A stretch of DNA of 38,260 bases from positions 1-38,260 of the IMG/VR virus record IMGVR_UViG_3300035099_000171. One strand, written 5' to 3'. The first letter of the stretch is position 1. The number at the start of each line of letters is the position of its first letter. The position numbers and the translations under genes are program-made. Below, in pieces: positions 1 through 38,260 of this stretch. The notes beneath the pieces are model-generated. The model ran no database searches, was not told where the DNA came from, and worked only from the letters and a program-made list of their open reading frames with translations. This DNA comes from a virus.

Positions 1-127
1 ATAGTTATTATTTACATTTTCTGCTTTATAAATTTTTCCACAAGAAGGACATTTTATTTTTTTTGTTTCTATATTACTTTCAAAATATGTTTTACATTGT
101 CCACATTTACAAACTCTAATTGTTTTT
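1..127. repeat. Terminal direct repeat (circular assembly overlap), left copy
   Basis: These 127 bases are identical to 38134-38260. The exact length equals a k-mer size commonly used by short-read assemblers, so I read it as the overlap left when a circular or circularly permuted genome is written as a line, not as a biological terminal repeat. The unique genome is 38,133 bp. A headful-packaged phage would give this picture. Confidence 0.93.
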
Positions 128-138
128 CCTTTTTTCAT
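1..138 (-). CDS. Small zinc-ribbon protein, 5' part (gene spans the circular join)
   Basis: Reading leftward from ATG at 138 and continuing across the join into 38133-38104 gives one intact 55-aa ORF. It has CxCxxC near residues 10-15 and CPSCG near residues 30-34, a two-knuckle zinc ribbon. The start lies one base after the stop of the 140-397 gene. The stop (38104-38106) is directly followed by the ATG of the adaptor gene at 38103, so it is a regular member of the late operon. Small zinc ribbons of this kind (Com-like) are common in phages; its role here is unknown. Confidence 0.75.
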   Translation of the reverse strand, partial: MKKGKTIRVCKCGQCKTYFESNIETKKIKCPSCGKIYKAENVNNNY

Positions 139-139
139 C

Positions 140-397
140 TCATTTTTCCACTTTTTCCTTTAATAAAATTATACAATGAGCCAATTCTGATAATGCTTTT
201 GTGTTGCTATCCAGATGGTTATTAATAGTATCAGTAAATTTCGCTGTTTTTTCTTTGTCTTCTTCTCTCATTTCATTAATAATTTTTGTAAAAAAAGTAA
301 ACATTTTCCATAACAACCCAGTAAATAAAGAGAATATCATAAGGTAAGCCCCAACTTGAAATCCAAATTTCTCTATAACATTTGCTCCTTCAATCAT
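140..397 (-). CDS. Small membrane protein with C-terminal helix; holin candidate (BhlA/UviB-like layout)
   Basis: This 85-aa protein has a hydrophobic segment at about residues 12-33 and then a charged, helical tail with coiled-coil character (residues 40-85). One N-terminal membrane segment plus a charged helical tail is the layout of BhlA/UviB-type phage holins. It sits next to another small membrane protein (410-601) in the late operon. The sequence shows the layout only. A structural membrane protein is the alternative. The endolysin is far away in the early-left operon, so there is no classical adjacent lysis pair. Confidence 0.5.
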   Translation of the reverse strand: MIEGANVIEKFGFQVGAYLMIFSLFTGLLWKMFTFFTKIINEMREEDKEKTAKFTDTINNHLDSNTKALSELAHCIILLKEKVEK

Positions 398-409
398 TAT
401 TTTTCTCCT

Positions 410-601
410 CTATTTTTTCTTCGCAAAAGCATCTGCTATTCCTTCACCTATATTATAAGTTCCTACTGAAATTCCAAGCAAAGTATATAACTCTGCTGGA
501 ATTTTAATTCCATTTGCTTCTAATATACTGATAATAACAGGTGCAAGAATAGTAATCCAGAATTTTCTTGATTTAAACTTTGTTGGCAATTTAATCTTCA
601 T
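410..601 (-). CDS. Small phage membrane protein, holin-like
   Basis: This 63-aa protein starts with a basic stretch (KIKLPTKFKSRKFW), then has two hydrophobic segments at about 16-28 and 40-50 separated by a polar turn, and ends in GEGIADAFAKKK. Small proteins with an SRKFW start, two hydrophobic helices and an EG(I/L)ADA ending are frequent at the end of phage structural clusters and are often annotated as holins or holin-associated proteins. It lies 3 bp from the 604-789 gene and 12 bp from the 140-397 gene. The lysis role is inferred. Confidence 0.55.
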   Translation of the reverse strand: MKIKLPTKFKSRKFWITILAPVIISILEANGIKIPAELYTLLGISVGTYNIGEGIADAFAKKK

Positions 602-603
602 TG

Positions 604-789
604 TTATTTTCCCTCCTTTACTATTTTTATTATATCATCAAATAACTCATCTAATAAACCTGTCAATAAACTACTTACAATTTCTTCAAATTTTTTAGTT
701 TGTTTATCTGTTAATTTTTTTAAAGTATTATAATATTTATTTTTTTGATGGATAGTAAATAATACTACAATTTCTTTATTTTTAGACAT
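604..789 (-). CDS. Small hypothetical protein
   Basis: This 61-aa protein is lysine-rich and predicted mainly helical (residues 22-61), with no cysteines and no clear membrane span. Its ATG overlaps the stop of the upstream adaptor-like gene by 8 bases, with GGAG a few bases upstream, which suggests translational coupling. I do not recognise the family. Its position between adaptor-like and holin-like genes puts it in the late operon. Confidence 0.6.
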   Translation of the reverse strand: MSKNKEIVVLFTIHQKNKYYNTLKKLTDKQTKKFEEIVSSLLTGLLDELFDDIIKIVKEGK

Positions 790-1390
790 TTTCTTTTACT
801 CCTTGTCCTTGACATAATGCTACTGCAAGTTGTAAAACAGAATTTACATATTTTTCAGGTATATCTATAATATCATTATCTCCAACCATTTCTTTAGGAT
901 AACGATAATAAAATATTTTAATATTCAATATTTTATCAATAGGATTTATCTTAATTGTATTTCTTCCCCATTTAGTCCATAAAAATATATCTTGATAATT
1001 TATATTGTTTAATAAATGATAAAATTCTTTTTCGTCTTTAAATACTGCTGGTTTATTATTTACAAAAACATCTTTAATCAATCGGCAATTATCAGGTAAA
1101 ACAATATCAGTATTTGGTGGAATTAAATTTGTTTCAATTGTTTCTCCATACCATCTATCAAGAAGAATATTCTCATCTGATAAAACATTTTTAGTAGCAA
1201 CATTGAGATAGTGTTTTAATATTTCTTTATTGAATTTTATAAAAGCAGGGTCTCCTAACCGAAGTGATAAATCTGAAATTAGGATATTACAAGATAATGG
1301 TTCAATTAAAGAAACAATTACTTCTCCATCCCAATTAAATACTGCTCCATTAAAATCTTCATAATATAAAGGTATAAAAAAATCTGGCAT
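782..1390 (-). CDS. Adaptor/connector-like virion protein
   Basis: This 202-aa protein has no membrane segment. The stretch IPPNTDIVLPDN (about residues 91-102), the following VFVNNKPAVF, the IFYYRYPKEM segment and the C-terminal DIPEKYVNSVLQLAVAL resemble podovirus head-tail adaptor proteins, which have a helical start, a beta insertion with PDN/PSP turns and a C-terminal helix. It lies 1 bp from another adaptor-like gene (1392-2027). The family call is by pattern; another neck or tail-tube component is possible. Confidence 0.5.
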   Translation of the reverse strand: MPDFFIPLYYEDFNGAVFNWDGEVIVSLIEPLSCNILISDLSLRLGDPAFIKFNKEILKHYLNVATKNVLSDENILLDRWYGETIETNLIPPNTDIVLPDNCRLIKDVFVNNKPAVFKDEKEFYHLLNNINYQDIFLWTKWGRNTIKINPIDKILNIKIFYYRYPKEMVGDNDIIDIPEKYVNSVLQLAVALCQGQGVKENV

Positions 1391-1391
1391 A

Positions 1392-2027
1392 TTATCCTCC
1401 TAATTCTATTTTATATTTTCCACCAAACTTTTTCTCTAAATTTGTTATTTCATTTATATATAGAGCATAAAGTTCTTTTCCTGCATTAAAACTATCTACT
1501 TGGTCAGGGTCTTTCATTTTTGCTTTTGCACTTACATAAAGAATTAATAATAATTGGTATGGTTCTTCAAAAGGTGGAGTAGAAGAAAATTGATATGTAG
1601 AGGAAGGTTTTGAAATAGCAAATATTTTAACTCTATCAGTTGGTTGTGGTTTAAAATATATTCTTCCACCAAAAATATAACAATATGGTTCTTCATCATT
1701 AGCCTTACAGAAAACATTTTTTAGTATTGCTCTTTTTGCAGTAAAATCAATTAATTTACAAGGTATTCCATTAGGATATATTACTGCTATTACTCTTAAT
1801 ACATCATCACTTATTGCAATACTATAATCTTCATCATATTCAGTATATTTTACTGCAAAATTAACATACCAATAATGTAATTCTTTTAAACATTCCACAG
1901 GTAATTTTAATGTTAAATCTGTTATTCCTTCATTACAAAATTTTAATAGTTCGTCATCAGTCCAAAATGTAGGTGTAGGTTCTCCTAATATTATTCTTGC
2001 CCGATTGATTATTTCTTGAATAATCAT
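1392..2027 (-). CDS. Head-tail adaptor-like protein (P22 gp4-like fold)
   Basis: This 211-aa protein begins IINRARIILGEPTPTFWTDDELLKFCNEGITDL. The WTDDELL...NEG helix pair, a central beta region with FKPQP (about residue 124) and a C-terminal helical tail are typical of the adaptor proteins that extend the portal in short-tailed phages. It acts in the neck of the virion. Its ATG overlaps the stop of a 24-codon membrane micro-ORF, and its Shine-Dalgarno GGAGG lies inside that micro-ORF, so the two are probably coupled. Confidence 0.65.
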   Translation of the reverse strand: MIIQEIINRARIILGEPTPTFWTDDELLKFCNEGITDLTLKLPVECLKELHYWYVNFAVKYTEYDEDYSIAISDDVLRVIAVIYPNGIPCKLIDFTAKRAILKNVFCKANDEEPYCYIFGGRIYFKPQPTDRVKIFAISKPSSTYQFSSTPPFEEPYQLLLILYVSAKAKMKDPDQVDSFNAGKELYALYINEITNLEKKFGGKYKIELGG

Positions 2028-2098
2028 TTTGTTGCCTCCATCAAAAGAATAATTACTAATAAAAGAATAAGAAAAAATCCAAAATTAATTGTTATCAC
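2024..2098 (-). CDS. 24-aa single-span membrane micro-protein candidate
   Basis: A GTG at 2098 overlaps the stop of the upstream 300-aa gene and is preceded by GGAGAG at 5-base spacing. The ORF runs 24 codons and stops in a TGA that overlaps the next ATG (2027). After MITINFG come about 13 consecutive hydrophobic residues (FFLILLLVIILLM), then EATK. Linkage to both neighbours by overlapping start/stop signals is what would be expected of a real, translationally coupled gene. A one-span peptide in a late operon could be a lysis accessory or virion membrane peptide. The alternative is a spacer that happens to lack a stop. Confidence 0.5.
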   Translation of the reverse strand: MITINFGFFLILLLVIILLMEATK

Positions 2099-2997
2099 AT
2101 TATCTCTCCATATTCTAAAATATCAAGTTTTGTTTCCATATCAAAATTATTAAATAAATTTTTCCCTATTGCTGGGACACCTACATCTAAAAATACATCT
2201 TGTGGGAATGGTCCTGCGTCTCCTGATACACCACCTACTTGTAAATCATCTACATAAGCATAAGCCCGAAAAGCAGTAGGATTATTATATCTACAAGTAA
2301 ATTTTAAAGTATGTATTCCAACTTCTATTTCTTTAGGTGAAGTAAAACTATCAAATGCCCATTTCGGCCCACCTGGTATATTTCTTACATATTTTACAAA
2401 TTTACCTGACACAGTTAAGTTATTAATTGTAAATATTGCTCCCCAAAACCCTAAATTACTATGTCTTAAACATAAAGTTATTATTTCTACCTCTTTAGTT
2501 GTTTGTGGTATTTTTACTGTCGCTTTAATCCACTGATTTGCTTTAGATAAAGTTGGTTCATCTAAACTCATTAATCCTGCTGAATTTAATAATAAAATTC
2601 TATTTTTAGGATGTAATTCTTCCCAATAGGTGTGAAATTGTCCAATTGCTTTATTTAATGTTACTTTAACTCCTTCAGAAGATGGCGTAGAATAATCAAC
2701 ATCAATATATCCAACATTTAATTGTTCATTTTCTGTTCCTTCTGATATATTAAATCTGAATAAAAATCCTGCTTTTTCTGGTTTTGCAATATAAGGTCTA
2801 AAAGTAGTTATTAATCTTCCATCTCCATCATATTGTCCTGCTTTATCAATATAAATTTCTGTATCAGAAGGATTTACATCTTTCATTAAATATAAAGTAA
2901 TAGTTGGTGCAAAATCATCTTCTTTAAGTGCATATTCAGTTCTCCAATTAGGAGTTAGAAAATCTAAATCTTGCATCCATCTTTTTAACGATGACAT
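2095..2997 (-). CDS. Virion protein, probably fibre- or tail-associated
   Basis: This 300-aa protein is rich in Thr, Gly, Asn and aromatic residues. Residues 1-120 are a mixed domain and about 150-260 look like an all-beta jelly roll of the carbohydrate-binding type (alternating beta strands, VDDLQV near the end). No enzyme motif is visible. It sits between the fibre genes (3017-4388) and the adaptors in the late operon, so a virion component is likely. I do not recognise the family. Confidence 0.55.
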   Translation of the reverse strand: MSSLKRWMQDLDFLTPNWRTEYALKEDDFAPTITLYLMKDVNPSDTEIYIDKAGQYDGDGRLITTFRPYIAKPEKAGFLFRFNISEGTENEQLNVGYIDVDYSTPSSEGVKVTLNKAIGQFHTYWEELHPKNRILLLNSAGLMSLDEPTLSKANQWIKATVKIPQTTKEVEIITLCLRHSNLGFWGAIFTINNLTVSGKFVKYVRNIPGGPKWAFDSFTSPKEIEVGIHTLKFTCRYNNPTAFRAYAYVDDLQVGGVSGDAGPFPQDVFLDVGVPAIGKNLFNNFDMETKLDILEYGEIM

Positions 2998-3016
2998 TTT
3001 TAATTTTTTCCTCCTT

Positions 3017-3229
3017 CTAACTAATTTCTATCCATTCCTTACCATTCCAAACTTCCAATTTACCAGTTGTAGTATTTATTCCCATTATACATCCTTCTAC
3101 TCGTTTTGGTCTTTCTGCCCAAGTTGGTAATCCTTTTTGTGTCCAATTTTCCCAATCTATATGAGATAATATTTCTTTTATCTGTTCTCTTATTTCTAAA
3201 TTTGTAATATTTCCTATTTCTTTAGCCAC
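3017..3229 (-). CDS. Small tail-fibre-associated protein
   Basis: This 70-aa protein has GLPTWAERPKRVEGCIMGINTTTGKLEVWNG in its C-terminal half (residues 33-63). The pattern 'WAxRPxxxxGxxxxNTTTGxLEVWxGxxW' is frequent in phage fibre and collar proteins, where it forms a short beta domain. An AT-rich leader with an AGGAGG-type site precedes the start. It is followed 5 bp before the glycine-rich fibre gene. Probably part of the receptor-binding apparatus, by context. Confidence 0.6.
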   Translation of the reverse strand: MAKEIGNITNLEIREQIKEILSHIDWENWTQKGLPTWAERPKRVEGCIMGINTTTGKLEVWNGKEWIEIS

Positions 3230-3233
3230 TATT

Positions 3234-4079
3234 TTATCCTCTTGATAATATATAAGAATCTACTTTAAGCGTTCTCATTGATGAGCCTGCTGTTTTGTAC
3301 ATTCGTAATACTGGTGTAATAATTGTAGTAGCAGGAATGTTAGTAGTAATTGTTCCAACAGAAATATCATTTATAAAGTATTCAACACTACTAATATCTG
3401 CATTGACAACTATTTTAAGTTTTGTCCAATCAGTTGAGACTGGAATAGTAGAATTATTTTTTGTTCTTGTAGAAGTAGAAGCAGTGCAATATCTCCAATT
3501 AGTGCTTGATGTCCTATCATATTCAAAATATATTCCCTCTACAAAATCTGCTCCACCTACATTACCTATTCCCATTCTTGCTATATATTCATTTGTAGCA
3601 TCAGAAAGAGCAGGAAGTCTACAATCAATCTCTATTATTTCTTTACCTGATAATTTCATAGCAGACACTCCAAGATAAATAGAAGAGCATGTATTAATTG
3701 CAGCTACTTGTAATTCTACTACACCAACTTTTCCTGTTTCTGCCAAAGCAACTGATACTTGTCCGTCACTGTACCATCCTTGTTCACCCCAATCGGTATC
3801 TCTTCCATTCATAAATTCTTCTTTGAAAATAGGTAATTTAGCAGAAATATCAGGTATCCTTTCTTTTGCAAATATACCACTTACAATTTTAGAAGCATCT
3901 AAATCAGGTATTCTCGCTGTTGACAATATACCACTTACAATTTTAGAAGCATCTAAATTTGCATTTAAACTTCCTAATAAATTAAGATTATTTTTAGGTG
4001 AATGGTATGCACCATCTATATCGTGTGGTATCATTCCACCACCACCACCGCCACCACCAGGTTTTGCTAATCCAGACAT
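3234..4079 (-). CDS. Tail fibre protein with repeat stalk and jelly-roll tip
   Basis: This 281-aa protein starts with a short tag followed by eight consecutive glycines (residues 8-15). It then has two LDASKIVSGI..(A/E)RIPD repeats (about 42-79), the repeat type found in phage fibre shafts. A C-terminal domain (about 85-281) has the look of a concanavalin/LamG-like jelly roll: WGEQGWYSDG, a YFEYDR segment and a final DSYILSR. This is consistent with a fibre whose tip binds host surface sugar. Confidence 0.7.
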   Translation of the reverse strand: MSGLAKPGGGGGGGGMIPHDIDGAYHSPKNNLNLLGSLNANLDASKIVSGILSTARIPDLDASKIVSGIFAKERIPDISAKLPIFKEEFMNGRDTDWGEQGWYSDGQVSVALAETGKVGVVELQVAAINTCSSIYLGVSAMKLSGKEIIEIDCRLPALSDATNEYIARMGIGNVGGADFVEGIYFEYDRTSSTNWRYCTASTSTRTKNNSTIPVSTDWTKLKIVVNADISSVEYFINDISVGTITTNIPATTIITPVLRMYKTAGSSMRTLKVDSYILSRG

Positions 4080-4103
4080 AATATTTACCTCCTTTAAATT
4101 ATT

Positions 4104-4388
4104 CTACCATATTGATAATCTATAATTTGTTCCAGTAGGTGCTTTTAACCATATTTCATTTAATCCCCAATTATCTCTTGTTAAAACTTCACCTACCAAT
4201 AACTCAAAATGAGTATTTGTTCCATCAAAAGAAACTTCAATTACATTTCCACTATCATTAGCAAGTAAAAATCCTTCTGCAGTAAAATTAAGAGTTATTT
4301 TTCTAAATGTTCCATTCATTGGCAATTTAGTAAGATTGTAATAATCATAATTTCTACTTTTGTCTAATTTGTCCAAACCTAATTTCAT
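4104..4388 (-). CDS. Small virion-associated beta protein
   Basis: This 94-aa protein has a polar start and then strands LLANDSGNVIEVSFDG, FELLVGEVLTRDNWGLNEIWLKAPTG and YRLSIW. The NVIEVSFDG...GE...GLNEIWLKA pattern recurs in small phage structural proteins that form a beta sandwich. It lies between the fibre gene and the glycosyltransferase cassette. Decoration or hub protein are both possible; no catalytic motif is visible. Confidence 0.6.
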   Translation of the reverse strand: MKLGLDKLDKSRNYDYYNLTKLPMNGTFRKITLNFTAEGFLLANDSGNVIEVSFDGTNTHFELLVGEVLTRDNWGLNEIWLKAPTGTNYRLSIW

Positions 4389-4392
4389 AAAT

Positions 4393-4911
4393 TTAACCTC
4401 CTTTTAGTTCTTTTAAAATAGTCATTGCTTCATCCCACCATTTTCTGTATATACTTTCTTCAATTTTTACTTTTTTTCTTATTAAATCGCATTCTGCAAA
4501 ATTTTGAGTTGTGCCATCACATCCAATAAATTTTATATTATTTATGCAACCAATATAATAAGTAAGTAAAATCGCTTTATGTAAAACTGTATGACCTGCA
4601 ATAATTTCATCAAAATAATAAACATTATATCCTCTCAATAAATTTTCATAACTATTTGTCTTAAATTCTTCTACAAATTTATTTTTATCTATAATTATTT
4701 TTGTATTTTCTCCAGCAAACCCTAAATCTCTTAAATAAATTGTATGATTTAATACCAGGAAATCTGCTTTATCTCTATATCTTCTTATACTATCATTTAA
4801 ACAAATAAAAATATCATTTTCTTCTTTTATTGCTATTTTATGTTCACCACTACCAATAATTATTGCAGTTTTCCCTGTATATGTATTTTTTAAATTATTT
4901 ATAGTTTCCAT
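4393..4911 (-). CDS. MptE/DUF115-like nucleotide-sugar or pterin transferase-type protein
   Basis: This 172-aa protein opens with GKTAIIIGSGEHK (about residues 13-25), a glycine-rich Rossmann-type loop. DIFICLNDSIRRYRDKADFLVLNH and, later, AGHTVLHKAILLTYYIGCINNIKFIGCDG follow. This is the pattern of MptE-like (DUF115) and related sialyltransferase-like proteins encoded near glycosyltransferases in phages and in flagellin-glycosylation clusters. Its ATG overlaps the stop of the GT4-type glycosyltransferase. Together with the next two genes it forms a three-gene sugar cassette. The substrate is unknown. Confidence 0.65.
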   Translation of the reverse strand: METINNLKNTYTGKTAIIIGSGEHKIAIKEENDIFICLNDSIRRYRDKADFLVLNHTIYLRDLGFAGENTKIIIDKNKFVEEFKTNSYENLLRGYNVYYFDEIIAGHTVLHKAILLTYYIGCINNIKFIGCDGTTQNFAECDLIRKKVKIEESIYRKWWDEAMTILKELKGG

Positions 4912-5855
4912 TATTGTAATATTTCCTCATATAATTTATAATGTTGTAATGCCACATTTTCCCAACAATTCTCATTAACATATTTTTCTTGGTTCTTTTT
5001 GTAATAATTTTGTAACAATTTATTTTTTAATAATTCTTCACATCTATTTGATAAATCTTTAATATCTGTTTTCGGACAAACATCATCCTGTATATCTTTA
5101 AATTGATATACATCAGTAACTAAAGTTAAAACTCCTGTGCCAAGACAAATTCTGACAGACCCCGATGCTTCTTCTTTATTCTCTTGTTGTGGTAAAACAA
5201 TTAAATCTGCTACTTGCATTATTGCAGATATAACACTATAAGGATAAAAATCAGTCCAAAAATATGTTTTGATATTAAATCTTCTTACTAAATCTTTACA
5301 TTCTTCTAAATAGTTTATACATTCTTGTTTTTTCTGATCGTGAATAGAAGTAAGACAAAGTAAAGTTATATTAGGGAAACTTTGTTTAATACTTACTAAT
5401 GCCATAATTAATTCTTTTATTCCTTTATGTGGCATTGCAAATCCATAAGTTAGTATTACAGGTCTTCCACAATTTAGGTTATATCTTGCCCATCCTTTTG
5501 TCTGTTTAAATTTTATTATTCCGTGTGGGAGAATTCTGTATTTATTACTTTGGATAGATGATTTTCTATGTAATATTGCTATATCAAAATAAGGTTCTAA
5601 TTCTTTAAATTTATCTAAATTATGAAAAGTTATAACAATTTTTTTAGGTCTTTGTTTTATAAGTTCATTTTTAACTATTTCAATATTTTCATATAATCCA
5701 GAATGAAATTGTAAATGATAAATTAAATTATCATCTGAATTACTGTTGATACTGGAATTGGGAAGGTAATATGAAAGTAGTTTCGTGTATTCCGCTATTC
5801 CACATTTCTTTCCCCAACTCTCTACTTGTAAATTTATTTTTAAATATTTGTTCAA
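4911..5855 (-). CDS. Glycosyltransferase, GT-B fold, family 4-like
   Basis: This 314-aa protein has an N-terminal CGIAEY (residues 18-23) typical of GT4 enzymes, then PHGI, YGFAMPHKGIKELI (central linker) and a donor-binding region with LPQQENKEEASGS...LGTGV (about 219-243). The start is a TTG at 5855 preceded by GGAGGAG at about 4 bases. The conserved CGIAEY segment requires this upstream start. That places its first 116 bases inside the 3' end of the GT9-like gene, an unusually long same-strand overlap. It probably transfers a sugar to a virion, cell-wall or DNA acceptor; which is not shown. Confidence 0.8.
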   Translation of the reverse strand: MNKYLKINLQVESWGKKCGIAEYTKLLSYYLPNSSINSNSDDNLIYHLQFHSGLYENIEIVKNELIKQRPKKIVITFHNLDKFKELEPYFDIAILHRKSSIQSNKYRILPHGIIKFKQTKGWARYNLNCGRPVILTYGFAMPHKGIKELIMALVSIKQSFPNITLLCLTSIHDQKKQECINYLEECKDLVRRFNIKTYFWTDFYPYSVISAIMQVADLIVLPQQENKEEASGSVRICLGTGVLTLVTDVYQFKDIQDDVCPKTDIKDLSNRCEELLKNKLLQNYYKKNQEKYVNENCWENVALQHYKLYEEILQ

Positions 5856-6705
5856 CTTTCTCCTCCACTATTTCAGGAGTAATATTAAGCATACATCTCC
5901 TATAATTGCAATTTACTTCTATACAAGGACTACAAGGAATATCAGCAGATATAATTTCAACTGAATTATATTGTGTTGCGACTGTTCTATAATCAGTAGA
6001 ACTGAATAGAGCAATTGTAGGTATATCAAGTAATCCTGCTATGTGCATTGTTGAGGTATCAGGAGTAATAATTAAATCCATATCTGCAATTGTTTCAATA
6101 AACTTTTTTAAACTTGTCCTACCACATAAATTTATTATATTTTCTCCTTCTATTCCCAACAAAGTATCATTTCCAAGAAGATAAACTTTATATTTTTTAC
6201 TTAAATTTAAAATTAATTTTTTATTATATTCATCAGTCCAGTTTTTAAATTTAGTAGAAGAATTCAAACAAATTCCGATATTATTAGATTTTCTTATATT
6301 AGATTTTTTAACATTAAATTTTATTTTATATTCTTTCCAACTATCACTATCTATTCCTAATCTATCACAATATAATTGTATTTTATGTTTTACAAATCTT
6401 TCTATATTATGCTCTGTCCATTCTACAAAATTATAGAATTGTTTAAAATCATAATATTGTTGAGGTGTTATAGTGCAAATAACAGAACATATTTTATCAA
6501 ATTGTATTAATTCTAACAATTGTAATTTATTATTATCCATCATAAAAAATATATTGTAAATATGTTCATATTTTTTGTAATATTCTTGTAGAACACCTAA
6601 AAACATCAATATATCTCCTAATCCAGTATTAGTATATTTAATTAAAATATTTTCCATACCTTCAAAATATTTATATTTCTCTACAACTTTAACTTGTAGT
6701 TGCAT
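5740..6705 (-). CDS. Glycosyltransferase family 9 (heptosyltransferase-like)
   Basis: This 321-aa protein has the N-terminal GLGDILMFLGVL loop, the hallmark of GT9 enzymes, and a C-terminal donor-site block: NLCGRTSLKKFI, DLIITPDTSTMHIAG and IPCSPC plus a cysteine pair. In lipopolysaccharide-making bacteria such enzymes add heptose. In a phage late operon the acceptor is unknown. The last 38 residues lie in the overlap with the downstream glycosyltransferase and extend beyond the usual GT9 end. Starts at 6705 or at an internal ATG (6657) are both possible; the first is 1 base from the upstream stop. Confidence 0.8.
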   Translation of the reverse strand: MQLQVKVVEKYKYFEGMENILIKYTNTGLGDILMFLGVLQEYYKKYEHIYNIFFMMDNNKLQLLELIQFDKICSVICTITPQQYYDFKQFYNFVEWTEHNIERFVKHKIQLYCDRLGIDSDSWKEYKIKFNVKKSNIRKSNNIGICLNSSTKFKNWTDEYNKKLILNLSKKYKVYLLGNDTLLGIEGENIINLCGRTSLKKFIETIADMDLIITPDTSTMHIAGLLDIPTIALFSSTDYRTVATQYNSVEIISADIPCSPCIEVNCNYRRCMLNITPEIVEEKVEQIFKNKFTSRELGKEMWNSGIHETTFILPSQFQYQQ

Positions 6706-6706
6706 T

Positions 6707-7876
6707 TTAATAGCCTGCTATATTATGTTCTACAAAATTTATTACTTGTCCAGTAAAAGAAACTTCTCCTCCTTTTGCATTCATTACTACATTATCTATT
6801 GCTGTTTGTAATCTTGTAGTTTCTGAAAAAAGTGCTCTTCCAACACCAGCACATTGAACAAATCCTATTTTCATTCCAACAGGTAAAGAATAATCTAAAG
6901 AGAAAATATTGCTTTCTCCTCTATAAAATTCAATTTTTTCTCCATCGTATTTTACTTTTATTGTTTCTGATTGAGAACAAGGTTCATTATAAAATATCTG
7001 TTCAAACTCATTAACTATTAATCTATATTCACCAGTAGTTTTCTCTTTTACAATTCCATAAGTCAATATTTTTTGTGGTGGCTGGCCAAGTCCAGGGACA
7101 AAAATAGTCCATACTTCATTATATTTAGCAGTGTAGGTATCTTCTGAAATATCACCTGAAATATCTACTTGATAACTAACTGGTAAATCTTCAGGACCGA
7201 ACAAAAAAGGTTGTTGATTTTCTATTGGAGTAATTACTTTAAAACTATCTATTGTTGTTTCTACCGAGAAATGTAATTTCCCTTCTGTTTCATTCAAAAC
7301 AATATCTGGCCTCCCTTGTTGGTTTACAACAGTCCATTTGTCTTCCCAGTGTCCATCTCCAAAATCGTCTTGAAAAACAGTTCCACTACCACTACTAACT
7401 ATCTCTGTTATTAAGTCATCGTGAATATTAAAAGTAAGAAGACTATCAAAATTTAAGTCTTCTATAACTACTTTATTTGTTCCACCTGTAATATTTATAT
7501 CTTTTACCCACTGTTCATTAGCAGTCTTTATTCTAATTTTTAAATCAGTAGTTGATTTAATATTTATTAAACTTCCTAAATATTTACCAGCCATCATCAT
7601 TTTTTGTCTATCAGTAATACCTGCAAAAGTAGAATAAATAGGAATTTTTCCACCTGCTATATTTTCTCCCTCAAAATAATAAGGAATTATTATTTTTCCT
7701 CCTCCTAAATCTATTTCTTCTCCGTGATAGATAAGTGTTTGTAATACTTCCAATGTATTTACTCTTTCTATATCTTTTATTCTGAAATCAATTTTTTCAT
7801 CTGATATTTCTATACCTGCATCTGAAACTAATCTTCTTGCTGAACCTGGTTCATCATAATCTATCTTGTCTGCCAT
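6707..7876 (-). CDS. Virion protein with jelly-roll domain
   Basis: This 389-aa acidic protein has an N-terminal mixed domain (1-170). From about 172 it has an all-beta domain with FQDDFGDGHWEDKWTVVNQQG and later KVKYDGEKIEFYRGE, typical of LamG/concanavalin-like sugar-binding folds. It lies directly upstream of the glycosyltransferases and downstream of the capsid genes, so a surface or fibre-like virion part is likely. No enzyme motif is visible and I do not recognise the exact family. Confidence 0.6.
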   Translation of the reverse strand: MADKIDYDEPGSARRLVSDAGIEISDEKIDFRIKDIERVNTLEVLQTLIYHGEEIDLGGGKIIIPYYFEGENIAGGKIPIYSTFAGITDRQKMMMAGKYLGSLINIKSTTDLKIRIKTANEQWVKDINITGGTNKVVIEDLNFDSLLTFNIHDDLITEIVSSGSGTVFQDDFGDGHWEDKWTVVNQQGRPDIVLNETEGKLHFSVETTIDSFKVITPIENQQPFLFGPEDLPVSYQVDISGDISEDTYTAKYNEVWTIFVPGLGQPPQKILTYGIVKEKTTGEYRLIVNEFEQIFYNEPCSQSETIKVKYDGEKIEFYRGESNIFSLDYSLPVGMKIGFVQCAGVGRALFSETTRLQTAIDNVVMNAKGGEVSFTGQVINFVEHNIAGY

Positions 7877-7879
7877 TGT

Positions 7880-8287
7880 TTATACCTCCTTTTTCAACGG
7901 ATGTTTTTTCCTCATATGTGCAGAATATCCAACATAATTTTTTGCTACAAATCCACAAATATCACATCGATTATCTGCCTGTATTTCTGGGAATTTTGCT
8001 TTTATATTTACAAATTCATCTTCTTTCTTTTTAATTTCTCTCACTGTTTCAACCCAAAAATCTCTACCAAAAAATTGATTTTTTTGTAATCTTTTAACTG
8101 TTTCTTCATCATTAGTAATAAATGTAGGGAAACCAAATTCTCCATTAATTCTAAATCTTGCAACTGAACTTGGTATTTCTATTCGAACTCCATTATCAGT
8201 AATAATTCTACCTGTTTCAACAACAACATCGTAAATTGGATAAATACTTCTAAAAATTACTTCTACTTCTTTTCCTTCTATTCTCAT
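7880..8287 (-). CDS. Virion-cluster protein with C-terminal C2H2 zinc finger
   Basis: I chose ATG 8287 because AAAGGAGGT sits 4 bases upstream; an in-frame upstream ATG at 8344 lacks such a site. The 135-aa product has a beta-rich start (1-60) and a clear C2H2 finger at the end: C108, C111, H124 and H129 in CDIC...HMRKKH. It directly follows the capsid gene. It may be a head protein or a DNA-binding regulator. Confidence 0.75.
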   Translation of the reverse strand: MRIEGKEVEVIFRSIYPIYDVVVETGRIITDNGVRIEIPSSVARFRINGEFGFPTFITNDEETVKRLQKNQFFGRDFWVETVREIKKKEDEFVNIKAKFPEIQADNRCDICGFVAKNYVGYSAHMRKKHPLKKEV

Positions 8288-8357
8288 AGATACCTCCTTT
8301 ATAAAAATTTTCCCTCCTCCCACCCGAGCCTTTATAGCCCACAATATTTATTTTAGT

Positions 8358-9560
8358 TTATACTCTTACTACTCCTTTCATCATAGCAAAAGTTTTTGGT
8401 AATATTAACTGAAGTCCTGCTTCTGTAATATACATATCTTTCCTTTCATCTGCACTTGGTAATTGAATATTCTCTATTAGTTTAGTATCTCTTGAACCAT
8501 TATCACCATTAAGTGGTCTGTAATAGATATTAGCAGGGTCAATTACTATACCATATCCACCATAGGTAGCACCTTCTAAATGGTCGTGTATGACAATATC
8601 CAATGAGCCGTGAATATTATCATATCTTGCTACTTTAATACCGTATGTAGATGTATCTTTTACTATTCTGATTTTATCTCTGGCAAAAGAATTTATGTAA
8701 GAACCAATTAGTCTGGAACAAATAAATATTTTCTGTTTTGAACCATACCTAAAAGCACTTTCCATAAATTCTTCCAGAACTGTCTCTGTTAAAGCACCAC
8801 CTACATTTTTAATATATGCACCACCATCTTCTAAAAATCTTATTATCCCTCGTGTAGCAGTTATAGTATTCCCACCAATTTGTGTTAAAGTTCTTTCTCC
8901 AAATATAAATTGGTTTTCTATTGCTACTTTATGTTTCATCAAGTTCTCTATCTGTTGCTGATTTAAATCAGACCCTGTATAGAGTTTACTTGATTGCAAA
9001 GTTCCTGTTACTCCAAAAGTATGTTTAAAAATCTGTGTATAGTTATACTTTCTATCAGGAGTTTGAGAGATAACATCAGGTGCATCTCCACCTTGTGGCG
9101 CAGCATAGGAAAAAATTAGTATTGGTTCGTTTAATACTGTTGGTGCAGCTGCAGTTTCTCCAAATGCTCTGGGAACAGTAATAGTATTTGCAACTGTATC
9201 TACTGCTGTAACTCTAACAACTTCACCTGTGCGTGGAACTTTAACTAAATCTCCTACTTTAAAAGCAGTAGCGTTTGGAACTCCAGGAGTTGCCCCAACT
9301 GACCATACTGTCACTCCTGCACCGTAAGCCGCTAAAATTAATCTATTTCTAAACTCCAATACATCTTTTTCCCACCATACAAACTCAAAAGTATCAGTTG
9401 CTTTTTTCTTTGCTTTTTGCATAGAGATAGTTACCAAAGGAGTAACATCCTTTTCTAACATCTCTATTATATCTGATACATCTATCTGTTGCTGCCCTGG
9501 TGCTATAGTATCTTGCTGTATTAAATCTTCAGTTCCTATTGTTCCTCGGACATAAGCCAT
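8358..9560 (-). CDS. Major capsid protein, DUF5309 (SU10-like) type
   Basis: This 400-aa protein has features of DUF5309 capsid proteins: an N-terminal helix region with ISMQKAKKKATDTFEFVWWEKD, an inserted beta domain (VGDLVKVPRTGEVVRV, about 101-116), the QIFKHTFGVTGTLQSS segment, and a C-terminal half ending ELQL-like strands and KTFAMMKGVVRV. It follows the scaffold gene, the usual order. It forms the shell of the head. It has a higher share of GC-ending codons than neighbouring genes, as is common for highly expressed capsid genes. Confidence 0.88.
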   Translation of the reverse strand: MAYVRGTIGTEDLIQQDTIAPGQQQIDVSDIIEMLEKDVTPLVTISMQKAKKKATDTFEFVWWEKDVLEFRNRLILAAYGAGVTVWSVGATPGVPNATAFKVGDLVKVPRTGEVVRVTAVDTVANTITVPRAFGETAAAPTVLNEPILIFSYAAPQGGDAPDVISQTPDRKYNYTQIFKHTFGVTGTLQSSKLYTGSDLNQQQIENLMKHKVAIENQFIFGERTLTQIGGNTITATRGIIRFLEDGGAYIKNVGGALTETVLEEFMESAFRYGSKQKIFICSRLIGSYINSFARDKIRIVKDTSTYGIKVARYDNIHGSLDIVIHDHLEGATYGGYGIVIDPANIYYRPLNGDNGSRDTKLIENIQLPSADERKDMYITEAGLQLILPKTFAMMKGVVRV

Positions 9561-9574
9561 TTATTTCAACCTCC

Positions 9575-10402
9575 TTAACGACCAATTCCAAGTTCTTGAA
9601 CTGCTTTCATTAACTCTGCCTTTTTTCTATCTGAATAACTCTTATATGTAGGTTCTCTTGTTGAGATACTTTTACCTGTTAAATCAGGTGGTTGATTTGC
9701 TATTACTTCTTTCAATTTGTTAGTTTTACCAACATTTTTTTTCAAAACAACTTTTGATAATGCAATTTCCAATACTTCTCCATCATCAAAAATTCCTTCT
9801 AAAGCATTTACAATTTTTCTCATTTCAACCCACTCAGCAGGTGTAATAGTATTTTTAGGCAATATTTGTCCTTTTTCTTCATCATATTCTACATATTCAG
9901 GATATTTCTCGGCAAAGTTAAGGAGAGCATCTTGAACTTCTAATGGTCTCAATTTTTCTTTTATTTTTTGTTCAATTTTTTGGTCAAGTTTCTTTTCCTC
10001 ATCTAAAAAAATATCTTCTTCTACAGGTTTTTCTATCTCAGTCGCAGTTTCTGGTTCAGCAGTTCCTATCGCTTCTACATATTCCCAGAAATCTTTGAAC
10101 CCTTTTTCTTGAGCAAGTGCATTGACTGTTTCTGCAATTCTAACTAAATCTTTTTCCCTTTGTCTTGCTTTAGTATAACCTCCTTGAAGGTCTTTTAATT
10201 TTTGTTCAAGAATAGGTCTAAGTTGTTCTGGGACATCTGAAAAATCTTTTTTGAAATCTTTAGGCAAAAAAGTTGCTTCTTCTTCAGAAGTCTCTTTACC
10301 TTTTACTTCAGCAATTTCTTCTGGAGTAGGTTGAGATACTTCTTTAGTTGTAGTTTCCTCAACTTGAACCTCAGAAGAAGTGTTGCTTAATTCTTTTCCC
10401 AT
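9575..10402 (-). CDS. Capsid scaffolding protein
   Basis: This 275-aa protein is very rich in Glu and Lys. It has an unstructured acidic start (1-50), a helical region with QLRPILEQKLKDLQGGYTKARQREKDL (about 60-90), a second acidic coil and a basic end. That composition, the length and the place directly upstream of the capsid gene match phage scaffolding proteins, which guide assembly and leave the head. No protease motif is visible. Confidence 0.8.
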   Translation of the reverse strand: MGKELSNTSSEVQVEETTTKEVSQPTPEEIAEVKGKETSEEEATFLPKDFKKDFSDVPEQLRPILEQKLKDLQGGYTKARQREKDLVRIAETVNALAQEKGFKDFWEYVEAIGTAEPETATEIEKPVEEDIFLDEEKKLDQKIEQKIKEKLRPLEVQDALLNFAEKYPEYVEYDEEKGQILPKNTITPAEWVEMRKIVNALEGIFDDGEVLEIALSKVVLKKNVGKTNKLKEVIANQPPDLTGKSISTREPTYKSYSDRKKAELMKAVQELGIGR

Positions 10403-10426
10403 TTTATTTTACCTCCTTTTAATATT

Positions 10427-10801
10427 TTATCCTATTGGTCTTCTCCTTCTTGCTAATGCTTTTCTTTCTGCAAGCATACTTGCTAAATCCTGTGTTTCCT
10501 CTTCTTCTGGTTCTATTTTTCCTGCTTCTGCTTCTAATTGGACATTAACCATATTTCCACTAACACTTTGAACAGTTCCAGTTAGAGAAACACTATCTCC
10601 AACTGTTACATCTCCTATAATTGCTTTAGGAATACTAACCACATTTTCTTTTTCTTCTGGCATCATTTCTTCTCTTTCTTCTTCGGGCTCTTCTTCTTTC
10701 CCCATAGGAATTGGTCTTGGGCTCTCACTATCAGTCGGTCTTGGTCTTGGTCTTCCAATACCAATTGCTATTGCAAGTCCTTTTTCTCTCTTTGCTGGCA
10801 T
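10427..10801 (-). CDS. Low-complexity head-cluster protein with small beta domain
   Basis: This 124-aa protein has a Pro/Arg-rich start (GIGRPRPRPTDSESPRP), a run of Glu (36-52) and a beta core IGDVTVGDSVSLTGTVQSVSGNMVNVQL (about 62-89) resembling a small OB-like barrel. An acidic helix and RRRRPIG follow. It lies between the DUF6496-like gene and the scaffold. Such disordered proteins are common next to scaffolds; the function is unknown. Confidence 0.6.
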   Translation of the reverse strand: MPAKREKGLAIAIGIGRPRPRPTDSESPRPIPMGKEEEPEEEREEMMPEEKENVVSIPKAIIGDVTVGDSVSLTGTVQSVSGNMVNVQLEAEAGKIEPEEEETQDLASMLAERKALARRRRPIG

Positions 10802-10817
10802 AATAATTTTCCTCCTT

Positions 10818-11012
10818 TTATTTTCTTTTTTTCGCTATTCTCGCTCCACTTTCCCTAGCTTTTGAATAAGCAATTGCACTTGCTTGTCTCATTGCTTCTG
10901 TTAAACTTTTAGGACGAGATGTTCCAATTCTACCTGTTCTCTTATAACTTCTTATTATTTCTCTGATATTGCTTGATATTGTTTTTTTACTTTTACCTGC
11001 TTTTAATGGCAT
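10818..11012 (-). CDS. DUF6496-like small basic protein
   Basis: This 64-aa, strongly basic protein has the pattern PxKAGKSKKT(I/V)SxNI(R/K)E...SYKxTGxIGTSxPKS...A.AIAxSKA. That is the DUF6496 pattern seen in many phages and some bacteria near head genes. The function is not known; the basic, repetitive make-up suggests nucleic-acid contact. A good AGGAGG-type site precedes the ATG. Confidence 0.75.
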   Translation of the reverse strand: MPLKAGKSKKTISSNIREIIRSYKRTGRIGTSRPKSLTEAMRQASAIAYSKARESGARIAKKRK

Positions 11013-11023
11013 TTTATAACCTC

Positions 11024-12292
11024 CTAATTTAAATATCCTAATTTTTTTAAATTTTTCTCATCTTCTATCCATCTATCAGAAATATCTACTCTGTATCCAC
11101 AATTTGGAAATTTTATTTTCTCTACTTCTTTATAACATAATTTTTTAGCAATATCACAAGTTTTACCATAATTAGTAATAATACAAGTATATCCATTTCC
11201 ATTATTAGAAGTAAAATAAAATCCTTTATTGAATTTCATTTCCCCAAAATGAAAATGTTTTTTATCTTTTGGAACTTTAAGTAAAGGTAGATTTTTACTG
11301 TGTTTTATGTATGCTTCTTCATAAGGAAATCCTGCAGAATAAACAACAACACCTATTGCATAAGCATTTATATAATTAAAAGATTTTAATGTTCCATTTG
11401 CTATATCATAAAATATTTTACTCCATTCTGTTTTTTGTAATTCATCTAATATATAAACTTCTGGATAACCAAGTCGTGTTCCAAACTCTAATACATAAAT
11501 TCCTTTTTCATTTACAATACAACCAACATTTATTTGACATCTATAATTTGTTTTTTGTAAAATAGGTTTTAATTTTAATAATGTTTCTTTAAATAATTTA
11601 TCTGTATTAGGATACATTATCATAGAGCCAACTTCTCCAGTTAATGCACCTAAATTACCTGTTAATAATTTTTTATATTCAAAAAGATAATTAAAAGGCA
11701 TAACAAAATCTTGACCATTAAAATAACAAGTAAGTCCTATTTCTATTCCATCAATAAATTGTTCTAATTCAAATTCTGGCTTTCCTTTCCATTCTTTTGG
11801 CATCCCGTAATTTAACATTTCTATTACATCATTACCATCTTCATATTCACCTACAAAAGTAAGCCAAGTCTCCATATTCCCAAATGGTTTTACAACATAT
11901 CTTGCAGGATATTTTTTTATAAAATTTATTCCATCATCAAAAGAAGAAAATTTTTTATTCATTATTATATTACCCATTTTTAATTGTTGGACAATTTTTT
12001 TACCAAAATCTCTATCAAGTTCTATTTTATCAGTAAAAATATTATTACCAAAAACTTTTTTACCTTTCTTTCTTAATTCTTCACAAACATTTCCAAATTT
12101 TACATTATCAACTACAATTAAATCAGCCCAATCAACAGCATCTTTAAATGAAGTTGTTTTAGGCACAATTCCATCTCCAATATCTTTGTATTTATTAGTA
12201 GTAGCAAACATAACAACTTTATTCCCTTCTTCTATACATCTATAAGCAATATCTAAACTTTCGTAATTATGTGTTATAAATAAAATTTTCAT
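11024..12292 (-). CDS. ATP-grasp ligase, PurD-like (phosphoribosylamine-glycine ligase superfamily)
   Basis: This 422-aa protein has the usual length of PurD (about 420-430). An N-terminal Rossmann-like part (1-95) is followed by DRDFGKKIVQQL and an ATP-grasp core with ARYVVKPFG (about 131-139) and ELEQFIDGIEIGL. The C-terminal LEFGTRLGYPE corresponds to PurD's LEF(N)xRFGDPE metal/ATP site. Its ATG overlaps the stop of the small upstream gene. Finding it between portal and scaffold genes is odd for purine synthesis. It may join an amino acid to a nucleotide or virion component, but the substrate is not shown by sequence. Confidence 0.75.
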   Translation of the reverse strand: MKILFITHNYESLDIAYRCIEEGNKVVMFATTNKYKDIGDGIVPKTTSFKDAVDWADLIVVDNVKFGNVCEELRKKGKKVFGNNIFTDKIELDRDFGKKIVQQLKMGNIIMNKKFSSFDDGINFIKKYPARYVVKPFGNMETWLTFVGEYEDGNDVIEMLNYGMPKEWKGKPEFELEQFIDGIEIGLTCYFNGQDFVMPFNYLFEYKKLLTGNLGALTGEVGSMIMYPNTDKLFKETLLKLKPILQKTNYRCQINVGCIVNEKGIYVLEFGTRLGYPEVYILDELQKTEWSKIFYDIANGTLKSFNYINAYAIGVVVYSAGFPYEEAYIKHSKNLPLLKVPKDKKHFHFGEMKFNKGFYFTSNNGNGYTCIITNYGKTCDIAKKLCYKEVEKIKFPNCGYRVDISDRWIEDEKNLKKLGYLN

Positions 12293-12588
12293 TTTTCCTC
12301 TTCTAATTTAGTTATCGCAATTTTCCCTTTTTCAATACTATTATAGATACCATATAATAATTTTCTATATCCATTTGTTTCTCCAATTAATTGTTCTTTA
12401 TTAATATCTGGATTATTAGATAAAATTTTTTCTATATTACTATCTATTTGGTTCATAATAAGTTTTTCTAAAAATTTCCATTCTTCTAATTCAACCAATT
12501 TTTTTAACATTTGTCCAATTTTAATATCTTCTCTTAATACTTCTACTAATTCTGATTTTTCATCAACAAACTGATATTTATTTTTCAT
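12289..12588 (-). CDS. Small helical head-cluster protein
   Basis: This 99-aa acidic/basic mixed protein is predicted almost wholly helical, with heptad-like spacing in VEVLREDIKIGQMLKKLVELEEW. Its ends overlap the neighbouring portal (ATG 12588 inside the portal's end) and ATP-grasp genes (ATGA overlap), so it is tightly coupled to them. Small helical proteins following the portal gene are common in podoviruses. No known family was recognised. Confidence 0.6.
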   Translation of the reverse strand: MKNKYQFVDEKSELVEVLREDIKIGQMLKKLVELEEWKFLEKLIMNQIDSNIEKILSNNPDINKEQLIGETNGYRKLLYGIYNSIEKGKIAITKLEEEK

Positions 12589-14453
12589 AATTTCTTTCCT
12601 TCTCTGAGTGTTGCCTGACGAGAAGCAACTAAATCAGAAAGATTTGTTATTTCTCTCCTTCCTAATTCTTTTGGAACTCCTGCTCTACCTAATTCTTTTT
12701 GTATTTTTTTAGGTTGCATTTTTTCTCTAAAGTAATTTATTAATCCTGTCAATATTTCATCTGAAGAAATACCTCTATCAACACCATTTAAAATAAATTG
12801 TATTATTTCTTCATCAGGGTCTTGTAATAATTCTGATGCATTAGGAATATCAAGATATTCAAACATCATTTCTGCAACTCTGTATCCATTCAAACGAGGA
12901 TAAACTCTTTGAGCAACTGTAATTGCTTTCATTAGATTTATTTGTTTTACTTCTTTTACATAAAGTGGGTCAATACCTTTAGGGATAACATCAAATTTAT
13001 GTTTCATTATTTCTGGATTAATTGTTATTATTTCCCATTGCTTGCCTTTTTCTCCTAATATTCTAACTGCTTGTGGTAAAGTTAAATATTTAGCATTATA
13101 AAGTAAATATTTATTAACAAGTGGTTTTATACTATTTTCATTAAGAAACTCTATAGAAGCACCTACTCTTGTAGTTCCTGCTACTTCTAATCCCTGATAA
13201 GTAGTAGCAGTTTCTCTTCTTGGTAATGGTGCTCCTTGCAAATTAGGAAATGCTCCAGTAGTAGATTGATAATTACTTACTGCTATTTGTTCCCTTATTT
13301 GTGCAGAAGGTGATAAATCAGGCATATCTACTGGTTTTATTCCTAATAGATTATTGCATTTAGTATATCCACCAGGTCTAACTCTAATTAAACTATCTAA
13401 ATCTATATTTGCTCCTTCTTCTACAAGCCAATGTTTATGAATTATAATATTCCAATTATCCATTATTTGATTATGTATATCGTTAATCTCATACTGTTCA
13501 TATTTACCTATATCAAGTAAAGAAACACCATATAATTCTCCTTTCATCGGATGAGGAACAAACATAACATAAGGGAAAGAACCACCTAACGGATTTTTAT
13601 CTACTCTTAAAATATATTTTTCTGCGGCAATTGTGACAACTAAATCTTCTTTAATTCCATCTTCATCATAATCATATTTTCCCCACCATTCAGTTATTAA
13701 AACTTTATCTTTTTCTACACTTCTTGCAGTCGTTAAAGTAATACCCATTCTATCTCTGCGTGCATTCGTTTCAGTCCAATTCCCAAAAAGGTCTGCATCA
13801 GTTATCATTTCAACATTTTTATATATACCTGTTCTTTGTCCTTCTCTTAATTCTTCTCTACTTCTAATTGTATCATCTAAACACCAAGAAGCATTCTCTA
13901 TTTCTGTAGCGTCTGGGTCAACATAAAAATTATAAATATCAATTTCTTCTGCAACAGGATATTCAAATATTCTAATTTTCCCATCAAATATTTTATCTTG
14001 TAATTCAAGAGGCAATTCTGATAATCCAAATATTCTTAAAAGTTCTTCAATAGTAACTGTTCTATATTTAGGAATAACTTTATTTACTGATGTTCCCAAA
14101 ATTAATGCGTCTTTTAATGATAACCCAATTCTGTATTTTAATTTTGATAACTCAAATTGATATTTCAATAATTGGTCAGCCATATTCGCTAATTCTATAT
14201 CTCCAACTTCTGTAGGAGCAAGTGTAGATATTTCTTTAAATGCAAAATAATATCGTGGGAATAATGTTTCTACTGCTTCAAATGATTTTGGAATAAATAA
14301 ATTAGAGCGTCTTTTATCTTTTTTTAATTCTACATATCCAAAATATAATTCATAGCATTCATCCCACATATCTGTCCATTTGCTTCTAAATTGTTTAGAA
14401 CTTTCTTTTAAATTTCTGATGTAAGATATTAATTTTTTATCTTTTTCGTCCAT
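12585..14453 (-). CDS. Portal protein
   Basis: This 622-aa protein lies just after the large terminase, as portals do. It starts with a helical region including SKQFRSKWTDMWDECYELYFGY and has YNFYVDPDATEIENASW (about 200-216), a motif seen in podovirus portals. The central part has FPYVMFVPHPMKGELYGVSLLDIGKYEQYEINDIHNQIMDNW, and the long C-terminal helix region follows. It forms the dodecameric DNA gate of the head and docks the terminase and adaptors. The length suits the P22/SU10-type portals. Confidence 0.88.
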   Translation of the reverse strand: MDEKDKKLISYIRNLKESSKQFRSKWTDMWDECYELYFGYVELKKDKRRSNLFIPKSFEAVETLFPRYYFAFKEISTLAPTEVGDIELANMADQLLKYQFELSKLKYRIGLSLKDALILGTSVNKVIPKYRTVTIEELLRIFGLSELPLELQDKIFDGKIRIFEYPVAEEIDIYNFYVDPDATEIENASWCLDDTIRSREELREGQRTGIYKNVEMITDADLFGNWTETNARRDRMGITLTTARSVEKDKVLITEWWGKYDYDEDGIKEDLVVTIAAEKYILRVDKNPLGGSFPYVMFVPHPMKGELYGVSLLDIGKYEQYEINDIHNQIMDNWNIIIHKHWLVEEGANIDLDSLIRVRPGGYTKCNNLLGIKPVDMPDLSPSAQIREQIAVSNYQSTTGAFPNLQGAPLPRRETATTYQGLEVAGTTRVGASIEFLNENSIKPLVNKYLLYNAKYLTLPQAVRILGEKGKQWEIITINPEIMKHKFDVIPKGIDPLYVKEVKQINLMKAITVAQRVYPRLNGYRVAEMMFEYLDIPNASELLQDPDEEIIQFILNGVDRGISSDEILTGLINYFREKMQPKKIQKELGRAGVPKELGRREITNLSDLVASRQATLREGKKL

Positions 14454-14456
14454 TTT

Positions 14457-15872
14457 TTAATACCCCGTATAAATATTATATGGTTCTTCTTTATATTTTA
14501 CAGATGATTTTGGTTGAACAGGTAAAAATATTATTTCTTCTATACTTGCTAAAGTATCTAATAAATCATCGTGTAGTGTTTTAGGGAATCTTTTATATTC
14601 TTCTAATAAATCATTCATACTTGGTAAAATAAATATTTTCCCATTTTCAAAAAGTGGTATCAGTCTTCTAATTCTATCATTTTTAGAAATATTGTAGTGT
14701 TTTAATTCGTAAATTTTAAAAAATGTATTTTGTGCTTTCATTTCTTCTTCCAAATAAAAACTATCAACTATTCCATAACTTCCTGCTTCTATTCCAAATC
14801 GTTTAGGATAATATTTTTTATATAAACTCATATATAATTTAACTCTTTCAGTAGGATTTAATTTCTTCTTTATTGTTTCTAAAACATATCTTTTCCCTTC
14901 CCAATTTACTCCTACAACTACAATACCTGTATAATCAGAATGTTTTTTAAGCGATGAGGCAGGGTCAACTGTGATAAAATTAAATAAAAATTCTTTTTCT
15001 ATATCTTTCATTGAAAAATATTTTACCCATTCTATTTTAAATTCTGCATCTTCTTCTGCTACAGGTTCATTAAGATATTGTGCAGAGAAAAAAGGACTAC
15101 CCATATCTTCTTTTATTTTATTTAATTTTTCAGTAGAATAAAGATTAGGAAATATAACTGAACCTTGTATATCCCAGCATTTCTTAATAAAAACATCAAA
15201 TTCATTTTTTCTTTCTTTTAAAATCCATCCATATAAATCGTCATAATGCCATCGTGTCCCAATTACCCAGATTTCTCCTTCAGGATTAAGTAATGGAATA
15301 GCGTCTTTATAATAAGTTATAACTTTCTGTATTTGTTCTGGAGTTATAATATTTTCTCTTGCTACTAAATCGTCCATTATGATTAAATCAAAATGTTGTG
15401 AAGTAACAGTCTTTTCTAATCCTGCTGTAGTTATTGTTGGCTCTTTATAAATTTTTGTTCTTTTATTTACTACAATTTCATCTTCATTCCATTTGTCTCC
15501 TTTCCAATTCCCGTGTATTTCTTGAAATAATGAACTCTCAAAACATTTTTTTATAGATGATAAATATGTTCTTGCATTATCCCAAACTGCATTACATAAT
15601 AAAATTCTAATATTAGGATTATTTACTATTCTTCTTGTTGTTTCTCCAATAGTAATAATAGAGGTTTTTAAATGTCCTCTCGGCAATAAAATAAGTTTTC
15701 TTTTGGATGGTTTTTGTAAGAATTGATTTACTTCATAATGTAGTTCTTTTTCTTTATCTTGTATATCTTTAAATCCATAAAATGTTGAACATAAATAGAG
15801 TAAATCTTCTTTTGATTTCTGTCTTGCATAATTATTTATTTCAGTTAAAACTTTTATATATTCTTCTTTCAA
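14457..15872 (-). CDS. Terminase large subunit (packaging ATPase/nuclease)
   Basis: This 471-aa protein has a Walker A-like PRGHLKTS (64-71), Walker B LIIMDD (163-168), the coupling motif GTRWHYDD (205-212), and an RNase H-like nuclease with TVDPASS (D303) and DDLLDTLAS near the C-terminus. It translocates DNA into the head and cuts it. Translation starts at TTG 15872, with GGAG upstream, overlapping the small-subunit stop. The length fits the P22/HK97-like headful types. Confidence 0.93.
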   Translation of the reverse strand: MKEEYIKVLTEINNYARQKSKEDLLYLCSTFYGFKDIQDKEKELHYEVNQFLQKPSKRKLILLPRGHLKTSIITIGETTRRIVNNPNIRILLCNAVWDNARTYLSSIKKCFESSLFQEIHGNWKGDKWNEDEIVVNKRTKIYKEPTITTAGLEKTVTSQHFDLIIMDDLVARENIITPEQIQKVITYYKDAIPLLNPEGEIWVIGTRWHYDDLYGWILKERKNEFDVFIKKCWDIQGSVIFPNLYSTEKLNKIKEDMGSPFFSAQYLNEPVAEEDAEFKIEWVKYFSMKDIEKEFLFNFITVDPASSLKKHSDYTGIVVVGVNWEGKRYVLETIKKKLNPTERVKLYMSLYKKYYPKRFGIEAGSYGIVDSFYLEEEMKAQNTFFKIYELKHYNISKNDRIRRLIPLFENGKIFILPSMNDLLEEYKRFPKTLHDDLLDTLASIEEIIFLPVQPKSSVKYKEEPYNIYTGY

Positions 15873-16342
15873 TGGACTTCTCCATTATTTTCTTTAACTA
15901 ATTGTGATAAAGGAATATTTATATTTAATACTTGCAATTTTTCAACAACTATTCTCTTTAATTCTTCTGAAGTATTCTCCGCATATCTTTCGCCACCAAT
16001 AATGTTTGTTTCTAATTTTGATAAATTTTCCATTAAAATATTTATTACAATCGCAATATCTTTCGCAGATGCTTCTTGTAATTTTTCACAATTTAATTCT
16101 TTTAATGCAAGTTTTAGTTTTCTTCTTAAAACAGGAATTAATTTAGACCTTTCTTTGTTATAAGCAGACCTTATATCTTCTTTTTCTAATTGTCTCTCTA
16201 ATAATTTGGATGAAGGATAATTAAATTTTTTTGTCGCAGACTTAATTATTTCTTCTTTCGTCCATCCTTTTGACTGTTTATCTAATATGAACTCAATTAA
16301 TTCTTCTTTTATATCTTTTGTTTTAGGAACTATTGATTTCAT
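15869..16342 (-). CDS. Terminase small subunit (probable)
   Basis: This 157-aa, lysine- and glutamate-rich helical protein lies directly upstream of, and overlaps, the large terminase. Residues 12-45 (ELIEFILDKQSKGWTKEEIIKSATKKF) form a helix-turn-helix-like region; the rest is helical, as in oligomerising small terminases. It is the first gene after the late promoter. A GGAGGGG lies 17 bases before the ATG, further than usual, so translation may be weak. Identity rests on context and fold character. Confidence 0.7.
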   Translation of the reverse strand: MKSIVPKTKDIKEELIEFILDKQSKGWTKEEIIKSATKKFNYPSSKLLERQLEKEDIRSAYNKERSKLIPVLRRKLKLALKELNCEKLQEASAKDIAIVINILMENLSKLETNIIGGERYAENTSEELKRIVVEKLQVLNINIPLSQLVKENNGEVH

Positions 16343-16383
16343 TTTATTTTATTTATACCCCTCCACTTGAATTTTTAAACATA

Positions 16384-16423
16384 ACTATATATTGTATAGT
16401 CAAAATTTAACTATACTATATAG
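16384..16423. promoter_or_regulatory. Operator palindromes at the late promoter
   Basis: ACTATA-N5-TATAGT (16384-16400) is a perfect 6-bp dyad. A second dyad, CTATA-CTA-TATAG (16411-16423), overlaps the -10 of the leftward promoter. A near-copy of the first, ACTATA-N5-TGTAGT, occurs at 28430-28446 by the early-left promoter. Shared palindromes at two promoters suggest one regulator; the 60-aa HTH protein (28132-28314) is a candidate. Confidence 0.5.
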
Positions 16424-16445
16424 CACAAAAAATGAATTTTGTCAA
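16417..16445 (-). promoter_or_regulatory. Late leftward promoter (sigma70 type)
   Basis: On the minus strand TTGACA (16445-16440), a 17-bp spacer and TATATA (16422-16417) precede the small-terminase gene. The predicted transcript starts near 16410 and has a 68-base leader. Its -35 is about 37 bp from the -35 of the divergent early-right promoter, so the two are back to back. The strong match suggests host RNA polymerase reads the structural operon, probably held in check by the overlapping palindromes. Confidence 0.75.
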
Positions 16446-16481
16446 GTCCCTAAAATTTTTTATTTTTTTTAAAAAAATATA

Positions 16482-16510
16482 TTGACAAAATAAAAAATTT
16501 ATGGTATAAT
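16482..16510 (+). promoter_or_regulatory. Early-right promoter, perfect sigma70 consensus
   Basis: TTGACA (16482-16487), exactly 17 bp, TATAAT (16505-16510), within very A/T-rich DNA. Transcription should begin at about 16516-16518, right at the ATG of a 40-codon leader ORF. It drives the initiator gene through a structured leader. Confidence 0.88.
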
Positions 16511-16516
16511 AAAGAT

Positions 16517-16639
16517 ATGAAAAAGAAGATTGTAATAGGAAATTTAAAAGAATATCATCTTCCTGCAAGTGGTTCTTGCGTAGGATTTCCTCACAAGAAT
16601 TTCCTATTAGCAATCTTCTCCACTTGCAGGAGGAATTAA
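16517..16639 (+). CDS. 40-codon leader ORF, possibly leaderless
   Basis: An ATG at 16517 coincides with the predicted transcription start of the consensus promoter, so it would have no ribosome-binding site. The frame stays open for 40 codons (beginning MKKKIVIGNLKEYH, ending FSTCRRN) and stops at TAA 16637-16639, one base before the initiator ATG. It spans the whole hairpin region, so a ribosome translating it would open both stems and end beside the next start codon. It may be a regulatory leader peptide or a chance open frame. Confidence 0.35.
   Translation: MKKKIVIGNLKEYHLPASGSCVGFPHKNFLLAIFSTCRRN
16525..16634 (+). ncRNA. Structured 5' leader RNA with two crossing stems, one hiding the Shine-Dalgarno
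   Basis: Stem A pairs 16525-16544 with 16598-16618 (20 bp, one bulged G at 16610). Stem B pairs 16558-16572 with 16620-16634 (15 bp, one GU). A small hairpin (TTCTTG 16573-16578 with CAAGAA 16594-16599) lies between them. The order A5'-B5'-A3'-B3' is crossing, so full A and B cannot easily coexist: only 13 bases link A5' to B5'. The 3' arm of B contains AGGAGG (16628-16633), the initiator's ribosome site. This looks like a switch or promoter-proximal control RNA; no known riboswitch class was recognised. Confidence 0.65.
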
Positions 16640-16640
16640 A

Positions 16641-17411
16641 ATGACTAACGGCTGGATAAAACTTTATAGAAAAATAGAAGAAAAAAATTGGTGGAGAAAA
16701 CAAAGATTTACTTGGGGACAGGCGTGGATAGATTTACTTTTGATGGCTAATCACAAAGACGAAAAAGTTGTATTTGATAACGGAAATTATTTTGTCCCAA
16801 AAGGCTCATTCATTACCTCACAAAGAAAATTAGCAAATAAATGGAAGTGGGGAATAGCTAGAGTGAGTTGCTTTTTATCTTACCTTCAAAAAACGGAACA
16901 GTGCATAGAATACAAAACGGAACACAATTTTACTCATATTTTTATCTTAAATTGGGATAAATATCAAAGTGAAGCGGAACACCAAACGGAACAAAAAACG
17001 GAACATGAGCGGAACATGAGCGGAACACGAGCGGAAACAAACAAGAACGTAAAGAATGATAAGAATATTAATATATATACCACAAAATTTGAAAATTTTT
17101 GGAAATTATATCCTTCCAGAAAAGGTATAAAAGTAGGTAAGAAAAAAGCAAAAGAACAATTCTTAAAAAAAATTAAAACTGAAAAAGATTATAATAATTT
17201 AATTACAGCAGTTAAAAAATATATTACTACCGAACAAGTCCAAAATGAATTCGCTAAAGATTGCTTCAGATGGTTAAGAGATGAAGAATGGAAAGATTTT
17301 CTTATTGAAGGGGAACAGGAAAAAGAAAAAAAATATATTATGACTAAAAAATTAAATGATAAAGGATTTGAAATTGATGTAGCAGTAGAGGTAGAAGAAG
17401 AAAATCAATAA
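16641..17411 (+). CDS. Replication initiation protein (DnaD/O-like, winged-helix N-terminus)
   Basis: This 256-aa protein begins GWIKLYRKIEEKNWW...WGQAWIDLLLMANHKD and then FITSQRKLANKWKWGIARVSCFLSYLQKT, the usual N-terminal winged helix of Gram-positive phage replication initiators. A Gln/Glu/Thr-rich linker (about 105-142) is encoded by DNA iterons. The C-terminal part has FENFWKLYPSRKGIKVGKKKAKEQFLK, frequent in phage initiators. It should bind the origin and bring in the host helicase. It has AGGAGG 7 bases before the ATG, inside a stem of the leader. Confidence 0.78.
   Translation: MTNGWIKLYRKIEEKNWWRKQRFTWGQAWIDLLLMANHKDEKVVFDNGNYFVPKGSFITSQRKLANKWKWGIARVSCFLSYLQKTEQCIEYKTEHNFTHIFILNWDKYQSEAEHQTEQKTEHERNMSGTRAETNKNVKNDKNINIYTTKFENFWKLYPSRKGIKVGKKKAKEQFLKKIKTEKDYNNLITAVKKYITTEQVQNEFAKDCFRWLRDEEWKDFLIEGEQEKEKKYIMTKKLNDKGFEIDVAVEVEEENQ
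16894..17037 (+). repeat. CGGAAC iterons inside the initiator gene; candidate origin
   Basis: CGGAAC occurs at 16894, 16918, 16975, 16987, 16999, 17010 and 17021, and the variant CGGAAA at 17032. The last six are spaced 12, 12, 11, 11 and 11 bp, about one helical turn. They are read as ACG-GAA, GAG-CGG-AAC, AGC-GGA-ACA and GCG-GAA, so the DNA motif persists through all three frames. An A/T-rich stretch (17041-17105) follows. This is the layout of lambda's origin inside gene O. Confidence 0.7.
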
Positions 17412-17426
17412 AATGTGAGGTGAAAT

Positions 17427-17657
17427 ATGAACGAAATAACTAAAGCAATCTTAAAAACATTAGAAAACAAAATCTTACCTTTAGATTTTAATGGTCTCAC
17501 TCTAATTGAAGAAGTAAGAAAAATAACAGGTAGAGAATACTTATACGATAGCACCATAACAAGATACCTCCGCAGATTAAGAAAAGAAGGAATTTTAGAT
17601 TACGAAGTTATTGATAAAAAGAAAAGTCAATATAAACTGCTAAAAGTAAAGGAGTGA
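17427..17657 (+). CDS. Small winged-helix DNA-binding protein
   Basis: This 76-aa protein has a helix-helix-turn-helix with a basic recognition segment, TITRYLRRLRKEG (about 43-55), and a beta wing YEVIDKKKSQYKLL. This is the winged-helix layout of small regulators (compare pfam-type 'DUF3489/ArsR-like' wings). It lies 15 bp after the initiator with GAGGTGA upstream. It may be a regulator of the early operon or a partner of the initiator. Confidence 0.65.
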   Translation: MNEITKAILKTLENKILPLDFNGLTLIEEVRKITGREYLYDSTITRYLRRLRKEGILDYEVIDKKKSQYKLLKVKE

Positions 17658-17678
17658 AACTTACGAAGGAGATAAATT

Positions 17679-17999
17679 ATGCAATTAATAACTACTTCTC
17701 ACCTATTAGCGAAAGAAATTGGCTTTACAGATGATAAATTTGAGGGTTGGTTATATTTAGACGGTAAATATATTTATATTAGTTTTATAATAAGCAAAAG
17801 CCCAAATAAACATAATTTTTCTAAACTTTTAGATAAGATTACTTCAAAAGGATATGGGATTAAAGTTCCTACTCCTTTTACATTGATGAGAAAGATATGT
17901 CAGGAAAAGGGTTTTAAGCAGACTGTTGAATATGATGAAATAATGGGTCCTGTAGAAGTTTGGGTAATTGGACAAAAAGAAATAAAAACTCAAGTTTAA
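17679..17999 (+). CDS. Hypothetical early protein
   Basis: This 106-aa protein has alternating beta and helical segments, with GWLYLDGKYIYISFIISKS in the first half and GFKQTVEYDEIMGPVEVWVIGQK at the end. The end loosely resembles the last strand of GNAT acetyltransferases, but the CoA-binding loop of that family is not visible, so I do not assign it. A clear AAGGAGAT lies before the ATG, and it follows the winged-helix gene by 21 bp in the early-right operon. Confidence 0.6.
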   Translation: MQLITTSHLLAKEIGFTDDKFEGWLYLDGKYIYISFIISKSPNKHNFSKLLDKITSKGYGIKVPTPFTLMRKICQEKGFKQTVEYDEIMGPVEVWVIGQKEIKTQV

Positions 18000-18221
18000 A
18001 TTATATTAAAAAGATTTGAAAAGACTAAAAATATGAAAATTAGTAGAAAAAATACTTTTTTTATAAAAAGCCCATTTGTTGGTGGAAAACTTGGAATAAG
18101 GTATTGTGATTTGCCAAAAATTTTTCTTCTTATTCTGTCAAAATTTTTTTTCTGCAAAACTACAAAGGACTTTGAGGTATATTTCTAAAATCTCATTAAA
18201 AAGCAAAAAACCGCTTAAATT

Positions 18222-18356
18222 TCAATTTCTTACCCTTCCCTCGTGGTTTGTTTCATTTTTTTCAACTTCGTTAAATCTGAGGCATTCTGGAGCGAATAAA
18301 GAGGCATCAGGTTTTATTGCTCTCATTATGACAAAATGTTTTCCTTGATATTCCAT
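18222..18356 (-). CDS. Weak 44-codon ORF or gene remnant
   Basis: On the minus strand an ATG at 18356 opens 44 codons (beginning MEYQGKHFVIMRAIKPDAS) to a TGA at 18222-18224. Its amino-acid make-up is protein-like, unlike the repetitive frames around it. It has only a distant AAAGAGATG upstream and no promoter, and stands alone against the rightward operon. It could be a remnant of a transferred gene or chance. Confidence 0.22.
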   Translation of the reverse strand: MEYQGKHFVIMRAIKPDASLFAPECLRFNEVEKNETNHEGRVRN

Positions 18357-18524
18357 AAAATAAACACATCTCTTTAACAGTCTAGAATAAATTTAAAATT
18401 TACTTTACATAATGTTTCTTATGCGACTATGTTTCATTTTAAAACATTGCTATTTTTTTTAAATTTTAGGTCTGCAAACTGATAAAAATTGTTTTAACAT
18501 CATCACATGTCTTTAATTCTGCTA

Positions 18525-18554
18525 TTACTTATGTTACTGTAGTGACATAAGTAA
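18525..18554. repeat. Inverted repeat TTACTTATGT / ACATAAGTAA
   Basis: Arms 18525-18534 and 18545-18554 are exact 10-bp complements across a 10-base centre that itself nearly pairs. A single half site, TGACATAAGTAA, recurs at 18872-18883. This is consistent with an operator or origin-binding site just left of the DnaA boxes. Confidence 0.55.
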
Positions 18555-18582
18555 GATAGAGATGACAGACTTATTTTAAAAG

Positions 18583-18644
18583 TTATCCACTTATCCACTG
18601 AGTTATCCACAATTTGAAAAAAAGTTATCCACAGGTTATCCACT
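18583..18644 (+). other. Cluster of five DnaA boxes
   Basis: TTATCCACT at 18583 and 18591, TTATCCACA at 18603 and 18625, and TTATCCACT at 18636, all on the same strand within 62 bp. TTATCCACA is the bacterial DnaA-box consensus. Oriented clusters in A/T-rich DNA are typical of DnaA-dependent origins or DnaA-controlled promoters. The phage lacks a full DnaA, so host DnaA should bind here. Confidence 0.85.
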
Positions 18645-18733
18645 GTTGCATTTTGCAATATTTTTGAAACATTTTGAAACATCAGGAACTAAATGTTTTG
18701 CAAAAGTTTGGCAAAAGTTTTCACTACAAAAAC

Positions 18734-18751
18734 TGACTGACTGGTCAGTCA
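18734..18751. promoter_or_regulatory. Perfect dyad TGACTGAC-TG-GTCAGTCA
   Basis: Eight-base arms separated by two bases make a dyad of 18 bp, the size and style of TetR-family operators. No TetR-type gene is in the window, so a host regulator, or a role as a replication-control site, is possible. Confidence 0.5.
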
Positions 18752-18964
18752 AAGAGGTCTTAAAGTAGGTCAATTTTTCCTATGTTGCAGTTTTGAAACA
18801 TTGCGATTTTATGCGACATTCAAATATATTAAAAACTCTGAAAGCCTTGCAGGACAAGGGTTTTAGCAACTTGACATAAGTAAAATTAAAAAAAACACTA
18901 ATTCTTGGGGTAGGAAATCAATTGCCTACCTACTAATAGTATTTTTCAAAAAATTCTACACTAA

Positions 18965-18992
18965 ATTTTCAAAAATTTTCAACAATTTTCAA
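18965..18992 (+). repeat. ATTTTCAA repeats phased at 10 bp (UP-element or bent DNA)
   Basis: ATTTTCAA occurs at 18965, 18975 and 18985, exactly one helical turn apart, and ends 8 bp before the -35 of the next promoter. In-phase A/T tracts upstream of a -35 are a known form of promoter UP element or curved DNA. Confidence 0.45.
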
Positions 18993-18999
18993 TTTTAAC

Positions 19000-19028
19000 T
19001 TGACAAACACTTGACAATATGCTATACT
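19000..19028 (+). promoter_or_regulatory. Second rightward promoter
   Basis: TTGACA (19000-19005), 17-bp spacer, TATACT (19023-19028). The transcript would start near 19035, directly before GGAGGTGG and the ATG at 19054. It serves the block of small early genes. Confidence 0.85.
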
Positions 19029-19053
19029 AAAAATAAAAAAGGAGGTGGCAAAC

Positions 19054-19212
19054 ATGAAAAGAGAAGCAAGAAGCATTAAAGAAGAAGAAAGAATATCTAA
19101 AATTTTGAAGAAGGAGAGCAGGGAAATAAAAAAGATGGCAAAAGAAAAAGGAATAGTCGGCTGGACAAAAGAAGAGATGCCAGCTGAATTATTTGAAATT
19201 TTGAAATGCTGA
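19054..19212 (+). CDS. Small basic helical early protein
   Basis: This 52-aa protein is rich in Lys, Arg and Glu (17 of the first 35 residues are charged), is predicted helical to residue 34, and ends PAELFEILKC. GGAGGTGG lies 6 bases before the ATG. The stop lies within a 25-bp tandem repeat, whose first copy codes the last residues. First gene after the promoter; family not recognised. Confidence 0.65.
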   Translation: MKREARSIKEEERISKILKKESREIKKMAKEKGIVGWTKEEMPAELFEILKC

Positions 19213-19256
19213 ATTATTTGAAATTTTGAAATGCTGAATTATTTGAAATTTTGAAA
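19183..19256 (+). repeat. Three tandem copies of a 25-bp unit at a gene end
   Basis: Copies at 19183-19207, 19208-19232 and 19233-19256 (the last one base short) begin GCTGAATTATTTG and are otherwise identical. The first copy codes the C-terminus of the 52-aa protein. Because 25 is not a multiple of 3, extra copies fall in other frames and follow the stop. The perfect identity indicates recent slippage. Confidence 0.9.
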
Positions 19257-19269
19257 GAGGTGAGTAAAT

Positions 19270-19488
19270 ATGAGATGCAATAGATGCGGGGGGGCTTTGA
19301 GTAAAATGTATATAGTAAGAGAAGGAAAAAGGATGTGCGCTCGTCATTACGCAAATGATGGATTGAGAAGTGGTGATAAAGTGATTTTCAGAAGTAATAA
19401 TGTATATAGAAGAATTGATATTGATGATGCTGATGATAAGAGAAAGAATTTTGAAGTATTGCAAAGTGTATTAATAAAAAGGAGGTGA
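19270..19488 (+). CDS. Small zinc-ribbon early protein
   Basis: This 72-aa protein starts MRCNRCGG and has MCARHY at about 22-27, giving CxxC and CxxH pairs that would bind one zinc. The rest is charged, with an Asp-rich segment IDIDDADDKRKNF. GAGGTGAG is 6 bases before the ATG. It is one of several small cysteine-rich proteins of this phage, possibly made to bind host proteins or nucleic acid. Confidence 0.7.
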   Translation: MRCNRCGGALSKMYIVREGKRMCARHYANDGLRSGDKVIFRSNNVYRRIDIDDADDKRKNFEVLQSVLIKRR

Positions 19489-19494
19489 AAAAAA

Positions 19495-19842
19495 ATGAAG
19501 AAGGAAAATAAAGAAGACATTATAAATTGGCTTTTCAGAGTGTATAGAGATGACGGGTTTGAGGCAAATAGTTTAAGAGAGTGGATGATGGCTTATTATA
19601 AAAGGATATCAAGAAAAATTAAAGAGATAGGAGAAAGAATAGAGCAAGGACGAGGTGTAAAAGCAAGTGAAATAAAAGATATTTACGAGGACTTAAAATT
19701 TTTATGCTATATTAGCAAATACTTTTCAGATTTAACACATAAAATAAAGACAGAATTACTTGATGAAAATGGAAAATTTGAAAAGAGGATATGGGATAAT
19801 GAAAAAGAAGAATATATTACAAAAAGGATAAAATTTGAATAA
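19495..19842 (+). CDS. Hypothetical helical early protein
   Basis: This 115-aa protein is almost fully helical and highly charged, with WMMAYYKRISRKIKEIGERIEQGR and KTELLDENGKFEKRIWDNEKEEY. It has no cysteines or membrane segments. AAAGGAGGTGAAAAAA precedes the ATG. It is preceded by the zinc-ribbon gene and followed by another cysteine protein. No family was recognised. Confidence 0.65.
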   Translation: MKKENKEDIINWLFRVYRDDGFEANSLREWMMAYYKRISRKIKEIGERIEQGRGVKASEIKDIYEDLKFLCYISKYFSDLTHKIKTELLDENGKFEKRIWDNEKEEYITKRIKFE

Positions 19843-19861
19843 GAGAAAGGAGGTGAAAAAA

Positions 19862-20332
19862 ATGAAAAAAATAAAAGTAGAAGTAAGACATCAATTTTCA
19901 ACTGCTGTAGATTGTAGAAACTGTTATTACATTTGCCCCGTCTGTGGAAAAGTAGAAATATCTAAATACGATGCACTAGAGGGTAAATATTTTCATAAAG
20001 AAGGATGCGAACATTGGGCTGGATATGATGATGATGAAGAAAACGCATATTTAGAAATAGAAGAAGAAATTATGAATAAGGGAGAAATTTTAGTTTGTGA
20101 TGTATGGGGAAAAGAAATAGAAGCAGGCGAAGAATTACATGTATACGACGAAAAAGGAGAAGTGATAATGGTAAAATTTGAAAATAAAAATGATAAGTTA
20201 TATATAAATGGTCAAAAAGTAGTAAAGGCGTATGAAAGTTATGCAGGGTGGTTTTGGTTTATTTTTATAGAACAAGAAGGAGAAGGTTGTTATGGATTTG
20301 TGCGATGTATAGGGAAAAGTAGAAGAAATTAA
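19862..20332 (+). CDS. Cysteine-containing hypothetical early protein
   Basis: I chose ATG 19862 because AAAGGAGGTGAAAAAA directly precedes it; an upstream in-frame ATG (19835) lies inside the previous gene. The 156-aa product has YICPVCGKVEIS (residues 20-31) and HKEGCEHW (about 44-51), giving CxxC plus His/Cys ligands for one zinc. An acidic region (YDDDEENAYLEIEEE) and a beta-rich second half with YINGQKVVKAYESYAGWFWFIFIEQ follow. The function is unknown. Confidence 0.65.
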   Translation: MKKIKVEVRHQFSTAVDCRNCYYICPVCGKVEISKYDALEGKYFHKEGCEHWAGYDDDEENAYLEIEEEIMNKGEILVCDVWGKEIEAGEELHVYDEKGEVIMVKFENKNDKLYINGQKVVKAYESYAGWFWFIFIEQEGEGCYGFVRCIGKSRRN

Positions 20333-20350
20333 AAAAAGGAGGTGAGAAAA

Positions 20351-20635
20351 ATGTTGACAATGAAATCAAAAAGAATATTAGAAAAAGGAAAATCAGTTTG
20401 GGTTGGAACTTATAATCGGCTGAACGGCTCAAAATATGTCGCTGAATACAAAGGGAAATACTACTACATAATTGATGATGGAACTGGAAACGGCTTTTTT
20501 ACGCAAGGAGAGGCTACTGAAATTTTATTTGAAGAAGCGCAAAAACTTTGTGCTGTTGCTGAAGAAATTTGGCAAGAAGCAAGTAAAACATTTGGGTGGT
20601 CGGCAGAAATCCCAGACGAAGTTTTGGGGTTATAA
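20351..20635 (+). CDS. Hypothetical early protein
   Basis: ATG 20351 is favoured over an in-frame GTG at 20342 that lies within the AAAGGAGGTGAG ribosome site. The 94-aa product has a beta-rich first half, KSVWVGTYNRLNGSKYVAEYKGKYYYIIDDG, and then a helix EEAQKLCAVAEEIWQEASKTF. It looks like a compact alpha/beta protein. Nothing in it matches a family I know. Confidence 0.62.
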   Translation: MLTMKSKRILEKGKSVWVGTYNRLNGSKYVAEYKGKYYYIIDDGTGNGFFTQGEATEILFEEAQKLCAVAEEIWQEASKTFGWSAEIPDEVLGL

Positions 20636-20668
20636 AAAATCTCCCTGCATAGATGCAAAAAGGGGAGA
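20634..20668 (-). terminator. Leftward intrinsic terminator-like hairpin
   Basis: TCTCCC (20640-20645) pairs with GGGAGA (20663-20668) around an inner TGCAT/ATGCA stem (20646-20650 with 20653-20657). On the minus strand the stem is followed by six T's (20639-20634), a Rho-independent terminator form. It would stop leftward transcription running in from the early-left operon. On the plus strand there is no T run. Confidence 0.5.
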
Positions 20669-20670
20669 GC

Positions 20671-20707
20671 GAGAGGAACTCCTGGCGACGGCTGGGGGTC
20701 TCCTCTC
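20671..20707 (+). other. GC-rich stem-loop between early genes
   Basis: GAGAGGA (20671-20677) pairs with TCCTCTC (20701-20707) and ACTCC (20678-20682) with GGGGT (20695-20699), with one bulged C. This is a strong stem in otherwise A/T-rich DNA. There is no adjacent T run. It may be a structured element of the mRNA or a small RNA; the rest of 20636-20898 has no clear gene. Confidence 0.45.
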
Positions 20708-20731
20708 TAAAAAAAGGAAAGCAAATTGAAT

Positions 20732-20769
20732 AAATGCTCGGCGTAAAAAAAAGAAATGCTCGGCGCAAA
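20732..20769 (+). repeat. Two copies of AAATGCTCGGCG
   Basis: AAATGCTCGGCG followed by T/C and AAA occurs at 20732-20747 and again at 20754-20769, 22 bp apart (two helical turns). They lie in the gap before the 20899 gene and could be a binding site pair. Confidence 0.5.
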
Positions 20770-20898
20770 ATAAAAAAAATGTGGGTTATTAGAACTTATG
20801 ATAATAAATGGGTTGCACGAGTTATAGATGGCCAATTTAGTTGGCTTTAATAGATAAGAACAAAATTATTTTGGTGGTACTAAAAGGAGGTGAGAGAA

Positions 20899-21177
20899 AT
20901 GGTAAAGGTAATAATATTAAAGGAAGCACGAAACGAGATTTATAACTTTATAGAGAGAGGAATAGTAGGTAAGGCATCAAAAATAGTATGGGCAAGTGTT
21001 TATCCTGGTCATATGTCTTGGTATAGAACAAAATGGTCTCGGAATTGGTGTTGGGTGGTGCGGTGGGTAGAAAATGGGGATTGGAAATATGAACATTGTA
21101 AGACTTATCAAGAAGCAAAAAGAAGAGCAATGGAAATAGGAGAGAGAAAAGAAGAGGAGATGAGAAAAAATGAATAA
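20899..21177 (+). CDS. Tryptophan-rich hypothetical early protein
   Basis: I chose ATG 20899, 6-8 bases after AAAGGAGGTGAG, not the in-frame GTG at 20890 within that site. The 92-aa product has many Trp/Tyr/Arg residues in the centre (WYRTKWSRNWCWVVRWVENGDW) and ends in a charged helix. It overlaps the next gene by 8 bases. The fold looks like a small beta sheet with a C-terminal helix; the function is unknown. Confidence 0.62.
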   Translation: MVKVIILKEARNEIYNFIERGIVGKASKIVWASVYPGHMSWYRTKWSRNWCWVVRWVENGDWKYEHCKTYQEAKRRAMEIGERKEEEMRKNE

Positions 21178-21430
21178 AATAAAAATGAGAGATGAGATAA
21201 TAAAGACAATAGCACAGCAAAGAGGGATAAGCGAAATTGAGTTGGTGTTTGGACTGGACAGGTATTGCACAGATGCACGGCGTGAAGCAATATTAAGAAT
21301 AGTGAAAGAAACAAATTTGAGTTATGAAAAGATTGCAGAAGTATTTAGAATCAGTCGGCAAGGTATTCAATGGCACTTAAAGTCGCTGGGATACTACAGA
21401 AAGAAGACGGCGAATATCAGACATTGTTAG
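21170..21430 (+). CDS. DnaA-domain-IV-like small helix-turn-helix protein (rightward copy)
   Basis: This 86-aa protein has RYCTDARREAILRIVKETNLS (31-51) and EKIAEVFRISRQGIQWHL (53-70). The pattern ARxxAIxxxxxxTxxSxxxIAxxF resembles the C-terminal DNA-binding domain of DnaA (ARQIAMYLxRExTxxSLxxIGxxFG). The DnaA DHTT signature is not kept; SRQGIQWHL sits there instead. So it is related in fold but its sequence specificity is uncertain. Last gene of the rightward operon; its end overlaps the leftward copy (21377-21580) on the other strand. Confidence 0.6.
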   Translation: MNKIKMRDEIIKTIAQQRGISEIELVFGLDRYCTDARREAILRIVKETNLSYEKIAEVFRISRQGIQWHLKSLGYYRKKTANIRHC

Positions 21431-21580
21431 AGATGTCTGTTGCTTAATTGTATAAATTGCTTCTCGCTTGGCACGAGTATAATAAGGAGATTGATAATGA
21501 AGAAAGTCATCAACATTATCAATCTCATATTTCTTCATTGTTTTTTTTATAATTTTTATTGCTTTTTCATAGTCATTCAT
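21377..21580 (-). CDS. DnaA-domain-IV-like small protein (leftward copy, shortened)
   Basis: This 67-aa protein has YYTRAKREAIYTIKQQTSLTMSDIRRLL (33-60), closely resembling YCTDARREAILRI... of the rightward gene. The second helix ends abruptly at SVVSQRL, so the recognition helix is lost or incomplete. ATG 21580 overlaps the RusA stop by 8 bases, which supports translation. Its last 18 codons are antisense to the end of the rightward gene and use CGC/CGT arginine codons, otherwise rare here. Confidence 0.55.
   Translation of the reverse strand: MNDYEKAIKIIKKTMKKYEIDNVDDFLHYQSPYYTRAKREAIYTIKQQTSLTMSDIRRLLSVVSQRL
21496..21548 (+). terminator. Rightward terminator with a competing hairpin
   Basis: AATGAAGAAA (21496-21505) pairs with TTTCTTCATT (21530-21539), followed by G and eight T's (21541-21548): a Rho-independent terminator form for the rightward operon. 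A second perfect 13-bp stem (21487-21499 with 21514-21526) shares four bases (21496-21499) with it and so competes. The whole element lies inside the coding part of the leftward DnaA-like gene. Confidence 0.55.
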
Positions 21581-22007
21581 TGCAGAGATATAATACTTTT
21601 TCTTCCCTTTTTTTTAATTCAAAATTTATAAATGGCTCATCAGTATAAACTTTTATTGCTTTTATATGCCATATTTGGCTATCATCTCTATATGCAATTC
21701 CTCTTAATGCGTCTTTTAGAAGTTTCAGTAAATTGTCAAGGTCTGGTTTTTTGTTATGAACTAAATTCATTCTCTTAAATCTTTTTGGGATGCTTTTAGG
21801 TTTTGGTAATCCGAACACTACTTCTAACATCAATGCCTCACCATTAAAGTATTTTTCTCCCTTTTGGCTAATATATTCATATTTAATTTTTTCTTCTGCC
21901 TCTACCGTCTTTGAAGGAGTATAAGAAAATATTGCTCCTGTTTTCTTGTTTCTAACAACTCTTGCCCTCGCCTTTGGGACTGGTATCATATTTATTTTTA
22001 TTTTCAT
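21573..22007 (-). CDS. rusA: RusA-family Holliday junction resolvase
   Basis: This 144-aa protein has the RusA core KPDLDNLLKLLKDALRGIAYRDDSQI (about 87-112), including acidic residues D89, D91 and D99 and the D108-D109 pair needed for metal-dependent cutting. The N-terminus MKIKINMIPVPKARARV also matches. It resolves four-way junctions formed by the RecT pathway before packaging. It overlaps the following DnaA-like gene by 8 bases. The usual RusA length is about 120-140 aa. Confidence 0.9.
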   Translation of the reverse strand: MKIKINMIPVPKARARVVRNKKTGAIFSYTPSKTVEAEEKIKYEYISQKGEKYFNGEALMLEVVFGLPKPKSIPKRFKRMNLVHNKKPDLDNLLKLLKDALRGIAYRDDSQIWHIKAIKVYTDEPFINFELKKREEKVLYLCNE

Positions 22008-22027
22008 TTTTTACTCTCCTATTTTAA

Positions 22028-22492
22028 TTAGTTAATTACTTCATTTTTAATTTCAAAATGCATAAAATCCTTAATTGTCTTCCATCTGCCACCCCAGATA
22101 AATCCATTATTCTCAAACACTTGAATTACTTTCAGTGGTATATCTCTTTTCCAAAGATGTCTTCCCTTCTCTGTTGCCTGCCAACCAATATAATATCCGT
22201 TAGTAGCAGGATTAATATCCACTGCTATTCCCCAGGAATGTAAACTCTTATTTTTACTTCCTCTCATCTGTCTATTGCAATATGTCTGCACCACATCAAA
22301 ACAATATTGTATTTCATCGTCTGCTTTTAATTTCTCAATCATAATATCTACCATATTAAAATATTTCCATACTTTTTTATGCACTAATACTTTATGTCCT
22401 AAAAATTCTATTTTGACAAGATTATTCTTGATAAAGTTTCTATCGTCAGGATTACCTAATAGTTGATATAATCTTTTTTGCCTACTTGTCAT
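22028..22492 (-). CDS. Endolysin, M15-family peptidase (VanY/L-Ala-D-Glu type)
   Basis: This 154-aa protein has the M15 zinc motif LHSWGIAVDINPATN (H85, D92) and the third ligand in FMHFEI (H145), with FIWGGRWKT before it. This is the layout of phage M15 endolysins that cut the peptide part of murein. There is no signal peptide, so it would need a holin. It lies in the early-left operon beside RusA, well away from the holin-like genes at 140-601. Confidence 0.85.
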   Translation of the reverse strand: MTSRQKRLYQLLGNPDDRNFIKNNLVKIEFLGHKVLVHKKVWKYFNMVDIMIEKLKADDEIQYCFDVVQTYCNRQMRGSKNKSLHSWGIAVDINPATNGYYIGWQATEKGRHLWKRDIPLKVIQVFENNGFIWGGRWKTIKDFMHFEIKNEVIN

Positions 22493-22540
22493 CTTTCACT
22501 CTCCTTACTAATATAATTGTGAAAATTTAATTGTTTCCAT

Positions 22541-22915
22541 CTATTCTCCAACTCTCTGTATTTTCTGTATTTTATGCTCATATATATTTCCCATGACTTC
22601 AATATTTTCTGGATTGTCATCGCTTATTAACAATAATTGATTAGGATTTTTCTGAAGTTTCATACAAAGACAATTGTTCTTATACACAATAGTCCCAACA
22701 ATCCCGTAATAGTCCACTATATCACCCTCGTAAATTTCTGTATAATTTTTATCCATTAGCCCAGTAAATTGCCCAATAGTATGTTCAACCACTATGAATT
22801 CTCCAAATCTATTCGTAATCAGATATACATCTTCTCTTTTAGATAGATATCCATATATCCAAACCCAGCAGTCTGTGGTGCCTTCATGGCGTCCTCTAAA
22901 TTTTATCTCTCTCAT
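22541..22915 (-). CDS. YopX-family protein 1
   Basis: This 124-aa protein begins MREIKFRGRHEG, has QFTGLMDKNYTEIYEGDIVDYYG (about 60-82) and ends IEVMGNIYEH. These are the marks of YopX proteins, small phage proteins of unknown function common in Gram-positive phages. It is one of three in this operon. Its GGGAGGTAAAAAATGAGAG start region matches those of the other YopX genes. Confidence 0.8.
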   Translation of the reverse strand: MREIKFRGRHEGTTDCWVWIYGYLSKREDVYLITNRFGEFIVVEHTIGQFTGLMDKNYTEIYEGDIVDYYGIVGTIVYKNNCLCMKLQKNPNQLLLISDDNPENIEVMGNIYEHKIQKIQRVGE

Positions 22916-22968
22916 TTTTTACCTCCCTTTTTTTAATATTATTTCTACATAATAAATATCCGTCATAT

Positions 22969-23376
22969 TTATTTCCTTTCTTTCACCTCCATTTCAATTC
23001 CTTCATATTTATTTCCAATCACTTCAAGGCCTCTCAAAGTTTCTCCAACCGCAGGAGCACCCAATCTGCTATTTCTTCTATTGTCAATTCCTACTTTTCT
23101 AAATTCCAATCCTGTAAAAATTATTTCATACACTCCATATTTCTGTCCAGTTATTCTTCTCTCTAATACAATATCTCCTTCGCAAATTTCTTTACCTTGC
23201 TTATCTAATAAACCTGTAAATAGTAGAAGTTCTATATTTTCATCGTTAAGTTTTGCAAATGTATCTGGTAAAAAATTCTCTTTTTCGCTCAAATACACAC
23301 TTCCGTCTACATAATTTATATCCACAACAAACCACATTTTGTTGTTAAACCACGCTTTAAATTTTATCTCTCTCAT
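22969..23376 (-). CDS. YopX-family protein 2
   Basis: This 135-aa protein begins MREIKFKAWFNNKMW and has LLFTGLLDKQGKEICEGDIVLERR and LEVIGNKYEG, the YopX pattern. Its ATG and first codons overlap the 3' end of the next upstream gene by 20 bases, with AAAGGAGG in front. It is different enough from YopX 1 to be an old paralogue rather than a recent copy. Confidence 0.8.
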   Translation of the reverse strand: MREIKFKAWFNNKMWFVVDINYVDGSVYLSEKENFLPDTFAKLNDENIELLLFTGLLDKQGKEICEGDIVLERRITGQKYGVYEIIFTGLEFRKVGIDNRRNSRLGAPAVGETLRGLEVIGNKYEGIEMEVKERK

Positions 23377-23710
23377 TTTTATTTACCTCCTTTACTAATA
23401 ACTCTCTTATTTTTTGTGCTTCTTTTTTAGAAAGATAAAACCCAAATGGACAATATACATGACCTTTCAAAACAGGTATTACTTCTGTAATTAAGTCTTC
23501 AAAACAAACTGCCCTTTGTTTATGGTGTGAATTTGAATAAAAACACAGAGTGTCTATTCCTCCTTCTTCCCACCCAACAGAACATTTAATATCTTTTATT
23601 ACAGGTTTACATATTTTTGCAATTTTCTCAATAATAATATAGGCATAGTTATCTATTTCTACGAGGGTTTCAATATACTTTTTTACCATTTCATTTAAAT
23701 TATTATTCAT
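23357..23710 (-). CDS. Hypothetical protein
   Basis: This 117-aa protein starts at ATG 23710; a TTG further upstream lies inside the methyltransferase end. The first 35 residues are helical and then there are scattered cysteines (IKCSVGWEEGG, LCFYS, RAVCFEDL, VYCPFGFYLSKKEAQKIREL). The YCPFGFYLS segment might be a metal- or disulphide-linked turn. Its end overlaps YopX 2 by 20 bases. The family was not recognised. Confidence 0.58.
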   Translation of the reverse strand: MNNNLNEMVKKYIETLVEIDNYAYIIIEKIAKICKPVIKDIKCSVGWEEGGIDTLCFYSNSHHKQRAVCFEDLITEVIPVLKGHVYCPFGFYLSKKEAQKIRELLVKEVNKNERDKI

Positions 23711-23712
23711 AT

Positions 23713-24168
23713 TTATTTCCAATCAAATAATGGCAAGGATTTTTCTATATTTAAAGATTTCGGAAAACCTTGTGAGTAAATCCAGCAAATCGTATCCTTA
23801 ATAATCCATCCCGCATCTTCTATCGCACAAGCCAATCTATGCCAAGTCCTTGTCCCGCCAAAACATAAAAGAGTTGCTCCTGGTTTGGCTACTCTTAATA
23901 CTTCTTTCCATAATCCAACTGAAAAAGATATTCCTGTTCCATCCCATTTTTGTCCCATAAATCCACGAGACATATATGCTGATTTTGATTTTGTCATTGC
24001 ATAATTTTCTTTTTCGGGATTTGCATTTCCAAATCTTTTTGTAATACTTGTTAAGTTATACGGCGGGTCAGTTATAATAGTATCAATGGAGTTATCTGGT
24101 ATTTCTTTCAAAATTTCTACACAATCCCCACATACTATCTTGTTAATAAAATCTTTTGGGAATTCCAT
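23713..24168 (-). pseudogene. Truncated DNA methyltransferase (DPPY type)
   Basis: This 151-aa protein has CGDCVEILKEIPDNSIDTIITDPPYNL (DPPY at 34-37) and continues LWKEVLRVAKPGATLLCFGGTRTWHRLACAIEDAGWIIKDTICWIYSQGFPKS, the N-terminal half of beta-class adenine/cytosine-N4 methyltransferases. The frame ends after NIEKSLPLFDWK. The target-recognition domain and the SAM-binding FxGxG segment found in the C-terminal half (usual total about 250-350 aa) are absent. It is probably inactive, or a remnant. It may once have protected the genome from host restriction. Confidence 0.7.
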
Positions 24169-24192
24169 ATTTTATCTCTCTCATTTTTTACT
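24169..24192 (-). other. YopX-start scar in front of the methyltransferase
   Basis: On the minus strand the sequence AAAAAATGAGAGAGATAAAA just before the methyltransferase start matches the start region of YopX genes 1 and 2 (ATGAGAGAGATAAAATTT). Here the frame leaves the YopX sequence after MREIK and stops at a TAA 13 codons on. It looks like the left edge of a replaced or recombined YopX gene. Confidence 0.5.
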
Positions 24193-24231
24193 TGTCTTTC
24201 TCTATATGTGGCTCATCTTTAATCTGTCCAT

Positions 24232-24492
24232 TCATTCTTCTTTCTTCATTTTTGCCAGCCAGCCAACTAATACAATCTTATCTCCTTCATAAACTTCTTT
24301 CCCATTTTCTTCTGAATCAGGGTATTGCATTAAAACTACTTGTTTAGAAGTTCTAAATTCCTCCTTGCGTTCTCCATTCTCGTCCCACTCTATCCAAACA
24401 ACAAAATCATCATCAATATTCCACTCAATTCTTTTAACTCTACACATTCTCTGATTTACAAAATCCCACACTCTAAACTTTATTTTTTCCAT
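24232..24492 (-). CDS. YopX-family protein 3 (short)
   Basis: This 86-aa protein begins MEKIKFRVWDFVNQRMCRV and has EENGKEVYEGDKIVLVG, the YopX pattern, but ends at WLAKMKKEE. The C-terminal beta region present in the other two (124 and 135 aa) is missing. The 3' end lies close to the scar at 24169-24192, so recombination may have removed it. Confidence 0.7.
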   Translation of the reverse strand: MEKIKFRVWDFVNQRMCRVKRIEWNIDDDFVVWIEWDENGERKEEFRTSKQVVLMQYPDSEENGKEVYEGDKIVLVGWLAKMKKEE

Positions 24493-24510
24493 TTTTATAT
24501 ACCCTCCTTA

Positions 24511-24831
24511 TTAAAAATCTCCACACAGTCGTGTTGCGGCATAACAAACACCAAGTTCGCAACTCGGTCTATAACCTGGACAAGTTTCACCAAGGCAATC
24601 TTCTGGCTTGGGATAATTATTCTGCCTTAAATAAGAAATAGCAACCTCTGTTTCAGCAATAGGCATAGGAACAGGATTAGCACTTAAATCTGTCCATTCA
24701 TCCAATCTCCATTTAGTGATAGGTTGAGATAAACAATTAGAACAAATATAGGATGTAGATGCTACATCTACTGAAATAGGAGCTTTCTCTATCTTACCAC
24801 ATTTATAACATTCCTTATATATCTTTTTCAT
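24511..24831 (-). CDS. Cysteine-rich protein with N-terminal zinc ribbon
   Basis: This 106-aa protein has CYKCG (8-12) and CSNC (30-33), a clear zinc ribbon, and later CLGETCPGYRPSCELGVCYAATRLCGDF, with five cysteines in the last 28 residues, possibly a second metal site. AAAGGAGGTG precedes the ATG. Two zinc sites suggest a nucleic-acid or host-protein contact. No family name is assigned. Confidence 0.65.
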   Translation of the reverse strand: MKKIYKECYKCGKIEKAPISVDVASTSYICSNCLSQPITKWRLDEWTDLSANPVPMPIAETEVAISYLRQNNYPKPEDCLGETCPGYRPSCELGVCYAATRLCGDF

Positions 24832-25024
24832 TTTTATTCACCTCCTTTAAGTTTTTATTCTCAAACAACTTAATCAAATTCTCAATAGACATAATTTTAA
24901 TTTCTATACCACGAATAATTCGTTGTGTTTCCCAAGCAGTAGTATAATTTTTTACATAAAGATTATTAAAATCTTTTAGCATTGCTTCTTTAATTTTATT
25001 TTCTATTTCTTTTTTATTTTTCAT
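24815..25024 (-). CDS. Small helical hypothetical protein
   Basis: This 69-aa protein starts at ATG 25024, with AAAGGAAG 8 bases before it; an upstream GTG (25033) lies in that site. It is lysine- and glutamate-rich and helical throughout (NKKEIENKIKEAMLKDF and IEIKIMSIENLIKLFEN). It overlaps the start of the following zinc protein by 17 bases. No function can be assigned. Confidence 0.55.
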   Translation of the reverse strand: MKNKKEIENKIKEAMLKDFNNLYVKNYTTAWETQRIIRGIEIKIMSIENLIKLFENKNLKEVNKNEKDI

Positions 25025-25038
25025 TTTATTCACTTCCT

Positions 25039-25275
25039 TTAAAATAAATTTCCTTGACTATCTATCTGTCCTTCATATCCACACCACTTACATTTTGCAA
25101 AAACTAAAAATATTAATGGGTCATCAGTTTTATAATGAATATTACTAAAATCTGGATAACTATGCCAACCACATCTGCAACTTAATTTTCTATACCATTT
25201 ACACCATCTTAAAAAAATGTTTCCATAAATAAATAAAACTGAAAAACTTATTATTATCATAAATATTATTTTCAT
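25039..25275 (-). CDS. Membrane-anchored zinc-ribbon protein
   Basis: This 78-aa protein has an N-terminal hydrophobic segment (residues 2-22), then RWCKWYRKLSCRCGWH and, at the end, FAKCKWCGYEGQ. The two CxC/CxxC pairs would bind zinc on the cytoplasmic or outer side. It overlaps the previous gene (25272-25529) by 4 bases. The role is unknown; a host-membrane interaction protein is possible. Confidence 0.6.
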   Translation of the reverse strand: MKIIFMIIISFSVLFIYGNIFLRWCKWYRKLSCRCGWHSYPDFSNIHYKTDDPLIFLVFAKCKWCGYEGQIDSQGNLF

Positions 25276-25529
25276 TTTTCACTCTCCTTTTTTCTTTCTT
25301 CTATAAACATTGCACATTTCCATTCACCTATTGTGTTACTGGAATTATATATCATCAAATCCAGAATTTTTTTTGCAAGAGATTTGGAATTGCAGAGTTT
25401 GTAATTATATTCCATATGCAATTCCCAGATAATACACGATTTTCCCGTATATTTGGCATTATGTTGACACCTCACACAATAAGTCTCATAAAAAAATCCC
25501 GCTTCGGTTGCATTTGCAAAATATCCCAT
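25272..25529 (-). CDS. Conserved phage cysteine protein (MGYFxNxTE type)
   Basis: This 85-aa protein begins MGYFANATEAGFFYETYCVRCQH and has CIIWELHMEYNY. The start pattern MGYFxNxTE...YCxxC followed by C..WxLH is seen in small phage and prophage proteins of unknown function. The cysteines at 18, 21 and 32 plus a histidine could bind a metal. It is preceded by GGAGATGAGAAAAAG. Confidence 0.65.
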   Translation of the reverse strand: MGYFANATEAGFFYETYCVRCQHNAKYTGKSCIIWELHMEYNYKLCNSKSLAKKILDLMIYNSSNTIGEWKCAMFIEERKKESEK

Positions 25530-25538
25530 TACTTTTTC

Positions 25539-26096
25539 TCATCTCCTCTTTATTCTTTTAAAAGTTCTTGAAATTTTTATTGCATAACTTAAAAAGTATG
25601 GTCTATTGAATTGATAAGCAAAGCAATAGAAATCATCTTCTGCACATTTTTGATGTATTTCTTTAATTCTCAATGCACACATTGTAGCATAAAAATTTTC
25701 TTTTGTCCATTTAATATTATATTTTCTCATTATTTCTTTTGCTTGCTTCTGTTTTTTTTGAGATGGTCTTATCAATCCATAAGGATATTTACAGCCTTTC
25801 ACTCCCTCTACCGCTCCAATTGTTTTAAGCCATCTGTAATCTATTCCAACTATCTTACTTATTCTTTCTTCTAACTCTTTCCAGTAGGGGTGAGCAAGAG
25901 AAGGAGATAAAGAACTGACAGGGATAGGGACAATTTTCATATCTCTTTTCATTCTATTGTTGCAGATAATTATTGCTACAATTGTTGCTATCACTATAAT
26001 TACTATCGCAGTCCAAAACAATATTTTTTTTCTTCTCATTCTTTTTCGTCTTGCTTCCTCTTGATAGTATCTCACTAACAACAAATTAGTAATCAT
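25539..26096 (-). CDS. Membrane-anchored lysozyme/transglycosylase-like protein
   Basis: This 185-aa protein has a basic start, a membrane segment at 25-45 and then an outside domain. KIVGIDYRWLKTIGAVEGVKGC...YGLIRPSQ (about 81-113) resembles the catalytic start of SLT-type transglycosylases (Glu97 followed by a G-L-x-x-x-S/Q turn). A later helix, CAEDDFYCFAYQFN, is like their YN motif. Similarity is weak and the enzyme could be inactive. It starts directly after the nuclease stop, among early genes. Cell-wall opening during infection or superinfection control are possible roles. Confidence 0.45.
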   Translation of the reverse strand: MITNLLLVRYYQEEARRKRMRRKKILFWTAIVIIVIATIVAIIICNNRMKRDMKIVPIPVSSLSPSLAHPYWKELEERISKIVGIDYRWLKTIGAVEGVKGCKYPYGLIRPSQKKQKQAKEIMRKYNIKWTKENFYATMCALRIKEIHQKCAEDDFYCFAYQFNRPYFLSYAIKISRTFKRIKRR

Positions 26097-27164
26097 TTAT
26101 TTCACCTCAAACCTTGTTGTAATATCTATTTTTCTTACTTGCTCAACTATGTCTTGTAAATCAATTCTCTTTTTTATTTCAGTAGTAATTTTTCTTTTGT
26201 CAACATTAAGACAATCCATTACATCAATTCCTTTTTCTTCACATTTAGAAATCAATTCTCTCACATTCCATTTCCAATTCTCTATCGCTTTTATTCCTGC
26301 AACTACATCATTATATTTTATTTCTCCTTTTTCCTTGCAATGCTCTTTAAGAAGATTTTTTATTTCTGCAATTTTTTTGTCAAGTCTGATATATTCTTTG
26401 ATGAGGGCCTGTGGACTTTCTAAAATGTATGTCTTATCTTTCTTACTTCTCATTTCTTCGCAATTTTCCCAGTAATCACAATTCACGCAATGAGAAGACA
26501 ATTTAGCAGGAAATTCTTTTTCATTTTCTATCATCTCAACTAAAAACAAAATTTTCTTCTCTATTTTAGAAATTTCATCTAATTTTATTTCCCATTCCTT
26601 TGTCCAAGCGAAATTAACAAAATCAAACTCAACAAAAATGTTTTTGATTTTAGGAAAAATTTTTGAAATCAAAAAAGCATAAGTTTCTAATTGTAGTTTA
26701 TCAGTCTGCAATGAATATCCTGTCTTGTAGTCAACTATTTTTATAGTGTTATTTTTTTGATATACTACATCCATCTTCCCTCTAAACCAGACATCTTTTG
26801 CTAACCAGTCAACTTCAATTCCTTCTTCATTTATTGCCACTTCTTTTTCTATCCCTATTATACCATCTGTTTCTATTTCTTTTGAAGATAGATAATTATC
26901 AAGATTTTCTTTTATTTTTTCCACATCTTCTACATCTAATTTATATTTAGACAAAACTTCATCCTGAATTTCATCTTTTCTTTCCCACAGAGTAGAAACT
27001 TTTTTTATCTTACATTCTGAAACATAATTAGCAAGTATTGAATGCACAATTTCACCGATAATTAAATTTTCTGATTTTGGGACTTTAATCTTGTCAACAT
27101 ATTTTAATTTAAATTGTTGCGGACAGACTTGAAAAGTATTTAATGCACTATAAGAATATGTCAT
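26097..27164 (-). CDS. RecB/Cas4-like PD-(D/E)XK nuclease with Fe-S cysteines
   Basis: This 355-aa protein has YSALNTFQVCPQQFKLKY (C14), GEIVH (H41), GKMDVVY (D132), VDYKTG (D145, K147) and QLETYAF (Q158, Y162): the RecB-family nuclease motifs in order. CVNCDYWENC (C226, C229, C235) plus C14 form the 4Fe-4S set of AddB/Cas4-type enzymes. It overlaps recT by 4 bases. It should resect double-strand ends to give single strands for RecT. Confidence 0.88.
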   Translation of the reverse strand: MTYSYSALNTFQVCPQQFKLKYVDKIKVPKSENLIIGEIVHSILANYVSECKIKKVSTLWERKDEIQDEVLSKYKLDVEDVEKIKENLDNYLSSKEIETDGIIGIEKEVAINEEGIEVDWLAKDVWFRGKMDVVYQKNNTIKIVDYKTGYSLQTDKLQLETYAFLISKIFPKIKNIFVEFDFVNFAWTKEWEIKLDEISKIEKKILFLVEMIENEKEFPAKLSSHCVNCDYWENCEEMRSKKDKTYILESPQALIKEYIRLDKKIAEIKNLLKEHCKEKGEIKYNDVVAGIKAIENWKWNVRELISKCEEKGIDVMDCLNVDKRKITTEIKKRIDLQDIVEQVRKIDITTRFEVK

Positions 27165-28126
27165 TGTTTTTTCTCCTTTTCACTTTTTAATTTTAAATTT
27201 AATTGCTCTGCAAGTTCTTTAATGAAATTATCCTTCTGTTCTTCTGTCAAGTCCTTGCTTGAATTGACCCCAAAATTCTGTTGCAATAAAACTCTGTATT
27301 CTTCGTCTAAAATTCCTAATTTATTTTGTAATTCTTTTATTCTAATAATTTTTTTATCAACTTTTTTCTTCTCTGTTTCTTCTTCTTTTTTCCCATTCCC
27401 AACTTTTTTATCCAAGTCCATATTTAATCTCTCTTGCAATTTTTCTTCTCCTTTTTCTTCTCCATACACTTCCATATATTTTTTATAAATTTCTTCTCTC
27501 TCTGCCTCTCCATATCCCAGAGTTCCAAATAATTTTTCTATCGTTTCTGGATATTTTGATTTTGGAAGTTCTTTTACTTCCTCTTTTTGCAATTCTACTT
27601 TACCATTTACAATTTCCTCTGCCCCTAATTCTTCAGGAGTATATGCTCCACCAATTAGATGAGGACAAAACCATCTTGCACCATTGCTAATTGCCCTTGC
27701 AAAAAGCAAGTTTCTTGGATATTTCCCCCAGAGATTGTAATCCACTCCATCTTTGACTTTTGGCTTTAAAAGTCCTGCTTTTTCTGCGTCTTTTAAAGAA
27801 AAAGAAGAAGTTCCGATTTTCTCCCAACCATTTTCTTTCCTCTGAAAAAAATCTATAATACATTTTTCGTTACTATGCTCAATTACTTTATAATCATATT
27901 CTTTGCTCTCCTTAATCTTTTGTGCCATTAAATCCGCACCAATTGCGATTTTTCCCTGTATGATGTGAACCTTCGTCATTGACAATAATGGCGGTATTCC
28001 CAACTCTCTCCCAGCCAGAATTTTCACAATTGCTTGTGCTTCTGACTTTGCGTCAGAAAATAGACCACTCCTGAAAAAGATTTTCCCTAAATTCTCTGCT
28101 TCTTGTAATGTTATTTCTTCTACCAT
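27161..28126 (-). CDS. recT: RecT single-strand annealing protein
   Basis: This 321-aa protein has AIVKILAGRELGIPPLLSMTKVHIIQGKIAIGADLMA (about 31-67) and LFARAISNGARWFCPHLIGGAYTPEEL (about 144-170), the conserved RecT/Bet core. A charged, helical C-terminus (205-321) follows. I chose ATG 28126, preceded by AAGGGGTGA; a GTG at 28135 overlaps the HTH gene's stop. It anneals complementary strands, working with the nuclease and RusA. Confidence 0.9.
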   Translation of the reverse strand: MVEEITLQEAENLGKIFFRSGLFSDAKSEAQAIVKILAGRELGIPPLLSMTKVHIIQGKIAIGADLMAQKIKESKEYDYKVIEHSNEKCIIDFFQRKENGWEKIGTSSFSLKDAEKAGLLKPKVKDGVDYNLWGKYPRNLLFARAISNGARWFCPHLIGGAYTPEELGAEEIVNGKVELQKEEVKELPKSKYPETIEKLFGTLGYGEAEREEIYKKYMEVYGEEKGEEKLQERLNMDLDKKVGNGKKEEETEKKKVDKKIIRIKELQNKLGILDEEYRVLLQQNFGVNSSKDLTEEQKDNFIKELAEQLNLKLKSEKEKKQ

Positions 28127-28131
28127 ATTTC

Positions 28132-28314
28132 TCACCCCTTTTCTATTTTTTTAAAAATACTTTTCAGTCTTCTACTTGCTAACCGAGAAGGACTTGCCTT
28201 CCCTTCTTTCCAATTTTCAATTGTCTGTCTTCTTACTCCTACTGCATAAGCAATATTTTCAACACTATAGTATTTTTTCTTCAGTTTTTCCCATTGTTCT
28301 TTTGTTATTTCCAT
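28132..28314 (-). CDS. Small helix-turn-helix protein (candidate early repressor)
   Basis: This 60-aa protein is nearly all helix-turn-helix: YSVENIAYAVGVRRQTIENWKEGKASPS is the XRE-like two-helix pattern. AAAGGAGGAAAGTC precedes ATG 28314. It is the first gene after the early-left promoter, where palindromes lie, so autoregulation is likely. It lacks the peptidase-type C-terminus of lambda CI-like repressors. It may also bind the related palindromes at the late promoter and in the 18.7-kb region. Confidence 0.7.
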   Translation of the reverse strand: MEITKEQWEKLKKKYYSVENIAYAVGVRRQTIENWKEGKASPSRLASRRLKSIFKKIEKG

Positions 28315-28342
28315 GACTTTCCTCCTTTCTTATTTTTATTAT

Positions 28343-28370
28343 ATTATACCACAAATAACAATTTTGTCAA
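28343..28370 (-). promoter_or_regulatory. Early-left promoter
   Basis: On the minus strand TTGACA (28370-28365), 16-bp spacer, TATAAT (28348-28343), start near 28336, 22 bases before the HTH gene's ATG. The three TTTTGCAAAA-like dyads directly upstream (28374-28411) would let a bound protein touch the polymerase. Confidence 0.85.
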
Positions 28371-28373
28371 TAG

Positions 28374-28411
28374 TTTTGCAAAAAATTTTACAAAATATTG
28401 TTTTGCAAAAC
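28374..28411. promoter_or_regulatory. TTTTGCAAAA operator palindromes
   Basis: TTTTGCAAAA at 28374-28383, a near-copy ATTTTACAAAAT at 28385-28396, and GTTTTGCAAAAC at 28400-28411 lie just upstream of the -35. TTTTGCAAAA also occurs at 18696-18705 in the origin region. This suggests a shared DNA-binding protein acting at both places. Confidence 0.5.
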
Positions 28412-28429
28412 ATTTTTTACAGAAAAAAT

Positions 28430-28446
28430 ACTATATATTGTGTAGT
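28430..28446. promoter_or_regulatory. Second copy of the ACTATA dyad
   Basis: ACTATA-N5-TGTAGT differs at one base from the perfect ACTATA-N5-TATAGT at 16384-16400, and the five-base centre TATTG is the same. It lies 60 bp upstream of the early-left -35 and after the end of the 1374-aa gene. No clear terminator is seen between that gene and this promoter. Confidence 0.5.
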
Positions 28447-28473
28447 AAAGAGTAGAATATACAAGAATTAGTG

Positions 28474-31400
28474 TTATTTTCTAAATTCTAAAAGATGTTG
28501 TCTAATTGCAGTTTCGTCTAATTTTATTCCTCTTTGTCGTGCTTCTTTTATTAATCTATCTTTTTCTGCTATATCTTCTTCTGCAATTGCTCTTGCTATC
28601 CGAAGATGGTAAGACCTTTTTAAATCCCTATATGTTTTTCCTAATTCCGAAATTGTTTGTATTCCCTCATAATATTTACTTTCTGTTACAGTAGGAAATC
28701 CTAATCCCCTCATAACTCTTTCAAGCATAGTGAAATCTTCAACCCCAGGCAAGCGATTAAATAATTGTTGTGCAATTGCTCTAACTTCGGGTGATATTCT
28801 ATTAATATCCTGTTGTGTTATTATTGCTCTACCTTTTTTGTCGTGAGGCAATGGTTGTAATGCATTCCAAATACTTCTTATTGCCAGTGGAGAAAGTCTT
28901 TTTAGTTTCTGTTTAACATCAATTTCTTGATTTAGAAGGTCTCCAATTGCTATAACTTCTTTCCCAAATGGTAGTCCTGCTATTGTAAAGAAATCAGGAG
29001 AGCCAAATGCATAAGAGCCTTCTACTTTTAATAATGCTGGTAAGCCGTGAAGCACTACTCCTGCAGTGTGTTCATCTATACTTTCTTTTGCTTTATGTTT
29101 AATTTTTAGCCATTGAGGATTATATAAAGGATTTGGTTTATTTACAATTGGTATATTTGGAGTAGTCATAATTCCATCTACAATTTTTTCTGTTTCCCCA
29201 ACCCCATAAAAACCTAATATTCCTCCTAACGCTAACGATTGTGCAACTGCTTCACCAAATGCTAATTTGTCCTTGCCATACAAATCATTAAGATAAGATA
29301 AATGATTTAGAACATAACTTTTAAATACTGTAAGAGGTGCTCTCCATCCTCTTGTAATCCACGCTCTATTTGCTTTTGAATATAGCCATTGTGTTTTATA
29401 ATTGAAATCATAAGCATAATCAAGAATTTGTGGAAATTTTGTCATTCCTTTTATTTGTGCTATTTGTGTCCCCATGAGTAAAGAATGAACACGATTAGAC
29501 CGTTCTGACAGAAAACCACCAACATCTAATTTTTGTAGTAATCCTTGTCCTTTTCCAAAAATTTCTTTTTGTCGCAATGCTGATATTTCTCCATCTGAAA
29601 ATCCTTTTTGTAATACTCTTTTTTCTGCAGTAGTAAGATAATCTGCTTTTGCAATTATATCTCTTAATGATAAACCTTTACCTATATTGCGAATAACATC
29701 TCTATATAAACTAATTTCTTTTGATTGTGCATTTACAAAAATCCTATTACTCATTGTTGTTCCTACTTCTGCTACTCCTCTGTAATAACTTAATCCTCGC
29801 TGTGTTAAATTTACTAATGGAAAAGCAATTTTCCCTAAAAGATAATAAGCATATAGAAATGAACGAGAAGCAAGATTAATTCTACCTTCATAATCTTTTT
29901 CTCCATAGAAATAATCAATCATCTCTCTTGCATAAGGTTTATATTCTGTTGGCACTTTATCATATACATCTTCTACTGCTGAACGATTAAATCTTTTTAC
30001 AATAGAAAATGGATATTCTCTAATATATTTATCTATTGCTCTATCCATATCTTTTGAATAACCAGGAACATTTTTCCTATGTGCTAATCTACCTCTTGCA
30101 TAAATTTTTAAAAATTCTCCTTTTAATATTGTTGTAAGTTTTTCAATTTCTGGGTCTGTAATACCTTGTTTTTTTAGAACATTAGATAAAATAGGTGTAT
30201 GTTGCCAAAATGAAATAATATTATCAGCATCAATACCAAATTTCTTACTATCTAAAATTTCGTGATTTACAGGAATTACTTTTGCTTTTTTACCTTTTCC
30301 TGATGTTATCTCTGTTGGTCTATTCTTAATCCATTCCTCTGCTTCAAGTCTGCTTTCAAATCCTTCAGCGTGTAATATTCTTTTCCCTTTGCCCCATGTT
30401 CTTTTTTCTAATGCCCACCATCTACCAAATCTATAATGTGGAATATAACTTGGAGTTCTGCTTCTGCTAAGAAGCAGTGTTCTTTCTTCTTCTGGAATAC
30501 CTGCTTTTCTCATAAAGAAATCAAGTAATCCACCTTTTACTTCTGATATAGTTTCAGTTTCTCCTTCAGGAGTAGTAATTTTTTTACCTGTAGGTTTTCC
30601 GTGAAAATAATTAAATAAATTTTGGATACTCATATATCCTTTAATTTCTTTTGGAGTAAGTCCCCTATCTTTTAAGTCAGTAATAGTTAAATCTCTTTTT
30701 CCTTCTACACTCCATCTGATTTTAGCAATTTTTTCTTTCTCTATATCAGATAAATCTAAATAATCTTTTATTATTCTTCTTGCAGTATCTTCTATTCTAT
30801 TTGCTAATTGTTCGTTACGATGTAATATTTTTACTTGTTCTTCTAAATGTTCATTCCAAATAGGAATACGAAGTGCATTTCTTATATAATATTTTGTATC
30901 ATCAATTCCTTCTAATACTTTACTTTTTGCTCGCCTAAAAACAGGAACATCTACTAAATCATCTAATGAAATATGTCCTGCTTCTTCATCTAATTTATTC
31001 TTTGCCCATTCTAACCATTCATCTACTAATTTTACATCTTCATCTACACTCGCTAAAGTTTGTTTTGCTTCTTCAGGAGTAATCTCTCCTTTCTTCAATG
31101 CATTAGATACCCAATTTACTACATCTCTTCTTATATATTCTGCTTCTTCTGCTTCTATACTCGGTCTTGCTCTGTGTAAATCTCTTAATGCTTCTAACAA
31201 ACTTCTAACATCTCTTACTCCAAAATGTGGATATTCAGTTGCTAACACATCTGCTAATTCATCAAGAGTTCTTCCTTTTCTATTTTTTAGAAAAAGAGGG
31301 ACAATCTCATTATATTCTGTTTGAAATATTTTATTTTCATATGCTTTAATTCCACCTTCATATAATATTACAGATTTTAAATCTTCAGGGTCAAATTTAA

Positions 31401-32598
31401 AAGTTCTTGGTTTTCTTGGTTTAATTACAATTGATTTTTTTACTTCTGTTGGCATTTCTGAATTTACAGTTTCTTTTGCTAAATCATCTATTGTTTCTAT
31501 AGATTTTATTCTTTCTTCTGGTGTTACTTCTATTCCTTTTATTTTTAGATATTCTCTCATATTTTCTTTACTTCTTATTCCGCTTTTTACATCAGGTAAA
31601 TTTTCTAATTCTGTTTCTGTAATAACTTTTCTTCCTTCTTTCATAATTTTATAGAGAGAAATCTCTTTTTCTGGAATAACTTTAGATACTTTTTTAGGTT
31701 TAGTTGGTTTTTTAGGTATTACTTCTTCTGGTTCTACTACTTTTGGTTCTATTTTTGGTTTTATTGGTTCTTCTAAAGGAATTGAAGGTTTTAGTCTTGC
31801 TTCTTCAACAGCCTTTACCAAATCTTCATATACTTTAAGCCTATTAAATACTCTGTCTCCAACTTTTATTGCTCTTATATTAGTTGGTAATTTTGCTATT
31901 TCTCTTATAGATGTTTCTGCTAATGCTCTTCCTAATGCTGTTCTCATAAATAATTTTCCTGCTTTTGTAAATCCATATCCTATTATATAATTTTTAGGGT
32001 CAAGTGCTAAATCAATAAAATCGCCAACTGTTCCTCCAACAGTTCCTAAAATAATTTCTGTTGTAGGAGATATTTTCCCTTCTGGTGCTTTATATATTTC
32101 TTCTCCTATAATAGTTGGTAATTTTGCTATTTCTCTTATAGATGTTTCTGCTAATGCTCTTCCTAATATTTCACCTGTGGTAGTAGGAAATATTGCCCCT
32201 TCTGTTGCTTTATGTATTTTTTCTCCTACTATTTTACCTAAACTTTTTCCAGTAATCATTTCTGTAGGTGTTAGAGTTAATACCTCTTTAGGTGTAAAAG
32301 TTTTTGTCCAAAAAGTTTCAGGTAATTTACCTCCTTTTTTTACCATCTGCTCTGCTGTTGGAATACCTATAGGTGGAATTTTTACTTTTGGTGCTATTGT
32401 TTCTATTGCTCTTTCTACTGCGATTGAAGGATAAGTAGATTTAGCAGTAATAGTTTTTTGATAATCATTATATAATTTATTCCATTGCTCTATTGTTAAA
32501 TTTTCTCTTTCTTTTAAATATCTTTCTACCTCTGATACTGGTAATCCAGCATCTTTAATTTTTTGCAAATTTTGTCGTATAGTTAATACATCAGACAT
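28474..32598 (-). CDS. Large internal virion/ejection protein (LPD38-like C-terminal region)
   Basis: This 1374-aa protein is the last gene of the late operon. Residues 1-400 are low-complexity with repeats of GRALAETSIREIAKLPT. The central part is helical. Residues about 950-1240 carry segments such as FPLVNLTQRGLSYYRG, GGFLSERSNRVHSLLMG, AYDFNYKTQWLYSKANR and APLTVFKSYVLNHL. They resemble the 'large polyvalent protein' domain (LPD38) of podovirus internal proteins. It is probably packed in the head and ejected with the DNA. No transglycosylase or RNA polymerase motif was seen. Confidence 0.72.
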   Translation of the reverse strand: MSDVLTIRQNLQKIKDAGLPVSEVERYLKERENLTIEQWNKLYNDYQKTITAKSTYPSIAVERAIETIAPKVKIPPIGIPTAEQMVKKGGKLPETFWTKTFTPKEVLTLTPTEMITGKSLGKIVGEKIHKATEGAIFPTTTGEILGRALAETSIREIAKLPTIIGEEIYKAPEGKISPTTEIILGTVGGTVGDFIDLALDPKNYIIGYGFTKAGKLFMRTALGRALAETSIREIAKLPTNIRAIKVGDRVFNRLKVYEDLVKAVEEARLKPSIPLEEPIKPKIEPKVVEPEEVIPKKPTKPKKVSKVIPEKEISLYKIMKEGRKVITETELENLPDVKSGIRSKENMREYLKIKGIEVTPEERIKSIETIDDLAKETVNSEMPTEVKKSIVIKPRKPRTFKFDPEDLKSVILYEGGIKAYENKIFQTEYNEIVPLFLKNRKGRTLDELADVLATEYPHFGVRDVRSLLEALRDLHRARPSIEAEEAEYIRRDVVNWVSNALKKGEITPEEAKQTLASVDEDVKLVDEWLEWAKNKLDEEAGHISLDDLVDVPVFRRAKSKVLEGIDDTKYYIRNALRIPIWNEHLEEQVKILHRNEQLANRIEDTARRIIKDYLDLSDIEKEKIAKIRWSVEGKRDLTITDLKDRGLTPKEIKGYMSIQNLFNYFHGKPTGKKITTPEGETETISEVKGGLLDFFMRKAGIPEEERTLLLSRSRTPSYIPHYRFGRWWALEKRTWGKGKRILHAEGFESRLEAEEWIKNRPTEITSGKGKKAKVIPVNHEILDSKKFGIDADNIISFWQHTPILSNVLKKQGITDPEIEKLTTILKGEFLKIYARGRLAHRKNVPGYSKDMDRAIDKYIREYPFSIVKRFNRSAVEDVYDKVPTEYKPYAREMIDYFYGEKDYEGRINLASRSFLYAYYLLGKIAFPLVNLTQRGLSYYRGVAEVGTTMSNRIFVNAQSKEISLYRDVIRNIGKGLSLRDIIAKADYLTTAEKRVLQKGFSDGEISALRQKEIFGKGQGLLQKLDVGGFLSERSNRVHSLLMGTQIAQIKGMTKFPQILDYAYDFNYKTQWLYSKANRAWITRGWRAPLTVFKSYVLNHLSYLNDLYGKDKLAFGEAVAQSLALGGILGFYGVGETEKIVDGIMTTPNIPIVNKPNPLYNPQWLKIKHKAKESIDEHTAGVVLHGLPALLKVEGSYAFGSPDFFTIAGLPFGKEVIAIGDLLNQEIDVKQKLKRLSPLAIRSIWNALQPLPHDKKGRAIITQQDINRISPEVRAIAQQLFNRLPGVEDFTMLERVMRGLGFPTVTESKYYEGIQTISELGKTYRDLKRSYHLRIARAIAEEDIAEKDRLIKEARQRGIKLDETAIRQHLLEFRK
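31881..31936. repeat. 56-bp direct repeat inside the 1374-aa gene (copy 1)
   Basis: It is identical to 32112-32167 and codes GRALAETSIREIAKLPT plus flanks. The region between also has a diverged repeat (GEKIHKATEGAIFPTTTGEILG and GEEIYKAPEGKISPTTEIILG). The unit is 231 bp (77 codons), so the repeat preserves frame; the exact identity implies recent duplication or conversion. Confidence 0.9.
32112..32167. repeat. 56-bp direct repeat inside the 1374-aa gene (copy 2)
   Basis: Partner of 31881-31936; the 231-bp distance is in frame. See that entry for what is coded. Confidence 0.9.
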
Positions 32599-34182
32599 TT
32601 ATTTAACTCCTAAAATATCTTCATAAGTTCTTGATTTTTTTGTTGGTGTTGGTTTTTTTGTTGGTGGTTTAGGTGTAATAATAATTCCTTTTTTTGCTAA
32701 TTCGTTTTTACTGGTCTCATTTGCGTCTTGTAATCTTTGTATTTGCGTATTAATACTGCTTATTTGAAGTGTTTTTTCATCGTCTGTCAAATCTAAACGA
32801 GCAGATATTTTCCGATTTTCCCCTTTCAATCTATTAATTTCTTTTTCATTATCTTTAATATTGCCAAGATGATAATCAATTATTGCTTTTTCTTGTGGTG
32901 AAATTTTCATCTCTCTATTCATCAGTGTCATCTGAAGTTGTAATTTGTCTAATGCTAATTTTTGCTGTTGATATTCGTTAGTATTTATAAATTTTTTCAC
33001 TTCAAGTCCAAACTTTTTTTTCTCCCATTCTTCACTTTCTATATCTTTTCGTATTTCTCTTTGCATTTTAGGAGTAAAATATTCCACTGGTATATTTCTT
33101 ATCTTTAATATTGCTGATGATATTTCTTTTGATGTAGGCTTTATTTTGCCTGCAAATATTTTTCCCCATCTTTCCTTATCAGTAAATCCTGCTACTTCCA
33201 TTAATACTTTAGGGTCAGTAATTCCTTTTTCTCTGGCAACATTCATTATTGCATTAATTCCTTCTTCTGGTTTCACTTCTGGAGGAGGAGTAATTCTTTC
33301 TGTAGGCACTCCTTCTGTAGGCACTCCTTTTGTGGGCACTCCTTCTGTAGGCACTCCTGTAGGAATAATTCCAAAGCCTCCGAGTATATCATTTATATAG
33401 TTAGTTATAGCATCTATTTTTGTTTGTAAATCTTTAATAAGTGGTGAATTTGGAGGGTATCCTTCTGCTCTTAATCTTGCAATTTGTGTATCTAATGTTT
33501 GTCTTTGTTGAATTAAATCTCCTACTAATTGATATTGTCCTTTTAATCTTATATCTGTTAATTCTTGCAGTCTTTTCTGCATTGCTTCTGCTGTTCTTTG
33601 TTTTCTTTCTAAATATGTTGACATAGCAGTAGGGACTGCCCCAGGATATGATTTTTCAATAGCATATCCACCTATTAATCCTAATAATCCTTTTAATATA
33701 TCACTTTTTAGTTGTTTTCTTTTTTCTTCTTTCTTTGTAGGTGGTAATTTTACTTCTCTTCCAACTTCTTTCATTTCAGGAGTTATTTCTGTAGGCATTG
33801 TTCTTTTCCCAGTTAATAATTCCTCTATTGGTGTTGGATACTGTCCTGGAGGCATTCCTAAATCTGTAGGTCTTATAAGAGAAGTAAGAACATCTTGTGG
33901 TGGAGTAGAAAGCCGTAAATAATCAGGAATAGTTGCAGATGTTTCTGTCGGTGCACCACTTAATTTTTCTAATATGCCAGGTTGTTTTTTTTGAAATTCA
34001 ACCCAAATGTCAGGTGGCATTGCCTTTAACATTGCTTCTGTAGGAGTAATTTCTCCACTTTCAATTTTTTGTAATATTTCCCTCCAACTTACTCTACGAG
34101 GAGTTGTCTCTGTTTTTCCTGTAAGAGAAGCAAGAATATCAGATCTTTGTGATAATTTTTTAATATCTTCTAAATCTGCCAT
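32599..34182 (-). CDS. Internal virion protein, central (coiled-coil)
   Basis: This 527-aa protein has a Pro/Thr-rich first third, GVPTE repeats at about residues 275-295, and a long helical C-terminal part with coiled-coil character (LDKLQLQMTLMNREMKI, ISSINTQIQRLQDANE). It ends in basic KPPTKKPTPTKKSR. It starts 14 bp after the 201-aa gene and abuts the 1374-aa gene. The order small-middle-large internal proteins after the nozzle is that of T7/P22-type ejection proteins. The role is inferred from order and make-up. Confidence 0.65.
   Translation of the reverse strand: MADLEDIKKLSQRSDILASLTGKTETTPRRVSWREILQKIESGEITPTEAMLKAMPPDIWVEFQKKQPGILEKLSGAPTETSATIPDYLRLSTPPQDVLTSLIRPTDLGMPPGQYPTPIEELLTGKRTMPTEITPEMKEVGREVKLPPTKKEEKRKQLKSDILKGLLGLIGGYAIEKSYPGAVPTAMSTYLERKQRTAEAMQKRLQELTDIRLKGQYQLVGDLIQQRQTLDTQIARLRAEGYPPNSPLIKDLQTKIDAITNYINDILGGFGIIPTGVPTEGVPTKGVPTEGVPTERITPPPEVKPEEGINAIMNVAREKGITDPKVLMEVAGFTDKERWGKIFAGKIKPTSKEISSAILKIRNIPVEYFTPKMQREIRKDIESEEWEKKKFGLEVKKFINTNEYQQQKLALDKLQLQMTLMNREMKISPQEKAIIDYHLGNIKDNEKEINRLKGENRKISARLDLTDDEKTLQISSINTQIQRLQDANETSKNELAKKGIIITPKPPTKKPTPTKKSRTYEDILGVK
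33301..33359. repeat. 15-bp tandem repeat coding GVPTE
   Basis: About four copies of a 15-bp unit (first bases TGTAGGCACTCC on the plus strand) code GVPTE/GVPTK on the minus strand. One copy carries T for C, giving Lys in place of Glu. This is a length-variable linker between the two halves of the 527-aa protein. Confidence 0.85.
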
Positions 34183-34196
34183 AATACCCTCCTATT

Positions 34197-34802
34197 TTAT
34201 ATAAAACTAAGTAATCCACCTAATAAACTACCTAATCCTGCACCTTGTTGTTGTTTTGCAGCTTGTTGTGCTTGCCATCTTTGTAATCCTAATTCATATA
34301 GAGATGTTAACCCAGCCCCTACTTCACCTGCTTGTGGTATTAGTCCTAATGCTCCACCCATTCTACTCCATTTTTCGCCTTCTCTTGTTCTTTTTAATGC
34401 TTCACTTGCTAATAACAATTCTCGTCTTCCGCCCATTTCTTCAGCTATACCTGCTTCTTCTAATCCTCCTAATGCTTTTGTTAATGCTCCTGAAGGTGCT
34501 CCCATTTCACCATAAGCCTTTGATAATCTTTCTGCTCCTAATTTCCTTTCTTTTGTTCCTCTTTCTCTTATTTGTGCCATCATACTTTCTATCTCTTGAG
34601 GTGTATAACCTGTTAGAGGTGCTTCCCATTCTGATAGTGCTCTACTCAAGTATTTTTCTTTATATGGTTGTAATTCTTGCATTTGTTGTAATTGCCATTT
34701 ATATAAGTTTGTTAATTCTGGAGGAATACCTGGAATACTTGAACCACCACCACCACCGAATAAAGCACCTAATCCTGCACCTAATAATCCCCAATCTGGC
34801 AT
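34197..34802 (-). CDS. Glycine/alanine-rich internal virion protein (ejection protein)
   Basis: This 201-aa protein starts MPDWGLLGAGLGALFGGGGGSS, then is helical (LYKWQLQQMQELQPYKEKYL), and ends with AKQQQGAGLGSLLGGLLSFI, a glycine-rich hydrophobic tail. Similar Gly/Ala-rich proteins precede the larger ejection proteins in T7 and P22 (gp14/gp7-like). It may form part of the trans-envelope channel after injection. The call is by composition and place. Confidence 0.65.
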   Translation of the reverse strand: MPDWGLLGAGLGALFGGGGGSSIPGIPPELTNLYKWQLQQMQELQPYKEKYLSRALSEWEAPLTGYTPQEIESMMAQIRERGTKERKLGAERLSKAYGEMGAPSGALTKALGGLEEAGIAEEMGGRRELLLASEALKRTREGEKWSRMGGALGLIPQAGEVGAGLTSLYELGLQRWQAQQAAKQQQGAGLGSLLGGLLSFI

Positions 34803-34819
34803 AATATCACTCTCCTTTT

Positions 34820-35593
34820 TTATTCAAATATTAATGAATATCCTTTTAATGACGCTGTTTTATCTGATGCTCCTCCTTTTCCTGTTTGTAATTCTACTTT
34901 TTTATATTGCTGTGAAAATGTAGAAATATCAAGAAGAGCATCTTTTTTAAGAGTATAAGTATCGTTTAAATGTGCATTATAACTACCAGTAGTATTATCT
35001 ATTTTAAGTCGTGCATAAATCCATTTTCCATTAGTTATCAACCTAATTTTACTAACTCCTTTTGGAATATAAATATAAAAATTCCTTCTTGTTCTCCAAA
35101 TAGTATCTGCTTCAGGATTAAGTATCTCATCTAATTCTTCAGGTATTGCTGTAATTGTATTACCACTAACTCCAATATTATGAGTATGTAATGTATCAGC
35201 AAAAGAATTAGAGCCACCAACTAATGCACCTGCATCTCCATCTTCTACTGTAGAATTTATTTTCTTTTTTGTTATTATACCATTTCCTAATGCAGTTGTA
35301 GGAATAGATAAAGCAACTATTTTATTACCTACTAAATCAGTTATTTTATTACTTAAAATAGAATTATTATTTATTTTGCTACCATCAACATTACTTATTT
35401 TTTCAGAAGATATAGAATTATTTTTAAGTTTTTCTCCACCAATAGAATTATTTTTAAGATTATCCTCATCTAAATTTCCATTAACTAAATTATATAAAGT
35501 ATCAAAATCAGCATTTACTTCTGATGCCTTTATCAACCTATCTATTCCTGGCTCACTATCTTGAAATATGTATGGTTTCGTTACAAGTCCCAT
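34820..35593 (-). CDS. Tail fibre/needle-like protein with short repeats
   Basis: This 257-aa protein has repeats of (L)KNNSI..EK(L/I) at about 46-84 (LKNNSIGGEKLKNNSISSEKI...INNNSILSNKI), the pattern of trimeric fibre shafts. HTHN (about 136-139) follows, then a C-terminal beta domain with YARLKIDNTTGSYNAHLNDTY. It starts at ATG 35593, overlapping the nozzle gene's end. Likely the host-contacting fibre on the tail. Confidence 0.68.
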   Translation of the reverse strand: MGLVTKPYIFQDSEPGIDRLIKASEVNADFDTLYNLVNGNLDEDNLKNNSIGGEKLKNNSISSEKISNVDGSKINNNSILSNKITDLVGNKIVALSIPTTALGNGIITKKKINSTVEDGDAGALVGGSNSFADTLHTHNIGVSGNTITAIPEELDEILNPEADTIWRTRRNFYIYIPKGVSKIRLITNGKWIYARLKIDNTTGSYNAHLNDTYTLKKDALLDISTFSQQYKKVELQTGKGGASDKTASLKGYSLIFE

Positions 35594-37428
35594 TATTTAA
35601 CCTCCTTTATTCTATAATCCAAAAATTTTTCTACTACTTGGCAACCATAAGCAATAAGTTTTAAATAGTTTTTTGAATTATTTATAAACTTAAAACTTAT
35701 ACTTCTACCTACAAAATCTTGGGGGAAGGCAAAATAATATTCTCTTCCTTTCCCAGGCACTCCCCATATATCTATACCCCATTTTGCTTTACCCCAATAA
35801 CTTCCTTCTTGAGGTATAAGTAATATTTTTTTAGAATATGTTTTACCTAAATCAGTTATAAATATTATTTCTATTTCATCATCTTTTCCATTGCCTTCTA
35901 CTGCAACATATCCTTTTCTAAATCTTTTAACTATATCAGGTTTATTAAAATCAAAAAATTTTGTTTGCACTACTATCTTTATATTTCCTTCAGAATTTCC
36001 AAAATAATAATCATCTATTTCTAATTTATTTATATGTCCCTGATAATCTCCACACCATAAATCATATTCTGTCTGTTTATTAAATAATGTAAAAATACTT
36101 ACAGAATATTCTTTTTTATACCAGCAATTTGTCTTAAAATCAAAAACTAAAACATAACTCTCAGTAGCACTTGTAGGAATAGCAAGATAATATTTTTTAT
36201 CATAATATATTCCTTGCACATTTTTATAATATTCAGGTAATATACTATCTAAAATTTTTGAAATAGGTAAAGAAATATCATCTAATCTATTACCATCAAA
36301 TACCATAACTCTATTCTTAAATAACCATATTAAAATATTATCTCCTACTGCAATACTATTTTCACTATCACAACCTATTTCTCCACTTATTTTTCTAACT
36401 CTAAATGGTTCATCTCCATCTACTGTATATATTGAATTATCTTTGAATACATATAAAGTATTTCTAAATATTGCAAAATTTACTATTTTCTGTCCATCTT
36501 GAAACCCAATTTTTAACCAATTATTAGGTGGATAATATTCTGGTTCTACAATTCCACTATAATAATTTCGTTTAGAATAATATACATAATCATCATCACA
36601 TAGAAATAATCTCTGTATTGTTTCGTGAAATATAGCATTTTTAACAAGAGTTGGTGGATAATTATCTTGACTTTCTAATTCTGCCCCTAAATCCTCATCA
36701 GGAGTATTATCAGTATATGTGGTAAGATTATCATCAATACTTGCTACAAATCTCCATACTGCATTTGCTCCACCTATACGATATATATTCTTTTTGATAA
36801 CATAAGAACTTCCCCATACTGCCATATCAGTTAGAACTGCTTTTTGGTTTTCAAGTGGTAATGGTGGAGTTATAGGAGAAGGCACACTTTCTAATCCATC
36901 ATTAGTTACCCAAGTATATCTATAATAATAAGTCCCATTAAGAACTCCTGCTTCACCAGAACCACCACCACAAGCAGTAACAGGATAACCTACTCCCATA
37001 TTTAGTATGTGAGGTCTTCCATCTATATAACTACCATCCCATTTAAGAGCATAACTATCTTTTACAAAAAAATAAAGTTTATTATTAATAGTTATAAATC
37101 TAACATAATTTCCACTTATATAATTAGCAAAAGTATATAAAAGTCCATTTTGGTATCTATAAATTTTTCCATTTATACAAATTAAAATACAATTTTCAGT
37201 AGGATTAACTCTATAAAATTTATATAATCCTTCTACTCTTTTAGGTGGTGAAAAAGCAATATGTAAAATTTCTTCATATCCTTTTGTCTTTTTTGCAACT
37301 CCAATTTCATCTCCTAAATCAATATTTATTGCTTCTAATAATTCATTATCTTTTAATAAACTATTAGCAACTCCTATATTTAGTCCACCTTTAAAATCAA
37401 TATTTCTAAAAATATATGTTTCACTCAT
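35593..37428 (-). CDS. Tail nozzle/stabilisation protein (beta-propeller)
   Basis: This 611-aa protein consists of repeated beta blades with recurrent aromatic-Asp ends: GLYKFYRV, NKLYFFVKDSYALKWDG, VFKDNSIYTVDGDEPF, NRVMVFDGNRL and YVLVFDFKTNCWYKKEY. The propeller plus C-terminal beta domain is the layout of P22 gp10/T7 gp12-like nozzle proteins that close the short tail. The start MSETYIFRNIDFKGGLNIG is typical. It lies after the adaptor gene, as expected. Confidence 0.78.
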   Translation of the reverse strand: MSETYIFRNIDFKGGLNIGVANSLLKDNELLEAINIDLGDEIGVAKKTKGYEEILHIAFSPPKRVEGLYKFYRVNPTENCILICINGKIYRYQNGLLYTFANYISGNYVRFITINNKLYFFVKDSYALKWDGSYIDGRPHILNMGVGYPVTACGGGSGEAGVLNGTYYYRYTWVTNDGLESVPSPITPPLPLENQKAVLTDMAVWGSSYVIKKNIYRIGGANAVWRFVASIDDNLTTYTDNTPDEDLGAELESQDNYPPTLVKNAIFHETIQRLFLCDDDYVYYSKRNYYSGIVEPEYYPPNNWLKIGFQDGQKIVNFAIFRNTLYVFKDNSIYTVDGDEPFRVRKISGEIGCDSENSIAVGDNILIWLFKNRVMVFDGNRLDDISLPISKILDSILPEYYKNVQGIYYDKKYYLAIPTSATESYVLVFDFKTNCWYKKEYSVSIFTLFNKQTEYDLWCGDYQGHINKLEIDDYYFGNSEGNIKIVVQTKFFDFNKPDIVKRFRKGYVAVEGNGKDDEIEIIFITDLGKTYSKKILLIPQEGSYWGKAKWGIDIWGVPGKGREYYFAFPQDFVGRSISFKFINNSKNYLKLIAYGCQVVEKFLDYRIKEVK

Positions 37429-37431
37429 AAT

Positions 37432-38103
37432 TTAAAATCCCCAACTTTTTGTTCTTGTTCCTGAAAAATCAAAAGTAGAAACAGCAGTCCATAATTTTTC
37501 AGGTGGTTTTGTTATTAGTTTATTTTCTAAATCTACTTTGTAATCATCAATAAATTTCATATATTTTTGCTCATAAATAACAAAATCTTGTTGTGCTAAC
37601 TTTGTTTTTACTATTGCTAATGTCCCATATAAAATTATTTTATGGAACTCCTCAGGTATTGCAGGTGTATCTACATCATATTGTAATTTATCAGGTCTTT
37701 TAACATAAAGTATATAAGCAGGATAAACCATATCAGGTGAAGGATAAAATAAAATTTTTTGTAATCCTTGAAGTAAATAATATTCTGGTTCTCCTATATC
37801 TTTTTTCCAATCAGATTTTTCAATATCTAAATCATTATAAGTTAGAAGTGCTATTTTTTTATTGTTTATTTCTACTCTTAATATATCTAAAACATCAAAA
37901 AGAGACAAATCAGAAAAAAAATCATAAGTTTGTTTGCCAACAACTGTATTAAAACTAAATTCTTTTTGTAATATTTTTGTTCTCAAAACAAGGTCAAGAT
38001 ATATTTCATTTATCCAATCTATTATTGCTTTATTAGTTATTTTTTCTTCTGTAAATTCATTAGATAAATCTCTTATTTCACTAATCATTTTTTGTAAATT
38101 CAT
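37432..38103 (-). CDS. Head-tail adaptor protein (P22 gp4-like)
   Basis: This 223-aa protein begins with MISEIRDLSNEFTEEKITNKAIIDWINEIYLDLVLR and has KILFYPSPD (about 120-128) in a beta region. ILYVKRPDKL and a helical C-terminus follow. It has the adaptor layout of two helices, a beta domain with PSP turn and a C-terminal tail. It joins portal to nozzle, matching its place before the nozzle gene. ATG 38103 directly follows the stop of the zinc-ribbon gene. Confidence 0.72.
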   Translation of the reverse strand: MNLQKMISEIRDLSNEFTEEKITNKAIIDWINEIYLDLVLRTKILQKEFSFNTVVGKQTYDFFSDLSLFDVLDILRVEINNKKIALLTYNDLDIEKSDWKKDIGEPEYYLLQGLQKILFYPSPDMVYPAYILYVKRPDKLQYDVDTPAIPEEFHKIILYGTLAIVKTKLAQQDFVIYEQKYMKFIDDYKVDLENKLITKPPEKLWTAVSTFDFSGTRTKSWGF

Positions 38104-38260
38104 TTATTTTTTCTCCTTCCCTTCTATCAATTCATAGTTATTATTTACATTTTCTGCTTTATAAATTTTTCCACAAGAAGGACATTTTATTTTTTTTGTT
38201 TCTATATTACTTTCAAAATATGTTTTACATTGTCCACATTTACAAACTCTAATTGTTTTT
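38104..38260 (-). CDS. Small zinc-ribbon protein, 3' part (gene spans the circular join)
   Basis: The part 38133-38104 codes the last residues (ELIEGKEKK) and stop of the 55-aa zinc-ribbon protein that starts at 138 in the left copy. 38134-38260 repeats bases 1-127. The two parts together form one gene once the circle is closed. Confidence 0.75.
   Translation of the reverse strand, partial: KTIRVCKCGQCKTYFESNIETKKIKCPSCGKIYKAENVNNNYELIEGKEKK
38134..38260. repeat. Terminal direct repeat (circular assembly overlap), right copy
   Basis: Exact copy of bases 1-127; see the left copy for the reading as a circularisation overlap. Confidence 0.93.

Follow-up and report, generated by a model that had tools for sequence, protein, structure and literature searches.

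Repeats of CGGAAC inside the replication initiator gene of this virus are, with high probability, the iterons of a predicted phage replication origin situated in the linker-coding part of an SPP1 gp38-type initiator gene. We analyzed the whole stretch of 38,260 nucleotides, here called the window. The repeats are selected as DNA, one helical turn apart, whatever the reading frame in which they are translated, and a further DNA element adjoins them on the 3' side. Judged by homology and by analogy with studied phages, they are very probably bound by the product of the gene that contains them. An origin inside its own initiator gene is already known from SPP1 and lambda; here the arrangement holds at the DNA level across a whole phage family.

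The initiator gene (16641-17411, + strand; P0001) encodes a protein of 256 amino acids that matched PHROG 2514, a DnaD-like helicase loader family, with an E value of 1e-27, and matched SPP1 gene 38 by tblastn at 38% over residues 2-130 (E 1e-11). Other tblastn matches were initiators of Anoxybacillus, Staphylococcus, Listeria, Bacillus and Vibrio phages. By these matches the protein belongs to the SPP1 gp38-type family of DnaD-like replisome organizers. No close relative of the phage as a whole was found, and the nearest initiator (L021) is 50% identical in the N-terminal domain. A structure model, whose underlying alignment left out phage-record sequences, predicts a winged helix at about residues 10-110 (pLDDT 90-98 across most of 11-110), a poorly ordered linker at about residues 118-150 (pLDDT about 45-60) and a less certain C-terminal domain. 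The N-terminal part superposed on CAP-like winged helices with Z scores as high as 9.8 across 66-78 residues; Foldseek alone returned no match below 1e-3 for the model, and a sequence search of the PDB gave no significant match.

Upstream of the gene, a sigma-70-type promoter (16482-16510, +) has TTGACA and TATAAT separated by 17 bp, with all 12 consensus bases and a TG before the second hexamer. Since weaker sites of this kind are expected by chance, its function is putative. The leader at 16524-16634 contains two interleaved inverted repeats, one pairing 16524-16544 with 16598-16619 (one bulge) and the other pairing 16558-16572 with 16620-16634, which covers the Shine-Dalgarno sequence. They resemble alternative helices or a strained pseudoknot and could form a translation gate; a search of viral contigs found no copy of the repeat pair, and an Rfam search of the window gave no match. 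Directly downstream of the initiator gene, 17427-17657 encodes a small winged-helix-like protein (HTH_24, E 8e-4, below the curated cut-off), and none of the genes downstream of the initiator matched a PHROG of helicase or loader kind. The rest of the record encodes terminase, portal and head proteins, RecT, an exonuclease, RusA, methyltransferase pieces and an endolysin. The record gave no recognizable DnaB, DnaB_C, IstB-type or DnaC-type protein, and it may be a fragment.

The initial annotation had counted seven CGGAAC and one CGGAAA in the initiator gene, the last six copies spaced 12, 12, 11, 11 and 11 bp apart, and our recount confirmed this. On the + strand CGGAAC starts at 16894, 16918, 16975, 16987, 16999, 17010 and 17021, and CGGAAA at 17032. 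Five CGGAAC and the CGGAAA form the main array (16975-17037), which uses all three frames; the two upstream copies (16894-16923) are 24 bp apart and fall in codons just before and inside the wing of the winged helix. Similar outlying copies, in varying frames, occur upstream of the arrays of seven relatives (L138, L139, L152, L156, L165, L171 and L174). Elsewhere in the 38-kb window CGGAAC occurs once, at 27810 (-), and dinucleotide shuffles of the whole window gave a mean of 1.68 copies and never reached 8. The array has 52% G+C compared with 29% for the genome. The frame readings given previously (TE, (E)RN, SGT and AET) are correct, and the window translation adds AEH.

The initial annotation had also argued that selection on protein cannot explain the repeats, and synonymous-codon nulls bear this out. 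When the gene's own codons were shuffled with the protein fixed, six CGGAAC were reached once in 20,000 trials and seven in none; when codons were drawn according to the phage's other genes, the maximum in 20,000 was three. By the usage of those other genes, the codon choices beneath the seven CGGAAC have a joint probability of about 1e-13, because the array requires codons that the phage shuns elsewhere: ACG (6 of 273, 2%), CGG (4 of 230, 2%) and GCG (8 of 235, 3%). Since the nulls with the protein fixed do not reach seven copies and the array forces avoided codons, the repeats are a feature of the DNA. Within the window gene, only the CGGAAC at 17010 and 17021 leave the main frame; the other five of the seven share it, their distances being multiples of 12 bp or some other multiple of three. 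Such a shared frame is what would be expected if a low-complexity linker had grown by in-frame duplication and the DNA site were only apparent, and a comparison across the family was therefore needed.

Relatives came from three sources: a protein search (L021-L100), phage records (L007-L020) and a DNA-pattern scan, among whose listed matches are L101-L180. Across the linkers we counted 1164 repeated 6-mers at distances of 9-14 bp that break the frame, compared with 140 in synonymous shuffles; 73 of 99 genes reached p<0.01 individually. An unbiased distance spectrum of 80 distinct linkers, with the protein fixed, contained 625 pairs at 11 bp (43 expected), 428 at 22 bp (27 expected) and 373 at 33 bp (85 expected), with no peak at 13, 19 or 20 bp. 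The N- and C-terminal regions of the 80 genes showed no excess of the 11-bp type. A chain search that allowed steps of 11-12 bp found all three frames in use in 60 of 80 arrays; its spacing counts are biased by the allowed steps, and the period rests instead on the distance spectrum. Both the repeat word and the linker peptide vary between phages and the 11-bp spacing stays. The prediction made for a comparison of relatives, that the iterons persist under a drifting linker peptide, is borne out. The period in 80 linkers with the protein fixed likewise upholds the proposal that selection acts on the helical phasing of a DNA site.

These observations leave next to no room for an origin of the repeats in the protein. 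The 11-bp period with the protein fixed, the frame-breaking repeats, the use of all three frames and of codons that the phage avoids, and the constancy of spacing beneath differing peptides all speak against it; in its favor are the shared frame of most copies in the window gene and two relatives, L173 and L217, whose repeats are purely in-frame at 12 bp. The former was the exception in a DNA-only scan that found CGGAAC arrays in the linker of at least ten other diverged initiators: in nine of the ten listed the word changes frame, being read by turns as RN, GT, TE and AE, and in L173 CGGAAC occurs only as in-frame 12-bp repeats. Recent, functionless tandem duplication by strand slippage might be suspected from the three adjacent 11-bp units, which are nearly identical. 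We consider this exceedingly improbable, for the spacers between units differ and the word alone is kept, arrays occupy the same place in initiators that are less than 30% identical, an 11-bp slippage breaks the frame and would be lost unless compensated, and the distance spectrum of the 80 genes contradicts it.

In a tree of the initiators, the CGGAA word is not confined to a single lineage, and sisters may carry different words (the initiator of the window and L021; L139 and L028). This suggests that an array is replaced as a whole. A search with a 17-mer, CGGAACATGAGCGGAAC, matched contigs L005 and L006 in unrelated ORFs, and we regard these matches as chance.

Directly 3' of the arrays, members of the family carry ACAAAC followed by 9-bp units of the form AAK-AAT-GWW, usually read as the peptide TN(K/N)N(D/V/E)(K/N)N. 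In the window this proposed unwinding or loading element (17037-17075, +) consists of ACAAAC, the 9-bp units AAGAACGTA, AAGAATGAT and AAGAATATT, and AATATA, and fits the family form with one mismatch per unit pair. Codon choice in the block varies with the place of the codon within the unit and departs strongly from that elsewhere: the ratio of AAG to AAA for Lys before Asn is 65:4 in the block and 55:63 elsewhere (Fisher p 5e-12), and Asn before a codon beginning with G is AAT in 135:3 in the block and 219:133 elsewhere (Fisher p 4e-19). Both p-values treat codons as independent and are optimistic because relatives share ancestry; the contrast is nonetheless large. In five relatives the ACAAAC junction is read in another frame. 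Among the matches listed for the DNA pattern ACAAACAAKAATGWWAAKAATG in viral contigs, 80 of 80 lie in the initiator family, 77 as recognized by a profile of the N-terminal part only, with linker columns excluded, and three in ORFs that do not have the N-terminal part. In genome contigs, 73 of 83 matches to the element pattern were within the family. No second 9-bp block was found elsewhere in the window beyond chance.

An A/T-rich region at 17041-17105 had been put forward as the unwinding site. Its G+C content of 20% places it only at about the 10th percentile of the A/T-rich window, and a stretch of the same gene at about 17158 is lower still, at 12%. The argument therefore rests on the motif and not on composition. 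The proposed unwinding site is better marked by the element at 17037-17075. In three contigs from genome assemblies (L362, L363 and L406), ACAAAC and AAK-AAT-GWW units occur with no intact initiator ORF over them; these could be second origins or remnants.

The nearest relative of the predicted origin is SPP1 oriL with its initiator G38P, and not lambda O. The oriL of SPP1 lies in gene 38 and comprises direct repeats, to which gp38 binds, with an A/T-rich unwinding element alongside; purified proteins have been used to reconstitute replication from it (PMC6316719). The window shares with it a homologous protein and direct repeats within the initiator gene that are followed by an A/T-rich element, and the SPP1 linker likewise carries 11-bp repeats across frames and a block of the ACAAC-AAT-GAT type. 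The two differ in the repeat word, which is of the AAACGAC type in SPP1. SPP1 also has three components that the record did not show: an adjoining loader (gp39), an adjoining helicase (gp40) and a further origin, oriR. For an oriR-like origin, the window offered only the one further CGGAAC and no second block beyond chance. In the staphylococcal phage 80alpha, ORF20 is essential and trans complementation failed; the authors of that study inferred that the ori is embedded in ORF20 (PMC5499656). This protein and the related DnaD-like initiators found in staphylococcal and Listeria phages belong to the same family and have the same linker arrangement. Their repeat words are different, and 80alpha has a DnaC-like loader gene. 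The analogy first drawn was with lambda, where iterons also lie in the initiator gene O beside an A/T-rich unwinding region. That general arrangement stands, but lambda is not the nearest system: its iterons are 19 bp long, have inverted-repeat symmetry and are bound by O dimers (PMC3985674, PMC5043065), and the lambda O family Phage_rep_O (PF04492) had no match in the record, with control genomes positive. Because of the homology to SPP1 gene 38, the failure of trans complementation in 80alpha and the outcome of the comparison of relatives, an origin bound by the product of its own gene is the best reading.

Two other roles for the array were weighed. Initiators of iteron replicons often autoregulate, and the sites lie within the initiator gene's own transcript unit, so the repeats might be operators through which the initiator holds down or times expression of the gene that encodes it, with the origin elsewhere. 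We think this very unlikely: the array is at least 400 bp downstream of the promoter at 16482-16510, the conserved A/T element follows the array throughout the family, and the equivalent site of SPP1 is an origin. Autoregulation may be a second role of the repeats. Alternatively, some other protein might read the array as a phage origin or packaging site, either a host factor or the winged-helix-like product of the neighboring gene at 17427-17657, whose sub-threshold HTH_24 match and position directly downstream make it a candidate. This is very improbable, since the array stays with the initiator gene in phages whose neighbor genes differ, and SPP1 gp38 binds its own repeats.

If the repeats are iterons read by the initiator, its winged-helix domain would bind CGGAAC and protomers would align along a single face of the DNA helix. 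Once assembled, the complex would open the adjacent ACAAAC and AAK-AAT-GWW block by strain, and a helicase and loader from the host, or unrecognised ones of the phage, would enter at the opened block and begin theta replication. Of the steps in this proposal, the way in which the helicase would be loaded is the least secure. Because the peptide linker is disordered, it can tolerate whatever the DNA site dictates.

The block may be compared with the DnaA-trios and the DnaD Recognition Element of Bacillus subtilis oriC, the latter an array of 5'-TnnT-3' that is bound single-stranded by DnaD (PMC10201434). The block consists mostly of NAN codons, so that T stands at nearly every third base of the lower strand, and long runs of NAN codons occur in the genes. 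This spacing of T resembles TnnT, a resemblance only, in a pattern read from sequence; the preference for AAG over AAA and the Val codons of the block are left unexplained by TnnT. As a tentative generalization, which we hold as conceivable and somewhat short of an even chance, the word would change in concert between phages with the 11-bp phase, ACAAAC and AAK-AAT-GWW fixed, the element would serve, in the manner of the DnaA-trios and the DnaD recognition element, as a coded site for single-strand loading, beyond mere A/T-richness, and mobile elements (contig L399, described below) would exploit this rule by stacking origins with different words.

What was less expected is the generality and cleanness of the family DNA signature and the sequence-specific block beside it. 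We found neither stated in the searchable literature; subscription papers on SPP1 oriL may describe them. Phage origins are unmarked in almost all genomes, and here a 22-base DNA pattern locates them with stray matches nearly nil. Initiator-origin pairs can thus be listed from sequence, and the rule of recognition is testable over dozens of naturally varied pairs. The linker also gives a clear example from nature of information that overlaps: a DNA site overrides both the codon usage and the peptide sequence of a disordered region.

Several further observations were made. Contig L399 (JAILBM010000371.1, from a Butyrivibrio MAG) contains at 470-1690 four origin-type blocks in about 1.2 kb. The repeat words differ from block to block, being of the AGACAGTAAGC, CGGAACACT, GGGACAGTAAC and ACAGAAAGAAA types, and the A/T element is nearly identical in each. 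No intact initiator ORF lies over the blocks. Scaffold and major capsid genes follow immediately downstream, and a tRNA-Gly lies further on, at 5063-5136. The contig is possibly an integrated, capsid-carrying element that stacks origins for several initiators, or it may hold decayed copies. In contigs L125 and L151, 11-bp-spaced CGGAAC arrays lie beside or inside ORFs that start with MRIRSTKPEFW or MSRIRNVKPDFL and do not match the family profile; these ORFs possibly represent another family of phage replication proteins with the same arrangement. In the window itself, a gene at 11024-12292 (-), situated between the portal region and the head genes, codes for a PurD-like protein that matched GARS_A and GARS_C. 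At 19183-19257, downstream of a promoter-like site at 19000-19028, the 25-mer GCTGAATTATTTGAAATTTTGAAAT is repeated three times in tandem.

Follow-up and report, generated by a model that had tools for sequence, protein, structure and literature searches.

What do two small genes that run into each other's 3' ends encode, and do their products act on the DnaA boxes carried by the same genome? We addressed this question in the sequence record of a virus (38,260 bases, 29% GC), analyzed here over its full length (hereafter the window), in which the gene of an 86-aa protein that we call R (positions 21170-21430, rightward strand) meets the gene of a 67-aa protein that we call Lf (21377-21580, leftward strand). 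A preliminary description of this DNA had proposed that the two genes are clear relatives, that their products resemble domain IV of DnaA, the DNA-binding domain, and that they might interfere with or use DnaA boxes. Our analysis supports this proposal in part: the reading of the fold stands, the reading of the boxes does not.

The record begins and ends with the same 127 bases (1-127 and 38134-38260) and is therefore probably complete and circular as assembled, with 38,133 bp; 127 is also a k-mer length commonly used in assembly. Almost all of the long frames point leftward, and these genes include structural genes, terminase, portal, an SU10-type capsid gene, a RecT-like gene, an exonuclease and RusA. 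The putative RecT-like protein, encoded at 27161-28135, ends in 47 residues that match the beginning of GemA from phage Mu (Pfam, E = 8e-7). One rightward block lies at about 16.6-21.4 kb and contains a noncoding kilobase with DnaA-box-like repeats; its operon is headed by a near-consensus sigma-70-type promoter, TTGACA-17-TATACT (19000-19028, rightward strand, 11 of 12 matches). At 19183-19257, a 25-bp unit present three times in tandem spans the end of a 55-aa ORF, and the copies repeat the C-terminal codons of this ORF past its stop. Searches of the window for Rfam matches and tRNAs returned none.

R closes the rightward block and Lf closes the leftward block, and the place where they meet is, by the orientation of long frames, the only convergent junction in the genome; the GC skew switches sign there. 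Both genes are the last of their operons, as the preliminary description had it. The start of R overlaps by 8 nt (21170-21177, rightward strand) the stop of the gene directly upstream, an ORF encoding a 95-aa protein with no family match (20890-21177, rightward strand), and the start of Lf overlaps by 8 nt (21573-21580, leftward strand) the stop of a gene encoding a RusA-like Holliday junction resolvase (21573-22007, leftward strand; Pfam RusA, E = 1.5e-26). A start within the last 8 nt of the upstream gene is the usual layout for coupled phage genes. The only terminator-like site near the junction (20641-20662, leftward strand) would serve leftward transcripts that have passed Lf and crossed R; the numbers of such sites do not exceed those in shuffled sequences. 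We searched close behind R and Lf and found no terminator-like site there, so longer read-through antisense transcripts are possible.

R and Lf are related. BLASTP aligns them with 12 of 33 residues identical and an E value of 1e-4 for the single comparison, which would be weak if taken alone, since the two were picked from many possible pairs. Their Smith-Waterman score of 57 was reached by none of 20,000 shuffles of Lf, and when only residues 1-50 of Lf were used, all of them encoded outside the overlap, 4 of 20,000 shuffles aligned to R as well; the claim that the two genes are clear relatives is thereby confirmed. As the aligned residues are encoded on different DNA, the overlap does not account for the similarity. 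Searches of viral contigs and phage collections with R, Lf or their alignment returned no homologue, and no homologue of R was found in genome contigs. Neither PF08299 nor a profile of R and Lf matched any of 40 terminase-related phages (at most 42% identity), a null result that shows little because a search with PF08299 does not pick up the window either. The best control match in these related phages (9.9 bits) was set aside as a chance match.

At the profile level, the kinship of the two proteins with DnaA domain IV appears remote and not strong. R aligns to the Pfam family Bac_DnaA_C (PF08299) over residues 8-59 with an E value of 0.038 and 14.5 bits, below the cut-off of 31.5, and Lf has no match to this family. 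R also aligns to HTH_11 over residues 37-73 (E = 8e-4, 19.6 bits, below the cut-off of 25) and to SdpR (E = 6e-5, 22.9 bits, below the cut-off of 100). We aligned 15 domain IV sequences: that of E. coli, checked against 1j1v, and 14 taken from a phage collection. At least two of the 14 come from unannotated records and look like bacterial dnaA. The profile search against domain IV that the preliminary description had suggested gave a match: hhalign of R and Lf, taken together, against these 15 sequences returned an E value of 2.9e-5 and a probability of 74% over 52 columns. Taken separately, R scored 11.4-11.5 bits with the domain IV profile, with 1 of 5,000 shuffles as good, and Lf scored 8.5-9.0 bits, with 6 of 5,000 as good. 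The two rank first and second among the 324 frames of the window, the next frame scoring 3.9 bits, and of 7,020 frames from other phages not one reached the score of R and a single frame, a chance match, reached that of Lf. The AAA+ domain III with its Walker motifs is absent from both proteins, and the genes neighboring R and Lf match other families or none.

Structure prediction agrees for Lf. Its AlphaFold model (pLDDT 85.9, pTM 0.73) has DnaA domain IV as all of its best three solved matches, namely B. subtilis DnaA (Z 7.4), the M. tuberculosis DnaA-DBD (Z 6.8, TM 0.74, rmsd 1.2 Å) and Aquifex DnaA (Z 6.1), with an overall range of Z 6.1-7.4 and TM 0.66-0.74 and the next, unrelated match at 4.6; Z values below 8 are common for small helical models, and the Foldseek E value of 0.91 is not significant. 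The model spans the N-terminal four helices of a domain-IV-like fold and reaches only the first helix of the helix-turn-helix (HTH), in line with the earlier remark that Lf is cut short; the truncation lies inside the HTH, and the recognition helix is missing. We considered a frameshift that would restore this helix and rejected it, as no other frame beyond the Lf stop continues a convincing HTH. The model of R is poor (pLDDT 64.5): DnaA chains appear only at Z ~3 amid unrelated chains, and fold searches with it returned nothing trustworthy, so for R we rely on sequence and on the relationship to Lf. The assignment of Lf to domain IV is persuasive because sequence and fold agree. Taken together, the hhalign match, the profile scores and the matches of the Lf model support the prediction that both proteins are DnaA-domain-IV-like, with good support for Lf and moderate, weaker support for R.

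The two genes lie tail to tail and share 54 bp, or 18 codons (21377-21430, both strands), as first described. The register is codon on codon: Lf codons 51-68 are the reverse complements of R codons 87-70, such that Leu70 of R (TTA) complements the stop of Lf (TAA) and Leu51 of Lf (CTA) complements the stop of R (TAG). The statement that the last 18 codons of Lf are dictated by R is therefore literally true, each of them being the complement of one R codon. The codons of the first HTH helix of Lf, LTMSDIRRLL (residues 51-60; 21401-21430, leftward strand), fall wholly within the overlap, whose coded part gives 6.5 of the 9.0 bits that Lf scores with the domain IV profile; only 9 of 20,000 random antisense tails were as good as this helix. 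The overlap thus really encodes the first HTH helix of Lf. On the opposite strand, the HTH of R, 'SYEKIAEVFRISRQGIQWHLKSL' (residues 51-73; 21320-21388, rightward strand), is complete by residue 73, where the HTH_11 match ends. The last dozen residues of R largely complement the helix of Lf, and the last seven residues of Lf complement the end of the HTH of R, so that each free tail is dictated by the conserved part of the other protein. When the tail of R was recoded synonymously, 18-29% of the recodings scored Lf as high as the real sequence, and nothing thus points to selection on codons for Lf beyond what the amino acids of R require.

DnaA boxes are indeed present in this genome: five box-like direct repeats, (G/C)TTATCCAC(A/T), lie within 63 bp of the noncoding kilobase (18582-18644, rightward strand), and in 100 Markov genomes no 62-bp stretch held more than one TTATCCAC. 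This array, a candidate origin, is probably where the phage starts replication and where host DnaA would act. Just upstream, a palindrome, TTACTTATGTTACTgtAGTGACATAAGTAA (18525-18554), is a candidate operator; an exact copy of its half site, TGACATAAGTAA, lies 330 bp further along (18872-18883). Arrays of at least three such boxes occur in at least 120 viral contig stretches. Where we looked, such arrays and domain IV genes did not occur together: each of 12 phages with true domain IV genes carries at most one exact TTATCCACA, and 80 viral loci with box arrays contained no clear domain IV gene in the DNA examined.

In domain IV, bases are contacted by residue 399 of the basic loop and by residues 423, 432-435 and 438-439 (PMC5043019), and in E. 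coli DnaA the substitutions R399A and T435M impair box binding (PMC5742627). Among our 15 domain IV sequences, R29 (equivalent to Arg399), R37 and T66 are invariant, and D63 and H64 (Asp433 and His434) are nearly so. Of these five residues, protein R keeps only R37, and it has SRQG where domain IV sequences read DHTT. The Arg399 equivalent is absent from both R and Lf. As Lf ends before the recognition helix, and hence before the DHTT position, it cannot read DNA in the manner of DnaA. For R, the loss of these residues predicts that it probably does not bind TTATNCACA.

Our preferred explanation, to which we give an even chance, is that R is a diverged domain-IV-like regulator with another specificity, and that Lf is a second copy truncated by a deletion that fused the 3' ends of the two genes. 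R and Lf would then both be copies of one helical module resembling DnaA domain IV, diverged from each other and without the AAA+ part. In R the HTH is complete and the residues that read TTATNCACA are replaced, so that R would most likely be a regulator with a site of its own; we infer a small sequence-specific regulator of the early or replication region, acting near the origin or the early promoters. Most likely, one deletion took away the 3' ends that the two genes had before and joined what was left: R would since run into the complement of the HTH helix of Lf, and Lf would stop at the complement of the recognition helix of R, which would explain the tails of both. Lf, if it is made, would act only via protein contacts or by competing for the partners of R. 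In favor of this explanation, the HTH of R is like that of the phage immunity repressor 7r6r (weakly, E = 0.6); counting against it, R falls below the Bac_DnaA_C cut-off and scores better with general HTH families.

The latter observation could mean that R is one of the ordinary HTH repressors and has no kinship with DnaA, its domain IV score reflecting a general likeness among HTH or helical proteins. The best Pfam and NCBIfam matches of R, to HTH_11 and SdpR, are of this generic kind, and its model found no fold match. However, the domain IV alignment of R takes in the N-terminal helices and the basic-loop region (residues 8-59) and not the HTH alone, and the related protein Lf has a predicted fold that matches DnaA domain IV; we consider an unrelated repressor unlikely. 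We see still less of a case for the proposal that R and Lf bind DnaA boxes and aid phage initiation near 18.6 kb or compete with host DnaA: a box array and two proteins with a predicted domain-IV-like fold do occur in one genome, but the Arg399 equivalent and DHTT are gone in R, R399A and T435M impair box binding by E. coli DnaA, the recognition helix is gone in Lf, and arrays and domain IV genes do not co-occur in the phages and loci examined.

A serious rival concerns Lf, because synonymous choice adds nothing and its codon usage is weakly gene-like: Lf may be a decaying remnant that persists locked into the gene of R and behind RusA, with only R at work. Besides the missing recognition helix and the lack of any homologue in our searches, the non-overlapping part of Lf has a codon usage of 0.09 bits per codon; every reference gene lies higher (minimum 0.17), and 4 of 82 out-of-frame chance frames score at least this much. 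A remnant is harder to square with the intact ATG and its 8-nt coupling to RusA, with a frame free of internal stops, with the gene-like GC content by codon position in the non-overlapping part (0.38, 0.24 and 0.20) and with a predicted fold that is confident and complete-looking; we regard it as possible, though not probable. The opposite view of Lf, that it forms a functional pair with R derived from one ancestor, in which a reader of new specificity works with a non-reading partner or antagonist, would make the two genes genetically locked, since the codons that truncate Lf encode the recognition helix of R; this strikes us as a long shot. Much the same slim chance attaches to the idea that the overlap itself matters, with antisense pairing of mRNA ends or polymerase collision tying early-left to early-right expression. 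The junction is the only convergent one in the genome and neither gene has a terminator-like site close behind it, but compact genomes often contain convergent genes whose 3' ends overlap.

Phage genes for DnaA domain IV are already known. With R and Lf keeping the predicted fold and dropping the box-reading residues, our preferred explanation of a diverged regulator suggests that the module has been reused for general DNA-binding regulation. R and Lf also offer a small natural example of related genes that share DNA while running in opposite directions, in which the conserved part of each gene fixes the free tail of the other, so that the cost of antisense overlap becomes directly measurable.

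Known phage proteins of the Bac_DnaA_C family (PF08299) include Greip gp42 and that of HTVC010P, both from Pelagibacter phages, and gp62 of Sulfitobacter phage phiGT1; Microcystis, Cellulophaga and Rhizobium phages carry others. Our literature search found no study on the function of a phage protein made of domain IV only. These proteins have in common with R and Lf a small size, a position in early or replication regions and the helix order of domain IV, which for R and Lf is predicted. In Greip, too, the DnaA-C gene closes its operon, and it shares 11 bp with a convergent gene (1279-1951 of the stretch examined); HTVC010P has the same convergent layout without the overlap. Unlike R and Lf, the phage Bac_DnaA_C proteins retain the Arg399 equivalent as well as DHTT or a close variant of it, and they reach 79-112 bits with a profile in which they are included, as compared with 11.5 for R and 9.0 for Lf. 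Around their genes, the stretches examined held no second copy above chance, whereas two copies are present here.

Domain IV of bacterial DnaA (1j1v, 3pvp, 8btg) shares the predicted fold of Lf and the probable helix order of R; R and Lf differ from bacterial DnaA in lacking the AAA+ domain and the box-reading residues and, in the case of Lf, the recognition helix. Between R and the immunity repressor 7r6r, HTH 'IAEVFRISRQGIQWHLKSLG' is like 'IAELYGVTRQAVSWHKKTYG' (E = 0.6), a likeness confined to the HTH, as the size and the remainder of the two proteins differ. Finally, antiparallel gene pairs that arose by overprinting, such as that of laoB (PMC5810103), also place two opposite-strand frames on one DNA. 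Such overlaps are long and antiparallel and join unrelated genes, whereas the overlap of R and Lf is short, runs tail to tail and joins related ones.
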